A stretch of 64,000 bases of DNA from Cyanobium sp. AMD-g (GCF_024346395.1 NZ_JAGQCW010000001.1:744001-808000); one strand, 5' to 3'; shown: positions 1 through 64,000, counted from the stretch's first letter. Numbers and translations are program-made. The notes: a model not told the origin generated them from the sequence alone.

Positions 1-1
1 G

Positions 2-127
2 GCAGGCAGCAAGTCCTATCCCAGCGATCTCACGATCGTGGGGATCATCGACCACTGGGATCCCGATGCCGGTAAGGCCAGCCCGCCAGCGAGCGGCACC
101 CCGGCCACCCAGGCAGGTGCCACCTGA
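2..127 (+). CDS. csoS4A: Carboxysome pentamer CsoS4A, C-terminal part (cut by window edge)
   Basis: The last 41 codons of an open frame that enters from the left edge. The visible sequence has SYPSDLTIVGIIDHWDPD, the C-terminal strand typical of the CcmL/CsoS4 pentamers that cap the vertices of the carboxysome shell. The paralogue immediately downstream ends in a matching DLTIGGIIDFWEPDG, which supports the call. A Pro/Ala/Thr tail follows. The stop TGA shares bases with the ATG of csoS4B (TGATG), so the two are probably translationally coupled. The start lies outside the window. Confidence 0.9.
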   Translation, partial: AGSKSYPSDLTIVGIIDHWDPDAGKASPPASGTPATQAGAT

Positions 128-378
128 TGGAGATCATGCAGGTCACCGGTTCCCTGGTCTGCTCCCAGCGGGTTCCCGGCCTGGAGCACTGGAATCTGCG
201 GGTGCTGCGCAGCCCCAAGGGCAAGCTCAGCGTGGCGGTGGATCCCGTCGGTGCCGCCCCCGGCAACTGGGTGTTCACGGCCAGTGGTTCGGCCGCCCGC
301 TTCGCCTGCGGCAACCCGGAGACGCACACCGACCTGACCATCGGCGGCATCATTGATTTCTGGGAGCCGGACGGGTAA
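127..378 (+). CDS. csoS4B: Carboxysome pentamer CsoS4B
   Basis: This 83-aa protein is the usual length for a CcmL/EutN-type pentamer. It starts MEIMQVTGSLVCSQ and ends DLTIGGIIDFWEPDG, both typical of the fold. CsoS4A and CsoS4B form pentamers that close the icosahedral vertices of the alpha-carboxysome and limit leakage of CO2. The start overlaps the csoS4A stop. The order S4A-S4B followed by a BMC-domain gene is the standard arrangement in alpha-cyanobacteria. Confidence 0.95.
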   Translation: MEIMQVTGSLVCSQRVPGLEHWNLRVLRSPKGKLSVAVDPVGAAPGNWVFTASGSAARFACGNPETHTDLTIGGIIDFWEPDG

Positions 379-457
379 GCGCCGGGGGGTCCCGCCCCTG
401 GCGGCCTGCCTCCTGTCGAGCATCTCCACTCCAGTTCCTCCTCCCCGCGCCCGTCCC

Positions 458-1114
458 ATGGCCAGCCGCACCCCCCGCACCGGTCCCGACGCCACCCCCA
501 CGCCGGTCACTTCCACCCCGGCGCCGGCCGCCACACCGGCAACACCCGCGGCGGTTCCAGCGGCCGTGGCCGGCAACGCCGCAGCCCCAGCCGCGGGCAG
601 CACCCCACCGGCCCTGCCACCGGCGGCGGCGGCCAAACCGGCGGCCGCCACCAAGACACCCCGGGCGGCCCGCGCCACCGCACCGGCCCGCCAGCCGCGG
701 CGGTCTCCCGCCACCACCGCCCGCTCCAGCGCCTCCAGCCCCAGCCGCCGCGGCAGCGGCGGCGCCGGCACCCCCCCCACGACCCCCACTCCCCGTACCT
801 CCCCCATGTCCCCCACCATCCACGGCATCGCCCTCGGTCTGATCGAAACCCGTGGCCTGGTGCCGGCGATCGAAGCGGCGGACGCCATGACCAAGGCCGC
901 CGAAGTCACCCTGATCGCCCGTGAATTCGTTGGCGGCGGCTACGTCACCGTGATGGTGCGCGGCGAAACCGGTGCCGTGAACGCGGCCGTGAGGGCTGGC
1001 GCCGACGCCTGCGAGCGGGTGGGAGACGGCCTGGTGGCCGCCCACATCATTGCCCGTCCCCACAGCGAAGTGGAGCCGGCCCTGGCGGCCTCCGGCGTCG
1101 GCCGCAGGGGCTGA
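458..1114 (+). CDS. csoS1E: BMC-domain carboxysome shell protein CsoS1E with long low-complexity N-terminus
   Basis: The C-terminal ~102 residues (from 806) form one bacterial-microcompartment domain: HGIALGLIETRGL, AADAMTKAAEV, then GAVNAAVRAGADA and VAAHIIARPH. Ahead of it are about 116 residues very rich in Ala, Pro, Thr, Arg and Ser, with no predictable fold. A single BMC domain with such an extension, placed after csoS4B, matches CsoS1E of Synechococcus/Cyanobium. It probably forms hexamers that are a minor shell component; the role of the extension is unknown. ATG 458 was chosen because the open frame upstream runs into csoS4B. ATG 806 would give the bare domain. Confidence 0.85.
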   Translation: MASRTPRTGPDATPTPVTSTPAPAATPATPAAVPAAVAGNAAAPAAGSTPPALPPAAAAKPAAATKTPRAARATAPARQPRRSPATTARSSASSPSRRGSGGAGTPPTTPTPRTSPMSPTIHGIALGLIETRGLVPAIEAADAMTKAAEVTLIAREFVGGGYVTVMVRGETGAVNAAVRAGADACERVGDGLVAAHIIARPHSEVEPALAASGVGRRG

Positions 1115-1119
1115 TCCCC

Positions 1120-1590
1120 ATGGACGCCGCCCATCCGCGCGTCCTCGGCTACCTGGGCCGCGCGTTGAGCCTGGAACTGTCCGCCGTGCAGCAGTACATG
1201 ACCCAGGCCTCCCTCGTGGAACTCTGGGGCGAGGCCGAGGCCGCCGAACGCCTCCGCCAGGAAACGGTCGAGGAACTGGGGCATGCCGAACGGCTGGTGC
1301 AGCGCATGCTCCAGCTGGGGGTGGCCCCGGCCGCGTCCCAGCTGCGGCCCGTGGGCCACGCTGCCGATCTGCTCGGTCTGCTGCGCCTCGATGCCGAACT
1401 CGAGCAGGACCTGATTCAGCACTACGCCGAAGCCACGCGCTTCTGTCTGCTGATCGGCGATCGCAACAATGAGGCCTTCTTTCGAACCCTGAGGGACGAA
1501 GAACAGCAGCATGGGGAAGCGCTGGCGGCCTGGCTGGACAGCCTCCTGGGCCATGCCCAGTCCCGGTCCATGCAACGGGCCACCTTCTGA
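1120..1590 (+). CDS. bfr: Bacterioferritin-like di-iron protein of the carboxysome operon
   Basis: A 156-aa four-helix ferritin-fold protein, the normal bacterioferritin length. The ferroxidase ligands are all present: Glu19, Glu52, His55, Glu95, Glu128 and His131, spaced as in E. coli Bfr with an offset of one. The residue equivalent to the haem-binding Met52 is Leu53, so haem binding at the dimer interface looks lost. It starts 5 bases after csoS1E, inside the carboxysome/NDH-1 operon. Bacterioferritin-like genes recur next to alpha-carboxysome operons. Storage or buffering of iron is the likely role; a direct carboxysome function is unproven. Confidence 0.85.
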   Translation: MDAAHPRVLGYLGRALSLELSAVQQYMTQASLVELWGEAEAAERLRQETVEELGHAERLVQRMLQLGVAPAASQLRPVGHAADLLGLLRLDAELEQDLIQHYAEATRFCLLIGDRNNEAFFRTLRDEEQQHGEALAAWLDSLLGHAQSRSMQRATF

Positions 1591-1601
1591 CGTCCCTCCC
1601 C

Positions 1602-3446
1602 TTGCCGGACACCCTTCCCCTGTCGATCCAGCTGAGCTGGCTGATCCCCCTCTACGGATTCAGCGGCATGGTGCTGTCGCTGCCCTGGGCAACGGGCTGG
1701 ATCAAACGCAACGGCCCCCGTCCGGCCGCCTACCTCAACCTGCTGGTCACCCTGCTGGCGGTGCTGCACGGCAGCCTCGTGTTGCGCGCCGTGCTGGCCC
1801 TCGGCCCGCAGCACCTCGACATCGCCTGGTTCTCGGCCGCCGATCTGGATCTGCGGATCGGCTTCGATCTTTCCCTCACCAACCTGGCGGCCCTGGAGCT
1901 GGTGACCTTCATGAGCCTGGTGGGCCAGGTGTTCGCCCTGGGGTACCTCGACAAGGAATGGTCCCTGGCCCGCTTCTACGCCCTGGTGGGGTTTTTCGAA
2001 GGGGCCATGGCCGGGGTGGTGCTGAGCAGCAACCTGTTCATGAGTTATTTCCTGCTGGAGATGCTCACCCTGTCCACCTACCTGCTGGTGGGCTTCTGGT
2101 ATGCCCAGCCCCTGGTGGTGACCGCCGCCCGTGATGCCTTCCTCACCAAGCGGGTGGGGGATGTGCTGCTGCTGATGGGTGTCGTCACCCTGTCGGCCTG
2201 GGCAGGATCGCTCGAGTTCAACGACCTCTACGCCTGGTCGGCCCACCAGACCCTGCCGGCCCTGGGGGCCACCCTGCTGGGCCTGGGGCTGATCGCCGGA
2301 CCAATGGGCAAGTGCGCCCAGTTTCCGATGCACCTCTGGCTGGATGAGGCCATGGAGGGGCCCAACCCGGCTTCGATCCTGCGCAACTCCGTCGTGGTCA
2401 CCTGCGGTGCCGTGGTGCTGCTGAAGGTGATGCCGCTGCTGTTGATCTCCCCAGTGGCGATCGATGTGCTGCTGGCGGTGGGCACCATCAGTGCGCTGGG
2501 GGGTGCCCTGGTGGCCATCTCCCAGGTCGACCTGAAGCGGGCCTGTTCCTACTCCACCACCTCCTATCTGGGGCTGGTGTTCGTGGCCATCGCCCTGCAG
2601 CAGCCCTTCATCGCCCTGTTGCTGCTCTTCTCCCATGCCCTGGCCAAGGCCGTGCTGTTCATGAGCGTGGGCAGCGTCATCGCCACCACCAATTGCCAGG
2701 ACCTCACCGAACTGGGCGGCCTGGGCTCCCGCATGCCCGCCACCACCAGCGGATTCCTGGTGGGGGCGGCCGGCCTCACCGGCCTGCTGCCCCTAGGCTG
2801 CTTCTGGAGCTTCGGCCTGATGGTGGAGGGGCTGAGCTCCAGGGCTCCGTTCTTTGCCGCCGTGGTGCTGCTCACCAACGGCCTGACGGCCCTCAACTTC
2901 ACCAGGGTCTACCGCCAGGTGTTCATGGGGTCCCCCCACCCCAAGACCCGCCGGACACCAGAGGTGAACTGGCTGATGGCCCTGCCGATGGTGACCGTCG
3001 CGGTGCTGGTGCTGGTGACCCCCCTTGCGATGGCGCGCATCGACCGGGTCCCCGGCATCGGTGCCTTCTCGACGGTCACGGCCCTGGCGCTGGTGGGCAG
3101 CGGCCTTGCCGGCCTGCTGGTCGGCAGCCTGGTCCCGCTGGACACCTTCTGGTCCCGCTCGGTGCTGCGGCCCCTGCGGGTCCTGCAGGACCTGCTGGCC
3201 TTCGACTTCTACACCGACCGGATCTACCGGGCCACGATCGTGGCCTGCGTGGCCGGCCTGGCCCGGATCACCAACGGCTTCGACCAGCTGGTGGTGAACG
3301 GGATGGTCAACCGCATCGCCGACGTCTCGATGGCCTCGGCTGAAAGCCTGAAGCTGGGGGTGAGTGGCCGGCTGCAGACCTACGTCTTCACCGTGGTGGC
3401 GGCGATCGTGCTGTTGGTGAGCAGTCTCGCCTGGCTGGGGAGCTGA
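1602..3446 (+). CDS. ndhF4: NDH-1 subunit NdhF4 (CO2-uptake type)
   Basis: A 614-aa polytopic membrane protein of the NuoL/NdhF antiporter-like family. It has the conserved proton-channel segments, with Lys in GPMGKCAQFPMHLWLDEAM and the helix DLKRACSYSTTSYLG. With the following ndhD4 and cupB it forms the distal module of the constitutive, low-affinity NDH-1 CO2-uptake complex in the thylakoid membrane. The NdhF4 rather than NdhF3 label rests on the partner gene cupB. The start is TTG at 1602, giving MPDTLPLSIQLSW; the next ATG is well inside the first helix. The gene lies 11 bases after bfr. Confidence 0.9.
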   Translation: MPDTLPLSIQLSWLIPLYGFSGMVLSLPWATGWIKRNGPRPAAYLNLLVTLLAVLHGSLVLRAVLALGPQHLDIAWFSAADLDLRIGFDLSLTNLAALELVTFMSLVGQVFALGYLDKEWSLARFYALVGFFEGAMAGVVLSSNLFMSYFLLEMLTLSTYLLVGFWYAQPLVVTAARDAFLTKRVGDVLLLMGVVTLSAWAGSLEFNDLYAWSAHQTLPALGATLLGLGLIAGPMGKCAQFPMHLWLDEAMEGPNPASILRNSVVVTCGAVVLLKVMPLLLISPVAIDVLLAVGTISALGGALVAISQVDLKRACSYSTTSYLGLVFVAIALQQPFIALLLLFSHALAKAVLFMSVGSVIATTNCQDLTELGGLGSRMPATTSGFLVGAAGLTGLLPLGCFWSFGLMVEGLSSRAPFFAAVVLLTNGLTALNFTRVYRQVFMGSPHPKTRRTPEVNWLMALPMVTVAVLVLVTPLAMARIDRVPGIGAFSTVTALALVGSGLAGLLVGSLVPLDTFWSRSVLRPLRVLQDLLAFDFYTDRIYRATIVACVAGLARITNGFDQLVVNGMVNRIADVSMASAESLKLGVSGRLQTYVFTVVAAIVLLVSSLAWLGS

Positions 3447-3455
3447 ACCGGAACC

Positions 3456-4988
3456 ATGCTGAGCGCCCTGCTGCTGATTCCCTTCGCGGGCGCCCTCGGC
3501 CTGCTCTGCTGGCCCGGCGAGCTGGCCACCGAACGCATCCGCCGGGCCGCCCTCGGCCTGCTGTTCCTGCAGCTGCTATGGAGCCTGCGGGTGCTGCTGG
3601 CCTTCGATGTCAGCGATCCGGGCCTGCAGTTGCAGGAGTCCTTCGCCTGGGTCGACAGCATCGGCCTTGATTACCGGCTCGGTGTCGATGGCCTGGCCAT
3701 GCCGCTGGTGCTGGTCAACGCCGCCCTCACCCTGGTGTCGGCGATCTGCACCCGCGACCTCAGCCAGCGTCCCCGCCTCTACTTCGCCCTGCTGCTCGGG
3801 ATCAGCGGCGCGGTGAACGGTGCCTTCCTGTCAGAAAACCTGCTCCTGTTTTTCCTCTTCTATGAACTGGAGCTGATTCCCCTCTGGTTGCTGATCTCGA
3901 TCTGGGGCGGCGCCAACCGGGGCTATGCCGCCACCAAGTTCCTGATCTTCACGGCCATCTCAGGCTTCCTGATCCTGGGGGCCTTCCTGGGCCTGGCCCT
4001 GGTCACCGGCCAGGCCGATTTCGGCATCCACCCGGTGACCACGGCCCAGCTGGGCATGGGCACCCAGCTGGTGCTGCTGGGGGCGCTGTTGATCGGCTTT
4101 GCCATCAAGATCCCGCTGGTGCCTTTCCACACCTGGCTCCCCGATGCCCACACCGAGGCCTCCACACCGGTGTCGGTGCTGCTGGCCGGTGTGCTGCTGA
4201 AACTGGGCACCTACGGCCTGCTGCGTTTCTGCCTGGGGATGTTCCCGGAGGCCTGGGCGTTGCTCGCTCCCTGGCTGGCGGGCTGGGCGGCGGTGTCGGT
4301 GCTGTACGGCTCGCTGGCGGCCATCGCCCAGCGGGACATGAAGCGGATGGTGGCCTACAGCTCCGTGGGCCACATGGGCTACATCCTGCTGGCGGCGGCC
4401 GCCGCCACCCCGGTCAGCCTGCTGGGGGCCGTCTTCCAGATGGTCAGCCACGGCCTGATCTCCGCCCTGCTGTTCCTGCTGGTGGGGGTGGTCTACCGCA
4501 AGACCCGCACCCGGGATCTGGAGGTGCTGCGGGGCCTGCTCAACCCCGAGCGGGGCCTGCCCTTCACCGGAACGCTGATGATCCTGGGGGTGATGGCCAG
4601 CGCCGGCATGCCCGGCATGGCGGGTTTCATCTCCGAATTCCTGGTGTTCCGCGGCAGCCTCGCTGCCTTCCCGCTGGCCACCCTGCTGTGCATGGTGGGC
4701 TCCGGGCTCACGGCGGTGTACTTCCTGCTGCTGGTGAACCGGGCCTTCTTCGGCCGGCTGGCGGTGACCCCACCCAGCGGTGATGCGGTGGCCGACTCCC
4801 GCCTCGAAGTGCGCCTGCCGGCGGTGGCCCTGCGCGAAACCCTGCCTGCCCTGGCCCTGGCCAGCGGTGTGGTGGGCCTGGGGGTGCTGCCCTGGGGGCT
4901 GGGCAAGCTGAGCGAACAGGCCACCACCGCCATGGCCCAGTTGCCGGCCCTGGTGGCGGCGATCCAGGGTGGAGGGCTGCTGTCATGA
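3456..4988 (+). CDS. ndhD4: NDH-1 subunit NdhD4 (CO2-uptake type)
   Basis: A 510-aa NuoM/NdhD-family membrane subunit with about 14 hydrophobic helices. Conserved signatures include ENLLLFFLFYELELIPLWLL, carrying the channel Glu, and IKIPLVPFHTWLPDAHTEA, followed by the MKRMVAYSSVGHMG helix. It pumps protons as part of the NDH-1 variant that drives CO2 hydration. It starts 9 bases after ndhF4, and its TGA overlaps the ATG of cupB (ATGA). Confidence 0.92.
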   Translation: MLSALLLIPFAGALGLLCWPGELATERIRRAALGLLFLQLLWSLRVLLAFDVSDPGLQLQESFAWVDSIGLDYRLGVDGLAMPLVLVNAALTLVSAICTRDLSQRPRLYFALLLGISGAVNGAFLSENLLLFFLFYELELIPLWLLISIWGGANRGYAATKFLIFTAISGFLILGAFLGLALVTGQADFGIHPVTTAQLGMGTQLVLLGALLIGFAIKIPLVPFHTWLPDAHTEASTPVSVLLAGVLLKLGTYGLLRFCLGMFPEAWALLAPWLAGWAAVSVLYGSLAAIAQRDMKRMVAYSSVGHMGYILLAAAAATPVSLLGAVFQMVSHGLISALLFLLVGVVYRKTRTRDLEVLRGLLNPERGLPFTGTLMILGVMASAGMPGMAGFISEFLVFRGSLAAFPLATLLCMVGSGLTAVYFLLLVNRAFFGRLAVTPPSGDAVADSRLEVRLPAVALRETLPALALASGVVGLGVLPWGLGKLSEQATTAMAQLPALVAAIQGGGLLS

Positions 4989-6145
4989 GACCGATCCCCC
5001 GTTCCCCCAAGCCGCCCCTCACCTTCAGCGGCGGGCTGCCCTCCAGCAACGACCTGGTGGAGACCCTGCTGGCCGGACGCACCCTGCTGGCCGAGTCCCC
5101 CGATCACCTGAGTCAGGTGGTGGATGTGCTTGAGAGCTACGGGGAAGTGCTGGATGCCTACAGCATCAACCTCATCTACCAGGCCGAGAAGCAGTTCCTG
5201 AATCCCTTCCCGGTGTTCCGCTTCCTCGACGGTGACCACAGCCCGGCGAAGATCTGGCGCCACCTGCTGCACGACCGGATCAATTTCGAATACGCCGAGT
5301 ACTGCCAGAAGGCGATGCTCTGGCACGGCACCGGTGGCCTCGACGCCTACCTCGACAGCGAGGCCTTTGCGGCCAGTTGCGCCGCCATCGTCGCCCACAA
5401 GACCCGCCGCGACCCCCTGCTGGCGGCCCTCAACCCCTTGTTCCCCCAGTTCCTGAGCGAACTGATCCGCTCGGCGGCCACCACCCATGCCCTGGGCCAG
5501 TTCTGGCGGGTGATGAGCGACCTGTTCCTGGATCTGGCCCGGGCCGAGCGGGATGGGCGGGTCGACTCGATCGCCGCGGTGGTCACCTTCATCAAGGAGG
5601 GCCTGGTGGCGGCAGCCGGGGCACCGATCACCTACGCGGTGGAGATCGCCGGCACCCGCTTCTGGGTGCTCCCCCCCGAGGCGGGCCTCACCTTCCTGAT
5701 GGATGTGGCCGTGCCCTATGTGGAGGCGGTGTTCCTGCGCGGCACCCCGTTCCTGGGCACCGTGTCCTTCAACGCCCAGGCCCAGCAGATTTCCCCCGAC
5801 CAGGCCCAGTTCATGTACGGCGCCCTCTACGCCGACCCGCTGCCCACCATGGGCTCGGGCATCCCGCCCAGCCTGCTGATGCAGGACATGTACCGCCACC
5901 TGCCCGAGCGTCTTCACCAGACCTACCTGACCGGCATCCGCGGCGCCGGCGACGTGCGGGTGAAGATCTGCATGACCTTCCAGAAGGCGATGTTCTGTGT
6001 CACCAACGCCGCCATCGCCGGCACCTTCCCCCATCCGCTCGACAGCGACGTCCCGGCGCAACAGGCGGCCAACCGGGCCTATGCCGCCGCCTGGGCGGCC
6101 CGCCTCTGTGTGGCCCGCACCGACTGTCTCGACGATCCGGGCTGA
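4985..6145 (+). CDS. cupB: CO2 hydration protein CupB (ChpX)
   Basis: A 386-aa soluble protein of the CupA/CupB (ChpX/ChpY) family, with SINLIYQAEKQFLNPFPVF, FRFLDGDHSP, KIWRHLLHDRINFEYAEYC and a conserved HGTGGLDAYLDS region. CupB docks on NdhF4/NdhD4 and converts CO2 to bicarbonate on the cytoplasmic side, coupled to NDH-1 electron flow. Its ATG overlaps the ndhD4 stop by four bases. No ndhF3/ndhD3/cupA is in the window. Alpha-cyanobacteria usually keep only this low-affinity system next to the carboxysome genes, as here. Confidence 0.92.
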   Translation: MRPIPRSPKPPLTFSGGLPSSNDLVETLLAGRTLLAESPDHLSQVVDVLESYGEVLDAYSINLIYQAEKQFLNPFPVFRFLDGDHSPAKIWRHLLHDRINFEYAEYCQKAMLWHGTGGLDAYLDSEAFAASCAAIVAHKTRRDPLLAALNPLFPQFLSELIRSAATTHALGQFWRVMSDLFLDLARAERDGRVDSIAAVVTFIKEGLVAAAGAPITYAVEIAGTRFWVLPPEAGLTFLMDVAVPYVEAVFLRGTPFLGTVSFNAQAQQISPDQAQFMYGALYADPLPTMGSGIPPSLLMQDMYRHLPERLHQTYLTGIRGAGDVRVKICMTFQKAMFCVTNAAIAGTFPHPLDSDVPAQQAANRAYAAAWAARLCVARTDCLDDPG

Positions 6146-6160
6146 TCTAGGGTCGGGTCC

Positions 6161-6406
6161 ATGGATCAGCCCTGGACCCGGAGGCCCCGACCCGATCGGC
6201 TCGAGCGCCGCATCGAGTTCGACGACTACGAACGCACCCGCACCTTCCTGGAGCGCCTGAACGGCCTCTCGGAGCAGGAGGGCCGCTTCCCCGACATCAG
6301 CTTCGGGCGCACCTACGTGAATCTCACCGTGCGCGCCGAAGCCGACGAGGACCCCATCGGCGAACCGGAGGAAATCTTCGCCAAGGCCATCGATGGGCTC
6401 CTCTAG
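6161..6406 (+). CDS. Alpha-carboxysome Rubisco assembly factor acRAF (PCD-like)
   Basis: An 81-aa protein of the pterin-4a-carbinolamine dehydratase fold: [18 protein letters not shown], then [14 protein letters not shown]. The catalytic His-His-Pro of true dehydratases is Arg-Phe-Pro here (GRFPDISF), so dehydratase activity is unlikely. PCD-like proteins beside alpha-carboxysome genes are known as acRAF, a chaperone for form IA Rubisco assembly. The gene follows cupB by 15 bases and its last 14 bases overlap cbbX, consistent with coupled production of two Rubisco-acting proteins. Confidence 0.85.
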
Positions 6407-7361
6407 CAACGAGGCTGCCGACGCCGCTGGTGCGGCCGACGCCCAGGAATCGACGCTGGTGGACCTGCGGGCGGCCTACGACGCCGCTGGCATCAAGGAG
6501 GGTCTCGACCAGCTCGACCGGGAACTGATCGGCCTGCGTCCGGTGAAGGCCCGGATCCGGGAGATCGCCGCCCTGCTGGTGATCAACCGGGCCCGCACCC
6601 AGGTGGGGCTCGACACGGCACCCCCCAGCCTGCACATGTCGTTCACTGGCCGGCCCGGCACCGGCAAGACGACGGTGGCAGCCCGCATGTCGAAGATCCT
6701 GCACGGACTCGGCTACGTGCGCAAGGGCCACGTGGTGACGGCGACCCGCGACGATCTGGTGGGCCAGTACATCGGCCACACCGCGCCAAAAACCCGGGAG
6801 ATGCTCAAAAAAGCGATGGGCGGCGTGCTGTTCATTGACGAGGCCTACTACCTCTACCGGCCCGAGAACGAGCGGGACTACGGCGCCGAGGCGATCGAGA
6901 TCCTGCTGCAGGTGATGGAGAACAACCGCAACGACCTGGTGGTGATCTTCGCCGGCTACAAGGAGCGGATGGACATCTTCTACCAGAGCAACCCTGGCCT
7001 GTCCTCGCGGGTGGCCAACCACATCGACTTTCCCGATTACTCCGCCAGCGAACTCCTGGCGATCGCCCAGCTGATCCTGGCGGCGGAGAACTACCGGTTC
7101 AGCCCGGAGGCGGGCGCGGCCTTCGCCGAGTACATCCAACGCCGCATGCAGCTGCCCTTCTTCGCCAATGCCCGCTCGATCCGCAACGCCATCGACCGGG
7201 CCCGCATGCGCCAGGCCAACCGGCTGTTCAGCGGCATGGGCCGGGCCCTCACCAAGACCGACCTGATGACGATCGAGGCCGACGACATCATCGCCAGTCG
7301 GGTGTTCCATGGGGAAGTGGAAGGGCTGGATCCGGCCCAGCCCCTCACCGGCGCCAGCTGA
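6393..7361 (+). CDS. cbbX: AAA+ Rubisco activase CbbX
   Basis: A 322-aa AAA+ ATPase close to the family's usual length. Walker A is GRPGTGKT (residues ~86-93) and Walker B is [11 protein letters not shown]. The pore-like segment [21 protein letters not shown] and sensor [12 protein letters not shown] are as in CbbX. CbbX removes inhibitory sugar phosphates from Rubisco by pulling on its C-terminus. ATG 6393 overlaps the end of acRAF in another frame. Biochemistry on CbbX is mainly from red-type Rubisco, whereas alpha-cyanobacteria carry green-type form IA, so the exact client interaction here is inferred. Confidence 0.92.
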
Positions 7362-7364
7362 CGT

Positions 7365-8798
7365 TCAGCGCCGCTGGCGGCAGGCGATCTGCAGCAGATC
7401 CCGCACCTGCTGCACCCGCCGGGCCAGGGCGGGATCGCTGCTGAGCTTCTTCTCCACCTGCTCCACCGCATACATCACGGTGGAATGATCCTTGCCGCCG
7501 AAGGCTTCGCCGATGCGCGGCAGCGACAGGTTGGTGTTCTGACGCATCAGGTACATCCCCACCTGGCGGGACTGGCTGACGGCCCGTTTACGGCTGGGGC
7601 TGAGCATCTCATCGATGCGCACTTCAAACACTTCGGACACCTTCTCCAACACCTGCTGGGGGGTGACCGCCACCTCATTGCCGACCGGATCGAGCATCGG
7701 CGCCAGCGATTCCACGGTCATCGGCAGGCCGGTGATCGAGGCGAAGGCCACCGCCCGGGTCAGGGCGCCTTCGAGTTCACGGATGTTGGAGGTGAAACGT
7801 CCGGCGATGTACTGGATCAGTTCCCGGGGCAGGGACACCTGCTCCGCCTCGGCCTTCTTGTGCAGGATGGCCATCCGGGTCTCCAGGTCGGGGATCTGGA
7901 TGTCGGCGATCAGGCCCATCGAGAAGCGGGAAATCAGCCGCTCCTGGAGTTTGGGAATCTGGCTGGGGGGCCGATCACTGGCGATCACGATCTGGCGGCC
8001 GGCCTCATGCAGAGCGTTGAAGGTATGGAAGAACTCCTCCTGGGTGTATTCCTTGCCCTCGATGAACTGGATGTCGTCCACCAGGATCAGGTCGGCCGCC
8101 CGGTAGCGATCGCGAAAGGCCTGCATCCCGTCCTTGCGGATCGCCTGGATCAGGTCATTGGTGAAGGTCTCGGTGGAGACATAGAACACGCGGGCGTCCG
8201 GGTCGATCTCCAGCCGGTAGTGGCCGATGGCCTGCATCAGGTGGGTCTTGCCCAGGCCCACCCCACCGCAGATGAACAGGGGGTTGAACTCCCGGCCAGG
8301 GGCCTCGGCCACTGCCAGGGAGGCGGCATGGGCCATGCGGCTGTTGGCCCCCACCACGAAGCGGTTGAACACGTAGCGGGTGTTCAGGCCCGCCCCGAGG
8401 CGCAGGGGGGCCGGCAGCGTGCGGGGGGTGCCACCCCCGGCACCACCGGCCGGGCCTGCCGCCGCGCGCATGGGAGCCTCCACCGCCGGCTGCGGCGCCG
8501 TGTCGCCGTTCTCAGCGAGGACTTCCGGCAGTTCGCCCAGGGGTTCGGCATCCGCGGCCACCTCCACTTCGACCCGCACCTGGCGTCCGGCGTGCTCGCT
8601 GGCCACCGCAGCGATCATCACCAGGTAGTTCTTGCGCAGCCAGCCGCAGGCAAAGCTGTTAGGGGCCTCAAGCCGCAGCAGGCCGTCGGCGAAATCCCGG
8701 CAACGGGCCTGCCGGATCCAGGTCTCGTAGGTCGGTTTGCTGAGCCTGCCCTGAAGATCCTGGCTCACCCTGTGCCACAGCTGATCACCCTGCTGCAC
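7365..8798 (-). CDS. dnaA: Chromosomal replication initiator DnaA
   Basis: A 477-aa protein with all four DnaA domains. The N-terminal DnaB/DnaA-interaction domain includes [11 protein letters not shown] variable Ala/Gly/Pro-rich linker covers about residues 85-135. The AAA+ domain has Walker [10 protein letters not shown] and Walker [10 protein letters not shown]. The C-terminal DNA-binding domain carries the signature [11 protein letters not shown]. It binds origin DnaA boxes and opens the duplex. It is convergent with cbbX (3-base gap) and divergent from the htrA-like gene. No cluster of DnaA boxes was seen beside it, so it gives no evidence that the origin is here. Confidence 0.97.
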
Positions 8799-8822
8799 CA
8801 GGAGCCCACGACGCGATGGCCG

Positions 8823-8828
8823 AATATA
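8823..8828 (-). promoter_or_regulatory. Candidate -10 element of the dnaA promoter
   Basis: The 91-base gap between the divergent dnaA and htrA-like genes holds a TATATT hexamer on the dnaA strand, about 25 bases ahead of its ATG. No convincing -35 box is seen, and the gap is otherwise GC-rich, with a perfect CCGGGCCCGG palindrome upstream of the hexamer. A TTTAAT near 8853 could serve the opposite gene. This rests on sequence only. Confidence 0.3.
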
Positions 8829-8889
8829 GGCATCCCGGGCCCGGAGGTTCGTCTTTAATGAATCCTTCAGCGACGCCCGTCCGCCCCCG

Positions 8890-10026
8890 ATGGTTCAGCC
8901 CCGTTTCCTGTCACGTCTCAGCCTCCTGGCGGCCACGGCAGGCCTGCTGACCTCCTGCACCGGCACCCGTCTGGCCCTCCCGGGCCTGCCCGGCCTGCCC
9001 AAGCCCGAGCAGGCCCCCATCAGCGATGCGGCACCGGCGCCGACGCTCCAGCCCAGCAGTTCCGTGATCGTCGATGCGGTCGAGAAGGCGGGCCCGGCGG
9101 TGGTGCGCATTGACACGGTCAAGCGCACCGTGAACCCCCTGGGCGGCATCTTCGGCCGGGGTCCGGCCATTCAGCAGCAGCAGGGCCAGGGTTCGGGCTT
9201 CATCACCCGCTCCGACGGGGTGCTGCTCACCAACGCCCACGTGGTCGAGGGGGCCAGCGAAGTGAGCGTGACCCTGCCCGACGGCCGCAGCTTCACCGGC
9301 AAAGTGCTGGGGGCCGATCCCCTGACCGACGTGGCGGTGGTCAAGGTGGTGGCCTCCAAGCTGCCGGTCGCCACCCTGGGTGATTCCAACAAGGTGCGGC
9401 CGGGGGAATGGGCGATCGCCATCGGCAACCCCCTCGGCCTCGACAACACGGTGACGGCCGGGATCATCAGCGCCATCCAGCGCACCAACGCCGTTGGTGA
9501 GGGCCAACGCGTGCCTTACATCCAGACGGACGCCGCCGTGAATCCCGGCAACAGCGGCGGGCCGCTGATCAACGACCGCGGCCAGGTGATCGGCATCAAC
9601 ACGGCCATTCGCCAGGCGCCCGGCGCCGGCCTGAGCTTTGCGATCCCGATCAACACGGCCCGCCAGATCGCCGCCCAGATCCTGGAGCGCGGCTACGCCA
9701 GCCACCCCTACATCGGGGTGCGCCTCCAGGCCCTCACCCCCCAACTGGCCAAGGAGATCAACGCCACCACCAACGAGTGCCGCCTGCCGGAAGTGAACGG
9801 CGTGGTGGTGGTCGAGGTGATGGCCAACAGCCCGGCGGCCCGGGGCGGGCTCAAGCCCTGCGACCTGATCGAGAAGGTGGGCGACAAGACGGTCCGCAAC
9901 GCCTCGGAGGTGCAGCTGGGCGTCGACCGGGGCAAGGTGGGCGATCCCCTGGCGATCACGGTGCTGCGCAACGGCTCCAGGCAGAACCTCACCGTCCGCC
10001 CCGCCGAACTGCCGCGCGAGGGTTGA
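8890..10026 (+). CDS. htrA: HtrA/Deg-family serine protease, probable lipoprotein
   Basis: A 378-aa trypsin-like protease plus one C-terminal PDZ domain. The triad is His117 (TNAHVVEGA), Asp147 (LTDVAVVK) and Ser222 (NPGNSGGPL). The N-terminus is a signal segment ending LLTSCTG, which resembles a lipobox, so membrane attachment on the outer face is likely; thylakoid lumen or periplasm are both possible. It degrades or refolds damaged exported proteins. The PDZ part (about residues 275-375) includes [24 protein letters not shown]. Cyanobacteria have several paralogues (HtrA, HhoA, HhoB); which one this is cannot be told from the sequence alone. Confidence 0.88.
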
Positions 10027-10685
10027 GGCCGCCGCGGGGTCGGGGGACCGGAACAGCCCAGCTGGTGATGCTGGCCCGCTGGCCGGCGCCCGGGCGCTGC
10101 AAGAGCCGCCTTGTGCCCGGGGTGGGCAGGGCCAGGGCCGCCGCCATCCAGACCCGTCTCACCCAGCACGGACTGGCCGCCGCGGCCGAGGCCCGCAGGT
10201 CCCTGGCGGCGGCCGCAGTCGGGGGGCATGGGGGCAGGGTTGAGCTGGTGCTGGCAGCCAGCGGCCTTGGCGCCAGGGCTGCCGCGCGCTGGGGACGTCT
10301 GCTCGGCGTCGACCGGGTGGTGGCCCAGGGCAGCGGCAGCCTGGGGTTGCGGCTGCAGCGTCAGCTGCTGCGGGGCAGCCGCGAGGGGGCGGCGGCGGTG
10401 GTGCTGATCGGCAGTGATCTGCCTGCACTCGCCGCCGAGGACCTGGTGGAGGCCTTCCGGGCCCTGGAGCATGGGGCCCTGGTGCTGGGCCCCGCCGGCG
10501 ACGGCGGCTACTGGCTGATCGGCCGGCGCCAGGCCACGCCCCAGCTGTTCACGGGCATCGACTGGGGCAGCGACCGGGTGCTGGCGCAGACCCTGGAGCT
10601 GGCACGCCAGGCCGGCCTGGCCCCGACCCTGCTGGCGGAGCGCCACGACCTCGACCGCCCCGCCGACCTGGATCCCTGGCGATGA
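10023..10685 (+). CDS. DUF2064 / TIGR04282-type glycosyltransferase
   Basis: The protein contains VMLARWPAPGRCKSRL, VLIGSDLPALAAEDL and VLGPAGDGGYWLIG, the nucleotide-sugar-binding pattern of the DUF2064 (transferase 1, rSAM/selenodomain-associated) family. TTG 10023 overlaps the upstream protease's stop and gives 220 aa; GTG 10065 or ATG 10068 would cut into the first strand. Its stop overlaps the next glycosyltransferase (ATGA), and such pairs are common. Sugar donor and acceptor are unknown. No radical-SAM partner gene is near. Confidence 0.75.
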   Translation: MRPPRGRGTGTAQLVMLARWPAPGRCKSRLVPGVGRARAAAIQTRLTQHGLAAAAEARRSLAAAAVGGHGGRVELVLAASGLGARAAARWGRLLGVDRVVAQGSGSLGLRLQRQLLRGSREGAAAVVLIGSDLPALAAEDLVEAFRALEHGALVLGPAGDGGYWLIGRRQATPQLFTGIDWGSDRVLAQTLELARQAGLAPTLLAERHDLDRPADLDPWR

Positions 10686-11428
10686 GGCCGCCCCTGAGCG
10701 TGGTGATCGCCGCCCGCGACGAGGCCCGCGGCCTGCCGGCCCTGCTGGCGGATCTGGCCACGGCACCGGAGCTGGTGCGGGAGGTGCTGGTGGTGGATGG
10801 CGGCAGCCGCGATGGCACCCCGCGGCTGGCCGCCCTGGCCGGCGCCCGGGTGCTCCACGACGGCAGCGGCCGAGGCGGCCAGCTGGCCACCGGGGTGGCC
10901 CGCAGCGTGGGCACCTGGCTGTTGCTGCTGCATGGGGATGTGCGCCTGCCATCGGGGTGGGCCCGGGCCCTGGCGGCGGCGATCGCCGCCGGCGAGACCA
11001 ACGCCTGGGCCTTCCGGCTGCGCATCGCCGGCGACGATCCATCCCTGCGCCTGGTGGAGCTGGCGGTGGAACTGCGCAGCCGCTGGTGCCAGCTGCCCTA
11101 CGGCGACCAGGGGCTGCTGCTGGCCAGGGTGCTCCATGACGCCGCCGGCGGAATCGCACCGCTGCCGCTGATGGAGGACCTGGAGTTCGTGCAGCGCCTC
11201 AGGCGCCAGGCCAGGATCGGCAGCCTCGGCCTGGCCCTGCGGGTCAATGGCCGACGCTGGCAGCAACTGGGGGTATGGCAGACGGTGCTGGCCAATGCCC
11301 GCCTCAGGCGCGCCTGGCGCCACGGCACACCGGCGGCGCAACTCGCCGAGCGTTACTACGCTGCCAACCCTCAGGGGGCATACCAGAAGGCACAGCGGCG
11401 CTGCAGCGGCTCCAGCTCCCAACCCTGA
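10682..11428 (+). CDS. GT2 glycosyltransferase, TIGR04283 type
   Basis: A 248-aa GT-A-fold enzyme: LSVVIAARDEARGLPALL, then EVLVVDGGSRDGTP and a metal-binding-type LLLLHGDVRLP. This is the family called transferase 2, rSAM/selenodomain-associated. It is translationally coupled to the preceding DUF2064 gene. The last ~58 bases overlap, tail to tail, the acetyltransferase gene on the other strand. It probably adds a sugar to a small or lipid acceptor at the cytoplasmic membrane face; the substrate is not identifiable. Confidence 0.82.
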   Translation: MRPPLSVVIAARDEARGLPALLADLATAPELVREVLVVDGGSRDGTPRLAALAGARVLHDGSGRGGQLATGVARSVGTWLLLLHGDVRLPSGWARALAAAIAAGETNAWAFRLRIAGDDPSLRLVELAVELRSRWCQLPYGDQGLLLARVLHDAAGGIAPLPLMEDLEFVQRLRRQARIGSLGLALRVNGRRWQQLGVWQTVLANARLRRAWRHGTPAAQLAERYYAANPQGAYQKAQRRCSGSSSQP

Positions 11429-11862
11429 GCGGCGTAGAAGCCGACGACGTCGGGATCGGCGAACAGGCTCACCCGGTCGATGCCCATGGCACGCAACTGC
11501 ACGAGCACGTAATCCATCAGCTCCTTGCCCAGGCCGGCACCCTGGTAGCGGGGATGGACCGCCACATCCCAGACGGTGGCCTCCACCACCCCGTCACCGG
11601 TGCAGCGGGCAAAGCCCACCAGCCGCGGCAGACGGGCGTCATGGCGCCAGAGCCCCACCTGCAGAAGACTGTGCTGCAGGGCCTTGCGCACGCGCCGCAG
11701 GGGACGGCGGCTCCAGCCCACCGCATCGCAGAGCGCCTCCAGCTCGATCAGATCAATCGGCCGCTCCTGGCTGAGCACCAGCTCCAGGCTGGGATTGGGG
11801 GTGGCGCAGAGGCGGTGCCCGGACCCGTAAAGATCGGTCATCAGTGGCAGGGTCTCGGGCAC
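11371..11862 (-). CDS. GNAT-family N-acetyltransferase
   Basis: 163 aa with the acetyl-CoA-binding motif VHPRYQGAGLGKELMDYV and the C-terminal ADPDVVGFYAAQGWE. The N-terminal part (ELEALCDAVGWSRRP) resembles the GNAT subgroup shared by cyanobacteria and chloroplasts. It transfers acetyl from acetyl-CoA to an amine; peptide or protein substrates are likely but unproven. ATG 11862 is used; ATG 11841 is also possible. The 3' end overlaps the neighbouring glycosyltransferase on the opposite strand. Confidence 0.85.
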   Translation of the reverse strand: MPETLPLMTDLYGSGHRLCATPNPSLELVLSQERPIDLIELEALCDAVGWSRRPLRRVRKALQHSLLQVGLWRHDARLPRLVGFARCTGDGVVEATVWDVAVHPRYQGAGLGKELMDYVLVQLRAMGIDRVSLFADPDVVGFYAAQGWELEPLQRRCAFWYAP

Positions 11863-11943
11863 GACGTGGGGCTACGCGTTCTGAAGATCCTGACGGATGC
11901 AGGTCGGACTGCGGCAGGGTAGGAACTCCGCCCGGCGACCGTC

Positions 11944-12750
11944 CTGAGCGTCTCCCCCACCAGCTCCGATTGGCCCCTGCTGGTCGGCGTCCATGGCTGG
12001 CTGCTGGCAGGCCGGCTGTGGCACCCGCTGCGGGGGGAACTGGCGCCGCGCTGGTCGCTGTGGTGCCCTGATCTGCCCGGCTTCGGCGGCACGGCCCGGC
12101 CCCGGGGGCTGCAGGCGAGCCTGGCCAGCTACGGCCGCTGGCTGGCGGAGGCCACGCAGCGGGAGGCCGCCGGACGGCCGGTGGTGCTGCTGGGCCACTC
12201 CCTGGGGGGAAGCCTGGCGCTGCATGCGGCGCCCCTGCTGGGGGGCCAGCTGCGGGGCCTGGTGCAGATCGCCGTGGGGGGTGGCGTGTACCAGCCGCGG
12301 CCCTTCGCCCGGGTCCGCCGCGGAGGGGCCGCCTTCCTGCGCTGGCGACCGGTCTGGGCGGCCCAGCTGCCCGGCACAGGGGCGATCCGCAGCCCCCTGG
12401 TGGCTGACGGCCGCGCCGCGCGGGGGCTGCTGGCCTGCAGCACCAACCGGGGCGCCGTTCGCCAGCTGCCCAGGCTCACGGCCGAACTCCAGGTGCCCAG
12501 CCTGTGGATCGCCGGCAGCCGCGACCGGGTGATGCAGCCCCGCTACGTGCGCCACCTGGCCGGTTACAGCCCGTTGCACCGGCTGGTGGTCCTCAACGGC
12601 TTGGGACACCTGCCAATGGGCGAACAACCGCGCCAGCTGGCGGCCCTGATCGACACCTGGCTGGAGGACGAGCTGGAACTCCCCCCCCAGAGCCAAGGGC
12701 TTCAGAGCGTGGCCAGTCCCTTTTCCTGCAGCTCCGCCAGCTGGGCGTAG
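11944..12750 (+). CDS. Alpha/beta hydrolase with no canonical start codon
   Basis: The frame encodes a complete alpha/beta-hydrolase core: the oxyanion-hole LLVGVHGWLLAG, the segment CPDLPGFGG, nucleophile elbow LLGHSLGGS, Asp in WIAGSRDRVMQP and His in NGLGHLPMG. The first ~80 residues, which include the HG motif, come before the first in-frame GTG (12181). Between the in-frame TAG at 11920-11922 and 12181 there is no ATG, GTG or TTG. CTG 11944 is taken as a provisional start. Possible explanations are a rare start codon, a sequence error or a nonsense mutation, since GTG 11866 lies in frame just above the TAG. Its 3' end overlaps the convergent ABC exporter by 49 bases. The substrate is unknown. 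Confidence 0.65.
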   Translation: MSVSPTSSDWPLLVGVHGWLLAGRLWHPLRGELAPRWSLWCPDLPGFGGTARPRGLQASLASYGRWLAEATQREAAGRPVVLLGHSLGGSLALHAAPLLGGQLRGLVQIAVGGGVYQPRPFARVRRGGAAFLRWRPVWAAQLPGTGAIRSPLVADGRAARGLLACSTNRGAVRQLPRLTAELQVPSLWIAGSRDRVMQPRYVRHLAGYSPLHRLVVLNGLGHLPMGEQPRQLAALIDTWLEDELELPPQSQGLQSVASPFSCSSASWA

Positions 12751-14501
12751 AGCCCCCCGACGGCCCGCAGCTCGCGGTGGTTGCCCTCCTCGATCAGGCG
12801 GCCGCGGCGCAGCACCAGGATGCGGTCGGCGGCTTCGACGGTGGCCAGCCGGTGGGCGATGACGATCGCGGTGCGGCCACTGAGCAGGGTGTCGAGGTCC
12901 CGCTGCAGGGTGGCTTCGGTGGAGGGGTCCATGAAGGCGGTGGCCTCGTCCATCACCAGGACGGAGGGGTCGCGGATCGCCACCCGCGCCACGGCCAGCA
13001 GCTGACGTTCGCCGGAGGAAAGGTTGCCGCCCCGCTCGCGCAGCTCCGTGGCCAGGCCATCCCCCAGCCGGCCCAGCAGGGGGGCGAGGCCGAGATCGCC
13101 GCAGAGGCGCTCCAGATCCGCCTCACTGATGTCGGCATCGAGGCGCAGGTTGTCGGCCACGTTGCCGCTGAACAGGAAGGTGTCCTGCAGAACCACCCCC
13201 AGGCGCCGCCGCAGGGTGGCGATCGGCAGTTCACGGATGTCCACCCCATCGAGGCGGATGGTGCCCTGCTGCGGTTCGTAAAGCCGGCAGAGCAGCCGGA
13301 TCACGGTGGTCTTGCCGGATCCGGTGGGGCCCACGATCGCCACATGCTCCCCAGGGGCAATGCGGAAGGAGAGATCGGTGAGGATCGGGTCGTCCGGGCG
13401 GTAGGCGAAGGAGACGTTCTCGAACTCCACCTCGCCGGGGCTGAAGCGTTCCGCCCCTGACACCACAGCGGCAGCACTGCGCTGGCTGCTGGGCAGATCG
13501 GCGATCTCGATCGGCTGCTCGAGCAGTTCACCAATGCGTTCCACGGCGGTGAGGCCCCCCTGGATCTGGGTGAAGCGCTCCGCCAGCTGGCGCAGGGGGT
13601 CGAACACCCGCTGGGAGAAAAGAATGAAGGTGGTCAGGGTGCCCAGGCCCATCGCCCCACCGGTGACCATGGCGCCGCCGAGGGCCAGCACCATCGCCAC
13701 GGCCGCCAGGGCCACCCACTCGATGAAGGCCGAGATGGCGCTGTCATAGAAGATCGTGCCGGTGACGGCCCGGCGATAGGCGTCGGTGGTGTGGGAGAAG
13801 CGCTCGCCGTTGACGGCCTCACGCCGGAACATCTGCACCACCTCCAGCCCCTGCAGATTTTCCTGCAGATCGGCGTTGAGCTGGCCCAGTTCCTCCCGCA
13901 CCCGGTAGTTGGCCTTGCGGTAGCGGCCCTGCAACCACAGCACCCCCATGGTCACGGGCACCTGGCTGACCAGCAGCAGCAGCCCCAGCCGCCACTCGAT
14001 CGAGAGCATCGTGAGGCCGATCACCAGCAGGGTGACCAGATCGGAGAGCACCCCCACCGCACCACTGCCGAACACCTCGGCCAGGGCATCCACGTCACTG
14101 GTGAGGCGGGTGAGCAGCTTGCCCACCGGCGTGCGGTCGTGGAAGCGCAGCGACAGGGCCATGGCATGGCGGAACAGGTCGTCGCGGATGCGGGCGGTGA
14201 GCCGCTGGCCCACCACCTGGACGTTGTAGGTCTGGGTGCCCTGCAGGGAGAGGCGCAGCAGGACCGCCGCCAGCAGCAGCAGCACCAGCAGCCGCAGGGC
14301 CGCCGGCACGGGCAAAGGGGCCAGCCAGGGAAGCACCTCCTCACCCCGGAGTTTGGAGATCACCTGGCCCACCAGCAACGGCTGGACTGAGGCCGCCAGG
14401 GCCAGGGGAATCAGCAGCAGCAGGGACAGCAGCAGCCGCTTGCGATCCCGGCCCAGATAGGGAAGCAGTCGCCGCAGGCGCTGGCCATCGAGGCTGCTCA
14501 T
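12702..14501 (-). CDS. ABC exporter, fused membrane and ATPase domains
   Basis: A 599-aa half-transporter of the MsbA/MdlB/LmrA type. Six transmembrane helices occupy about residues 15-310. The nucleotide-binding domain has Walker [10 protein letters not shown], signature [14 protein letters not shown], Walker [18 protein letters not shown] and a switch His in [10 protein letters not shown]. It most likely works as a homodimer in the cytoplasmic membrane exporting a lipid or other hydrophobic compound. The substrate cannot be inferred. Its start overlaps the hisG stop by four bases (ATGA). Confidence 0.9.
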
Positions 14502-15190
14502 CGGACCGGCACCTGGACGGGCTTGGGGGCGGGCCTCTGGATCGTGGCGATCCGCTCGACCAGGCCCTGAAGGCCCCCGTCATCGAGGCGCAGGGCCAGG
14601 GGGTGGCCGATCAGCCGGGCCGAACTGGTGAACAGATCCTCGATCGCCACCAGGCCGTTGTCGCGCAGGGTGCGGCCGGTGGCCACCAGGTCGACGATCG
14701 CCTCGGACATGCCCGTGATCGGACCGAGCTCCACCGAACCGGTGAGGTGGATCAGCTCCACCGGCAGATCCAGCTGTTCGAAAAAGGCTTCGGCGCAGCG
14801 GGTGAACTTGCTGGCCACGCGGCAGTGGGCCGGCAGATCGGCGGCGCGGCGATAGCCGCTGCTGGCCTTCACCGCCACCGCCATGCGGCAGCCGCCGAAG
14901 CCGAGGTCGACGAGCTGGGCCACCGGCAGCTGGTGCTCCCGCAGCACGTCGTAGCCCACCACCCCGAGCTGGGCCTGGCCATAGGCCACATAGACGGGCA
15001 CATCGGCATTGCGCACCAGCAGGGCCCGGGCTGTGCCGCAGCGGCTCGGCACCATCAGCAGACGGTTGTCCTCCTCCAGCAGATCGGAGAAATCCAGCCC
15101 GGCCGCCTGAAAGCGACGCACCGAATCCTTCAGCAGGGCACCCTTGGCCAGGGCAACGGTGATCGGGGACCGCTGGTTGGCGGTGATCAT
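14498..15190 (-). CDS. hisG: ATP phosphoribosyltransferase, short form
   Basis: About 230 aa, the short-form HisG length without the C-terminal regulatory domain. It has [18 protein letters not shown] at the N-terminus, GYDVLREH and the PRPP-loop region [18 protein letters not shown]. It catalyses the first step of histidine synthesis, condensing ATP with PRPP. Short forms need the regulatory partner HisZ, which is not in the window. ATG 15190 (MITANQRSP) fits the family start; an in-frame start at 15205 is also possible. The gene is head to head with gloB across about 30 bases. Confidence 0.93.
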
Positions 15191-15219
15191 GGAAGCCAGC
15201 AGCAACCTGGACTGTAACG

Positions 15220-15978
15220 ATGCCGGATCACGCCCAAGCCAGGCCCGCCACCCCGCTCAAGGTGGAGCTGCTGCCGGTGCTGCGGGACAACTACCTGTTC
15301 GTGCTCCACGACGGCCGGCGGGCGGCGGTGGTGGATCCGGCGGTGGCGGAGCCGGCGATCGCCTGGCTGAAGCAGCGGGATCTGGAGCTGGTGGCGGTGC
15401 TGCAGACCCACCACCACAGCGATCACATCGGCGGCACCCCCGCTCTGCTGGCGGAATGGCCCCGGGCGGAGGTGGTGGCGGCCCTGGCCGATCGGGAGCG
15501 GATCCCCTTCCAGACCCGGGGGGTGGCGGACGGCGATCGCTTCACCCTGCTGGGCCAGCCGGTGGAGGTGCTGGCGGTGCCGGGCCACACCCGCGCTCAC
15601 ATGGCCTTCCACCTGCCCCTGCAGGGGGAGCTGTTCTGCGGCGACACCCTGTTCGCCGCCGGCTGCGGCCGGCTGTTTGAGGGAAGCGCTGAGCAGATGC
15701 ATCACTCCCTGCAGCGGCTGGCCGCCCTGCCCGAGAGCACCCGGGTGTGGTGCGCCCATGAGTACACCGCCTCGAATCTGCGCTGGGCCGCGGCCCAGCG
15801 CCCGGGGGATGGGGCCATCGCCGAACGGCTGGCGGCGGTGCTGCTCGACCGGACCCAGGACAGGCCCACCATCCCCAGCAGCATCGGCGAGGAACGCCGC
15901 ACCAACCTGTTCCTGCGGGCGACGGATGCCCGGGAACTGGCCGCCCTGCGGCGCAGCAAGAACGACTGGTCGGACTGA
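15220..15978 (+). CDS. gloB: Hydroxyacylglutathione hydrolase (glyoxalase II)
   Basis: A 252-aa metallo-beta-lactamase-fold enzyme with the zinc motif [10 protein letters not shown], further ligands in [12 protein letters not shown] and [17 protein letters not shown], and the C-terminal [11 protein letters not shown] typical of glyoxalase II. It hydrolyses S-D-lactoylglutathione in methylglyoxal detoxification. The start is ATG 15220, within the short divergent gap with hisG. Confidence 0.95.
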
Positions 15979-16024
15979 ACCGGTGCCGGATGAGGGCGAG
16001 AAGGGTGACGCCCTTGCGAAGAGA

Positions 16025-16040
16025 TGTGTTGCACAACACA
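16025..16040. promoter_or_regulatory. Inverted repeat ahead of the partner-switching genes
   Basis: TGTGTTG and CAACACA face each other with two bases between, forming a 16-base near-perfect dyad. It lies about 70 bases upstream of the STAS gene in the 131-base gap after gloB. This symmetry suggests a repressor or activator site, but no matching regulator gene is near and no -35/-10 pair is clear around it. Confidence 0.3.
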
Positions 16041-16109
16041 ACGCCGTGACCGTCTTGTCGGTCCGAAGCACAACCCAGGTAATCTCACTTGGTTCAATTT
16101 CCAGCGGTC

Positions 16110-16481
16110 ATGATGCAGTCGGCTTCGATCCGATCGGACGATGTCCTCGAGCCCGATGGCTCCATCAAGCTGCGCAAGGTGGTTCTCTCCGGACGCCTCG
16201 ACATGCTGGGCATGGAAGACATTGCCCTGAAGCTCACATCGCTGACGGCCATCAAACCATTGCCAGTGATTCTTGACCTTCGCGACGTCAGCTTTCTGGC
16301 CTCCATCGGCATCCGCAGCATCATCTCCAGCGCCCGGGCCCTGGATCAGAAAGGCGGCCGCATGGTGATCCTTCTGGGCGACAACGAACTGGTGAAGGCC
16401 ACGTTGGAGTCCACCGGCATCGACGACGTGATTCCGATGGTCGCCGATGAGGATCAGGCCGAACGGGACGCCCTGGCCTGA
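16110..16481 (+). CDS. STAS-domain anti-sigma factor antagonist
   Basis: About 123 aa with a single STAS fold: KVVLSGRLDMLG, VILDLRDVSFLASIGIRSI and MVILLGDNELVKATLESTGI. Ser in FLASIGIR is at the position phosphorylated in RsbV/SpoIIAA. When unphosphorylated it would bind the kinase partner and release that kinase's target. ATG 16110 (or 16113) is preferred over TTG 16089. It is the first of three adjacent genes (antagonist, HATPase kinase, PP2C phosphatase) that make a full partner switch. Confidence 0.85.
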   Translation: MMQSASIRSDDVLEPDGSIKLRKVVLSGRLDMLGMEDIALKLTSLTAIKPLPVILDLRDVSFLASIGIRSIISSARALDQKGGRMVILLGDNELVKATLESTGIDDVIPMVADEDQAERDALA

Positions 16482-16491
16482 GGCTCGATCG

Positions 16492-16941
16492 ATGGCGCCA
16501 CCCCACCCCGACGCCCCCACCCTTTCCGTGCAGCCCAGCCCCCTGGAACTGCGGCGCTGCTCCGAGTGGCTCACGGAACACTGCCAGAAGGAGGCCGTTC
16601 CCCCCGGTCCCACCGGCAAGCTGGACCTCTGCCTCAACGAGGTGCTGGCCAATCTCATCGACCACGGCGGGGCGGCCCATTTCACCTGCCCGGTGGATCT
16701 CACCCTGGAGCTGGCCGATTGCGGCGATCGGGGCCTGGCCACCCTCACCATCGTCGATGCGGGCCCGGCCTTCGATCCCCTCGGCGCCAGCCGCGGCCCT
16801 CTGCCGCGCACGCTTGCCGAGGCTGAACCCGGCGGTCTCGGTCTGCTGCTGGTGCATCGCTTCATGGATGAGCGCAGCTACCAGAGGGCCGGCGGCAGGA
16901 ACGTGCTTAAGCTCGGCATCTACTTTTCAAAAGACCCCTGA
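16492..16941 (+). CDS. RsbW-like anti-sigma factor serine kinase (HATPase)
   Basis: About 149 aa with a GHKL ATPase fold: N box CLNEVLANLIDHGG, G1 box VDAGPAFDP and G2 box GGLGLLLVHRF, as in RsbW/SpoIIAB/BtrW. It is expected to phosphorylate the upstream STAS protein and to sequester an unidentified target. It starts 10 bases after the STAS stop, and the phosphatase gene follows after 6 bases. ATG 16492 is chosen; an in-frame upstream ATG would run back into the STAS gene. No sigma factor is encoded near, so the output is unknown. Confidence 0.82.
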   Translation: MAPPHPDAPTLSVQPSPLELRRCSEWLTEHCQKEAVPPGPTGKLDLCLNEVLANLIDHGGAAHFTCPVDLTLELADCGDRGLATLTIVDAGPAFDPLGASRGPLPRTLAEAEPGGLGLLLVHRFMDERSYQRAGGRNVLKLGIYFSKDP

Positions 16942-16947
16942 TCGGGA

Positions 16948-18195
16948 ATGTGCGTCGAGCCCCCACCCTCCCTGGACCCCTCGACCACCGCTTCCCTGCC
17001 CTACAAGGACATTCCCCTCTTCCGGGATGTGAAGGAGGATGTGTTGCTGGCGGCTGTCCATCGCTGTGAGCTTCTGCCCCTGGCACCGGGACAGGTGCTG
17101 CTGACCCCGGGGCAGACCAACGAGGACATCTTCATCATCCTGACCGGAACGGTCACGGTTCACCTCGGCGCTGACAGTTACCGCAGCAAGGGGATGGCGA
17201 TTCCCGTTGGTCAATGCATCGGCGAGTTTTCCGCCATCGATGGCCGGCCCGCCTCGGCCCTGGTGCGGGCGGAGGAGGAGGCGACCGTGCTGAGGATTCC
17301 CCAGCAGGTGTTCTGGTCCCACATGGTGCTGCTGCCGGGGGTGGCCCGCAACATGATGATCTCACTGGTGGAGCGCACCCGGCTCACCAACCAGCTGACA
17401 CTGGAGGCCCAGCGGGAGGCCCTGGAGCTGTCCCACCTGCGCAAGGAACTCGACCTGGCCCGGGACCTGCAGCTGAACATGCTGCCGCCCCAGGGCTGCC
17501 TGTTCCCCGAGCATCCGGACATCGAGATCGCCACCCTGATGGAGCCGGCCACCACGGTGGCGGGGGACTTCTTCGATGCCTTCTTCGTCGACAACAAGCG
17601 GCTGTTCGTCTGCATCGGGGATGTGTCCGGCCACGGCCTCGGCGCGGCCCTGTTCATGGCGCGGTCGGTGGGGCTGCTGAGAGTCCTGGCGAACACCGAA
17701 ACAACGCCGGACGCCGTTCTGCGCCGCCTCAATGACAGCCTCGCCGAAGGCAACGAGGCCGCGCTGTTCGTGACGATGTTCTGTGGCTATCTGGATGTGA
17801 CCTCCGGCCAGTTCACCTATTCCAATGGCGGCCACTGCCCGCCCCTGCTGCTGCAGAACGGGGAGGTCGGCCCGATTGCGATGCCGAAGGGGGCCCTCCT
17901 GGGCGTCTTTACCGGCCGCGCCTACCAGAGCCTGTGCCTGCAGCTCACCCCGGGCGACCTGCTGATGGTCTACACCGACGGAGTTACCGAAGCCGAGAAC
18001 ATCGAAGGGGAACCCTTCGGCGTGCAGGGGTGCCAGGGCCTGCTGGCCGAAGCGGGTCAGGCCCCCCTGGACACCCTGATCAACGGGCTGCGCCAGAGCC
18101 TGCGGGGTTTCACCAGCAGCCAGCACCTCGAGGACGACTGCACCCTGCTGCTGCTGCGGCGCCGCACCGTGGCCGGGCTCAGGGAGGCGAGCTGA
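16948..18195 (+). CDS. PP2C/SpoIIE phosphatase with N-terminal cyclic-nucleotide-binding domain
   Basis: 415 aa. Residues ~20-140 form a cNMP-binding beta-roll (LTPGQTNEDIFIILTGTVTVH, then IGEFSAIDGRPASALVRA). A short coiled coil (~150-175) leads to an RsbU/SpoIIE phosphatase domain (~185-410) with the metal-binding aspartates in VAGDFFDAF, CIGDVSGHGLGAALFM and MVYTDGVTEAEN. It should dephosphorylate the STAS antagonist two genes upstream. The sensor domain suggests control by cAMP or another ligand. Its last 17 bases overlap the convergent ABC ATPase gene. Confidence 0.87.
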   Translation: MCVEPPPSLDPSTTASLPYKDIPLFRDVKEDVLLAAVHRCELLPLAPGQVLLTPGQTNEDIFIILTGTVTVHLGADSYRSKGMAIPVGQCIGEFSAIDGRPASALVRAEEEATVLRIPQQVFWSHMVLLPGVARNMMISLVERTRLTNQLTLEAQREALELSHLRKELDLARDLQLNMLPPQGCLFPEHPDIEIATLMEPATTVAGDFFDAFFVDNKRLFVCIGDVSGHGLGAALFMARSVGLLRVLANTETTPDAVLRRLNDSLAEGNEAALFVTMFCGYLDVTSGQFTYSNGGHCPPLLLQNGEVGPIAMPKGALLGVFTGRAYQSLCLQLTPGDLLMVYTDGVTEAENIEGEPFGVQGCQGLLAEAGQAPLDTLINGLRQSLRGFTSSQHLEDDCTLLLLRRRTVAGLREAS

Positions 18196-19375
18196 GGCTC
18201 TCGGCGCCGCGCCCCTGGGGCAGGGTCACCAGGGGCCGTCCACCCGGGAACAACAGCGCCGACTCACCGGCCCGGAACCGCAGCCGGCCCCGACGGCCGT
18301 GGGAGTGGTCGGCCTCCAATGGCGCCCGCCAGCGCAGCCGCTGGTCACCGAGCTGCACCTGGTAGAGCCATTCCCGGCCGAGGAATTCCCGGCCGGTGAT
18401 CCAGGCCGGCCCCTCCTCCTCGGGCAGAAACTCCAGGGCCTGGGGGCGGACCATCACCTCGACGGTCTCCGGTGACGCGTGGCCGTCTTCCCCCCTGGAA
18501 AGCAGCTCCAGGTCCCCGAGCACGGTCTGAAGCCGGCGGCCGCGCCAGCGTGCCGGCAACAGGTTGGACTGGAGCACGAACTGGCCCACGAAGGCGGTGG
18601 CTGGCTTGTCGACCAGTTCACGGGGCGGGGCGCACTGGTGCAGCACCCCGTCGCGCAACACCCCCACCCGGTCGCAGATCGCCAGGGCCTCCTCCGGATC
18701 GTGGGTGACCATCAGGCCGCTGGCGCCGCAGCGGGCCAGCACCGCCGGCAGCTCGCTGCGCAGCCGCAGCCGCACCTCCACATCCAGGTTGGAGAAGGGC
18801 TCATCGAGCAGCACCACCGAGGGGGACGGCGCCAGGGCGCGGGCCATCGCCAGGCGCTGGCGCTGGCCGCCGGAGAGCTCGTGGGGGTAGCGGCGCTCCA
18901 GGCCGCCGAGGCCCAGCAGATCGAGCAGCCAGGCCACCCGGGCGGTGTCCTGACCGCGGCGCAGGCCGAAACAGGCGTTGCGCCAGGCATCGAGGTGGGG
19001 GAAGAGGGCATCGTCCTGGAAGACCATGCCGACGCCCCGGCGCTCGGGGGGCAGCAGCCGCTCCGGACCCGCCACCTGCTGTCCGCCGATGCTGATGCTG
19101 CCGCGGCCGGGGCGCTCGAAGCCGGCGATCAGGCGCAACAGGGTGGTCTTGCCGCAGCCGGATGGGCCCAGCAGACCCACCAGTTCCCCCGCACCAAGAA
19201 CGAGGTCGACCCCCTTGAGGGTCCAGGCAGAAACGTCGCGACCCGGGTACCGATACCAGAGGTCGTCGATGCGGACATGGTCGCGGGTGGCGGAGCCGGT
19301 GATCTCCCCGGTGCTCGAAGCCGTGGTGGCGACAGGAGTGGCGGCAGGCGTGGCGATGGTGGTGGAAGAAGCCAT
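18179..19375 (-). CDS. futC: ABC transporter ATP-binding protein, Fe(III)-type (FutC/FbpC-like)
   Basis: About 398 aa. The ATPase domain has Walker A GPSGCGKTT, signature LSGGQRQRLAMARAL, Walker B SVVLLDEPFSNLD and switch VTHDPEEAL. A C-terminal TOBE-like regulatory segment covers about the last 120 residues. The proximity to FbpC/FutC iron importers rests on overall layout. Sulfate- or polyamine-type ATPases share the layout, and no permease or binding protein is adjacent. The first ~30 residues are a Thr/Ala-rich extension. ATG 19375 is chosen over 19399. Confidence 0.75.
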   Translation of the reverse strand: MASSTTIATPAATPVATTASSTGEITGSATRDHVRIDDLWYRYPGRDVSAWTLKGVDLVLGAGELVGLLGPSGCGKTTLLRLIAGFERPGRGSISIGGQQVAGPERLLPPERRGVGMVFQDDALFPHLDAWRNACFGLRRGQDTARVAWLLDLLGLGGLERRYPHELSGGQRQRLAMARALAPSPSVVLLDEPFSNLDVEVRLRLRSELPAVLARCGASGLMVTHDPEEALAICDRVGVLRDGVLHQCAPPRELVDKPATAFVGQFVLQSNLLPARWRGRRLQTVLGDLELLSRGEDGHASPETVEVMVRPQALEFLPEEEGPAWITGREFLGREWLYQVQLGDQRLRWRAPLEADHSHGRRGRLRFRAGESALLFPGGRPLVTLPQGRGAESLSSPP

Positions 19376-19404
19376 AAGATCCCAGTCCCGCATTGTCACC
19401 CGTC

Positions 19405-19833
19405 ATGAGTTCCAGCGCTGGCGGGAGTGACGAAAGGCACAGGCCCTTGTCTCATCCGGTCCATACCGCGGCCGCCCCCGCCCCGGTGGGCCCCTACAAC
19501 CAGGCCGTGGTCGCCGGTGGCGTCCTCTACTGCTCCGGCCAGATCGCCCTGGATCCGGTGGGCGGCACGCTGGTGGGGGACGGCGACGTGGAGGCCGAAA
19601 CCGTCCAGGTGCTGAGCAACCTGAAGGCGGTGCTGGCCGCCGCCGGCTGCGGCCCTGAGCAGGTGGTCCGCACCACGGTGTACCTCGTGGATCTGAACGA
19701 CTTCGCCCGGGTCAACGCCCTCTATGCCGGGGTGTTCGGCGCGGGGGTGGCTCCGGCCCGGGCCTGCGTGCAGGTGGCGGCCCTGCCGAAGGGGGCGCGG
19801 GTGGAGATCGACGCCATCGCCGTGCTCGCCTGA
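19405..19833 (+). CDS. ridA: RidA-family enamine/imine deaminase
   Basis: The core matches RidA: APAPVGPYNQAV, LYCSGQIALDP, VQVLSNLKAVLAAAG and VRTTVYLVDLNDF, plus the C-terminal PARACVQVAALPKGARVEID with the catalytic Arg. It hydrolyses reactive 2-aminoacrylate-type intermediates from PLP enzymes. ATG 19405 gives about 142 aa; TTG 19447 would give a length closer to the family norm. It is divergent from the ABC ATPase gene across about 30 bases. Confidence 0.9.
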   Translation: MSSSAGGSDERHRPLSHPVHTAAAPAPVGPYNQAVVAGGVLYCSGQIALDPVGGTLVGDGDVEAETVQVLSNLKAVLAAAGCGPEQVVRTTVYLVDLNDFARVNALYAGVFGAGVAPARACVQVAALPKGARVEIDAIAVLA

Positions 19834-19901
19834 GGCGCTCCTGAGCGAGGGCCCGTGGCCATCGGCTAGCTGGGGGGGCCGGACTGCGGCAACCTGGGGC
19901 G

Positions 19902-20177
19902 ATGGAAACCCCCTTCGGCACCTGGTTTCACGAGGTGGTGGTGATGACACCGGGCCGCTTCGAGGAGGCCGTCGAGGCGGTGCTGGCGGTGCAGCAGTTC
20001 AAGACGGTGGTGCTCCACCTCAGCGCGATGGCACCGGAGGAGGCCCAGCGCACGATCGATTTCGTCTCAGGTGGGGTCTTTGCCCTGGACGGCCAGTCGG
20101 AACGCCTGGGGGACACCGTGTTCCTGTTCGCGCCGGCCCTGGTGACGATCAGCCGGGACGGCGATGAGCAGGACTGA
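19902..20177 (+). CDS. Short SepF-like protein
   Basis: 91 aa that cover only the SepF core: VVMTPGRFEEAVEAVLAV, AQRTIDFVSGGVFALDG and FLFAPALVTISRDG. SepF (Cdv2 in cyanobacteria) binds FtsZ and tethers it to the membrane through an N-terminal amphipathic helix. That helix and the linker are absent here; full SepF is roughly 150-200 aa. It may be a paralogue that cannot bind membrane by itself. The ATG has no in-frame upstream extension with the missing helix. Confidence 0.7.
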   Translation: METPFGTWFHEVVVMTPGRFEEAVEAVLAVQQFKTVVLHLSAMAPEEAQRTIDFVSGGVFALDGQSERLGDTVFLFAPALVTISRDGDEQD

Positions 20178-20254
20178 GCCTTCCAGGTCTGGCTGCATCG
20201 CCCTTGTCGCGCCCTCGACGGGGCAGTAACACGGGCACCGGACCTGTCCTGCCC

Positions 20255-20788
20255 ATGAAGCGATCCACCGGCCTGGCCCTGCTGGCCCTTGTCTGGGGCC
20301 TCATGGCGCCCCCCGGTGACCCCGGCCCCAGGGCTCTGGCGGTGGGAAGCAGCGGTCAGATGGTGCTGGTGCGCACCGAGCGGCAGCTGCCCGTCACCGG
20401 CGATCCGATCTGGGAGCTGCAGCTCCATCTCCCCGGCCAGCCGCCACGGGCCTACGAGGCTCTGGTGGGCCGGGTGCGGCGCCAGGACGGCGACCGGGGT
20501 CGGCTGGGCAGCAAGGCGCCGTTGCCGCGGGGCCGCTACGCCGTGACCGAGATCACCCCCGTGGCCCCGACGGATGATGCGGAACTGGGCCGCTTTCTCT
20601 GGATCGGCCTGGAGCCGAGCTTCGCCACCGCCCGCCGGGGCCTTGGCATTCACCACGATCCCAGCGCCGGCCGGGGGCGTCGCAGCGGCACCGATGGCTG
20701 CATCGGCCTGATCCACGGCAACGACCTGCTGGTGCTTGGCGATCTGCTGCGCCGCAGCGGCACCACCGAACTGGTGGTGCGGGACTGA
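20255..20788 (+). CDS. Secreted L,D-transpeptidase-like (YkuD) protein
   Basis: About 177 aa. A signal peptide (MKRSTGLALLALVWGLM and on) precedes a YkuD-type domain with the active-site pattern GIHHDP... SGTDGCIGL, giving His and nucleophile Cys. Such enzymes cross-link peptidoglycan or attach proteins to it in the periplasm. It is shorter than many family members and has no LysM domain. ATG 20255 was chosen because it begins the signal peptide; the open frame upstream is not signal-like. Confidence 0.8.
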   Translation: MKRSTGLALLALVWGLMAPPGDPGPRALAVGSSGQMVLVRTERQLPVTGDPIWELQLHLPGQPPRAYEALVGRVRRQDGDRGRLGSKAPLPRGRYAVTEITPVAPTDDAELGRFLWIGLEPSFATARRGLGIHHDPSAGRGRRSGTDGCIGLIHGNDLLVLGDLLRRSGTTELVVRD

Positions 20789-20812
20789 ACGACGTTCGAG
20801 CGTGGCCGGTGT

Positions 20813-21043
20813 TCAGGCGCCGCCAGCCAGGGCCTCGTTCAGCCGGGGCTCCAGTTCCCTGCGCTGGGCCGGATCTCCCACCAGCATCAGGGTCCCGGTG
20901 CCGGGCCACCAGTTGAGGCGCAGGTTCGATTCGCCGTCCTCGATGACCAGCATTTCGAAGGCTCCTTGATGCACCCAGTGACCGGCACAACCCAGACCCT
21001 CGACCAGCGCCTGGAGTTCCTCCAGGGTTCCGTTGAACGTCAC
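20813..21043 (-). CDS. Conserved hypothetical small protein
   Basis: 76 aa, acidic, no signal peptide or membrane span. The pattern GHWVHQGAFEMLVIEDGESN with NWWPGTGTLMLVGDP looks like a compact folded domain. Its start overlaps the stop of the gene above by four bases (ATGA), so it belongs to the three-gene minus-strand set with the FAH-family gene. I do not recognise a function. Confidence 0.65.
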   Translation of the reverse strand: MTFNGTLEELQALVEGLGCAGHWVHQGAFEMLVIEDGESNLRLNWWPGTGTLMLVGDPAQRRELEPRLNEALAGGA

Positions 21044-21342
21044 AGGTCCGTGATGGAGTAGGCGGAGTTTAGGGACTCCAGCGGGATCGTTCCTGCCACG
21101 TCCGACACGGCCCGTGACCCCTGTTCCTGCGGCAGTTGCTGCCAGCCCGGTCGCCAGGCGTCGCTGTCACGCAGTTCGGCCAGGGGAACCAGCAACCGGT
21201 AGCCAGGATCCAGCACCGCCTGCAGCTCCAGGGTCCGCCCGCGGCCGCGCCCCCGCTGGCCCAGCACGGCGAAATGACGGTAGCCGCCGCTGCATTCGGC
21301 CCGTCCGGGCTGGGCCGTCCAGGCGGCGGGGAGCTTGATCAT
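21040..21342 (-). CDS. Small Trp-rich protein, resembles TIGR02450 family
   Basis: 100 aa. WTAQPGRAECSGGYRHFAV, LELQAVLDPGYRLLVPLAEL and RDSDAWRPGWQ recall the tryptophan-rich TIGR02450 family of unknown function; the match is from memory of the pattern. It starts 18 bases below the FAH-family gene and overlaps the next small gene by four bases. The C-terminal ~25 residues look less ordered. Confidence 0.6.
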   Translation of the reverse strand: MIKLPAAWTAQPGRAECSGGYRHFAVLGQRGRGRGRTLELQAVLDPGYRLLVPLAELRDSDAWRPGWQQLPQEQGSRAVSDVAGTIPLESLNSAYSITDL

Positions 21343-21360
21343 GCGCGGCGCGGATGCCGT

Positions 21361-22188
21361 TCAGGGGGTCTGGGTGGAGATGGGTTCGTCGATCACCGGG
21401 TTGTGCAACACGCCGATGGCTTCGATCTCCACCTCGACCGTATCGCCGCTGCGCAGCCAGCGGGGTGGATCGGCCGCCATGCCCACGCCACTGGGGGTGC
21501 CGGTGAGGATCACGGTGCCGGCCAGCAGGGTGGTGCTGGCGCTGAGGAATTCGATGATCGCCGCCACCGGGAAGATCATGTCGGCGGTGCTGGCCGCCTG
21601 CACCGTTGCGCCGTTGAGGCGGGTCTGCAGGCGGAGGGCCTGGGGATCGGGGATCGCCGCGGCGGTCACCAGGCAGGGGCCCAGGGGCGCGAAGCTGTCG
21701 AAGCTCTTGCCGCGGCACCACTGGCCGCCGCCGAGCTGGGGCTGCTTCTGCCAGTCGCGGGCGCTGACATCGTTGGCGCAGGTGTATCCCAGCACCACCC
21801 CCAGGGCCTCGGAGCGGGGCACGTTGCGGCAGGTGCGGCCGATCACCACCGCCAGCTCCCCCTCGTAATCCACCTGGTGGCTGGCCGCGGTGGTGGGCAA
21901 AGCGATCGGCGCCTCCGGGTGCTGCACCGCCCCCGGCGATTTCATGAACAGCACCGGCCAGGTGGGGATCGCCGCGCCGGTCTCGGCGGCATGGCGGCGG
22001 TAGTTGAGGCCGATGCAGAGGATGGCCCGGGGCTCCAGGGGGGCCAGAATCCGCTCCACCGCGGCGGGCTCGCCCGTGGGCACCAGTTCGCCGAACAGCT
22101 CGCCCGCCAGGCGCTCCAGGCGGCCGTCGGGATCGAGGCTGGCGAGGTGGACCCGGCCCTGCGCGTCCGCGTAGCGGACGATCCTCAT
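21361..22188 (-). CDS. Fumarylacetoacetate hydrolase (FAH) family protein
   Basis: 275 aa with the FAH core: ILCIGLNYRRHAAETG, WPVLFMKSP, metal ligands in VDYEGELAVVIGR, YTCANDVSARDWQ, GKSFDSFAPLGP and TGTPSGVG. Members include acylpyruvases, oxaloacetate decarboxylases and isomerase/decarboxylases; which one this is cannot be read from sequence. ATG 22188 (MRIVRYAD) is the family-like start; in-frame codons further up would add a basic non-conserved tail. It is divergent from the malic enzyme gene, and a decarboxylase acting on oxaloacetate would fit that neighbour. Confidence 0.88.
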   Translation of the reverse strand: MRIVRYADAQGRVHLASLDPDGRLERLAGELFGELVPTGEPAAVERILAPLEPRAILCIGLNYRRHAAETGAAIPTWPVLFMKSPGAVQHPEAPIALPTTAASHQVDYEGELAVVIGRTCRNVPRSEALGVVLGYTCANDVSARDWQKQPQLGGGQWCRGKSFDSFAPLGPCLVTAAAIPDPQALRLQTRLNGATVQAASTADMIFPVAAIIEFLSASTTLLAGTVILTGTPSGVGMAADPPRWLRSGDTVEVEIEAIGVLHNPVIDEPISTQTP

Positions 22189-22303
22189 CGGGGGCAGGGG
22201 TTGCATTCGGAGGGGGCGGCCGAGGGACGACCGGAAGCGCAGGGGCCACTCTCGCCTGGCAGCCCGTGGATGATGGGGTCGCCAGCGGACCGAGGAGCAC
22301 GCC

Positions 22304-24049
22304 GTGGTCGCCGAACCCCGTCGCCAGCGGAGCACGCTCCTACGGGGAGCCGAGCTGCTGAACGATCCCCTGCTCAACAAGGGCACCGCCTTCAGCCGGG
22401 CGGAGCGCCGGGCCCTGGGCCTGGAGTCGCTCCTGCCCTGGCAGGTGGAGAGCATCGAGGCCCAGGTGGAGCGCTGCCGCCTGGCCTTCGAGGCGATGGG
22501 CAGCGACCTGGAGCGTTACGCCTACCTCCAGACCCTGAGGGAGCGGAATGTCACCCTCTTCCACCGCTTTCTGGCCGATCACATCGAGCTGGCGATGCCG
22601 ATCGTGTACACCCCCACGGTGGGGCAGGCGATCCAGCACTTCAGCCACACCTACCGCAGCCCCAGCCAGGGGATCTACCTGGCGGCACCGCAGCAGGAGC
22701 GGCTCGAGGAGCTGCTGGCCCAGGCCTGCGGCGACCACGCCCCGGACCTGCTCCTGGTCACCGACGCCCAGGGGATCCTCGGCATCGGCGACCAGGGGGT
22801 GGGGGGCATCCAGATCTGCCAGGGGAAGCTGGCCGTCTACACCCTCTGTGCCGGGCTGGATCCGGCCCGGGGGCTGCCGGTGATGCTTGATGTGGGCACC
22901 GACCGGCCTGAACTGCTCGCCGACCCCTGCTACCCCGGCCTGCGCCAGCCTCGGCTGCAGGGGGAGGCCTACACCGCGTTCCTCGACTGCTTCATCACGG
23001 CGGTGCAGCGGGTTTGCCCCGGCGCCCTGGTGCACTGGGAGGACTTCGGAGCCACGCATGCACGCCCCGTGCTGGAGGCCTACCGGCACCGGGTGCCGAG
23101 CTTCAACGACGACATCCAGGGCACCAGCAGCGTGGCCGCCGCGGCGATCCTGGCCGGCCTGCGGGGCCTCGGCAAGCCGCTGGCCGACCAGCAGATCGTC
23201 ATCTTCGGGGCGGGCAGTGCCGGTTGCGGCATCGCCGAGCGGTTGTGGCGCCTGCTGCAGCGGGCAGGACTCAGCGCCGCCGCGGCCGCCGATCGTCTCT
23301 GGCTGATCGATCGCGCTGGGCTGATCCACGCCACCACCCCGGGGCTGGCGGACGGCGCCCGGACGTTTGCCAAATCGCAGCAGCAGCTGGCGGCACGGTT
23401 CGGGGCGGAGGCCGGACCCGATGGTCAGGGACCGGGGTTGCTGGCGGTGGTCGAAGCGGTGCGGCCGGGGGTGCTGATCGGCACCTCCACCGCCGCCGGA
23501 GCCTTCGACCAGGCGGTGGTGGAGGCCCTCTGCGGCGGCGGCGCACGGCCGATCGTTCTGCCCCTCTCCAATCCCACCCACCTGGCGGAGATCACCCCGG
23601 AGAACCTGCTGCGCTGGAGCCAGGGCCGGGCCCTGGTGGCCACCGGCAGCCCCTTCCCCCCCGTGACCTGCACCGGCAAGGCGGGCGAGCCGATCGAACG
23701 GGTGATCGGCCAGTGCAACAACTGCTTCGTCTTCCCCGGCCTGGGCTATGGCGCCGTGGCGGTGGGCGCGACGGAGGTGAGCGACACCATGATCGACGCC
23801 AGCATCGAGGCCCTGGCCCGGGTGATTCCGGCCGCCAGCGATCCTGAGGCGCCACTGATGCCGCCCCTTTCGGCCGTGCAGGCGGTGTCCCGGGCCGTGG
23901 CCGAAGCGGTGGCGCTCGCGGCGGTGCAGGAAGGATTGGCCCGCTACGCCACCACCCCTGAGTCCGCCAGGAGCAGGCTCGATGAAGCCCGTTGGACTCC
24001 CGTTTACGCCGAACTCCTGGCCATCGGAGAACCGCCTGCGGCGCGCTGA
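22304..24049 (+). CDS. NAD(P)-dependent malic enzyme
   Basis: 581 aa, the length of the long SfcA/MaeA-type malic enzyme. It has LPWQVESIEAQVERC, PIVYTPTVGQAI, the metal/substrate region VHWEDFGATHARPVLE with FNDDIQGTSSVAAA, and the nucleotide-binding IVIFGAGSAGCGIAE. It decarboxylates malate to pyruvate. In this genome pyruvate could feed the NifJ/hydrogenase route encoded downstream, but that link is inference. GTG 22304 is preceded by GAGGAG at good spacing. Confidence 0.93.
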   Translation: MVAEPRRQRSTLLRGAELLNDPLLNKGTAFSRAERRALGLESLLPWQVESIEAQVERCRLAFEAMGSDLERYAYLQTLRERNVTLFHRFLADHIELAMPIVYTPTVGQAIQHFSHTYRSPSQGIYLAAPQQERLEELLAQACGDHAPDLLLVTDAQGILGIGDQGVGGIQICQGKLAVYTLCAGLDPARGLPVMLDVGTDRPELLADPCYPGLRQPRLQGEAYTAFLDCFITAVQRVCPGALVHWEDFGATHARPVLEAYRHRVPSFNDDIQGTSSVAAAAILAGLRGLGKPLADQQIVIFGAGSAGCGIAERLWRLLQRAGLSAAAAADRLWLIDRAGLIHATTPGLADGARTFAKSQQQLAARFGAEAGPDGQGPGLLAVVEAVRPGVLIGTSTAAGAFDQAVVEALCGGGARPIVLPLSNPTHLAEITPENLLRWSQGRALVATGSPFPPVTCTGKAGEPIERVIGQCNNCFVFPGLGYGAVAVGATEVSDTMIDASIEALARVIPAASDPEAPLMPPLSAVQAVSRAVAEAVALAAVQEGLARYATTPESARSRLDEARWTPVYAELLAIGEPPAAR

Positions 24050-24163
24050 TCCGCCGGCCGCGGGGTCGCGCCTCCCGGACCAGGGGATCAATAAGAGCTG
24101 TGTCACCCCCTCGCGCAGGCGACGTCCCTCGCCTTAGCACCTTGGACACCAACCCCCCGTGCG

Positions 24164-25735
24164 ATGGGCTTCTTCGTCCGGCTCACCGACGCCATCGCCG
24201 CCCGTCAGTCGCTTCTGGTCACCGGCCTTGATCCCAACCCGGAGATGCTGCAGGCCTGGGCCCACCGCCGTGGCATGGGCGGCCGCTCGTTTCTCTCCCA
24301 GGCGCGTTACTGGATCAAGGCGGTGGTGGAGGCCACCGCCGACCATGTCTGCGCCTACAAACCCAGCCTCGGCTTCTACCAGGCCCTCGGCCCGGTGGGC
24401 CTGGAACTGCTGCGGGAGGTGCGGGAACTGGTCCCCCTCGACATCCCCCTGATCATCGATGCCAAGCACGGGGACCTGAACAGCTCCTCGGCGCTGGCCC
24501 ACTACCTGTTCCGCGAACTGGGCGCTGATGGCGTCACCCTCTCCCCCCTGGCCGGCCAGGACATCGCTGCCCCCTTCCTGCTGTATCCGGAAAAGGCGGT
24601 GGTGATCACCTGCCACAGCTCCAATGCGGCCGCCCGGGTGCTGCAGCACCACCCCGATGAGGACGACCCCCTCTACCTGCGCATCGTGCGGGAATGCCAG
24701 CTCTGGGCCACCCCCGACCAGCTGCTGCTGGAGGTGGGCACCAGTGACCCCGCCATCCTGGCCCGTGTGCGCCAGGAGGCACCCGAGCGCTTCCTGATCC
24801 TGCGCAGTCTCTGGGGCGAGGAGGACCGGCTCGATGCCCTGCTGGAGGCCGGACTGAGCCCATCGGCCGACGGCCTGCTGATGCCCCTGCCCCAGAACCT
24901 GCTGGTGGAGGACGACATCGCGGAACGATCGGCCGCCCTCAAGCAACGCATCAGCGAGCGGCGCGACCGCTGGCTGGAGCGGCGGGCGCGGGACCAGAGC
25001 GATGTCTGCAGCCTGTGGCTGCCGGGGCGACAGCCGGAGGCCGGCGCTGGGCTCGCTGCGACCTCGAATGGCGATGGTGAGAGCGGTGGGTCCGGTGATC
25101 CCCTGGCCAGCCTGATTGTCGATCTGTTCGACATCGGCTGCCTGCTGTTCGGCGACTACGTGCAGGCCTCCGGGGCCGTCTTCAACTACTACGTGGATCT
25201 GCGCCAGATCATCTCCGATCCCAACCTCTTCCACCGGGTGCTGCATGCCTATGCCGGCCAGCTCGGTGAGCTGGTCTTCGACCGCATCGCCGGCATTCCC
25301 TACGGCTCCCTGCCCACCGCCACCGGGCTGTCGCTGCAGCTGCACAAGCCCCTGCTTTACCCCCGCAAGGAGGTGAAGGCCCACGGGGCCCGCCGACTGA
25401 TCGAAGGGGACTTCGAGGAGGGCGACCGGGTGGTGGTGGTGGACGACATCCTGATCACGGGCACCAGCGTGCTGGAGGGCATCGCCAAGCTGGAAAGCTC
25501 CGGCCTGGAAGTGGAGGACGTGGTGGTGTTCATCGACCACGGCGGCCAGGCGGACACCAGCGCCCGCCAGCGGCTCGCCAAGGGGGGCTATCGCTGCCAT
25601 GCCGTTCTCGACATTCCGCGCATCACGGGGGTGCTGCATGGGGCCGGGCGGCTCAGCGATGAGCAGGCCGCGACCCTCGGCTACGCCCCCCCGGCGCGGG
25701 TCTTGGGCGTCGAGGGGATGCTGGCCAGCTCGTAG
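24164..25735 (+). CDS. pyrFE: Bifunctional UMP synthase: OMP decarboxylase fused to orotate phosphoribosyltransferase
   Basis: 523 aa. The N-terminal part (~1-275) is a class-2 orotidine-5'-phosphate decarboxylase: LLVTGLDPNPEML, the catalytic DAKHGDLNSSS and VEVGTSDP-like elements. The C-terminal part (~310-515) is orotate phosphoribosyltransferase, with the PRPP loop VVVVDDILITGTSVLEG. Together they do the last two steps of UMP synthesis. The order is decarboxylase first, opposite to animal and plant UMP synthase. A poorly conserved linker (~280-310) joins them. The ATG follows a 114-base gap after malic enzyme. Confidence 0.93.
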   Translation: MGFFVRLTDAIAARQSLLVTGLDPNPEMLQAWAHRRGMGGRSFLSQARYWIKAVVEATADHVCAYKPSLGFYQALGPVGLELLREVRELVPLDIPLIIDAKHGDLNSSSALAHYLFRELGADGVTLSPLAGQDIAAPFLLYPEKAVVITCHSSNAAARVLQHHPDEDDPLYLRIVRECQLWATPDQLLLEVGTSDPAILARVRQEAPERFLILRSLWGEEDRLDALLEAGLSPSADGLLMPLPQNLLVEDDIAERSAALKQRISERRDRWLERRARDQSDVCSLWLPGRQPEAGAGLAATSNGDGESGGSGDPLASLIVDLFDIGCLLFGDYVQASGAVFNYYVDLRQIISDPNLFHRVLHAYAGQLGELVFDRIAGIPYGSLPTATGLSLQLHKPLLYPRKEVKAHGARRLIEGDFEEGDRVVVVDDILITGTSVLEGIAKLESSGLEVEDVVVFIDHGGQADTSARQRLAKGGYRCHAVLDIPRITGVLHGAGRLSDEQAATLGYAPPARVLGVEGMLASS

Positions 25736-25778
25736 AGTGGCTCCGCACCCCTGAAAAACCCGGGTGCCCCCTTCCGCC

Positions 25779-26000
25779 ATGCCCCAGGTCCAGGGTCAGC
25801 CCCCAACGATCGGCGAGCTTGAGGCGAAATATTCCCTGTACTGCAAGGCGATGCGGCTGCTTCTCAAGGAGGGCCGCACGATGGAGGCGATTCAGAAGAC
25901 GGTCTGCTGGAGCCGCCTGGAGCAGCTCCACATCTGCCTTCCCAGTCGCTACAAGTCCCCCGACTACCTCTACGCCGTGCTGAAACGCGACCTGCGCTGA
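25779..26000 (+). CDS. DUF3136-like small cyanobacterial protein
   Basis: About 73 aa, no membrane span. The pattern IGELEAKYSLYCKAMRLLL, then TVCWSRLEQLHICLP and RYKSPDYLYAVLKRDL, looks like the DUF3136 family known mainly from Synechococcus and Prochlorococcus. Function is unknown. ATG 25779 is chosen; GTG 25764 would add five residues. It follows the UMP synthase gene by 43 bases. Confidence 0.7.
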   Translation: MPQVQGQPPTIGELEAKYSLYCKAMRLLLKEGRTMEAIQKTVCWSRLEQLHICLPSRYKSPDYLYAVLKRDLR

Positions 26001-26069
26001 TCACAGGTCGCCTGACTCGCCTGCCAGGATCATCCGGCGAGAAGGGTCGGAGCCCACCCAGGCGATTCC

Positions 26070-29000
26070 GTGAAGTCGATCTCCGACCCCTTCCTGCGCC
26101 GGCCGGTGCTGACGCTGGTGCTCAGCCTGCTGGTGCTGCTGGGCGGCCTGATCAGCCTCCCTGGGCTGAAGGTCGAGAACCTGCCCCCGATCGCCCCCGG
26201 GCGGGTGTCGGTCAGCGCCAGCTACCCAGGCGCCAGCCCCGAAGTGGTGGAGCAGGGGGTCACCAGCCTGCTGGAGAAGCAGTTCAACGGCCTGGAACGG
26301 CTGGATTCGATCCGCTCCACCAGCTCGGCCAACGGCAGCAGCATCTCCCTCAGCTTCGAGGGGGGCAATCCAGAGATCAACCAGATCAACACCCAGAACG
26401 AGGCGGCGGTGGTGAGCCGCCAGCTCCCCGCCCAGGTGTCCCGCTTCGGCGTGCAGGTTCGGCGCACCTCCGACGACCTGTTGATGGTGCTGAGCTTCAG
26501 CGCCAGCCGCGACCGCTACGACGATGTCTTTCTGAGTGGTTGGGTGGATCAGGTGATCCGCGACCGGTTGCAACGGGTGCCAGGGGTGGGGGAGGTGCGG
26601 CTGTTCGGCGGCAGCTCGCTGGCCTTCCGGCTGTGGCTGGATCCGCTGCGCCTGGAGGAACGCGATCTCACCATCAGTGAGGTGCGGGACGCCCTTGAGG
26701 AGCAGAACGTGCTGGCCGCCCTCGGCCAGGCCGGGGTGTCCCCCGCCCCCGACGACCAGTTGGTCACCCTCCCCCTGCGCATGGAGGGGCGCCTGCGCAC
26801 CGTCCAGGAGTTCGAGAGCCTGGTGGTCGACCGCAGCACGAACGGTGGCGTCACCCTCCTGAAGGACGTGGGACGGGTGAGCCTCGGCAGCGAGAACTAC
26901 GAATCGATCGCCACCGACCTGAACGGCAAGACCGCCGTGGCCGTTGGAATTTTCCAGCGGGACGGCAGCAACGCCCTGGAGGTGAACCAGGGCGTGAACG
27001 ACGCTCTTCAGGACCTGGGCTCCAGCTTCCCGCCGGGGGTGGACCTGCAGGTGATCGTCGATGAGGCGGCCTCGATCCGCAGCAGCATCGATCGCACCAC
27101 CGCGAGCCTGCGGGAGGCCGTAATGCTGGTGTTTCTGGTGCTGCTGCTGGGGCTCGGCAACAGCCGACTCGCTCTGATCAGCGCCTCGGCGGTGCCGGTG
27201 GCCCTGATCGGATCCCTGGCCGTGCTGCGCCTCACCGGCGACTCGATCAACACCCTCACCCTGTTCGGCATGGTGCTGGCCAGCGGCCTGGTGGTGGACG
27301 ACGCCATCGTGGTCAGCGAGGACATCGGGCGCCGCCTCGAGAACGGCCGCCCACCGTTGGAGGCCGCCCGCGAAGCCATGGCGGAACTGGGCGGCGCGGT
27401 GATCGCCACATCGCTGGTGCTGATCGTGGTGTTCCTGCCGGTGCTCACCCTGCAGGGAAGCCTGGGCCGCCTCTATGCCCCGATCGCCCTGACGATCGGC
27501 GGCACCATCGTCTTCTCCACCTTCAACGCCCTGACCTTCACCCCGGTGGCCGCCAGCCGGCTGCTGCACGCCGATCGACGTGAGCCCACCTGGCTGCTCC
27601 GCTGGATCGATCCCCCCCGCCGGGCCCTTGAGCGGCTGGAGGGCCCCTACGACCGGCTGCTGACCCGCGTGCTCGGCTGGCGGCGACGGGTGGTGGCTGG
27701 CCTGCTGCTGGGCCTGCTGCTCACGGGCTTGGCGCTGCAGCAACGGCCGACGGCCTTCATTCCCCAGGAGGACAGCGGCCAGCTCAGGGGTGTGGTGCTG
27801 CTCCAGGACGGCATCGCCCTGCCGCGCACCCAGAGGGTGATGGAGCAGGTGCGCGCGCTGGTGGCCGAAGAACCCCTGATGCGCTTCGCCAACTTCTACG
27901 CCGGTCGTTCCTTCGGGGACAGCTCGCCCAACAAGGGCATCTTCTTCCTGCGGCTGAAGCCCATCGAGGAACGGGGCGGCGCCGACCAGAGTGCGGCCGC
28001 CGTGGCCGAACGGCTCAACAAACGACTGCGCCAGACGATCACCGACGCCACGGTGATCGTGAGCGAATCTCCCACGGTGCGCGGCTTCAGCAGCGAGAGC
28101 GGGCTGGAGTTCGACCTGCTCGACACCAGTGGTGGCCGCCTGAACTTGGGGGAGTTCCAGCAGGAGGCGGAAGCGTTCATTGCGGCGGCCCGGGACACCG
28201 GCGCCTTCGAGCAGGTTGGCACCCGCTTCAGCGCCGACGCCCCCCTCCTGCGCCTCATCCCCGACAGGCTGCGCATGGCCTCGCTGCAGGTGGATCTCGA
28301 TGAAGTGGTGAACGTGCTCGGGGCCAGCTTCGGCAGCGACTATGTCAACGACAGCTTCGAAGGTGACCAGGTGCGCAAGGTGATCGTCCAGCTCGACGGC
28401 AACGCCAGGCGGAACGCCGACGATGTGGTCTCCCTGCAGGTGCGCAACCGGGACGACCAGCTGATCCCCCTGGCCCAGGTCGTGCGGGTGGAGGCAGGCA
28501 CCGGCCCCACCACCATCAACCACACCCGCCTGGTGCGCTCGATCAGCATTCGGGCCCAACCCGGCCCGGGGGTGAGCAGCGGCCAGGCCATCGCCCTTCT
28601 GGAGCAACTGCAGCGCGACCGGGGCAGCACCGCCACCGACCTGGAATGGGCGGGCCTGGCGCGGGAGGAGGCCAGGGCCGGTGGCGGCAATCTGCAGGTC
28701 TTCGCCCTGGCGGTGCTGGTGATGTTCCTGGTGCTGGCCGGTCTCTACGAGAACTTCGCCGATCCCTTGATCATCCTGGCGACGGTGCCGATGGGGGTGC
28801 TCGGAGGGGTGCTGGGTCTGGCGCTGCGGGGCCTGCCCCTGGATGTGTACGGCCAGATGGGCCTGCTGGTGCTGGTGAGCCTGGCGGCCAAGAACGCGAT
28901 CCTGATCGTCGAATTCGCCAACCAGCGTCTGGCTGAGGGGATGCCCCTCGATGAGGCCGTGCACGGTGCTGCCGTTGCCCGTCTGCGGCCGATCCTGCTC

Positions 29001-29207
29001 ACCGCCATTTCCTCCCTGGCGGGCTTTTTGCCCCTGCTGTTCGCCACCGGCGCCGGTGCCGCCAGCCGCACCAGCATCGGCACGGTGGTGTTCTTCGGCC
29101 TCCTGGTCGCGACGCTGCTCACCCTGTTCCTGGTGCCCACCCTCTACCGGATCATCAAGGGATGGGAGCTGAGCCTGGGAGCGGGCCGCCTGGGGGAACC
29201 GACCTAG
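26070..29207 (+). CDS. RND efflux pump inner-membrane protein (AcrB/HAE1 type)
   Basis: 1045 aa, full length for the family. TM1 begins FLRRPVLTLVLSLLVLLGG. TM4 carries the proton-relay pair in GLVVDDAIVV, and TM10 has the matching Lys in LAAKNAILIVEFANQR. Two large periplasmic loops lie between TM1-2 and TM7-8. It would export hydrophobic compounds as a trimer. The membrane-fusion protein and TolC-type channel normally needed are not adjacent, so they must be elsewhere. The start is GTG 26070. The stop is interlocked with the convergent TraB/GumN gene (CTAG). Confidence 0.93.
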   Translation: MKSISDPFLRRPVLTLVLSLLVLLGGLISLPGLKVENLPPIAPGRVSVSASYPGASPEVVEQGVTSLLEKQFNGLERLDSIRSTSSANGSSISLSFEGGNPEINQINTQNEAAVVSRQLPAQVSRFGVQVRRTSDDLLMVLSFSASRDRYDDVFLSGWVDQVIRDRLQRVPGVGEVRLFGGSSLAFRLWLDPLRLEERDLTISEVRDALEEQNVLAALGQAGVSPAPDDQLVTLPLRMEGRLRTVQEFESLVVDRSTNGGVTLLKDVGRVSLGSENYESIATDLNGKTAVAVGIFQRDGSNALEVNQGVNDALQDLGSSFPPGVDLQVIVDEAASIRSSIDRTTASLREAVMLVFLVLLLGLGNSRLALISASAVPVALIGSLAVLRLTGDSINTLTLFGMVLASGLVVDDAIVVSEDIGRRLENGRPPLEAAREAMAELGGAVIATSLVLIVVFLPVLTLQGSLGRLYAPIALTIGGTIVFSTFNALTFTPVAASRLLHADRREPTWLLRWIDPPRRALERLEGPYDRLLTRVLGWRRRVVAGLLLGLLLTGLALQQRPTAFIPQEDSGQLRGVVLLQDGIALPRTQRVMEQVRALVAEEPLMRFANFYAGRSFGDSSPNKGIFFLRLKPIEERGGADQSAAAVAERLNKRLRQTITDATVIVSESPTVRGFSSESGLEFDLLDTSGGRLNLGEFQQEAEAFIAAARDTGAFEQVGTRFSADAPLLRLIPDRLRMASLQVDLDEVVNVLGASFGSDYVNDSFEGDQVRKVIVQLDGNARRNADDVVSLQVRNRDDQLIPLAQVVRVEAGTGPTTINHTRLVRSISIRAQPGPGVSSGQAIALLEQLQRDRGSTATDLEWAGLAREEARAGGGNLQVFALAVLVMFLVLAGLYENFADPLIILATVPMGVLGGVLGLALRGLPLDVYGQMGLLVLVSLAAKNAILIVEFANQRLAEGMPLDEAVHGAAVARLRPILLTAISSLAGFLPLLFATGAGAASRTSIGTVVFFGLLVATLLTLFLVPTLYRIIKGWELSLGAGRLGEPT

Positions 29208-30121
29208 GGATCGGGCCGCCAGGCCCCAGCCACGAACCGCTCCGGCTTCAGCCCCTGCTGGCGCAGCAGGGCGATCAACCCCTGCTCCCCCAGCAGGTGC
29301 ATCAGCCCCACCACCACCAGCGTGTCGTCGGGGCGACGCAGGAGCTCCTGCACCGGTGCCACCCAGGCCTCATTGCGCCGGACCACCAGTCGCTGGTGCA
29401 GATCGGGGCGCTGGCGGTAGTCGCCGAGCAGCAGGGCATCGAGCCGGGTCAGGTCGCCGGCCCGCCAGGCGCCCTCGAGGGCCTCGAGCCTCGGCCCGAC
29501 CGTGTCCAGTTCCTTCAGGGTGACCGCCAGCAGATCCAGCTGGTCCACCCGGCTCAGCCCGTCGAACAGCTCGAGCTGCTGGGCTGGCGTCTCCAGTCCG
29601 TCGATGGGCTTGCGGTCAGCGGCGGCCCTGGCCTGGAGCTGGCCCTCCACGCCGCTGTCCGGGGAGTAACCCCGCTGCAGGAACGCGGTGGAGGCCAGCA
29701 GCAGGGCCACGGCCCAGGGCTCGAAACGGTCGATGGCCGCCTCCGGCAGCCCCAGGCCCGCCAGCCGCGGCTGCAGGGCCCGCCAGGTCGCGGGCGGCAG
29801 GCCATCGCGCAGCGCATGGCCCTGGGAATCCATGGCGCGCCCCAGCAGCTCGCCGGCCAGGTCCGCCGGGCGGATGGCGTCCATGTCGAGCTCCATCACC
29901 AACCGCTCCGCCTCGCCATAGGCCTGGCCATAGGAGGGGGGCAGGGCGGCCCGGTCGCGGCGCAACTGGTGCAGGGAGCCGGCGATGAAGACGGTGCCGG
30001 CACCATCCCGCAACCTCCAGAGGGTGCCGACTTCGGCCGCCATCGCTGGAACGGCGGCCAGCAGCAGGGCCAGCACGGCCAGGGGGCGGCGCAGCGCCAG
30101 CGGGGGCATCGGCTGCGGCAT
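29204..30121 (-). CDS. TraB/GumN-family protein, exported
   Basis: About 305 aa with a signal peptide (LALRRPLAVLALLLAAVPAMAA). The domain signatures are VFIAGSLHQLRRD with the Gly-Ser-x-His motif, the acidic RLVMELDMDAIR, and the C-terminal TLVVVGLMHLLGEQGL. Some TraB/GumN/PrgY proteins act as metal-dependent proteases on peptides; that is unproven here. ATG 30121 begins the signal peptide and is preceded by two TTG codons. Its stop shares CTAG with the RND gene on the other strand. Confidence 0.85.
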   Translation of the reverse strand: MPQPMPPLALRRPLAVLALLLAAVPAMAAEVGTLWRLRDGAGTVFIAGSLHQLRRDRAALPPSYGQAYGEAERLVMELDMDAIRPADLAGELLGRAMDSQGHALRDGLPPATWRALQPRLAGLGLPEAAIDRFEPWAVALLLASTAFLQRGYSPDSGVEGQLQARAAADRKPIDGLETPAQQLELFDGLSRVDQLDLLAVTLKELDTVGPRLEALEGAWRAGDLTRLDALLLGDYRQRPDLHQRLVVRRNEAWVAPVQELLRRPDDTLVVVGLMHLLGEQGLIALLRQQGLKPERFVAGAWRPDP

Positions 30122-30204
30122 CAACAACGTCTCCCGGACGCTAGCGACGGCACTTCGCGGCTCCGCAGGCTGGCCATGCTGATCAAGGCCTCCGCTGCCG
30201 ATCC

Positions 30205-33015
30205 GTGCTGCTTGCTGCCTCCGAGCCGATCTGGTCGCTACCGCTGGAGGGCGTCCACCAGGCTCTGCAGACTTCCCCCAGGGGCCTCAGCAGCGCGGAG
30301 GCCGAACGGCGGCTGGCGCGGTACGGCGCCAACCGGCTCCCGCCCCTCAAGCGCCGACCCCTGGCCCTGCGCTTCCTGGACCAGATGGTCCACTTCATGG
30401 CCGTGCTGCTGTGGATCGCCGGAGGCCTGGCCTTCGCCGCCGGCACCCCCCAGCTGGGCTGGGCCATCTGGTCGGTGGTCCTGATCAACGGCATCTTCTC
30501 CTTCTGGCAGGAGTTCCAGGCCGAGCGCACCCTGGCGGCTCTCACCCGTGCCCTGCCCAGCCAGGTGCAGGTGTGGCGTGACGGGCAGCTGGGCTTTCTA
30601 CCGGCGGAGGAGCTGGTGGCCGGTGATCGGCTTCGGCTCGAGGAGGGGGACCGGGTTCCGGCCGACTGCAGGGTGAGTGAGGCCCATGGGCTCTATCTCG
30701 ATCTGTCGGTGCTCACCGGCGAATCCCTGCCGGTGGCCCGCCGCAGTGAGGCCCTCGAGGGCAGCCAGCTGCAGGCAAAGGTGAGCACCGGCGAGAGGGC
30801 CAACCTGGTGATGGCCGGCAGCATGGTGGCCTCCGGACGGGGGGAGGCCTTCGTCTACGCCACGGGCGCCGAGACGGAATTCGGGCAGGTGGCCCGGCTG
30901 GCGGCCGGTACCGCCCGGGCGGTCAGCACCCTGGAGGTGCAGGTGGGCCGGATCGTGCACACGATCTGCACCATCGCCATCAGCATGGGACTGGTGGCGT
31001 TCTGCCTCAGTGTCCTGCTGGTCGGGATGGGCCCCCTGGAGAGCCTGGTGTTCGCCACGGGCATCATCGTGGCCAACGTTCCGGAAGGGTTGCTGCCCAC
31101 CGTGACCCTCTCCCTGGCCATGGCCGTGCAGCGCATGGCGCGGCGCAAGGCGCTGGTCCGCCGTCTGTCGGCGGTGGAGTCCCTGGGATCGGTGAGCGTG
31201 ATCTGCTGCGACAAGACAGGAACGCTCACCGGCAACCGCATGGCGGTGGAGAACAGCTGGCTGCCTGTGGCCGACGAAGGCCTCGAACGGCTGCTGCTGC
31301 GCTGCGCCGCCCTCTGCTCCAACGCCCGGCTGGAGCCGACCGCGGCGGGTGGCGGCAGCGCCGCCGAACCCTGGCGCGCGGTGGGCGATCCCACCGAAAC
31401 GGCGATGCTGATGGCCGCCGCCGCCGCCGGACTGGTTCCGGAGGCCCAGCAGGGCCGGCATCCGCGTCGCCGCGAGATCCCCTTCGATTCCCATCGCCGT
31501 CGCATGACCGTGCTGGTGGACTGGGGCGATCGGGCCGACGACCTGCCGATCGCCACCGGGGGCTCCCTGCTGATCACCAAGGGGGCGCCGCTGGACGTGC
31601 TGGCGCACTGCAGCGGCTGGCTGTCCCCAGAGGCGGACACCCCGCTGGACGCCGCCCTGCGCCAGCGGGTGGTGGACGCCAACGACGACCTGGCGTCCAG
31701 GGGCTACCGCGTCATCGCCGTGGCCCTCCGGCTTGGAGATGACGGGTGCCTCTCGGCTCCGGCCGAGGACCTGGAGCAGGGGCAGATGTTCGTCGGCCTG
31801 ATCGGGCTCTACGACCCACCCCGCCCGGAGGTTCCCGACGCGATCCGGCAGTGCCGCGACGCCGGCATCAAGGTGACGATGGTCACCGGCGACTACGGCC
31901 TCACGGCCCAGGCGATCGCCCAGCAGATCGGTCTGCTCGATCCCCCCGGGCCCAGGGAGGGATCGACGCTGGGCCATCAGGCCAGCGCCGACCCGGTGCG
32001 GGTGATCGAGGGCTCCACCCTGGCCCAGATCAGCGACGTGCAGCTGCGCCAGCTGCTCAAGTACCGCCGCCGGCTGGTGTTCGCCCGCATGGCGCCGGAG
32101 CAGAAGCTGCGCCTGGTGCTGGCTTACCGCGCCCTCGGCGAGGTGGTGGCCGTCACCGGCGATGGCGTCAACGATGCGCCGGCCCTGCGCGCCGCCGATG
32201 TCGGCCTGGCGATGGGGATCAGCGGCACGGATGTGGCCCGGGAGGCCGCCGACATCGTGCTGCTCGACGACAACTTCGCCACGATCGTGCAGGCCGTGCG
32301 CTATGGCCGCTCGGTGGTGACCAACATCGGCCGCTTCATCACCTACGTGCTGGCCTCGAACGTGCCGGAGGTGCTGCCCTTCCTGGCGATGGTGGCCGCC
32401 GGGATTCCGGCGGCCCTCACGGTGCTGCAGATCCTGGCCGTCGACCTGGGCACCGACCTGCTGCCGGCCCTGGGCCTGGGGGCCGACCCACCGGAGCCGG
32501 GGGTGATGCGCCTGCCACCGCGCCCCAAGGGCCTGCCGCTGCTCAACCGGGCCGTGATGGTGCGGGCCTATCTGGTGCTGGGGGTGGTGGAGGGCCTGGT
32601 GGCCATGACGGGGTACCTGCTGACCTGGCATGCCAACGGCGTGGGATGGAGCCAGCTGCGTGCCCTGGCCCCCCAGCTGCTGCACCACACGGCTGACGCC
32701 GGCGTGGTGGCGATCCAGCAACAGGCCACCACCGTCACCTTCTGCCTGATCGTGGCCGGCCAGATGGGCACCCTGCTGGCCTGCCGCAGTGAACGCCGTC
32801 CGGCCTGGGAGATGCTGGGGATTCCCAATCCGTGGCTGGGGCTTGGGCTGATCAGCGAACCGCTGCTCGCCGCTGCCCTGGTGCTGCTTCCTCCCTTGGC
32901 GGCCGTCTTCGGGATGGCTCCCTTCCCCCTGGCCTGGCTGGGGCCGATGGCCCTGGCGCCGGTGCTGGTGGTCCTCGCCGATGCCCTCGACAAGCGCTGG
33001 CGAACGACCCTGTAG
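30205..33015 (+). CDS. P-type II cation-transporting ATPase
   Basis: 936 aa. It has the actuator motif LTGES (~170-174), phosphorylation site DKTGTLTGNRM (Asp336), nucleotide-binding KGAPLDVL and hinge VTGDGVNDAPALRAADVG, with about ten membrane helices. The M4 ion site reads VANVPEGLLPTVTLSLAM (from ~291), which has the PEGLL form of Na+/K+-type pumps rather than the PEGLP of typical Ca2+ pumps. The transported ion is likely Na+, K+ or Ca2+; the sequence does not settle it. The start is GTG 30205. Confidence 0.9.
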   Translation: MLLAASEPIWSLPLEGVHQALQTSPRGLSSAEAERRLARYGANRLPPLKRRPLALRFLDQMVHFMAVLLWIAGGLAFAAGTPQLGWAIWSVVLINGIFSFWQEFQAERTLAALTRALPSQVQVWRDGQLGFLPAEELVAGDRLRLEEGDRVPADCRVSEAHGLYLDLSVLTGESLPVARRSEALEGSQLQAKVSTGERANLVMAGSMVASGRGEAFVYATGAETEFGQVARLAAGTARAVSTLEVQVGRIVHTICTIAISMGLVAFCLSVLLVGMGPLESLVFATGIIVANVPEGLLPTVTLSLAMAVQRMARRKALVRRLSAVESLGSVSVICCDKTGTLTGNRMAVENSWLPVADEGLERLLLRCAALCSNARLEPTAAGGGSAAEPWRAVGDPTETAMLMAAAAAGLVPEAQQGRHPRRREIPFDSHRRRMTVLVDWGDRADDLPIATGGSLLITKGAPLDVLAHCSGWLSPEADTPLDAALRQRVVDANDDLASRGYRVIAVALRLGDDGCLSAPAEDLEQGQMFVGLIGLYDPPRPEVPDAIRQCRDAGIKVTMVTGDYGLTAQAIAQQIGLLDPPGPREGSTLGHQASADPVRVIEGSTLAQISDVQLRQLLKYRRRLVFARMAPEQKLRLVLAYRALGEVVAVTGDGVNDAPALRAADVGLAMGISGTDVAREAADIVLLDDNFATIVQAVRYGRSVVTNIGRFITYVLASNVPEVLPFLAMVAAGIPAALTVLQILAVDLGTDLLPALGLGADPPEPGVMRLPPRPKGLPLLNRAVMVRAYLVLGVVEGLVAMTGYLLTWHANGVGWSQLRALAPQLLHHTADAGVVAIQQQATTVTFCLIVAGQMGTLLACRSERRPAWEMLGIPNPWLGLGLISEPLLAAALVLLPPLAAVFGMAPFPLAWLGPMALAPVLVVLADALDKRWRTTL

Positions 33016-33318
33016 GGACGGTGAAGATTTCCCCAGTGACCGCCAACGGCATTGAGGCCGACTGGAGAGCCTGAATACAATTGAAGTGAGGAAAGAGGTG
33101 GAGGAACGCCTATCGCTTTGACCATCCCATTGACTTGATCTGTTCACTTCAAATGTAAAAAGCTGCACCTTTCGATCAATGCACAGCAGCCCCTTGATCC
33201 CCGAAGGGGGAAAGCGCTTCCCGTTGCGGAATCTTCATCTGGAATCTCAAGGGGGAGCGCAGGATTGAGGGCAATGCATGCCCTCCCCACGTCATTCCAT
33301 CATCCAGGAGTCACCACC
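33016..33318 (+). promoter_or_regulatory. AT-richer intergenic region and leader of the hsp20 gene
   Basis: This 303-base gap contains no credible gene. It is clearly less GC-rich than its surroundings. A candidate sigma-70 promoter is TTGACT (33130-33135), with ATGTAA or TGTAAA about 17-18 bases on. TTGAAGTGA (33081-33089) is repeated inverted as TCACTTCAA (33144-33152), the second arm inside the proposed spacer. In the leader, CCCCTT (33190-33195) can pair with AAGGGG (33204-33209). No CIRCE element was found. Confidence 0.4.
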
Positions 33319-33768
33319 ATGGCCATCATTCCCTCGGAAACCCTCAAGGACGTCGAAGAGCTCTTCGACCGCTACACCCGCACCCTGCCCTGGCCCTGGG
33401 CCGGCGGTCGCGCCAGCAGCGCCGGCGCCCTGGCCGAATGGAATCCCAGGGTCGACATCGTCGAAACCGATGGTGCCTATGAGATCCAGGCCGACATTCC
33501 CGGGGTCCGCAAGGAGGACCTCAAGGTGACCATCGACCAAGGTGTGCTCACCGTGCAGGGGGAACGGCAGCAGGAGAAAAAGGAGGACAGCGCCCGCATG
33601 CACCGGGTGGAGCGCTTCTACGGCCAGTTCTCCCGCAGTTTCACCCTGCCGGAGGACGCCGACACCAGCGGCCTCCAGGCCACGGCCAAGGACGGGCAGC
33701 TGACCGTGACGGTGCCCCGCAAGGGCCCGGCCCCCAGCGCCGAGCCGACCCAGGTGCCGATCCAGTGA
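33319..33768 (+). CDS. Small heat-shock protein Hsp20
   Basis: 149 aa with an alpha-crystallin domain (~45-138): EWNPRVDIVETDGAYEIQ, ADIPGVRKEDLKV, GVLTVQGERQQEKK, RVERFYGQFSRSFTLP, and an A-x(n)-G-x-L variant in DGQLTVTVPRKG. The C-terminal tail PTQVPIQ contains an I/V-x-I/V-like anchor. It is an ATP-independent holdase that forms large oligomers. ATG 33319 follows a clear AGGAG at good distance; upstream in-frame codons are rejected. It ends 9 bases from the convergent hypE. Confidence 0.93.
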   Translation: MAIIPSETLKDVEELFDRYTRTLPWPWAGGRASSAGALAEWNPRVDIVETDGAYEIQADIPGVRKEDLKVTIDQGVLTVQGERQQEKKEDSARMHRVERFYGQFSRSFTLPEDADTSGLQATAKDGQLTVTVPRKGPAPSAEPTQVPIQ

Positions 33769-33777
33769 TGCCTGGGT

Positions 33778-34806
33778 TCAGCAGATCCGCGGCAGCAATT
33801 CCCCACTGAGGGGAACCAGCACCCGCTCGCTGCCGAAGGGGGTGCGCAGCAGCACCCGGCCCCGGGGGGGGCCACCTGAGCCGGCCGCCGCCACCCGCCC
33901 GATCCAGGTCCCCCCCGCCGGCGCCAGCACCGCCAGGGCCCGCTCCCGATCGGCCTCGGGCACCACCGCCAGGAAGCGACCCTCGTTGGCCAGGTGCAAT
34001 GGATCGAAGCCGAGCAGCTCACAGGTGCGGCGCACCGGCTCCGCCACCGGCAGGCACGCCTCTTCGACCTGCAGTTCCAGCCCGCCGGGGGCCGCCAGTT
34101 CCTGCAGGGCGCTGGCCAGCCCCCCCCGGGTGAGATCCCGCAGGCAGTGGAGCCGCACCCCCGCCGCCAGCAGGGCCTCCACCGCGGGCCACAGGGGCAT
34201 GCAGTCCGTGGCCAGGGGGGGCTGCAGATCCAGGCCGTGACGGGCGGCCAGGATCGCCACCCCATGGCGGCCCAGGTCGCCGCTCACCAGCAGCTGGTCG
34301 CCGGGGGCGATCGCCAGCGGATCGATCGGCTCGTCCACCTGCAGCAGGCCGATGCCGCTGGTGTTGAGGAAAGCCCCGTCCCCCTTGCCCCGCTCCACCA
34401 CCTTGGTGTCGCCGGTGACGATGCTCACCCCGCAGCGCCGGGCCGCCTCCCCCAGCGACGCCACGATGCGACGCAGCACGGCCAGCTCCAGCCCCTCCTC
34501 CAGGATCAGGCCCAGGCTCAGCACCAAAGGCCGGGCCCCAGCCATCGCCAGGTCGTTGGCGGTGCCCGTCACCGCCAGGGTGCCGATGTCGCCCCCCTCG
34601 AACTCCAGGGGCTGCACCACGTAGCTGTCGGTGGTGAAGGCGAGCCGGCCGTTGGGCAGGGACAGGCGGGCGGCATCGTGCAGCACCTGGTCGGGGTCGG
34701 CGTAGAGGCGGCGCAGTTCGGCGTCGATCAGCTGCTGCATCAGGGTGCCGCCACCGCCGTGGGCCAGCTGGATGCGGGGGGTGGCGGGCGGGGCCGGCTC
34801 AGCCAC
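33778..34806 (-). CDS. hypE: Hydrogenase maturation protein HypE
   Basis: 342 aa, usual HypE length, PurM-like ATPase fold: QLAHGGGGTLMQQLID, TTDSYVVQPLEFEGGDIG, VTGTANDLAMAGARPL, SIVTGDTKVVERGKGDG and CLRDLTRGGLAS. It ends PRIC, the C-terminal Cys that receives carbamoyl from HypF and is dehydrated to thiocyanate for the Fe-CN ligands. GTG 34806 is chosen because it overlaps the hypD stop by 8 bases and gives the family N-terminus; in-frame codons further up lie inside hypD. It is the last gene of the hyp/nifJ operon. Confidence 0.95.
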   Translation of the reverse strand: MAEPAPPATPRIQLAHGGGGTLMQQLIDAELRRLYADPDQVLHDAARLSLPNGRLAFTTDSYVVQPLEFEGGDIGTLAVTGTANDLAMAGARPLVLSLGLILEEGLELAVLRRIVASLGEAARRCGVSIVTGDTKVVERGKGDGAFLNTSGIGLLQVDEPIDPLAIAPGDQLLVSGDLGRHGVAILAARHGLDLQPPLATDCMPLWPAVEALLAAGVRLHCLRDLTRGGLASALQELAAPGGLELQVEEACLPVAEPVRRTCELLGFDPLHLANEGRFLAVVPEADRERALAVLAPAGGTWIGRVAAAGSGGPPRGRVLLRTPFGSERVLVPLSGELLPRIC

Positions 34807-35917
34807 GGCGGCCGTAACGGTGGTAGGCCGCGCAGGCCCCCTCGGAGGACACCATCGGCGCCCCCAGCGGATGCTCGGGGGTGCAGGTGATCCCGAAGGC
34901 GGGGCAGTCCATGGGGCGAGCCCGCCCCTGCAGGATGGCGCCGCTGATGCAGACGCCCGCCGGCTCCGGAGCGCCCGCCGGCCCGATCGGAAGGTCGGCG
35001 AAGCGGGCCCCGGCCTCCAGGCGGCGGAAGGGCGCCCGCAGCCCCAGGCCGCCCCCCGGGATGACGCCGAAGCCCCGCCAGGGCCGGTCCACCGCCTCAA
35101 ACACCGACGCCAGCAGGCCCCGGGCGGCCGGATTGCCCTGCTGCCGCACCACCCGGCCGTAGGCATTCGCCACCTGGGCCTGCCCCCGCTCCAATTGCCG
35201 CACGCAGGCCACCAGGCCCCGCATCAGATCCAGGGGCTCGAAGCCGCTCACCACCACCGGCACCCGGTGCCGATCCACCAGCTGCTCCAGCTCCGTGGTG
35301 CCCATCACCGCGCACACGTGCCCTGCCGCCAGAAACCCCTGCACCTGGTTGCCCTCGGCCGTCAGGATCGCCGCCATGGCGGGGGGCACCCGCACATGGG
35401 CCGCCAGCAGGGACAGGTTGGCCACCCCGGCGGCCATCGCCTGGCGCACCAGCAGGGCCGTGGCCGGGGCCGTGGTCTCGAAGCCCACCGCCAGGAACAC
35501 CACCTGCCGGTCCGGATGGCGCCGGGCCAGGGCGAGGGCCTCCAACGGGGAGGTGAGCAGGCGCACATCGCCCCCCTCGGCCCGCACCCCCAGCAGATCG
35601 CCCGGCCCGCCATCGGCAGCACTGCCCGGCACCCGCAGCATGTCGCCGTAGGAGCAGAGGATCACCTCCGGCCGGCGGGCCAGGCTGCGGGCCGCATCGA
35701 TGGTGGCGGCGGGCGTAACGCAGACCGGGCAGCCGGGGCCGTGGATCAGCCGCAGCCCGGGGGGGAGCAGCTGGTCGAGCCCCCAGCGCACAATGGCGTG
35801 GGTCTGGCCGCCGCACACCTCCATCAGGGTCCATGGACGGGTGGTGATCGCGGCCAGCTCGGCCGCCAGCTCCCGCACGGCGGCCACCTCCGCCGTCAAC
35901 GCCACAGGGTCGTCCAC
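34799..35917 (-). CDS. hypD: Hydrogenase maturation protein HypD
   Basis: 372 aa. Conserved blocks: WTLMEVCGGQTHAIVRWGL, HGPGCPVCVTP, SYGDMLRVPGS, VFLAVGFETTAPATA and the C-terminal Fe-S region with Cys in GVCISGAIL, MDCPAFGITC and SEGACAAY. With HypC it is the scaffold where the Fe(CN)2CO unit is built. GTG 35917 overlaps the upstream DHOD-like gene by 22 bases; GTG 35905 is an alternative. The coupling suggests one transcript with nifJ. Confidence 0.94.
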   Translation of the reverse strand: MDDPVALTAEVAAVRELAAELAAITTRPWTLMEVCGGQTHAIVRWGLDQLLPPGLRLIHGPGCPVCVTPAATIDAARSLARRPEVILCSYGDMLRVPGSAADGGPGDLLGVRAEGGDVRLLTSPLEALALARRHPDRQVVFLAVGFETTAPATALLVRQAMAAGVANLSLLAAHVRVPPAMAAILTAEGNQVQGFLAAGHVCAVMGTTELEQLVDRHRVPVVVSGFEPLDLMRGLVACVRQLERGQAQVANAYGRVVRQQGNPAARGLLASVFEAVDRPWRGFGVIPGGGLGLRAPFRRLEAGARFADLPIGPAGAPEPAGVCISGAILQGRARPMDCPAFGITCTPEHPLGAPMVSSEGACAAYHRYGRRG

Positions 35918-36944
35918 AAGGGGCTGGTTGCCCCGGCGGCATCGGTCGGCAGGAAGGTCTGGACGGCGCGCATGTACTGGGAGCGCTCGTACTCGCTGGG
36001 ATCGGGGCAGCGCTGCTGGCTCATGCAGCCGATCAGCTCCCGGGCGGTGGCGTGCTCGTGCTCCAGCAGCCACTGGCTGAGCTCCTCCTCCAGGCCCGTG
36101 AGCCGGCCGGGGCCGTGGCGCAGCAGGGCGGCCACCACCTGGGTGATGGCGGCACCGGCCATCAGCAGCCGCACCACATCGGTGCCGCGGTGCACGCCGC
36201 CGGTGGCCGCCAGATCCACCGGGTGGCGGCCGTGCAGCAGGGCGATCCAGCGCAGGGGCAGCCGCAGGTCGTGGGGGGTGGACAGCAGCAGGTTGGGCCG
36301 CACCTCCAGTTCCTCGATGTCGATGTCGGGCTGGTAGAAGCGGTTGAACAGCACCAGGCCATCGGCACCGGCGGCCGCCAGCCGCTTGGCCATGGCGCCG
36401 AAGTTGGTGAAGAAGGGGCTGAGCTTCACCGCCAGGGGCAGCGACACCTCAGCGCGCACCTCGGCGACGATCTCCAGCACCTGGTTCTCGATCGCCGCGC
36501 TGGAGAGATCCGGATCGGTGGGGACCGAATAGATGTTCAGCTCCAGGGCGCTGGCGCCGGCCGACTCCATCCGCCGCGCCACCTGCACCCACTGGCCTGG
36601 ATGGGCGCCGTTGAGGCTGGCGATCACCGGGACCGACAGGCGGGAGCGGGCCTGCTCGAGGTGGCGCAGGTAGAGGTCGTGGCCCACGTGGAAGATCGAG
36701 GGCTCGGGGAAGTAGCTGAGCGCCTCGCCGTAACTGTCGGCACCCTGCAGGGTCACCCGGTGCAGCTCCAGCTGGTCGCGCTCGATCTGCTCCTCGAACA
36801 GCGAATGCAGCACCACGGCGGCGGCGCCGGCCTCCTCCAGCCGCAGCAGCTGGTCGATGTCCTCGCTGAGCGGGGCCGCGGCCCCCACCACCAGGGGGCT
36901 GCGCAGCTCCAGGCCCAGGTAGCTGACGGAGAGATCGGGACGAG

Positions 36945-36948
<4 letters not shown>
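35896..36948 (-). CDS. Dihydroorotate dehydrogenase-like flavoprotein linked to nifJ
   Basis: 350 aa with a PyrD-type FMN barrel: YLGLELRSPLVVGAAAPLS, VIASLNGAHPGQW, ALELNIYSVPTDPD, LPLAVKLSPFFTNFG, and the C-terminal phosphate-binding DLAATGGVHRGTDVVRLLMAGA. It is a divergent member, and related genes often sit beside nifJ in cyanobacteria, so a role in pyrimidine synthesis is doubtful. It overlaps nifJ by four bases and hypD by 22. A redox role tied to pyruvate:ferredoxin oxidoreductase is plausible but unproven. Confidence 0.85.
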
Positions 36949-40591
<3,643 letters not shown>

Positions 40592-40595
<4 letters not shown>

Positions 40596-40819
40596 AGGGG
40601 ATCGTCCTCGACGAGGCTGAGGGCCAGGCCCACGTGCACCAGCACCCGATCGCCGACCACGGCCTCGGGCAGGCAGGCCAGGCTCACCTGCTGGCGAACT
40701 CCCCCGAAATCCACCTCGGCGATGCGCCACAGGCCGTCATCGGCCCCGCCCGGCTCAGGCGCCCCCTGCGGCGGCTGGATCCGGATCGAGAGGATGCGGG
40801 CGGGCACAGCCAGGCACAT
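40592..40819 (-). CDS. hypC: Hydrogenase maturation chaperone HypC
   Basis: 75 aa, beginning [10 protein letters not shown], so the essential Cys2 is present; an acidic C-terminus ends SLVEDDPL. HypC/HypD assemble the Fe(CN)2CO moiety and HypC carries it to the large subunit HoxH. ATG 40819 lies inside the end of hypF (65-base overlap). Its stop overlaps the nifJ ATG, so this maturation gene is directly coupled to nifJ. Confidence 0.93.
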
Positions 40820-43322
40820 GGGGAGAGCTGGGCTCGGTGGCACTCCATCCGGTTGTAGGCGCGCCGGCCGGATCTGCCCACGGACCGCCCACCGCCCAGG
40901 CCTGGCCCAGGGCCAGGCCGCCGTCATTGCAGGGCACGACCTGCGGCCAGAACGGCTGCAAGCCCCTGGCCCGCAGCGCCGCGATCGCGGCTTCCAGCAG
41001 CAGCCGGTTCTGGAAACAGCCGCCGCCCAGCGCTACTGGCAGCTTTGCGCTGCTGGCCATGGCGGGGGGGCAGCGCAAGGCAGCGGCGAGGGCGGCCGTC
41101 TCGGCCAGGGCCTCGGCCAGGGCGTGATGGAAGCGGGCGGCACACAGCGCCGGCGGCGTGCCGGTGGCGATTGCCGCCAGCAGCGCCGCCAGCAGCGGTT
41201 CCCAGTCGAGCCAGCCCAGGCTCGGCCCGCCGGAGCCACCCGCAACGGCCTCGGGCGGCACCAGGGGGAGGGGCCAGGGGAAAAGCTCCTGGGGAGCGCT
41301 GGCGGCGGCCCCCTCCAAGCGCAGCCCGCCCTCACCCTCAAAGCTCTGCGCCTGCACCAGCCCCAGCAGCGCGGCGACCGCATCGAACAGCCGGCCGACG
41401 CTGCTGCTGGGGGGGCTGTTGCAGCCGCTGGCGATGGCCTGAAGCAGCAACTGGCGCTCGCCGGCCGTGAAGGCGGCCTGGCTGGGGCGGCTGCCGGGGT
41501 GCTCCAGGGCCCAGGGGCCGGCGGCGGCCAGCAGCCCCAGGGCCGCCCGGCGGGGTTCGGCCATGGCCCGCTCGCCGCCCGGCAGCGGGAAGGGCCGCAG
41601 GGCCACCAGTCGCTCGCAGGCGGGAGCGCCGGGCCCGCCCAGCAGCAGCAGCTCCCCGCCCCAGAGCTGGGGGACGCCGTCGGCGCCCGGGGCGTAGCCC
41701 AGCCCGTCCCAGGTGACGGCCAGCAGCGGCGACGGCAGCCCGTGCTCGGCCAGCACCGCCAGACCGTGGGCCCGGTGGTGCTGGACCGTGTGCCGTGGCC
41801 AGGGCTGATCGGCGGCGAGCTGGTGGCTGAGGTAGCCGGGATGGTCATCGCAGGCGATCCCCGTCAGCTGCCCGCCCCAGCGCCGCTCGATCGCCGCCAG
41901 ACCCTCGGCCAGCCGGGAGAGCAGGCGACCCTCGGCCAGGTCCCCCAGGTGGGGGGCCAGCCACAGCCGCCCGTCCAGCGCCAGGGCCGGCGCACTCTTG
42001 AGATCGCCGCCTAGGGCCACCACCCCCTCGGGCGCCCCGGCTGGAGCCGCCGCCAATGGCAGGGGCTCGGGGGCGTAGCCGCGGGCCCGACGCAGCAGGG
42101 CCGGCTGGCCATCGATCAGCTGCAGCACCGAATCGTCCAGGGGCCGGGCGATGGCACGGTCGTGCACCAGGAAGACATCGGCGATGGGGCTGCCGGCCGC
42201 GCCCCCCAGGCGCTCCAGGGCCTCGGCGGGATCGGTGCACAGCGGCTCGCCGCTGGGGTTGCCGCTGGTGGCCACCAGGGGCCGGCCGAAGGCGTGCGCC
42301 AGGAGATGGTGCAACGGCGAGGCCGGCAGCATCACCCCCAGGCAGGGGCTGCCCGGGGCCACCCCCGGCAGGGCTTCCGGCCCCCCCAGATGGCGGCGCA
42401 ACAACACAATCGGGGCGGCGGGAAGCGCCAGCGCCCGCCGCTCCTCAGCCTCGATGCGGCAGAAGGGCTCCGGGACGTCGGCCGCGGCCACCAGCAGGGC
42501 GAACGGCTTGGCGGGCCGTCGCTTGCGGCGCCGCAGCCGGTCCACCGCCGCTGCGTTGGTGGCATCCACCAGCAGCTGGAAGCCGCCCACCCCCTGCAGG
42601 GCCAGGATCTCCCCGGCGGCGAGGCGCCCGCAGCAGGCTTCGATCAGGGCGGCGGTGCCGCCGTTGCCGCCGGCACCCGCCAGCGGCCGTCCGGCACCAT
42701 CCCACAGGGCCAGCCGCGGCCCGCACGCCGGGCAGGCGATGGTCTCGGCATGGAAGCGGCGATCGGTCGGATCCTCGAACTCGCGGCGGCAATCCGGGCA
42801 GAGGGGGAAGGGGGCCAGGGTGGTGTGGTGTCGGGCCCAGGGCTCGGCGGTGGCGATGCTGAAGCGGGGGCCGCAGTCGCAGCAGCTGATGAACGGGTAG
42901 CCGAAGCGGCGATCGGCGGGATCGGCCAGCTCGGCCCGGCAGGCGCGGCAGGGGGCCCGATCGGCCACCAGGGCCGTCGCCACCAGGTCGATGCCGAAGT
43001 GCTCCGCCCTCCCCGCCCGGATCCGGACCCCCGCCGGGAGCGCCCCGGACGGCCGCGTCGGGAACGGCAGCCAGAGGGGATCCAACCGCTCCATTCGGGC
43101 CCCGGGAGGGAGTTGAAGCGGCAGGCGCCGCAGGAACGCCTCCAGGGCAGGGCGCTCCCCTTCCAGCTGCAGCCGCACCATGCCGGGGCCGTTCTCCACC
43201 TCCCCGCTGAGGTCGAGGTCGGCGGCCAGCCGGTGCACCAGGGGCCGGAAACCGACCCCCTGGACCACCCCGCGGCAGGCGAGTTGCAGCCGGGCCCGTC
43301 CGGCCCCAGGCGGCCCGCTCAC
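40755..43322 (-). CDS. hypF: Carbamoyltransferase HypF
   Basis: 855 aa with the full HypF layout. The N-terminal acylphosphatase domain has [18 protein letters not shown]. Two zinc-finger pairs follow (CRACRAEL with [17 protein letters not shown] with CPACGPRL). Then come a YrdC-like domain ([24 protein letters not shown]) and a Kae1-like C-terminal domain ([28 protein letters not shown]). It makes carbamoyl-adenylate and loads HypE. About 35 residues after the usual LALGQAWA end run into hypC in another frame. Its ATG overlaps the hypB stop. Confidence 0.95.
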
Positions 43323-44059
43323 CCGGCGACGGGCACCCGCGCCAGGCCGAGGGCCGCCAGCAGCGCGGCGATGCCCTCACCGGTGCGGGCGGAGACCTCC
43401 ACGATCCGGGCCTGGGGAGCCACCCGGGCCACGTTGCGGCGGGCCTGGGGAGCATCGAAGCCACAGGCCTCAGCCAGGTCGCCCTTGCTGATCACCACCA
43501 CATCAGCGGAATGGAAGGTAGCCGGGTACTTGAGCGGCTTGTCCTCCCCTTCGGTGACCGACAGCAGCACCACCCGCAGGCTTTCGCCCAGGTCGAAGGC
43601 GGCCGGGCAGACCAGATTGCCCACGTTCTCGATCACCAGCAGCTCCAGGCCAGCCAGGGGATGGCCGAGGTGGTCGAGGTCGTGCAGGGCCCGGTGCACC
43701 ATCGCCGCCTCCAGGTGGCAGGCCTGGCCGGTGGTGATCTGCAGGGCCGGCACCCCGGCAGCCCGCAGGCGGCGGGCGTCGTTGTCGGTGGCCAGATCCC
43801 CCACAATCACCGCCATCGGATGGCGTGCCCCTGGCAGGGCCGGGGCCAGCTCCAGGGCCAGCCGCTCCAGCAGGGCGGTCTTGCCGGAGCCAGGGGAAGA
43901 GAGCAGGTTGATCACCCGCACGCCGGCAGCGGCGAAATGCTCCCGGTTGGCCGACGCCTGGGCATCGTTGTGAACCAGCAGGCGCTGGCCCAGCTCCAGG
44001 TGCCGGGGGGGTTCGGTGGCGGCGGCCAACGGCTGGCCGCACGTGCAGTCGACACACAT
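43319..44059 (-). CDS. hypB: Hydrogenase nickel-insertion GTPase HypB
   Basis: About 246 aa. An N-terminal [10 protein letters not shown] Cys cluster can bind nickel. The G domain has Walker [18 protein letters not shown], switch-type [14 protein letters not shown], and metal-site Cys and His in [18 protein letters not shown] long His-rich storage stretch is absent. With HypA it inserts Ni into HoxH. ATG 44059 matches the family start; an in-frame ATG at 44092 adds 11 residues. It is the first gene of the hypB-F-C-nifJ-DHOD-hypD-hypE run, downstream of the outer-membrane gene. Confidence 0.94.
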
Positions 44060-44152
44060 CGCAGGATCGACCCCCAGACAGGAGAGCGGCACGGAAAAGC
44101 CCCGCCGGGGCCCGGCCTCGCCCGAAGGCTAGGCACGGAGCTCCGACGGGAC

Positions 44153-44177
44153 CCTGATGGCCACCGGGGCCATCAGG
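44153..44177 (-). terminator. Hairpin after the outer-membrane-protein gene
   Basis: A perfect 10-base inverted repeat, CCTGATGGCC and GGCCATCAGG with a 5-base loop, begins about 4 bases after the stop of the minus-strand porin-like gene and ends about 95 bases before hypB. It has no T-run, so it may be a processing or stabilising hairpin rather than a simple intrinsic terminator. Confidence 0.5.
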
Positions 44178-44180
44178 TGT

Positions 44181-45230
44181 TCACCAGAGGCCGCGGATCG
44201 GCGCGGGGGCCGGTTCGGGCTGGAAGCTCGGCGCAGGAGCCGGTGCGGGCTGCATGACGGGTTCCGGCTCCGGGGCGGGAGCGGCCGCCACTGGGCGGGC
44301 GCCGAAGCGGTAGCGGAAGCCGATCTTGCCACCGAAGCTGTTGAAGGCGTCGAAGGTCAGGTTCTCGGAGGAATAACCGCCAGCACCCTGATAGACGCCC
44401 TCAAGATAGACATCGGAGTTGTAGCTCATGGCGTAGCTGACGCCCACCTTGGCCTGCCAACCGAACAGCCCCTTGTTGACACTGTGGGTGGGGAAACCGT
44501 TGAGGCTGAAGCTCGGGGTGCTGAGGTTGGTGTACCCGATGCCACCGCCGATGTAGGGCGTCCAGCGGCTGTTGGTCTCGATGTCGTAGTAGAGGCTGGC
44601 CAGCACATCATTCTTGTTGATGATGCCGGAGACGTTGTTGGTGAAAGGAACGATGCCGAAGGCACCGAAGCCGATCGGATTGGCGGCACCAACGGCGTTC
44701 AGGCTGGCCCGGCTGTAGCCGTAGGTGAGCTCAGCGCGCAGGGCACCGAAGTCGTAGCCGACGCCGACGTCACCGGAGAAGCCACCGCCCAGGTCGAGCT
44801 TGGTGGAGTTGTTGTTGCCGAAGTTGTACAGCAGCGGCGTGAAGAAGGGTGAAACCAGCGTGCCGTTGCTGTTGACCGTCTGGTCGCTGGGGGTCTGGGC
44901 GCCGGCACCGATCGTGAGGTACCAGCCCTGGGCGGAATAGACCTCCTTCACCACCGGCTGGGGGTAGGTCTGGGCGATGAGGGTGGCCTCCGGCGCGGCC
45001 TGGGGAGCCAGGCTTGCGCTGGCGGCTGGAACGTCACTGGGGCCGGCTTCGGGGAGCCCGGGAAGGCCTGCCGACGTTTCCAAGGCCACAGGATTGGTCA
45101 CCGACTCGCTGCGCTCGCCAAGGGGCATGACCTCCGCCATGGCGGGGCCGCCCAGGAGAAGACCGCCCGTGGCAGCGATTCCCACACCGCGGAGAAAAGT
45201 CCGATTGAATGTCCTCGTGAAATAAGTCAT
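44181..45230 (-). CDS. Outer-membrane beta-barrel protein (OmpA/opacity-like)
   Basis: About 349 aa. A signal peptide (FLRGVGIAATGGLLLGGPAMA) is followed by a ~70-residue Ala/Pro-rich linker, then a beta-barrel with alternating strands: GWYLTIGAGAQTPSD, GDVGVGYDFGALRAELTYGYS, YIGGGIGYTNLS, WQAKVGVSYAMS and a last strand GGKIGFRYRFGA. The tail is a Pro/Ala/Glu-rich repeat (PEPEP, PAPAPAP). It sits between hypA and hypB, with its own AT-rich upstream region and a hairpin downstream, and has no known link to hydrogenase. ATG 45230 follows GAGAGGAA. Confidence 0.8.
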   Translation of the reverse strand: MTYFTRTFNRTFLRGVGIAATGGLLLGGPAMAEVMPLGERSESVTNPVALETSAGLPGLPEAGPSDVPAASASLAPQAAPEATLIAQTYPQPVVKEVYSAQGWYLTIGAGAQTPSDQTVNSNGTLVSPFFTPLLYNFGNNNSTKLDLGGGFSGDVGVGYDFGALRAELTYGYSRASLNAVGAANPIGFGAFGIVPFTNNVSGIINKNDVLASLYYDIETNSRWTPYIGGGIGYTNLSTPSFSLNGFPTHSVNKGLFGWQAKVGVSYAMSYNSDVYLEGVYQGAGGYSSENLTFDAFNSFGGKIGFRYRFGARPVAAAPAPEPEPVMQPAPAPAPSFQPEPAPAPIRGLW

Positions 45231-45520
45231 GGGGGTTGCGTTCCTCTCACTCATTTACAACTAAACCCGCGCCATGGTCGAAATGTCAGGCCATGGACAG
45301 CATCAGGCCTGGCACAGAGTGGTAAAAAAAGAAAACTTGCGCAAGATTTCAGTTCATGCTTAAAACTGGCTGCATGTTTGTCGCGAGCGCATAATAGAGC
45401 GGGTTTTTTCAGTCCTGATCGGGATAACCGCCGTCCTGGGTCTGGTGCCGTGGGGTCCGCGTCGGCCTGGTGCCCCGTCCCGGTGTGGCGGGGGTGGACG
45501 GCAGCCAGGCCCGCACTGGC
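45231..45520 (-). promoter_or_regulatory. Intergenic region upstream of the outer-membrane gene
   Basis: 290 bases between hypA and the porin-like gene, with no credible ORF. It has AT-rich patches, including a run of seven A (45324-45330). A perfect palindrome CTTGCGCAAG lies at 45336-45345. A TATTAT hexamer on the minus strand near 45391 could be a -10 box, but no good -35 is seen. The region separates the hox-hypA genes from the outer-membrane gene and the second hyp operon, so independent transcription is likely. Confidence 0.4.
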
Positions 45521-45862
45521 TCAGTCGAGCTCCAGGGAGGCCAGCTGCAGTTCCCGGCCCCGCAGCAGCTCCCGGCTGATGCGGCCGCAGCGCGGGCAGT
45601 CGCAGCAGCCATCGCGCGCCGGGAACGGCTGACCGCAGGCGGAGCAGAAACAGGCCGCGGGCACCGCCTCGATCACCAGCCGGGAGCCGGCGGCGATCGT
45701 GTCCGCCATCACCACCGTGTGGGCCAGTCGCAGGGCCTCGATCTCCACCCCCGCCAGGCTGCCCACCCGCAGGGTGATGGCGGTGATGCGGCGGGCCCCA
45801 TGCAGGGCGGCCTGCTCCAGGGCCTGCTGCCGCACGGCGTCCATCAGGCTGAGTTCATGCAA
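45521..45862 (-). CDS. hypA: Hydrogenase nickel-insertion protein HypA
   Basis: 113 aa. The start is TTG, giving (M)[13 protein letters not shown], so the nickel-binding His2 and Glu3 are kept. The zinc site is formed by CSAC and CPRC. VGSLAGVEIEALRLAH is typical of the family. It delivers Ni to HypB/HoxH. The TTG overlaps the hoxW stop by 8 bases; in-frame codons upstream lie in hoxW and are not HypA-like. It is separated from the other hyp genes by the outer-membrane gene. Confidence 0.93.
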   Translation of the reverse strand: MHELSLMDAVRQQALEQAALHGARRITAITLRVGSLAGVEIEALRLAHTVVMADTIAAGSRLVIEAVPAACFCSACGQPFPARDGCCDCPRCGRISRELLRGRELQLASLELD

Positions 45863-46286
45863 GCAACCAGCCCCGCAGCAGCCGGCGCGCCTGCGGCAAC
45901 TGGCGCCGCAGCTGCGGCGAGAAGTGATCGCCCCAGGAGAAATCGAAGGCCGGCACCAGCAGCTCATGGGCCGGCACACAGCGGTCGAACAGCTGCTCGG
46001 CCAGGGCCAGCAGCCGGGCGGGCGCCACCCGGTGCGTGTCCCGCTCCCAGCCGCCTGAGGCCACCAGGGGGCGCAGCAGGCAGCGGCTGCGGGGCGGCGC
46101 CAGCCAGGCGTCGACGATCAGCAGTCGCTCGGCGGCCGCCACCACCTCGGCCAGTTCGGGGGTGAGCTGGTGGCGCTGCAGCCCCAGACCCTCCACCAGG
46201 TGCCAGCCCACGCCGTCATCGCCCCGCAGGGGGTTGCCGATGCCAATCAGCAGCGCGCCTCCGGTGCCGACGCCGGCGCCGCTCAT
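45855..46286 (-). CDS. hoxW: Hydrogenase maturation endopeptidase HoxW
   Basis: 143 aa of the HyaD/HycI/HoxW family. It has [20 protein letters not shown], with metal-binding acids in GDD and in [10 protein letters not shown], plus a His in the C-terminal half. It trims the C-terminal peptide of HoxH once nickel is in place. It overlaps hoxH by four bases and hypA by eight. Confidence 0.92.
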
Positions 46287-47725
46287 CCCCGCAAACGCTC
46301 GGCCAGCACCGTGCCATCGGCGGCCAGCAGCTGCAGCCGCAGCGGCATCTGGCCGGCGGCGTGGGTGGAGCAGGAGAGGCAGGGGTCGAAGCAGCGGATG
46401 CCCGCCTCCACCCGGTTGAGCATCGCCTCGGGGATCTCGGCGCCGGCGGGCACCGGATCGGGGATGTACTCCCGGGCGATCTGGTGCACGGTGCGGTTCA
46501 TCGCCAGGTTGTTCTGGCCGGTGGCGATGATCAGGTTGACGCTGGTGAGCAGGCCGTCGTCATCCACCTTGTAGTGGTGAAAGAGGGTTCCCCGGGGCGC
46601 CTCGCTCACCCCCACCGCCTCGTTGCGGTTGAGCGAGGCGCGGGAACGGATCCGGCCGTGCATCAGCTCGGGGTCGGCCACCAGGATCTCGATCGCCTCC
46701 AGGCAGGCCACGATCTCCACCAGCCGGGCGTGGTGATACGCGAAGCTCGAGGTGACGGGCTGGCCGCTGCGCTGGCGCAGCTCCGCCAGCTCCCGGTCGG
46801 CCCAGGGGGTGCCGATGCCGTCGCAGACGTTGAGCCGGGCCAGGGGGCCCACCCGGTAGATCCCCTCCGGGTAGCCCAGGGGCTTGTAGTAGGGGAACTT
46901 GAGGTAGCTCCAGGGTTCCACCGCCTCGCCGAGGAACTCGGCGTAGTTGTCCTCGCTGAGCTGGTCGGCGACGATCGCCCCATTCGCATCGCGGAAGCGG
47001 ATGCGCCCCTCGATGTGCTCCCAGAGCCCCTTGGGGGTCACCAGGCCCATGAACAGGCTGGGGAAGTCGCCGAAGACCCGCTGCTCCCTCTGCAGGGGGC
47101 CATCCAGCAGTTTCTTGTAGAGCTCCAGCGCCAGGGTCACCGTGGCGCGGGCCTCCGGCAGGCGCCCCAGGATCCAGTCCCTGGCCTCCAGGCTCAGGGG
47201 GGAGCGCACGCCACCGGGCACGGCCCAGGCGGAGTGGATCTTGCGGCCGCCCAGGAGCTCCAGGATCTGCTGGCCGAACTGGCGCAGGCGGATGCCGGCC
47301 CGGGCCAGGTCGGGGTCGGCGGTCATCAGGCCGAAGACATTGCGCCTGGCCGGATCGCTCTCCCAGCCCAGCAGGAAATCGGGGCTGCTGAGGTGAAAGA
47401 AGGAGAGCGCATGCGACTGGGTGAGCTGGGCCAGGTTGAGCAGCCGCCGCAGCTTGTCGGCCGCCGGTGGGATCGCGATCGCCAGCAGCTTGTCGCCGGT
47501 CTTGGCGGCCGCCAGCAGGTGGCTCACCGGGCAGATGCCGCAGATGCGGGCGGTGATGCCGGCCATCTCGGTGAAGGGCCGGCCCTCGCAGAACTTCTCG
47601 AAGCCCCGGTACTCCACCACGTGGAAGCGGGTGTCGGTGAGGTGGCCGGCCCCATCGAGGTGGAGGGTGATCTTGGCGTGGCCCTCGATGCGGGTCACCG
47701 GATCGATGATGACGGTGCGGGTCAT
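46283..47725 (-). CDS. hoxH: Bidirectional [NiFe] hydrogenase large subunit HoxH
   Basis: 480 aa. The Ni-Fe ligands are Cys62 and Cys65 ([10 protein letters not shown]) and Cys449 and Cys452 ([13 protein letters not shown]). About 25 residues follow His455, the expected HoxW cleavage point, so the protein is made as a precursor. N-terminal [14 protein letters not shown] is diagnostic. With HoxY it forms the hydrogenase module of the NAD(P)/ferredoxin-linked cyanobacterial enzyme that makes or uses H2. Motifs are intact, so the enzyme is probably functional. Confidence 0.97.
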
Positions 47726-47735
47726 GGCGAGGTCC

Positions 47736-48314
47736 TCATCCGAAGCGCAGCATGGCGGCCCCCTCCATCACCGGCCGCTCGCCGGCCAGCAGGGGTGTGA
47801 TCGCCTCGCGGATGCGCTCGGCGGAGGGGGGGCAGCCCGGCAGGTACAGATCCACCGGGATCACCTCATGCAGGGGCAGCACCTTCGGCAGCAGCTCGGG
47901 AACGATGCCGGGGGCGAAGGGCAGCTGGCCCGTGGCATCGGCCAGCTCCAGATAGCCCCGCTCCAGCACCGCCTTGGCGCCGTCGTGGCCGCCATCGAGC
48001 AGATTGCGCAGTCCCGGCACGTTGGCCGTCACGGCGCAGTCGCCGAAGGAGATCACCAGGGCCGTGCGCGCGCGCACCTGCAGGGCCAGTTCGAGGTTGT
48101 CGACATTGGCCACCGCCCCCTCCACCAGGGCGATGTCGACGCTCTCGGGGTAGATCTTGACGTCGGTGCCGACCGGCGAGAAGACCACATCCACCTTCTC
48201 GGCCAGGTCGAAGAGGAACTCGTCGAGATCGAGGAACGACATGTGACAGCCGGAGCATCCCGCCAGCCAGACGGTGGCGAGGCGGAGCTTGGCGGCGGGC
48301 GGGGTGGCGGTCAT
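47736..48314 (-). CDS. hoxY: Bidirectional hydrogenase small subunit HoxY
   Basis: 192 aa. The proximal [4Fe-4S] cluster is bound by Cys20 and Cys23 ([12 protein letters not shown]) with later Cys in [13 protein letters not shown] and [12 protein letters not shown]. It carries one cluster, as in other short HoxY/NuoB-like subunits. It passes electrons between HoxH and HoxU/HoxF. ATG 48314 fits the family; in-frame codons above it lie in hoxU. It starts 11 bases after hoxU. Confidence 0.95.
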
Positions 48315-48325
48315 GGGGAGGGATG

Positions 48326-49045
48326 TCACTGGTTGTGCCAGCGGCGCTGGTCGCGGGCGCTGCGCAGCAGGGCGGGCAGGGTGGCGTCGGGCTGCTTCTC
48401 GGCGGTGGTGTCGCTGTTGCGGAACAGGGCGCCGGTGGGACACACCTCGACGCACTTGCCGCAGGAGGTGCAGGCCTGCACCTGGCCCCAGGGCTCATCG
48501 AGGCCGGCGACGATGTGGCACTGGCCGCCGCGGCTGCCGATGTCCCACACATGGGCCCCCTCGATCTCGTCGCACACCCGCACGCAGCGTGTGCAGAGGA
48601 TGCAGCGGTTGTGGTCGAGGGTGAACTGGGGGTGGGAGGCGTCCACCGACCGCTGGGGGTACTGGTAGGGGAAGCGGGAGTGGTCCATGCCCACGCTCAC
48701 GGCCATGTCCTGCAGTTCGCAGCGGGTGTTGGCCACGCAGACGGCGCAGATGTGGTTGCCCTCGGCGAAGAACAGCTCCACCGTCATGCGCCGGTACTCC
48801 CTGAGCCGGGGGGTGTGGGTGTGGACCACCATGCCCTCGGCGGCGGCGGTGCTGCAGGCGGGCAGCAGCTTGCCGGAGCCCTCCACCTCCACCAGGCACA
48901 GCCGGCAGGCCGACACCGGGGTGAGGCCTTCGAGGTGACACAGGGTGGGGACATTGGCCTCCGCCGCCCGGGTGGCCTCCAGCAGGCTGGCCCCCGCCGG
49001 CACCGCCACGTCCTGGCCATTCACCGTGAGAGTGACGACGCTCAT
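48326..49045 (-). CDS. hoxU: Hydrogenase diaphorase Fe-S subunit HoxU
   Basis: 239 aa, related to the N-terminus of NuoG. The [2Fe-2S] ligands are Cys36, Cys47, Cys50 and Cys64. A His/Cys-type cluster region, [17 protein letters not shown], follows, then two [4Fe-4S] motifs, [11 protein letters not shown] and [12 protein letters not shown]. It wires the HoxYH hydrogenase to HoxF and HoxE. It overlaps hoxF by four bases. Confidence 0.96.
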
Positions 49046-50640
49046 CGCTCCACCCCCACGGCGGCGACGCAGCCCGAAGGCTCCCGGCAGGCGGCCTCGT
49101 ATTCATGGCGGAACCAGCGCAGGGTGCTGAGCACCGGATTGGGGGCCGACTGGCCCAGGCCGCAGAGGCTGGTGACCTTGACCATCCGGCAGAGGGCATC
49201 GAGGCGCTCCATGTCGGCCGGGGTGGCCCGGCGCTCCACGAAGCGATCGAGCAGCTGGGCCAGCTGCACGGTGCCGGCGCGGCAGGGCACGCACTTGCCG
49301 CAGCTCTCGTTGACGCTGAAGCCCATGAAGTGGCGGGCCACCTCGGGCATCGAGGTGCTCTCCCCCATCACCACCATGCCGCCGGAGCCCATCATCGAGC
49401 CGAGCTCCAGCAGGCTTTCGTAGTCGACGGGGGTGTCCAGCCGTTCGGCCGGGATGCAGCCCCCCGAAGGCCCCCCCGTCTGCACCGCCTTGATCGGCGA
49501 GCCATCGGGCACACCGCCGCCGATCACCTCCACCACCGTGCGCAGGGGGGTGCCCATCGGCACCTCCACCAGGCCGGTGTTGACCACCGCCCCGGAGAGG
49601 GCGAACACCTTGGTGCCCTTGCTGTGCTCGGTGCCGATGGCGGCGTACCAGTCGCCGCCCTCGCGCAGGATCGCCGGCACGGCGGTGAAGGTCTCGACGT
49701 TGTTGATCAAGGTGGGCGCCCCCCAGAGGCCCGACTGGGCCGGGAAGGGGGGCCGGGGCTGGGGCATGCCGCGCTGGCCCTGGATCGAGAGCAGCAGGGC
49801 CGTCTCCTCACCACACACGTAGGCGCCGGCGCCCACCCGCACCTCCAGGCGCAGGTTGAAGCTGGTGCCGTCGATGTGGTTGCCCAGCAGGTGGCGGCTG
49901 CGGGCCTGCTGCAAAGCCAGCCGCAGCCGTTCGATCGCCAGGGGGTATTCCGCCCGCACATAAACGAAGCCCCGCTCGGCGCCGACGGCGTAGGCGGCGA
50001 GCGCCATCCCCTCAATCAGCCGGTGCGGGTCGCTTTCGAGCACGCTGCGGTCCATGAAGGCGCCCGGGTCCCCCTCATCGGCGTTGCAGACCACGTAGCG
50101 GGGGCCGGGGGGCTGCAGGGCCACCGTGTCCCACTTCAGACCCGTCGGGTAGCCGGCGCCGCCGCGACCGCGCAGACCGCTGCGGCGCACCTCGTCGCGC
50201 ACCTGCTCGGGGCTGAGCTCCTGCAGGACGCGGTGCAACTGGGCGTAGGTGCCGAAGGCGATCGCGTCGTCGATGGATTCGGGATTCACCTGGCCGCAGC
50301 CCTCGAGCACGACGGGCCGCTGCAGGGCAAAGAAGGGATCCTCGAGATCAAGGCGATGGGCCGCGAGGGCGGCGCCGCCGCTGGCAAGGCTGGCGGCGAT
50401 CAGATCCCCGGCGTGCTCGGGGGCCACGCCGCCGAAGAGCTGGCAGGGGCCGGGGCCGTCGCAGGCCACAAGCGGGCCGCTGCCACAGAGGCGCAGGCAA
50501 CCCACCGGTTTGATCATCAGCGCCTCAGCCGTGAGGCCGGCGGCATCCCGGGCGCCCTCCAGGGCGCTGCGCAGGGCCTGGCCGCCGGCGGAACGGCAAC
50601 CACTGGCGTCGCAGCAGCGCAGCTGCGGAGGTACGGGCAT
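49042..50640 (-). CDS. hoxF: Hydrogenase diaphorase flavoprotein HoxF
   Basis: 532 aa, NuoF-like. The N-terminal ~100 residues are a thioredoxin-like [2Fe-2S] domain (LRCCDASGC, VGCLRLCGSGPLVAC). The NADH/FMN core has GLRGRGGAGYPTGLKW and CNADEGDPGAFMDR. The [4Fe-4S] site is ESCGKCVPCRAGT with a later Cys in TSLCGLG. It exchanges electrons with NAD(P)H. It is the first gene of the hoxF-U-Y-H-W-hypA run. Unusually, hoxE is not next to it but 5.6 kb upstream. Confidence 0.96.
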   Translation of the reverse strand: MPVPPQLRCCDASGCRSAGGQALRSALEGARDAAGLTAEALMIKPVGCLRLCGSGPLVACDGPGPCQLFGGVAPEHAGDLIAASLASGGAALAAHRLDLEDPFFALQRPVVLEGCGQVNPESIDDAIAFGTYAQLHRVLQELSPEQVRDEVRRSGLRGRGGAGYPTGLKWDTVALQPPGPRYVVCNADEGDPGAFMDRSVLESDPHRLIEGMALAAYAVGAERGFVYVRAEYPLAIERLRLALQQARSRHLLGNHIDGTSFNLRLEVRVGAGAYVCGEETALLLSIQGQRGMPQPRPPFPAQSGLWGAPTLINNVETFTAVPAILREGGDWYAAIGTEHSKGTKVFALSGAVVNTGLVEVPMGTPLRTVVEVIGGGVPDGSPIKAVQTGGPSGGCIPAERLDTPVDYESLLELGSMMGSGGMVVMGESTSMPEVARHFMGFSVNESCGKCVPCRAGTVQLAQLLDRFVERRATPADMERLDALCRMVKVTSLCGLGQSAPNPVLSTLRWFRHEYEAACREPSGCVAAVGVER

Positions 50641-50693
50641 GGGAACCGGTGGCGCCTAAGGCCTTGCTAGCCAGGAAAGCGCAGGGGCGCCGC

Positions 50694-51731
50694 TCATGTC
50701 TGCCTGGCCAGCGCTTTGGCGATGCTGTCCACCGTGGTGGGCAGGGGGGTGTTGGCCGGGATCAGGCCATTGGCGTAGAGCACCTGGCGGATCTTCTCCA
50801 GCAGCGGAGGCAGGTTGTTCTGGGCCGGGTCCAGCAGTTCGTACTGCTCCTGGGGGCCGGGGAAGCGGATGCCGCGAAACGGCGGACGCGCGTTAGCAGG
50901 CTTGAGGCCGAGATATCTGGCCAACTCCTGGCGGACCACCGTCGGTCTCTGATTCTCCTCCAGCCGGACCGCCCGCCAGCCCTGAACGAGGGCCAGAACC
51001 GCGTCGGGATGACGACGGAGCAGCTCGGGATCCACGGCGAGCACATCGAGGATCTCGTAGGGGAGTTGCCGGCTGGTGAACAGCGTTTTCAGCGGCAGGG
51101 CGCGAAGCAGCTGCTCGCTCCGGGGTGGGTAGGTCACCACCGCCTGCACCTCCCCCCGTCGCAAGGCCGCTTCCCAGGAGGCGGCAGGCAGGAAACGCAG
51201 CTGGGACGGCTCAGGGGGCGGCAGTCCCACGGACTCGAACGCCCGCGACAGAAGGTACCGGGACAGGCTGCTGCGGTCGAGGGCGATCGGTTGGTCGGCC
51301 AGGCCCTTGAGGTCCTTCACTCCCTGGCGGGCCAGCACCTGATCGGCACCGCGGGATTCATCGATCACGTAGACGATCGCCGGACACCTGTCTGGAGCCA
51401 CCCCGCAGATGTTGACGACCTCAATTGAGGTGGTGGCGATCGCCTGGGCCGCCCCCGACATGTAGGCCTCCATCGTGGCCGCCGAATCGGCGAAGTTGCG
51501 CAGATCGAGGTTGAGGCGGCGGGGGTCGTACTGCTGGCGGTCCCTGGCCAGGGTGAAGTAGGCGTACCCGGGCCATGGGTGCACCGCCAGCACGAGACGG
51601 GGAGGTTGGCGTTGGCAGCCCATCGCCACCGCCAGCAGCAGGGACCCCAGCACGGCGAGGCCAGCGAGCCGCTGCTGCCAGCCCCTCCGGTGTCTGCCCG
51701 GAGAAAAGGCGATGCAGGCGGGAGCCTCCAC
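50694..51731 (-). CDS. NitT/TauT-like solute-binding lipoprotein, orphan
   Basis: About 345 aa from GTG 51731. A signal segment (LAVLGSLLLAVAMGC) ends at Cys39, a probable lipidation site. The mature part resembles periplasmic binding proteins of the NitT/TauT/ABC class: VLAVHPWPGYAYFTLARD, AAQAIATTSIEVVNICG and VKDLKGLADQPIALDR. No permease or ATPase is near. It is divergent from the PAS-GGDEF-EAL gene across only ~41 bases, so it may sense a ligand for that protein rather than import it. It lies between hoxF and hoxE on the hox strand. The start choice is uncertain. Confidence 0.75.
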   Translation of the reverse strand: MEAPACIAFSPGRHRRGWQQRLAGLAVLGSLLLAVAMGCQRQPPRLVLAVHPWPGYAYFTLARDRQQYDPRRLNLDLRNFADSAATMEAYMSGAAQAIATTSIEVVNICGVAPDRCPAIVYVIDESRGADQVLARQGVKDLKGLADQPIALDRSSLSRYLLSRAFESVGLPPPEPSQLRFLPAASWEAALRRGEVQAVVTYPPRSEQLLRALPLKTLFTSRQLPYEILDVLAVDPELLRRHPDAVLALVQGWRAVRLEENQRPTVVRQELARYLGLKPANARPPFRGIRFPGPQEQYELLDPAQNNLPPLLEKIRQVLYANGLIPANTPLPTTVDSIAKALARQT

Positions 51732-51772
51732 AGGTGGACCAGAAAATATGAAGAAAGTATGATGTAAGAGAT
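51732..51772. promoter_or_regulatory. Divergent promoter region between binding protein and c-di-GMP gene
   Basis: A gap of about 41 bases that is markedly AT-rich (AAAATATGAAGAAAGTATGATG), in contrast to the GC-rich genes on each side. It must carry the start signals for the plus-strand gene, while those of the minus-strand gene may extend into the other's 5' end. No clear -35/-10 pairs could be fixed. Confidence 0.35.
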
Positions 51773-54502
51773 GTGCAACTTTTGCCTTCCACGTCAAACG
51801 CCGCCCTCAAGCCCCTGCCCCCTGCCGACGAACGCAACGACCGGAAGGGGCGTCTTCTGGTCGTTGGTGTGGTGGCGGTCGGACTTCTCGGCACCACCCT
51901 GCTGACATGGGGCAGCTACACCCAGTGGAGACGGGAGCATGCCAACCGCGAGACGTCTGCGGCCGATCTGGTCTATGCCGCCCTGCAGCGGAAACTGGCC
52001 AACTCGGAATCCTTGGTGCGGGGTCTCGCCGGTCTGGAGCGGGCTTCTGAGGAGGTCACGCTGGCCGAGCTGCAGCGGTTCGTCAGTGCCGTGGAGGGCG
52101 GTGGGCCGGAACTGGAGGGCATCGGCACCCTGGGCTACGCCACGGCCGCATCCGGCAGGGCCACGATCCGCCTGATTGCACCGCTGAATCCAGGCAACCG
52201 CCGGTTGCTGGGCAGCGATCTGGGCAGCATGCTCCAGAACTCCGACCAGGTCCTGAGGCAGGACGGCATCTCGCAGGAAGGCTGGCTGTTCAGCGGACGT
52301 CCCGGCCCGGGGGAACCAGCCTTTCTGGTGCAGGTCCTTCCCATCGGCGGCAGCAACGACGCAGCAGGTGCGGGAACGGCGCCACCGTCAACCTGGGCCT
52401 TCGCCACCCTGCCGCTGCGGGATTTTCTGCTGGCGGCCCTGAACCACCCGTTGATGCGGCTGAAAGAGGAGGTGGACCTGCAGTTGTACAGCGGCCACCG
52501 TGCCGATCCCCGCCAGCTCCTTTACGACTCCCGCAACCGTCCAGGGGGCGAGGTTCTGCCCCATGCGCAGTCGCGGTCCTTCGAAACCGGTGGCCAGCAC
52601 TGGCTGTTACTGGTGCAGGTGCCCCTGCAGATGTCCGGCCCCTGGCTGCCCACCTGGGCAGTGGTGCTGCTGCTCGGGCTGACGAGCAGCGTTCTGGCCG
52701 GCCTGCTGAGCCAACAGTTTCTGCGAGGGAGTCGAGCGCTTGAGCGGGAGGAGCAGCGCCTGGGCGCGATGCGGCGCAACTGGGAGGCCAGCCTCGAATG
52801 GTTCCACCTCTTTCGCAAGGCCTTTTCGCTGCTCCAGGAAGGCGTGGTGATCACCGACAGAACGGGATCGATCCTGACCTGCAACGAGGCCTATTCCGCC
52901 GTCACCGGCTACGAGCTGGAGGAGCTGGTGGGCCACAACCCCCGCATGATGCACTCCGACTACCAGTCCAAGGCGTTCTATGCGGCGCTCTGGGAACAGC
53001 TGCTCGCCAGCGACCGTTGGGCGGGAGAGATCTGGAACCGCCGCTCCAATGGGGAGATTTACCCCGCCTGGATGCAGATGGGGGTGGTGCGGGACGCCTC
53101 CGGCGCCCCCAGCCACTTCGTCACGGCAATGGCCGACCTGACGCGACTGCGGGAGAAGGATCGGCAACTGGAGCACCTGGCCTATCACGACACCCTCACC
53201 AGGCTGCCCAACCTGCAGCTGGCCGAGCTGCGGCTGGGCCAGTTGTGCCAACAGACGCAACCGCTGGTGGTGATCTGGGTCGAATTGGACGGCGTCAAGC
53301 GGATCGAGGAAAGCTTCGGCCAGGCCAAGGGGGATCAGTTGCTGCAGGTGGTCGTCGAACGCTTGCACCGCTTCGTGGGGCTCACGGATGTCATCGCCCA
53401 GGTCGGCAGAAGTGAGTTCCTGATCGTGCATTCCCTGGATCCGGCCGATCCCACGGGTCTGCAGATGGCAGGCAGGATTCTGGCTGGAGTGGGCGATCCG
53501 ATGGGCCCGGGGCAGACGCTGGAACTGGCTCTTTCGGCCTGGGCGGGCGTGAGCTGCTTCCCCGAGGACTCCAGGGAGCCGGAAACCCTGCTGTTGTTCG
53601 CCTCCACGGCCCTGGGACAGGCCCGACGCCGTGGAGCGCAGACGATCCTGCGGTATTCCGCCGAGATGACGGTCCGCAGCCGCCACCGTCTGGCGATCGA
53701 AGCCCACCTGCAGCGGGCGATCGAAGCGGGCCAGCTCGAACTGATGTACCAGCCGCAGGTGGATGGCCAGGGGGGGCTGCTGGGGGCCGAGGCCCTGCTG
53801 CGTTGGAACAGTCCGAAGTTCGGTCCTGTTTCACCGCTGGAGTTCCTCCCGATCGCGGAAACCAGCGACCTGATCCACCGGATCGGCGCCTGGGTCCTGG
53901 AGGACGCCTGCCGCCAGTGGCAGGCGTGGGTGCAGGCTGGATTCACCCCTGGTCGGCTAGCGGTGAACCTCTCCAACCGACAATTCCAGGACCCGAAGCA
54001 GACCGTGCCCCACCTGGTGGCGGCGTGCCTGGCCCGCACGGGCCTTGGCCCCGAACGGCTGGAACTGGAGATCACCGAGAGTTGCCTGATGCCGGCCATT
54101 GGCACCCGCGAACAGCTTCTGGAACTGGAGGGGATGGGGGTGGAGCTGGCGATCGACGACTTCGGCACCGGTTTCTCTTCCCTCAGCACCATCCACAGGT
54201 ATCCGATCCACAAGTTGAAAATCGATCGCTCCTTTGTCGATGGTGTCGACACCAACCCCAACTCCCAGTCGATCGTGCGCGCCACCCTGGCGATGGCCCG
54301 GGGACTGGGGGTGAACACCCTGGCCGAGGGGGTGGAGCGCCCCGAGGAGCTGGACTTCCTGCTCCGCTGCGGCTGCCCGGCCTTCCAGGGCTACCTGTTC
54401 AGCCGCCCCCTGACTCCCATCCAGTTCGAAGCCCTGCTCCAGAAGGGAACGACCACAGTCCCGGTGAGCGGCGCTGAGCCTGCCGGGGTGCCCCTGCCAT
54501 GA
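51773..54502 (+). CDS. Membrane PAS-GGDEF-EAL protein, probable c-di-GMP phosphodiesterase
   Basis: 909 aa from GTG 51773. TM1 (~27-47) and TM2 (~291-313) enclose a ~240-residue periplasmic sensor of CHASE type. Then follow a PAS domain (~345-460; VVITDRTGSILTCNEAYSAVTGYE), a GGDEF domain whose motif is degenerate (GRSEF at ~544), and an EAL domain (~640-890) with intact GAEALLRW, ELEITESCLM and AIDDFGTGFSSLS. It probably breaks c-di-GMP rather than making it. Its stop overlaps the next membrane GGDEF gene (ATGA). The divergent neighbour is a binding lipoprotein. Confidence 0.9.
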   Translation: MQLLPSTSNAALKPLPPADERNDRKGRLLVVGVVAVGLLGTTLLTWGSYTQWRREHANRETSAADLVYAALQRKLANSESLVRGLAGLERASEEVTLAELQRFVSAVEGGGPELEGIGTLGYATAASGRATIRLIAPLNPGNRRLLGSDLGSMLQNSDQVLRQDGISQEGWLFSGRPGPGEPAFLVQVLPIGGSNDAAGAGTAPPSTWAFATLPLRDFLLAALNHPLMRLKEEVDLQLYSGHRADPRQLLYDSRNRPGGEVLPHAQSRSFETGGQHWLLLVQVPLQMSGPWLPTWAVVLLLGLTSSVLAGLLSQQFLRGSRALEREEQRLGAMRRNWEASLEWFHLFRKAFSLLQEGVVITDRTGSILTCNEAYSAVTGYELEELVGHNPRMMHSDYQSKAFYAALWEQLLASDRWAGEIWNRRSNGEIYPAWMQMGVVRDASGAPSHFVTAMADLTRLREKDRQLEHLAYHDTLTRLPNLQLAELRLGQLCQQTQPLVVIWVELDGVKRIEESFGQAKGDQLLQVVVERLHRFVGLTDVIAQVGRSEFLIVHSLDPADPTGLQMAGRILAGVGDPMGPGQTLELALSAWAGVSCFPEDSREPETLLLFASTALGQARRRGAQTILRYSAEMTVRSRHRLAIEAHLQRAIEAGQLELMYQPQVDGQGGLLGAEALLRWNSPKFGPVSPLEFLPIAETSDLIHRIGAWVLEDACRQWQAWVQAGFTPGRLAVNLSNRQFQDPKQTVPHLVAACLARTGLGPERLELEITESCLMPAIGTREQLLELEGMGVELAIDDFGTGFSSLSTIHRYPIHKLKIDRSFVDGVDTNPNSQSIVRATLAMARGLGVNTLAEGVERPEELDFLLRCGCPAFQGYLFSRPLTPIQFEALLQKGTTTVPVSGAEPAGVPLP

Positions 54503-56295
54503 GCTCCCCCAACGGCACCATGGGCCTGCACAGAGGTCTGCTGCTGTCCCTGCTGGCCGGGCTGGCCTTCCTTGGGAACGCCTGCCCGGTACCTTTGTGT
54601 TTCAGCATCCAGATCCTGCTCGGGTCGATCGCCTCCACCCTTGCCCTGCTCTGGCTGCGGGGCTGGTGGAACGTGGCGATTGCCGTCCTGGCGAGCCTCT
54701 ACACCTGGACGCTCTGGGGCCATCCCTGGGCCATCGTGATCTTCAGCGCCGAAGCCCTCTGGCTGGCGCTGTTCGTCAATCGCTTCAGCGGCCCGCCCGC
54801 GAACGATCTCAACGGCCGGATCATCCTGGCCGATGCCGTCTTCTGGCTCCTGGTGGGGACACCCCTGGTGTTCTTCTTCTACGGCTCGGTGCTGACCATC
54901 GATCCGGCCAATGTGGGCGTGGTGGTCGCCAAGCAGGCGGTCAACGGCGTAGCCAACACGGTGCTGGCCTTCCTGCTGTTCATGCTGCTGCAGGTGTGGC
55001 GCCAAAGACACCAGCAGGGGCTGCTGCTGCCCCTGCGGGGCCTGGTTTTTTCCGTGGTGCTGGCCTCGGTCGTCGTGCCTTCGCTCGTCGTTACCCTGCT
55101 CTCGTCCAGCCAACTGCAACGGGCCAGCCTGCAGGGGGTGCTCGAAAACCTGCAGACGGTCGCCGAATCCGCCGCCCGGATCGATCCGCTTCAACTCGGC
55201 GAGGCCACCCGGGGACTGCCGGCCAGCATCGGCTCGGCGGCCTTCCAGCTCATCGACCGCGAGGGCAACCGGATCAGTTCCAACCCCAGGTTGTTCCAGC
55301 GGCTGGAGACCCATTTCCTACCCACCCCGCCGCCGGACATCGTGGTGAGTGGGTTGCAGATTCTGGTTCCCAGGGAGCGGCGTCCTGCCCTCAAGGTCTG
55401 GGTCAATGGCTATTGGACCACCACCATCACCTCCCCCCGCTACCTGGTGCAGGTGGTGCAACCCGCCGCCCCGGTGGTGCTGAAACTGCAGCAGCAAAAC
55501 ACCAGCCTGCTGACCACGGTGCTCTGGGTGATGCTGCTGGGACTGCTGCTCAGCGAAATCTCGGCCAGGGCGATTCTGCGGCAGTTTCAGATCCTGCCCA
55601 GACCCGTTCTCGATGACACCGAGGGACCCGTTCTCTCCGCCAGCCAGGAGCACGAGGCCCCTGTATTCAGCACCAGCATCATCGAAGTCCAGGAACTGGC
55701 GAGCCGCCTCCAGGAACAAAACAGAAAAGTGCTGCGCCTGAGCCAGGAGTTCAGTGCCGCCAGCGACAGTCTCAAGCGGAGCATCGAGCGGGAGAAGCAA
55801 ATCATGACCACCGATCCCCTCACAGGAGCCCACAACCCCTCGGAACTGCAAACCAGGCTGGCGCAGGTGTGCACCAGGGCGATTGCCTGCTCTGTGCCCC
55901 TAAGCTGCTTGGCCTTTTCCGTGCAAGGGCTGCGGCCGATCAACACCGTGCAGGGAAGGCAGAAAGGGGATGAAATCCTGCACATGCTGATCGCCAGGGT
56001 GAAGCAGCTTCTGCACGTCAACGACGAACTGTTCCGCATCGGCGGCAGTAAATTCCTGTTGCTGCTCTGGGACCATCCCCTCGAATCGGCCCGCATCACA
56101 GCGGAACAGATCCGCAAGATTGTCAGTGAAACTGACGAGCCAATGGACGACGTCTCCTCCCAACAACTGGCGATGAGCGCCGGGGTGAGCCAGCTGGACT
56201 CCTCGGACGCCAGCGGCCTGGAAATGCTCTCAAGGGTGGAGCAGGCCCTGAACCAATCCCGCGAGCTGGGGACCAATCAGGTGGTGGTGCGCTGA
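54499..56295 (+). CDS. Multi-span membrane protein with degenerate GGDEF domain
   Basis: 598 aa. The first ~165 residues hold several membrane helices (MASE-like). A further TM pair flanks a ~140-residue extracytoplasmic region. After a coiled coil comes a GGDEF-fold domain with TTDPLTGAHNPSELQTRL, but the active-site loop reads GGSKF (~515) instead of GGDEF/GGEEF, so cyclase activity is doubtful. It may be a regulatory partner of the upstream protein, to which it is coupled by a four-base overlap. Its 3' end overlaps hoxE, on the other strand, by 19 bases. Confidence 0.83.
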   Translation: MSSPNGTMGLHRGLLLSLLAGLAFLGNACPVPLCFSIQILLGSIASTLALLWLRGWWNVAIAVLASLYTWTLWGHPWAIVIFSAEALWLALFVNRFSGPPANDLNGRIILADAVFWLLVGTPLVFFFYGSVLTIDPANVGVVVAKQAVNGVANTVLAFLLFMLLQVWRQRHQQGLLLPLRGLVFSVVLASVVVPSLVVTLLSSSQLQRASLQGVLENLQTVAESAARIDPLQLGEATRGLPASIGSAAFQLIDREGNRISSNPRLFQRLETHFLPTPPPDIVVSGLQILVPRERRPALKVWVNGYWTTTITSPRYLVQVVQPAAPVVLKLQQQNTSLLTTVLWVMLLGLLLSEISARAILRQFQILPRPVLDDTEGPVLSASQEHEAPVFSTSIIEVQELASRLQEQNRKVLRLSQEFSAASDSLKRSIEREKQIMTTDPLTGAHNPSELQTRLAQVCTRAIACSVPLSCLAFSVQGLRPINTVQGRQKGDEILHMLIARVKQLLHVNDELFRIGGSKFLLLLWDHPLESARITAEQIRKIVSETDEPMDDVSSQQLAMSAGVSQLDSSDASGLEMLSRVEQALNQSRELGTNQVVVR

Positions 56296-56801
56296 GGCAG
56301 GCCGGCGGCCGCCAGCCGGGCGTCCAGCGCCTCGCCCTGGTCCACCGGCAGGCGTGTGATCAGTTCCCCATCCACCACCAGCACCGGCGCCTGGCCGCAG
56401 GCCCCCAGGCAGCTGACGTGCTGCAGGGCCCAGACACCATCCCCGGACGGATCGTCGAGGCGCACCCCCAGCCGCTGCTCGATGCGGGCCGCCACCTGCG
56501 TCCCTCCCTTCACGTAGCAGGCGGTGCCGAGGCAGACGGCACAGCGATGGGCCGTGGGGGGCTCCAGCCGGAACAGGTGGTAGAAGCTGGCCACGCCGTG
56601 GACACGGCTCAGCGGCAGGCCCATCCCGGTGGCCACCTGCCGCAGGGACGCCGGAGCCAGATAGCCGTGCAACTCCTGCACCTGATGCAGCACCTCAATC
56701 AGGGCGTCGGGGCGGGCGCCGTGGCGACGGATCACCTGGGCGATGCGCGGGTCGGCGCTGGCGGCGGTCGGGTCGGCGCTGGCGGCGGTCGGGGGGGTCA
56801 T
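56277..56801 (-). CDS. hoxE: Bidirectional hydrogenase subunit HoxE
   Basis: 174 aa, NuoE-like. The core has LIEVLHQVQELHGYLAP, GVASFYHLF and the [2Fe-2S] ligands in CLGTACYVKGG and CLGACGQAP. It belongs to the HoxEFU diaphorase and may contact ferredoxin or the membrane. The N-terminus carries a duplicated TAASADP heptad. ATG 56801 follows GGGAG; in-frame codons upstream are in the intergenic region. It is split from hoxF by three genes, which is not the usual arrangement. Confidence 0.95.
   Translation of the reverse strand: MTPPTAASADPTAASADPRIAQVIRRHGARPDALIEVLHQVQELHGYLAPASLRQVATGMGLPLSRVHGVASFYHLFRLEPPTAHRCAVCLGTACYVKGGTQVAARIEQRLGVRLDDPSGDGVWALQHVSCLGACGQAPVLVVDGELITRLPVDQGEALDARLAAAGLPQRTTT
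56751..56792 (-). repeat. hoxE: Two-copy 21-base tandem repeat in hoxE
   Basis: The unit 56751-56771 is repeated exactly at 56772-56792, in frame, and encodes the duplicated heptad near the HoxE N-terminus. A recent slippage duplication is the simplest reading. It does not disturb the Fe-S domain. Confidence 0.9.
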
Positions 56802-56905
56802 GCCGTTGTTCTCCCACCCACCGTTTCTAGCCAGCCTCGGGGCCATGGTCAGCGCGCCGCGCCATTGCAGCAGGCAGGACGGCAGACCCCGTGCGGAGAA
56901 ATACC

Positions 56906-56932
56906 TATACTCCTTTGGGTGTAGGCACCTAA
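56906..56932 (+). promoter_or_regulatory. Candidate -10 box and hairpin ahead of a small secreted peptide
   Basis: TATACT (56906-56911) looks like a -10 element; no convincing -35 lies 16-18 bases upstream. Just after it, TTGGGTG (56915-56921) can pair with CACCTAA (56926-56932) around a TAGG loop, with one G-T pair. The hairpin ends 3 bases before the peptide's ATG and could hide its ribosome-binding site. The rest of the 56802-57118 gap holds the hoxE leader and the peptide. Confidence 0.3.
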
Positions 56933-56935
56933 GCC

Positions 56936-57079
56936 ATGAACCTCCTGTCAAAGGCTCAGCTGCCGGCAGCATTGTTGAGTTTTGTACTGCTGTTCGCCTC
57001 CTCAGCCCTGGCGTGTGAGAAGCACATCACCGGCCATCAGAGGAGTTCAGACACCAATGCGGAAGGTTTCACGCGATAA
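56936..57079 (+). CDS. Predicted small secreted peptide (47 aa)
   Basis: An ATG-started frame: MNLLSKAQLPAALLSFVLLF begins a good signal peptide ending SSALA, then a short mature part, CEKHITGHQRSSDTNAEGFTR split across the rest. Cys27 right after Ala could allow lipid attachment, though the box is imperfect. It precedes the PAS-GGDEF gene by 39 bases on the same strand and could be its partner or upstream ORF. No homologue is recognised. Short length makes this tentative. Confidence 0.4.
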   Translation: MNLLSKAQLPAALLSFVLLFASSALACEKHITGHQRSSDTNAEGFTR

Positions 57080-57118
57080 CCAACTCCCCAAACCACTGGA
57101 ACTGGCGGCAAGGGCAGC

Positions 57119-59185
57119 TTGGCATCAGCCGACCCATTCGTTAGTCAGAATAATGTGAGTCCTCCCCAACGTCGATATAATCCAAAACTGGTCGTCTCGG
57201 CTCTTGCCGTGGTCGGCTTTTTTCTTGTGGATCTGGCCCTCACAAGAACCCTGGGCATCACCCCCTTTCAGTACTACTGGATCCCCGTGGTGCTGGCGGC
57301 ATCCTTCGCCACGCCCCGCCAGGTGGGCTGGTTCACGAGTGTGGCGATCGTTCTGACCGTCGTCTGGTCGCTTCAGGCTCCCCAGGCCACAACGCTGGAG
57401 CTGATGCTGCGGTTGGCCGTGCTGGTCGGGATGGCCTGGGTGTCGATGCATCTGGCCCGTGAACTGCAGGCCAAGGAACGCGGCAACCGGGAGCTCAAGA
57501 AGCACTACCAGCTGCTGGCCGAAAACGCCCCGGATGTGGTCCTCAGCAGCGACCGGGACGGGCGGATCGCCTGGGTCTCCCCATCGGTGCGGCAGCTGCT
57601 GGGCCATGACGCCCGCCAACTCCAGGGCCAGACCATCGACACCCTGGTGCTGGAGGGGGACCGGGGCCGGCTGGATGAGGCCATCGGCCGTGTCCTTCAG
57701 GGGAGCAACAGCGGCTGCGAGCTGCGCTTCCGCACCGCCGACGCTGGCAGCCGCTGGGTCGGCATGGCCCTGCGGCCTGTCCTCGACAGCGGTGGAGAGG
57801 TGCTGGGCGTGGTCGGCAGCTGGCGCGACATCCAGGGGGAGGTGGAGGCACGCCAGGCCGAGGAGCGCACCAAGGCGGCCCTGGCGGCCTCGGAGGAGCG
57901 GCTGCGCCTCACGCTGGAGAACGCTTCGACCGGCATCGCCCTGCTGGACGCCAGCGGCCATTTCCTCTCCATCAACCCCACCGGCCGCAGCCTGCTCGAC
58001 CGCGACGGCGCTGGACTGGAGGGCCTCACCTGGCAGGCGTTCTCACCGGCCGCCGACCAGGCCAGCGAAGCACCACTGATGCAGGAACTGGTCAGCGGCC
58101 AGCGCTCCTGCTATCGCTTGCGCAAGCGCATCCAGCAGAGGGGCGTGGGCCCCATCTGGGTCGATTGCAGTGTGTCCTGCTCGCGCCATGCCGATGGCAC
58201 CACGGCCTTCGTGATCGCCCAGTTCAACGACGTCACCGAGATGGTTCAGGCGGAAGCGGCCCTGGCCACCTCGGAGGAGCGCTACCGGCTGCTGGCGGAG
58301 AACTCCAGCGATGTGGTGCTGCTGATCAAGGACGAGCTGATCAGCTGGATCTCCCCGTCGCTCACCTGCATGCTGGGTTGGCAGCCGGGAGACTGGATCG
58401 GCCATCCCCTCAGCCGGTTCATCCCCGCCGACGAGCAACCGGCCCTGGAGCGCGATCTGCACGCCCTCGCCGCCGGCCGGACGGTGGTCAGCAGGCTGCA
58501 GGCCCTGGCCCACGACCACAGCCAACGCTGGGTCGAACTGCATGCCAGTCCCTACAGAGATCTGGATGGCCGCCTCAATGGCATCGTCGGATCCTTCCGG
58601 ACGGTGGATCAGGAGGTGGCCGCCGAAAGGGAGCTGGCCCGCCGTGCCTGCACCGACGAACTCACCGGGCTGGTGAACCGCCACGAGGCATTGGAGCAGA
58701 TCACCGCCATCGCCGGCCGTGTGGTGCGCCAGGGCCATGCCACCGCCGTGTTGTTCTGCGATCTCGATAACTTCAAGGAGATCAACGACACCTTCGGTCA
58801 CCTGCCTGGAGACGAACTGCTCAGGGTCGTGGCCACGAGAATCCGCCTGGGCCTGCGCAGCGGCGACATGGCCGCCCGCATCGGTGGCGATGAGTTGATG
58901 GTGGTGCTGCAGGGGGTGCGCAGCCTGGGCGACGCGATGGCCATCGCCGAAAAGCTGCGTCGGGCCGTGGCCGAACCGATCTCCACCAGTGCGGGCTTCC
59001 TGTCGATCACCCTGAGCATCGGCGTCACCATGGTCGAACCTGGCGAAGACTCCGACCAGATCATCTCCAGGGCCGACCGTGCCATGTACCGGGCCAAACA
59101 GACCGGGCGCAACCAGGTGCTGGCCTTCAGCGACCAGAATGATACGTTCGAAGGTCGGAGTGCCAGCTGGCAGCCCGCGCTCTGA
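57119..59185 (+). CDS. Membrane diguanylate cyclase with three PAS domains
   Basis: 688 aa from TTG 57119. Two to four N-terminal helices (~20-115) are followed by three PAS domains (about 130-245, 258-375, 385-500) and a GGDEF domain (~515-670) with TDELTGLVNRHEAL, DLDNFKEINDTFGHLPGD and an intact RIGGDELMV at ~587-595. This is probably an active c-di-GMP synthase. The PAS domains suggest redox, light or small-molecule input, but no cofactor residues are diagnostic. TTG is used because no in-frame ATG precedes the first helix. Confidence 0.88.
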   Translation: MASADPFVSQNNVSPPQRRYNPKLVVSALAVVGFFLVDLALTRTLGITPFQYYWIPVVLAASFATPRQVGWFTSVAIVLTVVWSLQAPQATTLELMLRLAVLVGMAWVSMHLARELQAKERGNRELKKHYQLLAENAPDVVLSSDRDGRIAWVSPSVRQLLGHDARQLQGQTIDTLVLEGDRGRLDEAIGRVLQGSNSGCELRFRTADAGSRWVGMALRPVLDSGGEVLGVVGSWRDIQGEVEARQAEERTKAALAASEERLRLTLENASTGIALLDASGHFLSINPTGRSLLDRDGAGLEGLTWQAFSPAADQASEAPLMQELVSGQRSCYRLRKRIQQRGVGPIWVDCSVSCSRHADGTTAFVIAQFNDVTEMVQAEAALATSEERYRLLAENSSDVVLLIKDELISWISPSLTCMLGWQPGDWIGHPLSRFIPADEQPALERDLHALAAGRTVVSRLQALAHDHSQRWVELHASPYRDLDGRLNGIVGSFRTVDQEVAAERELARRACTDELTGLVNRHEALEQITAIAGRVVRQGHATAVLFCDLDNFKEINDTFGHLPGDELLRVVATRIRLGLRSGDMAARIGGDELMVVLQGVRSLGDAMAIAEKLRRAVAEPISTSAGFLSITLSIGVTMVEPGEDSDQIISRADRAMYRAKQTGRNQVLAFSDQNDTFEGRSASWQPAL

Positions 59186-59214
59186 ACGGCTCAGGCGGCA
59201 CGACAGCGTGAACG

Positions 59215-59640
59215 ATGGCTAGCGAGGCGACTGCCATGGAGATCATCGGCATTGACCATGTGGTCCTGCGCTGCAGGGATCTGAAACGCATGGAGCGCTT
59301 CTACGCCGACGTGCTGGGCTGCGTCGTGACACGACGCAACGACGCCCTGGGACTGATCCACCTGAAGGCAGGCAGCGGTCTGATCGATCTGGCGGACGTC
59401 AACGGGGAACTGGGTCGCCGGGGTGGTGCGGGGCCGGGGACGGAAGGCCACAACCTCGATCACGTTTGCCTGCGGATCGAGCCCTTCGACGAAGGGGCCC
59501 TGCGGGTCCATCTCCGCCGGCATGGCCTCGAGGCCGGTCCCCTCCATCATTCCTACGGCGCCGAAGGCGTTGGCCCCGCCCTCTACCTGGAGGATCCGGA
59601 GGGGAACAGCATCGAACTCAAGGGGCCACCCCAAGACTGA
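59215..59640 (+). CDS. VOC-superfamily (glyoxalase/dioxygenase-like) protein
   Basis: 141 aa with two beta-alpha-beta-beta-beta units: IIGIDHVVLRCRDLKRMERFYADVLG, HNLDHVCLRIEPFDE and a C-terminal ALYLEDPEGNSIEL. Metal ligands would be His of GIDHVV, His of NLDHV and the terminal Glu. Members include lactoylglutathione lyases, dioxygenases and resistance proteins; the substrate is unknown. ATG 59215 or 59236 is possible. Confidence 0.87.
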   Translation: MASEATAMEIIGIDHVVLRCRDLKRMERFYADVLGCVVTRRNDALGLIHLKAGSGLIDLADVNGELGRRGGAGPGTEGHNLDHVCLRIEPFDEGALRVHLRRHGLEAGPLHHSYGAEGVGPALYLEDPEGNSIELKGPPQD

Positions 59641-59663
59641 GCCAGGCCTCGTTGACAGTGGCT

Positions 59664-59906
59664 TCAGCCACGCCAGGTGGGCTGCCCCCCCCTGGCCAGG
59701 GTGCCCCGGTGACGCCAGAGGGCGGCCGGACTCACCTCGATGCCGTGCCGCCTGGCCAGATCGGACGCCGCCTGGGGCGAATCGGCTGCTTGCAGGGCGC
59801 TGGAGAACAACGGATCACGCTCGGCCAGATCCTTCACCTGATGAAGGGCTTCCGCGGCGCTGGGATGGGGATAGGTCGTTGTACTGGATAGCTCACAGGT
59901 TGCCAT
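59664..59906 (-). CDS. Nif11-domain small peptide
   Basis: 80 aa. The helical AAEALHQVKDLAERDPLFSSA with LQAADSPQAASDLARRHG and IEVSPAALW resembles the Nif11 leader-peptide domain of cyanobacteria. The C-terminus RHRGTLARGGQPTWRG contains a Gly-Gly that in RiPP precursors marks leader cleavage, but only six residues follow, with no Cys/Ser/Thr-rich core. No modifying enzyme or peptidase-transporter is near. It may be a stand-alone Nif11 protein. The ATG has GGAG upstream. Confidence 0.7.
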   Translation of the reverse strand: MATCELSSTTTYPHPSAAEALHQVKDLAERDPLFSSALQAADSPQAASDLARRHGIEVSPAALWRHRGTLARGGQPTWRG

Positions 59907-59984
59907 GGGACTTTCTCCGCTTTTAACCCATCCTAATCAGAAGATATTGCCAGCAAGATGGGTGCAAACACCTATCCATTCGTC

Positions 59985-60644
59985 TCACGATGTCTGGAAG
60001 TAAGCTGCCCCTTTGCCGCAGCTGGCGGCAGCCCCATAGATCTTCGTCGAAGGGAAATATTCGGCTTCGAGCTGCACTTGAGCGGCCACCTCTTCGCCTG
60101 CCGTTTCAGCAATGAATTGCAGGGTGAGATCGATGCCCGACGAGATGCCGGCCGCCGTCCAGATCGCCCCGTCCCGGGTGAAGCGCTCTTCCACCACCTC
60201 CACATCGCCGAGGGCCCGCAGGCGCTCCAGGGAGGCCCAGTGGGTGGTGGCCCGCTTGCCGCTGAGCAGGCCGGCGGCATGCAGCAGGAACGCTCCGGTG
60301 CAGACCGACAGCACCGCCCGGCAACAGGCCGCCTGTTGCCGGATGAAGGTGATCAACGCAGCATTGTTGACCTCGGTACGGGTGCCCAGGCCACCCGGCA
60401 CCAGCAGCACATCCAGGGGCGGAGCCGTGGCGAAGCTGGCCTGGGGCAGCAGCACCAGGCCCTTGGCGCAGGTGATCGGACCCTCGCCCTGGCCGATCAT
60501 CAGGCACTGTTCGGGACCGCCGCTCTGGCGCGCCCACAGGGCGGCCATCTCCCAGGGTCCGATGGCGTCGAGTTCCTCCACCCCTGGGAACAGCAAGATG
60601 CCGAAAGGTCCGGTCCCGGCACCGATGGACGCGTCTGAATCCAT
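59985..60644 (-). CDS. DJ-1/PfpI-family protein, isonitrile-hydratase-like
   Basis: 219 aa. FGILLFPGVEELDAIGPWEMAA, DVLLVPGGLGTRTEV and the nucleophile elbow VLSVCTGAFLLHAAGLLSGK with THWASLERL match the subgroup that includes isonitrile hydratase and the amidotransferase domain of GlxA regulators. No DNA-binding domain follows. The real reaction is unknown. ATG 60644 is chosen because sequence above it in frame is Arg/Ser-rich and not family-like. Confidence 0.82.
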   Translation of the reverse strand: MDSDASIGAGTGPFGILLFPGVEELDAIGPWEMAALWARQSGGPEQCLMIGQGEGPITCAKGLVLLPQASFATAPPLDVLLVPGGLGTRTEVNNAALITFIRQQAACCRAVLSVCTGAFLLHAAGLLSGKRATTHWASLERLRALGDVEVVEERFTRDGAIWTAAGISSGIDLTLQFIAETAGEEVAAQVQLEAEYFPSTKIYGAAASCGKGAAYFQTS

Positions 60645-60732
60645 CGTCGGCCACGCCCGCAGGCACCCACAGCGTTCAAGTTTCCCATCCGCTGACGAAC
60701 CGCGGCGAAGATCAAGATCAAGCCCGGGTGCC

Positions 60733-61902
60733 ATGGCGATGGGGACCACCACGACAGCGCACCGAGGGTGGTGGCAAAGGCTGCTGGCCCTGGCCCTGGC
60801 CCTGGCGGCCCTGCTCAGCCTGGTGCCGCCCGCCGCCGCCGCTGCCGCCGGGGAACTGCAGGTGTTCGTGCGCGAGGGCTGTCCCCACTGCGCTGCCGCC
60901 AAGGCCTTCCTGAGCGAACTGCAGCGGCAGCGGCCGGCCGTGCGGGTGCGCCTGCGCGACGTGGGCAGCGATCCCCAGGCCCGCGACGACCTGCTGCGCC
61001 TCTCACGACAGGCGGGCGTGCAGGCCCCCGGCGTGCCCACTTTCGTGTATGCCGGCCGGGTGCTGGTGGGCTTCGATGACGCTGGGGGTCGCGGGCGGGA
61101 CTTGCTTGCTCTGGTTGAAGCGCCGAGCCCAGACAACCCAGGCGAAGACGCGGCCAGGGCCGGTGAGCTCAGCCTCGGTCCCCTGGGCCGGATCAGCGTC
61201 GCCGCCCTCGGCCTGCCCCTGTTCACCCTGGTGCTGGGCCTGCTGGACGGCTTCAATCCCTGTGCGATGTGGGTGCTGCTGTTCCTGCTGTCGCTGCTGG
61301 TGCACTGGCGCAACCGTCGCCGCATGGCCCTGGTGGCAGGCACGTTCGTGCTGGTCAGCGGGGCGGTGTATTACGCCTTCATGGCCGCCTGGCTGAACGT
61401 GTTCCTGCTGCTGGGCTGGTCCACCTGGCTGCGGCTGGTGCTGGCCGGCCTGGCGATCACCGTGGGGGTGGTCAACGTGCTGGACAGCCGGCGCCAGGGC
61501 AGCGGCTTCAGCCTCTCGATTCCGGCAGAGGCCAAGCCAGGCCTCTACGCCCGCCTGCGCAACGTTGTCCAGTCCCGCTCTCTGTTGCCGGCCCTGGTGG
61601 CGGTGGCGGCCCTGGCCGTGGTGGTGAATGCCGTGGAACTGCTCTGCACCGCCGGCCTGCCGGCGGTCTACACGGCGGTGCTCAGCCAGCAGAATCTGTC
61701 GGCCTCAGCCCACTACGCCTACCTGGGGCTCTACATCCTGGGATACATCGCCGACGACAGCCTGATGGTGGCCGCCGCCGTGCTGGCCCTGAGCAGTCAG
61801 AAGCTCACCGAAGCCGGCGGCCGCTGGCTGAAGCTCATCAGTGGCGGGGTGATGCTGGCGCTGGGTGTGGCGTTGCTGCTGCGCCCGGGATGGCTGATGT
61901 GA
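60733..61902 (+). CDS. Glutaredoxin-like domain fused to CcdA/DsbD-type membrane domain
   Basis: 389 aa. A signal/TM segment is followed by a glutaredoxin-like domain with REGCPHCAAAKAF (Cys50, Cys53) and GVPTFVYAGRVLVGF. After a short linker, about six helices form a CcdA-like reductant carrier with Cys in DGFNPCAMWVLL and VELLCTAGLPAVYT. It would move reducing power across the membrane to an extracytoplasmic thiol domain carried on the same chain. Targets could be cytochrome c or other disulfide proteins. ATG 60733 is used; codons above it belong to antisense sequence. Confidence 0.85.
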   Translation: MAMGTTTTAHRGWWQRLLALALALAALLSLVPPAAAAAAGELQVFVREGCPHCAAAKAFLSELQRQRPAVRVRLRDVGSDPQARDDLLRLSRQAGVQAPGVPTFVYAGRVLVGFDDAGGRGRDLLALVEAPSPDNPGEDAARAGELSLGPLGRISVAALGLPLFTLVLGLLDGFNPCAMWVLLFLLSLLVHWRNRRRMALVAGTFVLVSGAVYYAFMAAWLNVFLLLGWSTWLRLVLAGLAITVGVVNVLDSRRQGSGFSLSIPAEAKPGLYARLRNVVQSRSLLPALVAVAALAVVVNAVELLCTAGLPAVYTAVLSQQNLSASAHYAYLGLYILGYIADDSLMVAAAVLALSSQKLTEAGGRWLKLISGGVMLALGVALLLRPGWLM

Positions 61903-61905
61903 GGG

Positions 61906-62205
61906 TCACCCCAGCAGCGCCTGCACGCTGGCCAGCTTGTCGTCGAGGCTCTGGTCGCGGTCGGTGCGGGTGTTGATCGTCACGGTGGTGAAGATCCGCG
62001 GGCAGCCCATGGCATGGACGGCGGCATGGCAGGACTCAATCGCCGCCATCACCGGCCCCCACTCCCCCTCGATGGCGGTGCCGTTGGGATGCAGCCGGAT
62101 CGTCAGACCGGCCTGCTGCAGCACCCGTTCGCAGGCGGCCACGTAGGAGGCCAGGCTCACCCCCACACCGATCGGCACCACGCAGAGATCAACGATCACC
62201 TTCAT
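61906..62205 (-). CDS. MTH1187-type thiamine-binding protein
   Basis: 99 aa, ferredoxin-like fold: MKVIVDLCVVPIGVGVSLASY, LHPNGTAIEGEW and IFTTVTINTRTDR. Members of this family (YqgV, MTH1187) bind thiamine or related ligands as tetramers. The ATG at 62205 was preferred over 62232. It ends three bases after the convergent glutaredoxin-CcdA gene. Confidence 0.85.
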   Translation of the reverse strand: MKVIVDLCVVPIGVGVSLASYVAACERVLQQAGLTIRLHPNGTAIEGEWGPVMAAIESCHAAVHAMGCPRIFTTVTINTRTDRDQSLDDKLASVQALLG

Positions 62206-62335
62206 GGCGGAAGTGGACTGGGGGTCGATCATCGGACGGGCGGCGGACGGGCCGCCAGCTGATACGCGAACGCTGGCAGCAGCGGCGGCAACTCCTTGGC
62301 CAGCGACTCGCGGAGCGACGCACGCAACGGCGCTG

Positions 62336-62677
62336 ATGCGGCGGATCCTGATCGATTCGGGCCTCTTGCTCAGCCACTACCCACAACAGGAGCCCCTGCA
62401 TCAAGCGGTTGTGGCCTTCTTTGATCAGACCGCCGCGCAGCTGATCACGTCACCGATCTGCATCGACGAAGTGCTCTGGCTGCTCGGTGATCCAGGCGAT
62501 CCCCGCGTCGTGGAACGCAACGAGCGCTATGCCGATCTGCCAGACGATTTCGCCGATCTCACCTTGGCGGCACTCTCGGAGCGGCTGGATGTTGCCGAGA
62601 TTCTGAGTCTGGACAGCGACTTTGATGTCTACAGGCATTTCAGCCGAGAACCTTTCTGCCGCGTTTCGATCCCATGA
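62336..62677 (+). pseudogene. PIN-domain protein with probable internal deletion
   Basis: 113 aa from ATG 62336. It starts like a VapC-type PIN domain (RILIDSGLLLSHY, SPICIDEVLWLLG) and ends like one (ERYADLPDDFADLTLAAL-like, ILSLDSDFDVYR), but about 25 residues normally between the second and third acidic blocks are missing. The frame is open, so it could be a shortened but folded protein. No recognisable antitoxin is encoded before it. It is best read as a decaying toxin-type gene. Confidence 0.55.
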
Positions 62678-62708
62678 GCCTTGCCGGCAAGTGGGACGGC
62701 TCAGAGGG

Positions 62709-62816
62709 TCACCAGGTGCCGATGCTGAACAGCAACTGCAACAGGGCAAAACCCGCCAAGCAGGTGGCGGCTAGGAGCGGAGCGACATGAACCAACTTTT
62801 CAATCCCACGTTGCAA
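62709..62816 (-). CDS. Possible 35-aa single-span membrane peptide
   Basis: From TTG 62816 the frame reads (M)QRGIEKLVHVAPLLAATCL, then a hydrophobic AGFALLQLLFSIGTW and stop. The layout (short basic amphipathic start, one membrane span, aromatic end) resembles small cyanobacterial membrane proteins. The ribosome site is weak and no family is recognised. It lies in the 256-base gap between the PIN gene and the DUF2459 gene, which is otherwise empty. Confidence 0.3.
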   Translation of the reverse strand: MQRGIEKLVHVAPLLAATCLAGFALLQLLFSIGTW

Positions 62817-62933
62817 TTGGTCTAGGTCGGGCGAGGGCCGGGAGAAAGGCCATCGGGACGCTGGGTGTGGAGAGCCACAGACACAGTTGGTGATGAACTT
62901 TTGTCCTCAATGCTGTGCGTCGCGGCACGACGC

Positions 62934-63587
62934 TCAGCCTGGGGGCCTGGCCACGGGCCGGAAGCCACGCAAACGCCCGGGTACCTGGGCGGCGACCACC
63001 ACCCCTGTCGGGTCGGTGGCGAGTCCGGCCTCCCGCAGCCGCTGCACGGTCCACCAGTTGCAGTTGCGGGTCCACAGATAGGTGCCGTGGGCAAGGACAA
63101 AACGGCCCCCGTGGCCGGGCCGCCATGGCAGGGGGGGCAGTCGCTCGCCGGCGGGGGTGCGCTGGGCCGAGCGTTCCAGAGCGGTGAGCAGGGCCTGCAG
63201 GGTGGGGGCCTCCACCCGACGCTGCCGCACGGCGACCGTTCCCTCCAGCCGCGGTGGATCGGGGTGGCCGGCGAGGAGCAGCACCGATTCAGTGGGCAGA
63301 AACAGGGCCGCGAACAGGGTCTGGGGGCTGCGGTCGGCGCCATGGAAGTAACGCCGGTCGCCCCAGGCGACTTCCACGAACGGGGCCGCCTCCGCCCCCG
63401 GGGGACCGAGGCGCCAGCCTGGTGGCTGCTGCACCACGATCGAGGTGTGGTGACCCCAATCCGCCACCAGCACGGTGTAGGACCCCGGAGGGGGCAACGG
63501 CAGCGGCGCCAGGTGGGCGCGGGGCTCGGGTCGCGCGATGGCCTGCAGCATCGGCCGGCCCAGCAGCTCCAGCAGGAGCGCAAGCAT
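62934..63587 (-). CDS. DUF2459 / TIGR02117-family protein
   Basis: 217 aa. A hydrophobic N-terminus ([15 protein letters not shown]) suggests membrane anchoring or export. The family pattern is [29 protein letters not shown] and [16 protein letters not shown]. Conserved His and Cys residues suggest an enzyme, but function is unknown. ATG 63587 lies 30 bases below the 3' end of tRNA-Leu on the same strand. An apparent longer frame upstream only reads through the tRNA and is not coding. Confidence 0.82.
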
Positions 63588-63616
63588 CAGGAGCCCACCC
63601 CCAGAAGCACCGGTGA

Positions 63617-63700
63617 TGGGGGCAGGGGGACTTGAACCCCCACAGCCTTGCGGCCTGCGGATTTTAAGTCCGCTGCGTCTACCAATTTCGCCATGCCCCC
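63617..63700 (-). tRNA. trnL: tRNA-Leu (anticodon TAA)
   Basis: 84 nt. The acceptor stem is GGGGGCA/TGCCCCC with discriminator A. The D-arm region GGCGAAATTGGTAGACGC is typical of class II leucine tRNA. The anticodon arm is GCGGA-CTTAAAA-TCCGC, giving anticodon TAA for UUA codons. A variable arm (GGCCGCAAGGC) precedes the T-arm GGGGG-TTCAAGT-CCCCC. CCA is not encoded and no intron is present. Confidence 0.96.
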
Positions 63701-63741
63701 GCCGAGGGATCCTAGATTCACTCCACTTCGCGACACCCCCG

Positions 63742-63993
63742 GTGGCCCTGAGCGGACCCCTGAGCAGCCTGCCGCTCGACACCCTGCTGGTGATCGGCGC
63801 CTACCTCACCCTGGCCGGCGCCTACCTGGTGGTGGTGCCCCTGGCCCTCTACTGGTGGATGCACAAGCGCTGGACTGTGATGGGCAAGATCGAGCGCACG
63901 GCCATCTACGGCCTGGTGTTCCTGTTCTTCCCTGGGCTGATCCTGTTCGCCCCCTTCCTCAACCTGCGCATGGCCGGCCAGGGCGAGGCCTGA
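63742..63993 (+). CDS. ndhL: NDH-1 subunit NdhL
   Basis: 83 aa from GTG 63742. Two membrane helices: [20 protein letters not shown] and [18 protein letters not shown], with [17 protein letters not shown] between them, the typical NdhL pattern. It is a small membrane subunit specific to cyanobacterial and chloroplast NDH-1. The gene is head to head with tRNA-Leu across ~40 bases. In-frame codons before 63742 lie in the tRNA and are not coding. Confidence 0.9.
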
Positions 63994-64000
63994 TCGGTGA

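Follow-up and report, generated by a model that had tools for sequence, protein, structure and literature searches.

In Cyanobium sp. AMD-g, the genes for two diaphorase subunits of the Hox hydrogenase, hoxE and hoxF, are parted by three signalling genes, which probably form an autonomous, portable sensory module for c-di-GMP signalling gated by a solute-binding protein (SBP) that entered the hoxE-hoxF junction a single time, in a Cyanobium/Aphanothece-type ancestor, and is dispensable for Hox. The window, that is, the whole stretch of DNA that was analysed, comprised 64,000 nt (GCF_024346395.1 NZ_JAGQCW010000001.1:744001-808000).

All five genes concerned (hoxF, the genes for the SBP, the CHASE protein and the GGDEF membrane protein, and hoxE) are complete, with the places and strands that an earlier note had given (Table 1), and its description of a three-gene signalling insert between hoxE and hoxF, with PGE and DGCm on the opposite strand, was confirmed. 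The SBP gene ends 53 nt ahead of hoxF on the shared strand, PGE and DGCm have 4 nt in common, and DGCm runs 19 nt into the 3' end of hoxE, which lies on the opposite strand. On the minus strand, the hydrogenase locus reads hoxE, the insert, hoxF, hoxU, hoxY, hoxH, hoxW, hypA, a gene for an outer-membrane-type protein, hypB and hypF, followed by a pyruvate:ferredoxin oxidoreductase gene (nifJ type), a dihydroorotate-dehydrogenase-like gene, hypD and hypE, where the hyp names and the names beyond them were read off the translations. The G+C content of the insert (~0.61-0.68) is slightly below that of the hox genes (~0.70-0.73). Ligand motifs of the Hox subunits, whose Fe-S and Ni ligands the earlier note had described as kept, are visible by eye in the translations: CLGTAC and CLGAC in HoxE, ESCGKCVPC in HoxF, as well as DPCLSCSTH.

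Table 1. Features of the hox locus and its insert, with position in the window, strand and remarks
hoxU, hoxY, hoxH, hoxW	45855-49045	-	continuation of the cluster downstream of hoxF
hoxF (diaphorase subunit)	49042-50640	-	first gene downstream of the insert
Insert gene 1, orphan NMT1/SsuA/TauA-class solute-binding lipoprotein (SBP)	50694-51797	-	
Promoter-like site TGGACC-17-TATGAT	51735-51763	+	divergent region of the SBP and CHASE-protein genes
Insert gene 2 (PGE), CHASE-PAS-GGDEF(degenerate, GRSEF)-EAL(complete) membrane protein	51773-54502	+	
Insert gene 3 (DGCm), polytopic membrane protein with degenerate GGDEF (GGSKF)	54499-56295	+	
hoxE (diaphorase subunit)	56277-56801	-	parted from hoxF by the insert
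PAS-PAS-PAS-GGDEF neighbour	57119-59185	+	intact GGDEL motif; outside the insert

With hoxE as the query, hox loci of the family and genus were collected, and the proteins of the window then served as tblastn queries to map each locus. The insert was confined to one group of 15 genomes, and none of the mapped hoxE-hoxF junctions elsewhere carried it. By a scan of public genomes, the group includes Cyanobium spp., Aphanothece saxicola, A. cf. minutissima, Synechococcus sp. BO 8801, Synechococcus sp. CS-1332 and Microcystis elabens FACHB-917. Eight of its members (the window, G198, G132, G175, G210, G208, G204 and G202) contain the complete insert in the same order and orientation and at the same junction, which, together with dN/dS values of ~0.36-0.45, argues that the three-gene insert is not due to chance. 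The possibility of an insert of a single genome or of an assembly artefact was rejected, because many assemblies show the identical junction. In G148, the three genes are present, with a late stop in DGCm and the SBP gene on a separate contig.

In the other six genomes, the insert was frameshifted, eroded or deleted. The mildest case is G218, a MAG with a frameshift in the SBP gene, and this single frameshift may be a sequencing error. All three genes are broken in G201, only eroded SBP and DGCm ends remain in G005 and G090, and scars alone are left in G113 and G209, where the 3' tail of DGCm, just beyond the hoxE stop, is fused to the 3' tail of the SBP gene; such fused tails indicate deletion of a former insert rather than primary absence. 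Several of the decay cases are draft genomes, and contig ends do not explain the remnant in G090, because it is a single-contig (complete) genome. In the loss genomes, hoxE to hoxH gave full-length matches, and hox was intact throughout. The 15 genomes form one clade in a HoxEFUYH tree, with intact and lost states interleaved, which points to one gain and at least five separate inactivations, or six counting G218. From these comparisons, the insert was probably gained once in the ancestor of the group and damaged or lost at least five, probably six, times. The sister pair G203 and G207 has no insert and a hoxE-hoxF gap of ~40 nt. Since the PAS-PAS-PAS-GGDEF neighbour of hoxE was also found in these two insert-free genomes, it adjoined hoxE before the insertion. 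In the more distant G187, a 0.9-kb hoxE-hoxF gap holds an unrelated gene for a 224-aa secreted-type protein on the opposite strand. The earlier note had proposed a comparison of hox loci among relatives and had held that random genes at this site would make a functional link unlikely. The comparison gave a mixed outcome: within one group the insert is the same at the same site, in six of 15 members it is damaged or lost, and the G187 junction provides one instance of an unrelated gene.

Median pairwise dN/dS (Nei-Gojobori type estimate) was 0.10 for hoxH, 0.16 for hoxU and hoxF, 0.22 for hoxE and 0.26 for the neighbouring GGDEF gene, and it was 0.36 for PGE, 0.37 for the SBP gene and 0.45 for DGCm, with values up to ~0.5 in G132/G218. 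These values indicate that intact copies of the insert are constrained, although they are the least constrained among the genes compared, and by these estimates purifying selection is weaker on the insert genes than on hox.

The SBP belongs to the NMT1_2/SsuA/urea-type/taurine-binding class and not to the polyamine (PotD/SBP_bac) class. It matched Pfam NMT1_2 (7.6e-6), the taurine-binding protein 6ssy in the PDB (4.9e-7), and the NCBIfam profiles ABC_peri_uca (4.8e-20) and SsuA (2e-11), the NCBIfam scores all being far under the equivalog cut-offs. Its cysteines are invariant across intact copies. Because the Cys of its lipobox (...LLLAVAMGC) is at about residue 58, the true start probably lies downstream of the annotated TTG. 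In G230, G222 and G102, long open frames covering the SBP looked like fusions, and these were rejected as spurious upstream reading frames.

PGE carries an N-terminal CHASE domain, which had escaped the first reading of the sequence. The relatives L103 and L104 matched the CHASE HMM at 7e-11 and 2e-12 (above the Pfam cut-off), the orthologue L033 at 0.0056, and the PGE of the window itself weakly (E 0.08). An AlphaFold model of this domain, of moderate confidence (pLDDT 73), matched the structures of PcrK (1.5e-7), AHK4 (4.9e-5) and LuxQ (7.3e-5), including the LuxP-bound LuxQ structure 2hj9. The GGDEF motif of PGE is degenerate, a feature likewise missed at first, and reads GRSEF in the window and GRSEF or GRNEF in matched orthologues. 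In contrast, the EAL motifs are all present (EAL, DDFGTG, KID, AEGVE and QG), with invariant catalytic positions, so that the intact GGDEF and EAL pair that characterizes bifunctional receptors is not found here. Instead of a GG(D/E)EF active site, DGCm has GGSKF in the window, and most orthologues read GGSEF or GGNEF, in agreement with the degenerate GGDEF that the earlier note had described, while its distant homologues L107 and L108 keep the canonical GGDEF. With a complete EAL site and no GGDEF site that is intact in either protein, the module probably acts as a phosphodiesterase, as judged from these motifs.

Related modules were also found away from hox. In G212, G203, G207 and G211, a related SBP gene (42-46% identity) is divergent from a PGE homologue (40-41%) at a non-hox locus, which in G212 adjoins clpC. 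In other genera, DGCm homologues (35-38% identity) are divergent from tandem SBP genes, which are followed by a gene for a GGDEF protein and, in two cases, an EAL protein behind it. Outside the 15-genome group, an SBP homologue is nearby on the contig for 10 of the 13 DGCm homologues with at least 37% identity. Furthermore, related orphan SBP genes have as their neighbour a HAMP-PAS-GGDEF-EAL gene in Aquaspirillum serpens and, in G204, a gene for a hybrid histidine kinase. Judging from these gene neighbourhoods, this type of SBP keeps company with membrane sensors.

The arrangement of an orphan periplasmic SBP gene adjoining a membrane GGDEF-EAL gene resembles that of NspS-MbaA. NspS is a PotD-like polyamine SBP, whereas the SBP in the window is of the NMT1/SsuA class, and the module differs further in its CHASE sensor domain, its degenerate GGDEF and its second membrane GGDEF protein. 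In the NspS-MbaA systems of Vibrio cholerae and Sinorhizobium, the SBP, when carrying its ligand, sets the balance of DGC and PDE activity and hence c-di-GMP (PMC8967002, PMC9993111). By analogy, the module most likely works like NspS-MbaA, but without two features of that family, the polyamine-class SBP and the intact GGDEF. The PGE CHASE model also matches the periplasmic domain of LuxQ from the LuxP-LuxQ system of Vibrio, and the match to LuxP-bound 2hj9 means that SBP docking on a CHASE-like fold has a solved precedent. LuxQ is a histidine kinase, whereas the output here would be c-di-GMP turnover. The best structural matches of the PGE sensor domain, PcrK and AHK4, are histidine kinases that bind cytokinin-type ligands directly, but they share only 11-17% identity with it.

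In the proposed mechanism, the lipoprotein SBP would catch a small molecule in the periplasm, and the loaded SBP would dock on the CHASE domain of PGE, in the manner of LuxP on LuxQ and of NspS on MbaA, a contact to which gene adjacency and fold analogy point. Docking would shift the EAL phosphodiesterase activity of PGE and thereby the c-di-GMP level, while DGCm, whose GGDEF is without the catalytic acidic residue, may be either an additional sensor or a partner that binds nucleotide. The genome encodes six PilZ proteins, one of them inside a BcsA-like synthase, so general c-di-GMP outputs exist, and the output would most likely be such ordinary targets (PilZ proteins and the BcsA-like cellulose synthase) rather than the hydrogenase.

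The earlier note had offered two readings of the insert, namely that it brought sensing to the hydrogenase or that it is a neutral insertion. Under the first, ligand or c-di-GMP sensing would be coupled functionally to Hox, with the SBP promoter reading through 53 nt into hoxFUYHW. In all intact copies, the SBP gene and hoxF share a strand and are a short gap apart, and read-through from one to the other could occur on this layout; the insert orientation is kept across the group, and the presence of the module in eight genomes at the same place and in the same orientation is also the pattern expected of a useful location. In addition, the promoter-like site in the divergent region is the only sigma-70-like site in 50400-57300, where 0.4 were expected, and its core TATNATG is kept in most intact orthologues, though absent in G132 and G218. 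Nevertheless, a regulator of Hox would be retained wherever Hox persists, whereas the insert is broken or lost in six of the 15 genomes with hox intact, in some cases with deletion of the whole SBP promoter region, and homologous modules exist elsewhere without hox nearby. The hoxF leader motif GGCTAGCAA...GGTTCC..ATGCCCGT is also found in insert-free G211, with a similar one in G212; the leader therefore predates the insert, and hoxF probably needed no start signals from it. A small open-access search for c-di-GMP with cyanobacterial hox found only an Azotobacter genome paper. Functional coupling is therefore considered unlikely. An explicit form of it, in which hoxFUYHW of the intact-insert genomes would now be under the minus-strand promoter of the SBP gene, and so follow the ligand/c-di-GMP module, with hoxE still under a promoter of its own, is doubtful on the same sequence comparisons; if true, it would represent split control of a single enzyme complex, tuned by ligand and toggled several times within one genus. 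The loss pattern across the 15-genome group led us to reject a Hox-specific regulator, and repeated damage or loss with the hydrogenase kept makes the insert most likely a hitch-hiker. The second reading is thus favoured with respect to place, and on this comparative evidence the hox location is best read as incidental.

It might also be argued that the insert is purely neutral debris, on its way out and non-functional even where intact. The weakest selection in the neighbourhood, including the high values in G132/G218, the degenerate GGDEF with its further change in the window (GGSKF), and the many losses would agree with this. However, eight complete copies have open frames over ~5.6 kb, their dN/dS is clearly below 1, and the EAL catalytic residues and SBP cysteines are invariant in intact copies, which makes this explanation improbable. 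A very improbable alternative is that the SBP remains from a transporter of the urea, sulfonate or taurine type and that the GGDEF/EAL genes came separately. Its top profile matches are indeed transporter SBPs, and no permease or ATPase was seen among the ORFs around it in the window, but those matches lie far under the transporter equivalog cut-offs, and related SBP genes repeatedly stand next to GGDEF/EAL or kinase genes or diverge from them, with no transporter genes among the inspected ORFs. The preferred reading of a portable sensory module, dispensable for Hox, is consistent with both the constraint on intact copies and the repeated losses.

A survey of cyanobacterial hox loci describes seven gene-order groups and a fluid order, with hoxE together with hoxF in six of the seven arrangements and elsewhere in the genome in the exception, Fischerella PCC 9605 (PMC5186783). 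None of the seven groups, as the survey describes them, has sensory genes placed between hoxE and hoxF, so that this insertion seems unreported there. A literature search for NMT1-class SBPs with GGDEF found no papers. The junction between the genes for two subunits of one enzyme can accommodate an insert of 5.6 kb and later be rid of it, with the enzyme genes still in place, which is a warning against inferring function from the address of a gene. The comparisons also suggest a recurring picocyanobacterial module, composed of an NMT1-class SBP with a CHASE-PAS-GGDEF-EAL protein and/or a polytopic GGDEF protein, and the 15 genomes offer a natural gain-and-loss series for the effect of the insert on hox expression.

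A mobile element as the carrier was rejected, as no transposase ORF was seen in the insert and its two ends share no direct or inverted k-mer of at least 8 bases. DGCm also has a small periplasmic alpha/beta domain, and its N-terminus is present in one copy in the genome. A structural search with this N-terminus gave weak matches (best E 0.015), among them RibU (E 0.03, target TM 0.68), and, as a lead only, the membrane part of DGCm weakly resembles ECF S-components such as RibU.

The longer-standing signalling neighbour of the hox genes is the three-PAS GGDEF protein, whose gene likewise lies beside hoxE in G203 and G207, the sister pair of related genomes without the insert, and is truncated or has parts missing in G201, G209 and G218 of the insert group. 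At two fetched loci, L120 and L037, both ends of the insert were found joined in deletion scars, and the L120 junction spans a short similar stretch (GAGAGCAT/GACAGCAT), which suggests that the deletion occurred between short repeats. In the more distant genome G187, the protein encoded between hoxE and hoxF is Trp/Tyr-rich and signal-peptide-like.

No Pfam match was found for the N-terminal membrane domain of DGCm, the membrane GGDEF protein of the insert, and this domain weakly resembles the ECF S-components RibU and ThiT. Elsewhere, an orphan solute-binding protein (SBP; 29% identical) is encoded immediately upstream of a sensor protein in G204, and a larger module comprises two SBPs and a GGDEF protein, divergent from GAF-GGDEF-EAL and DGCm. 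The position of the beta-barrel-type gene is conserved across the insert group and in G203.

Features discussed (window positions, or positions in fetched loci, L)
Feature	Position	Strand	Setting
DGCm N-terminal membrane domain	54499-55788		
Three-PAS GGDEF protein, intact GGDEL	57119-59185	+	adjoins hoxE
Outer-membrane beta-barrel-type protein	44181-45254	-	flanked by hypA and hypB
224-aa protein gene, unrelated to insert	L058:5521-6195		G187, hoxE-hoxF junction
Orphan SBP and HAMP-GAF-histidine kinase-receiver protein	L117:7139-10798		G204
Larger module	L107:4121-11265		another genus
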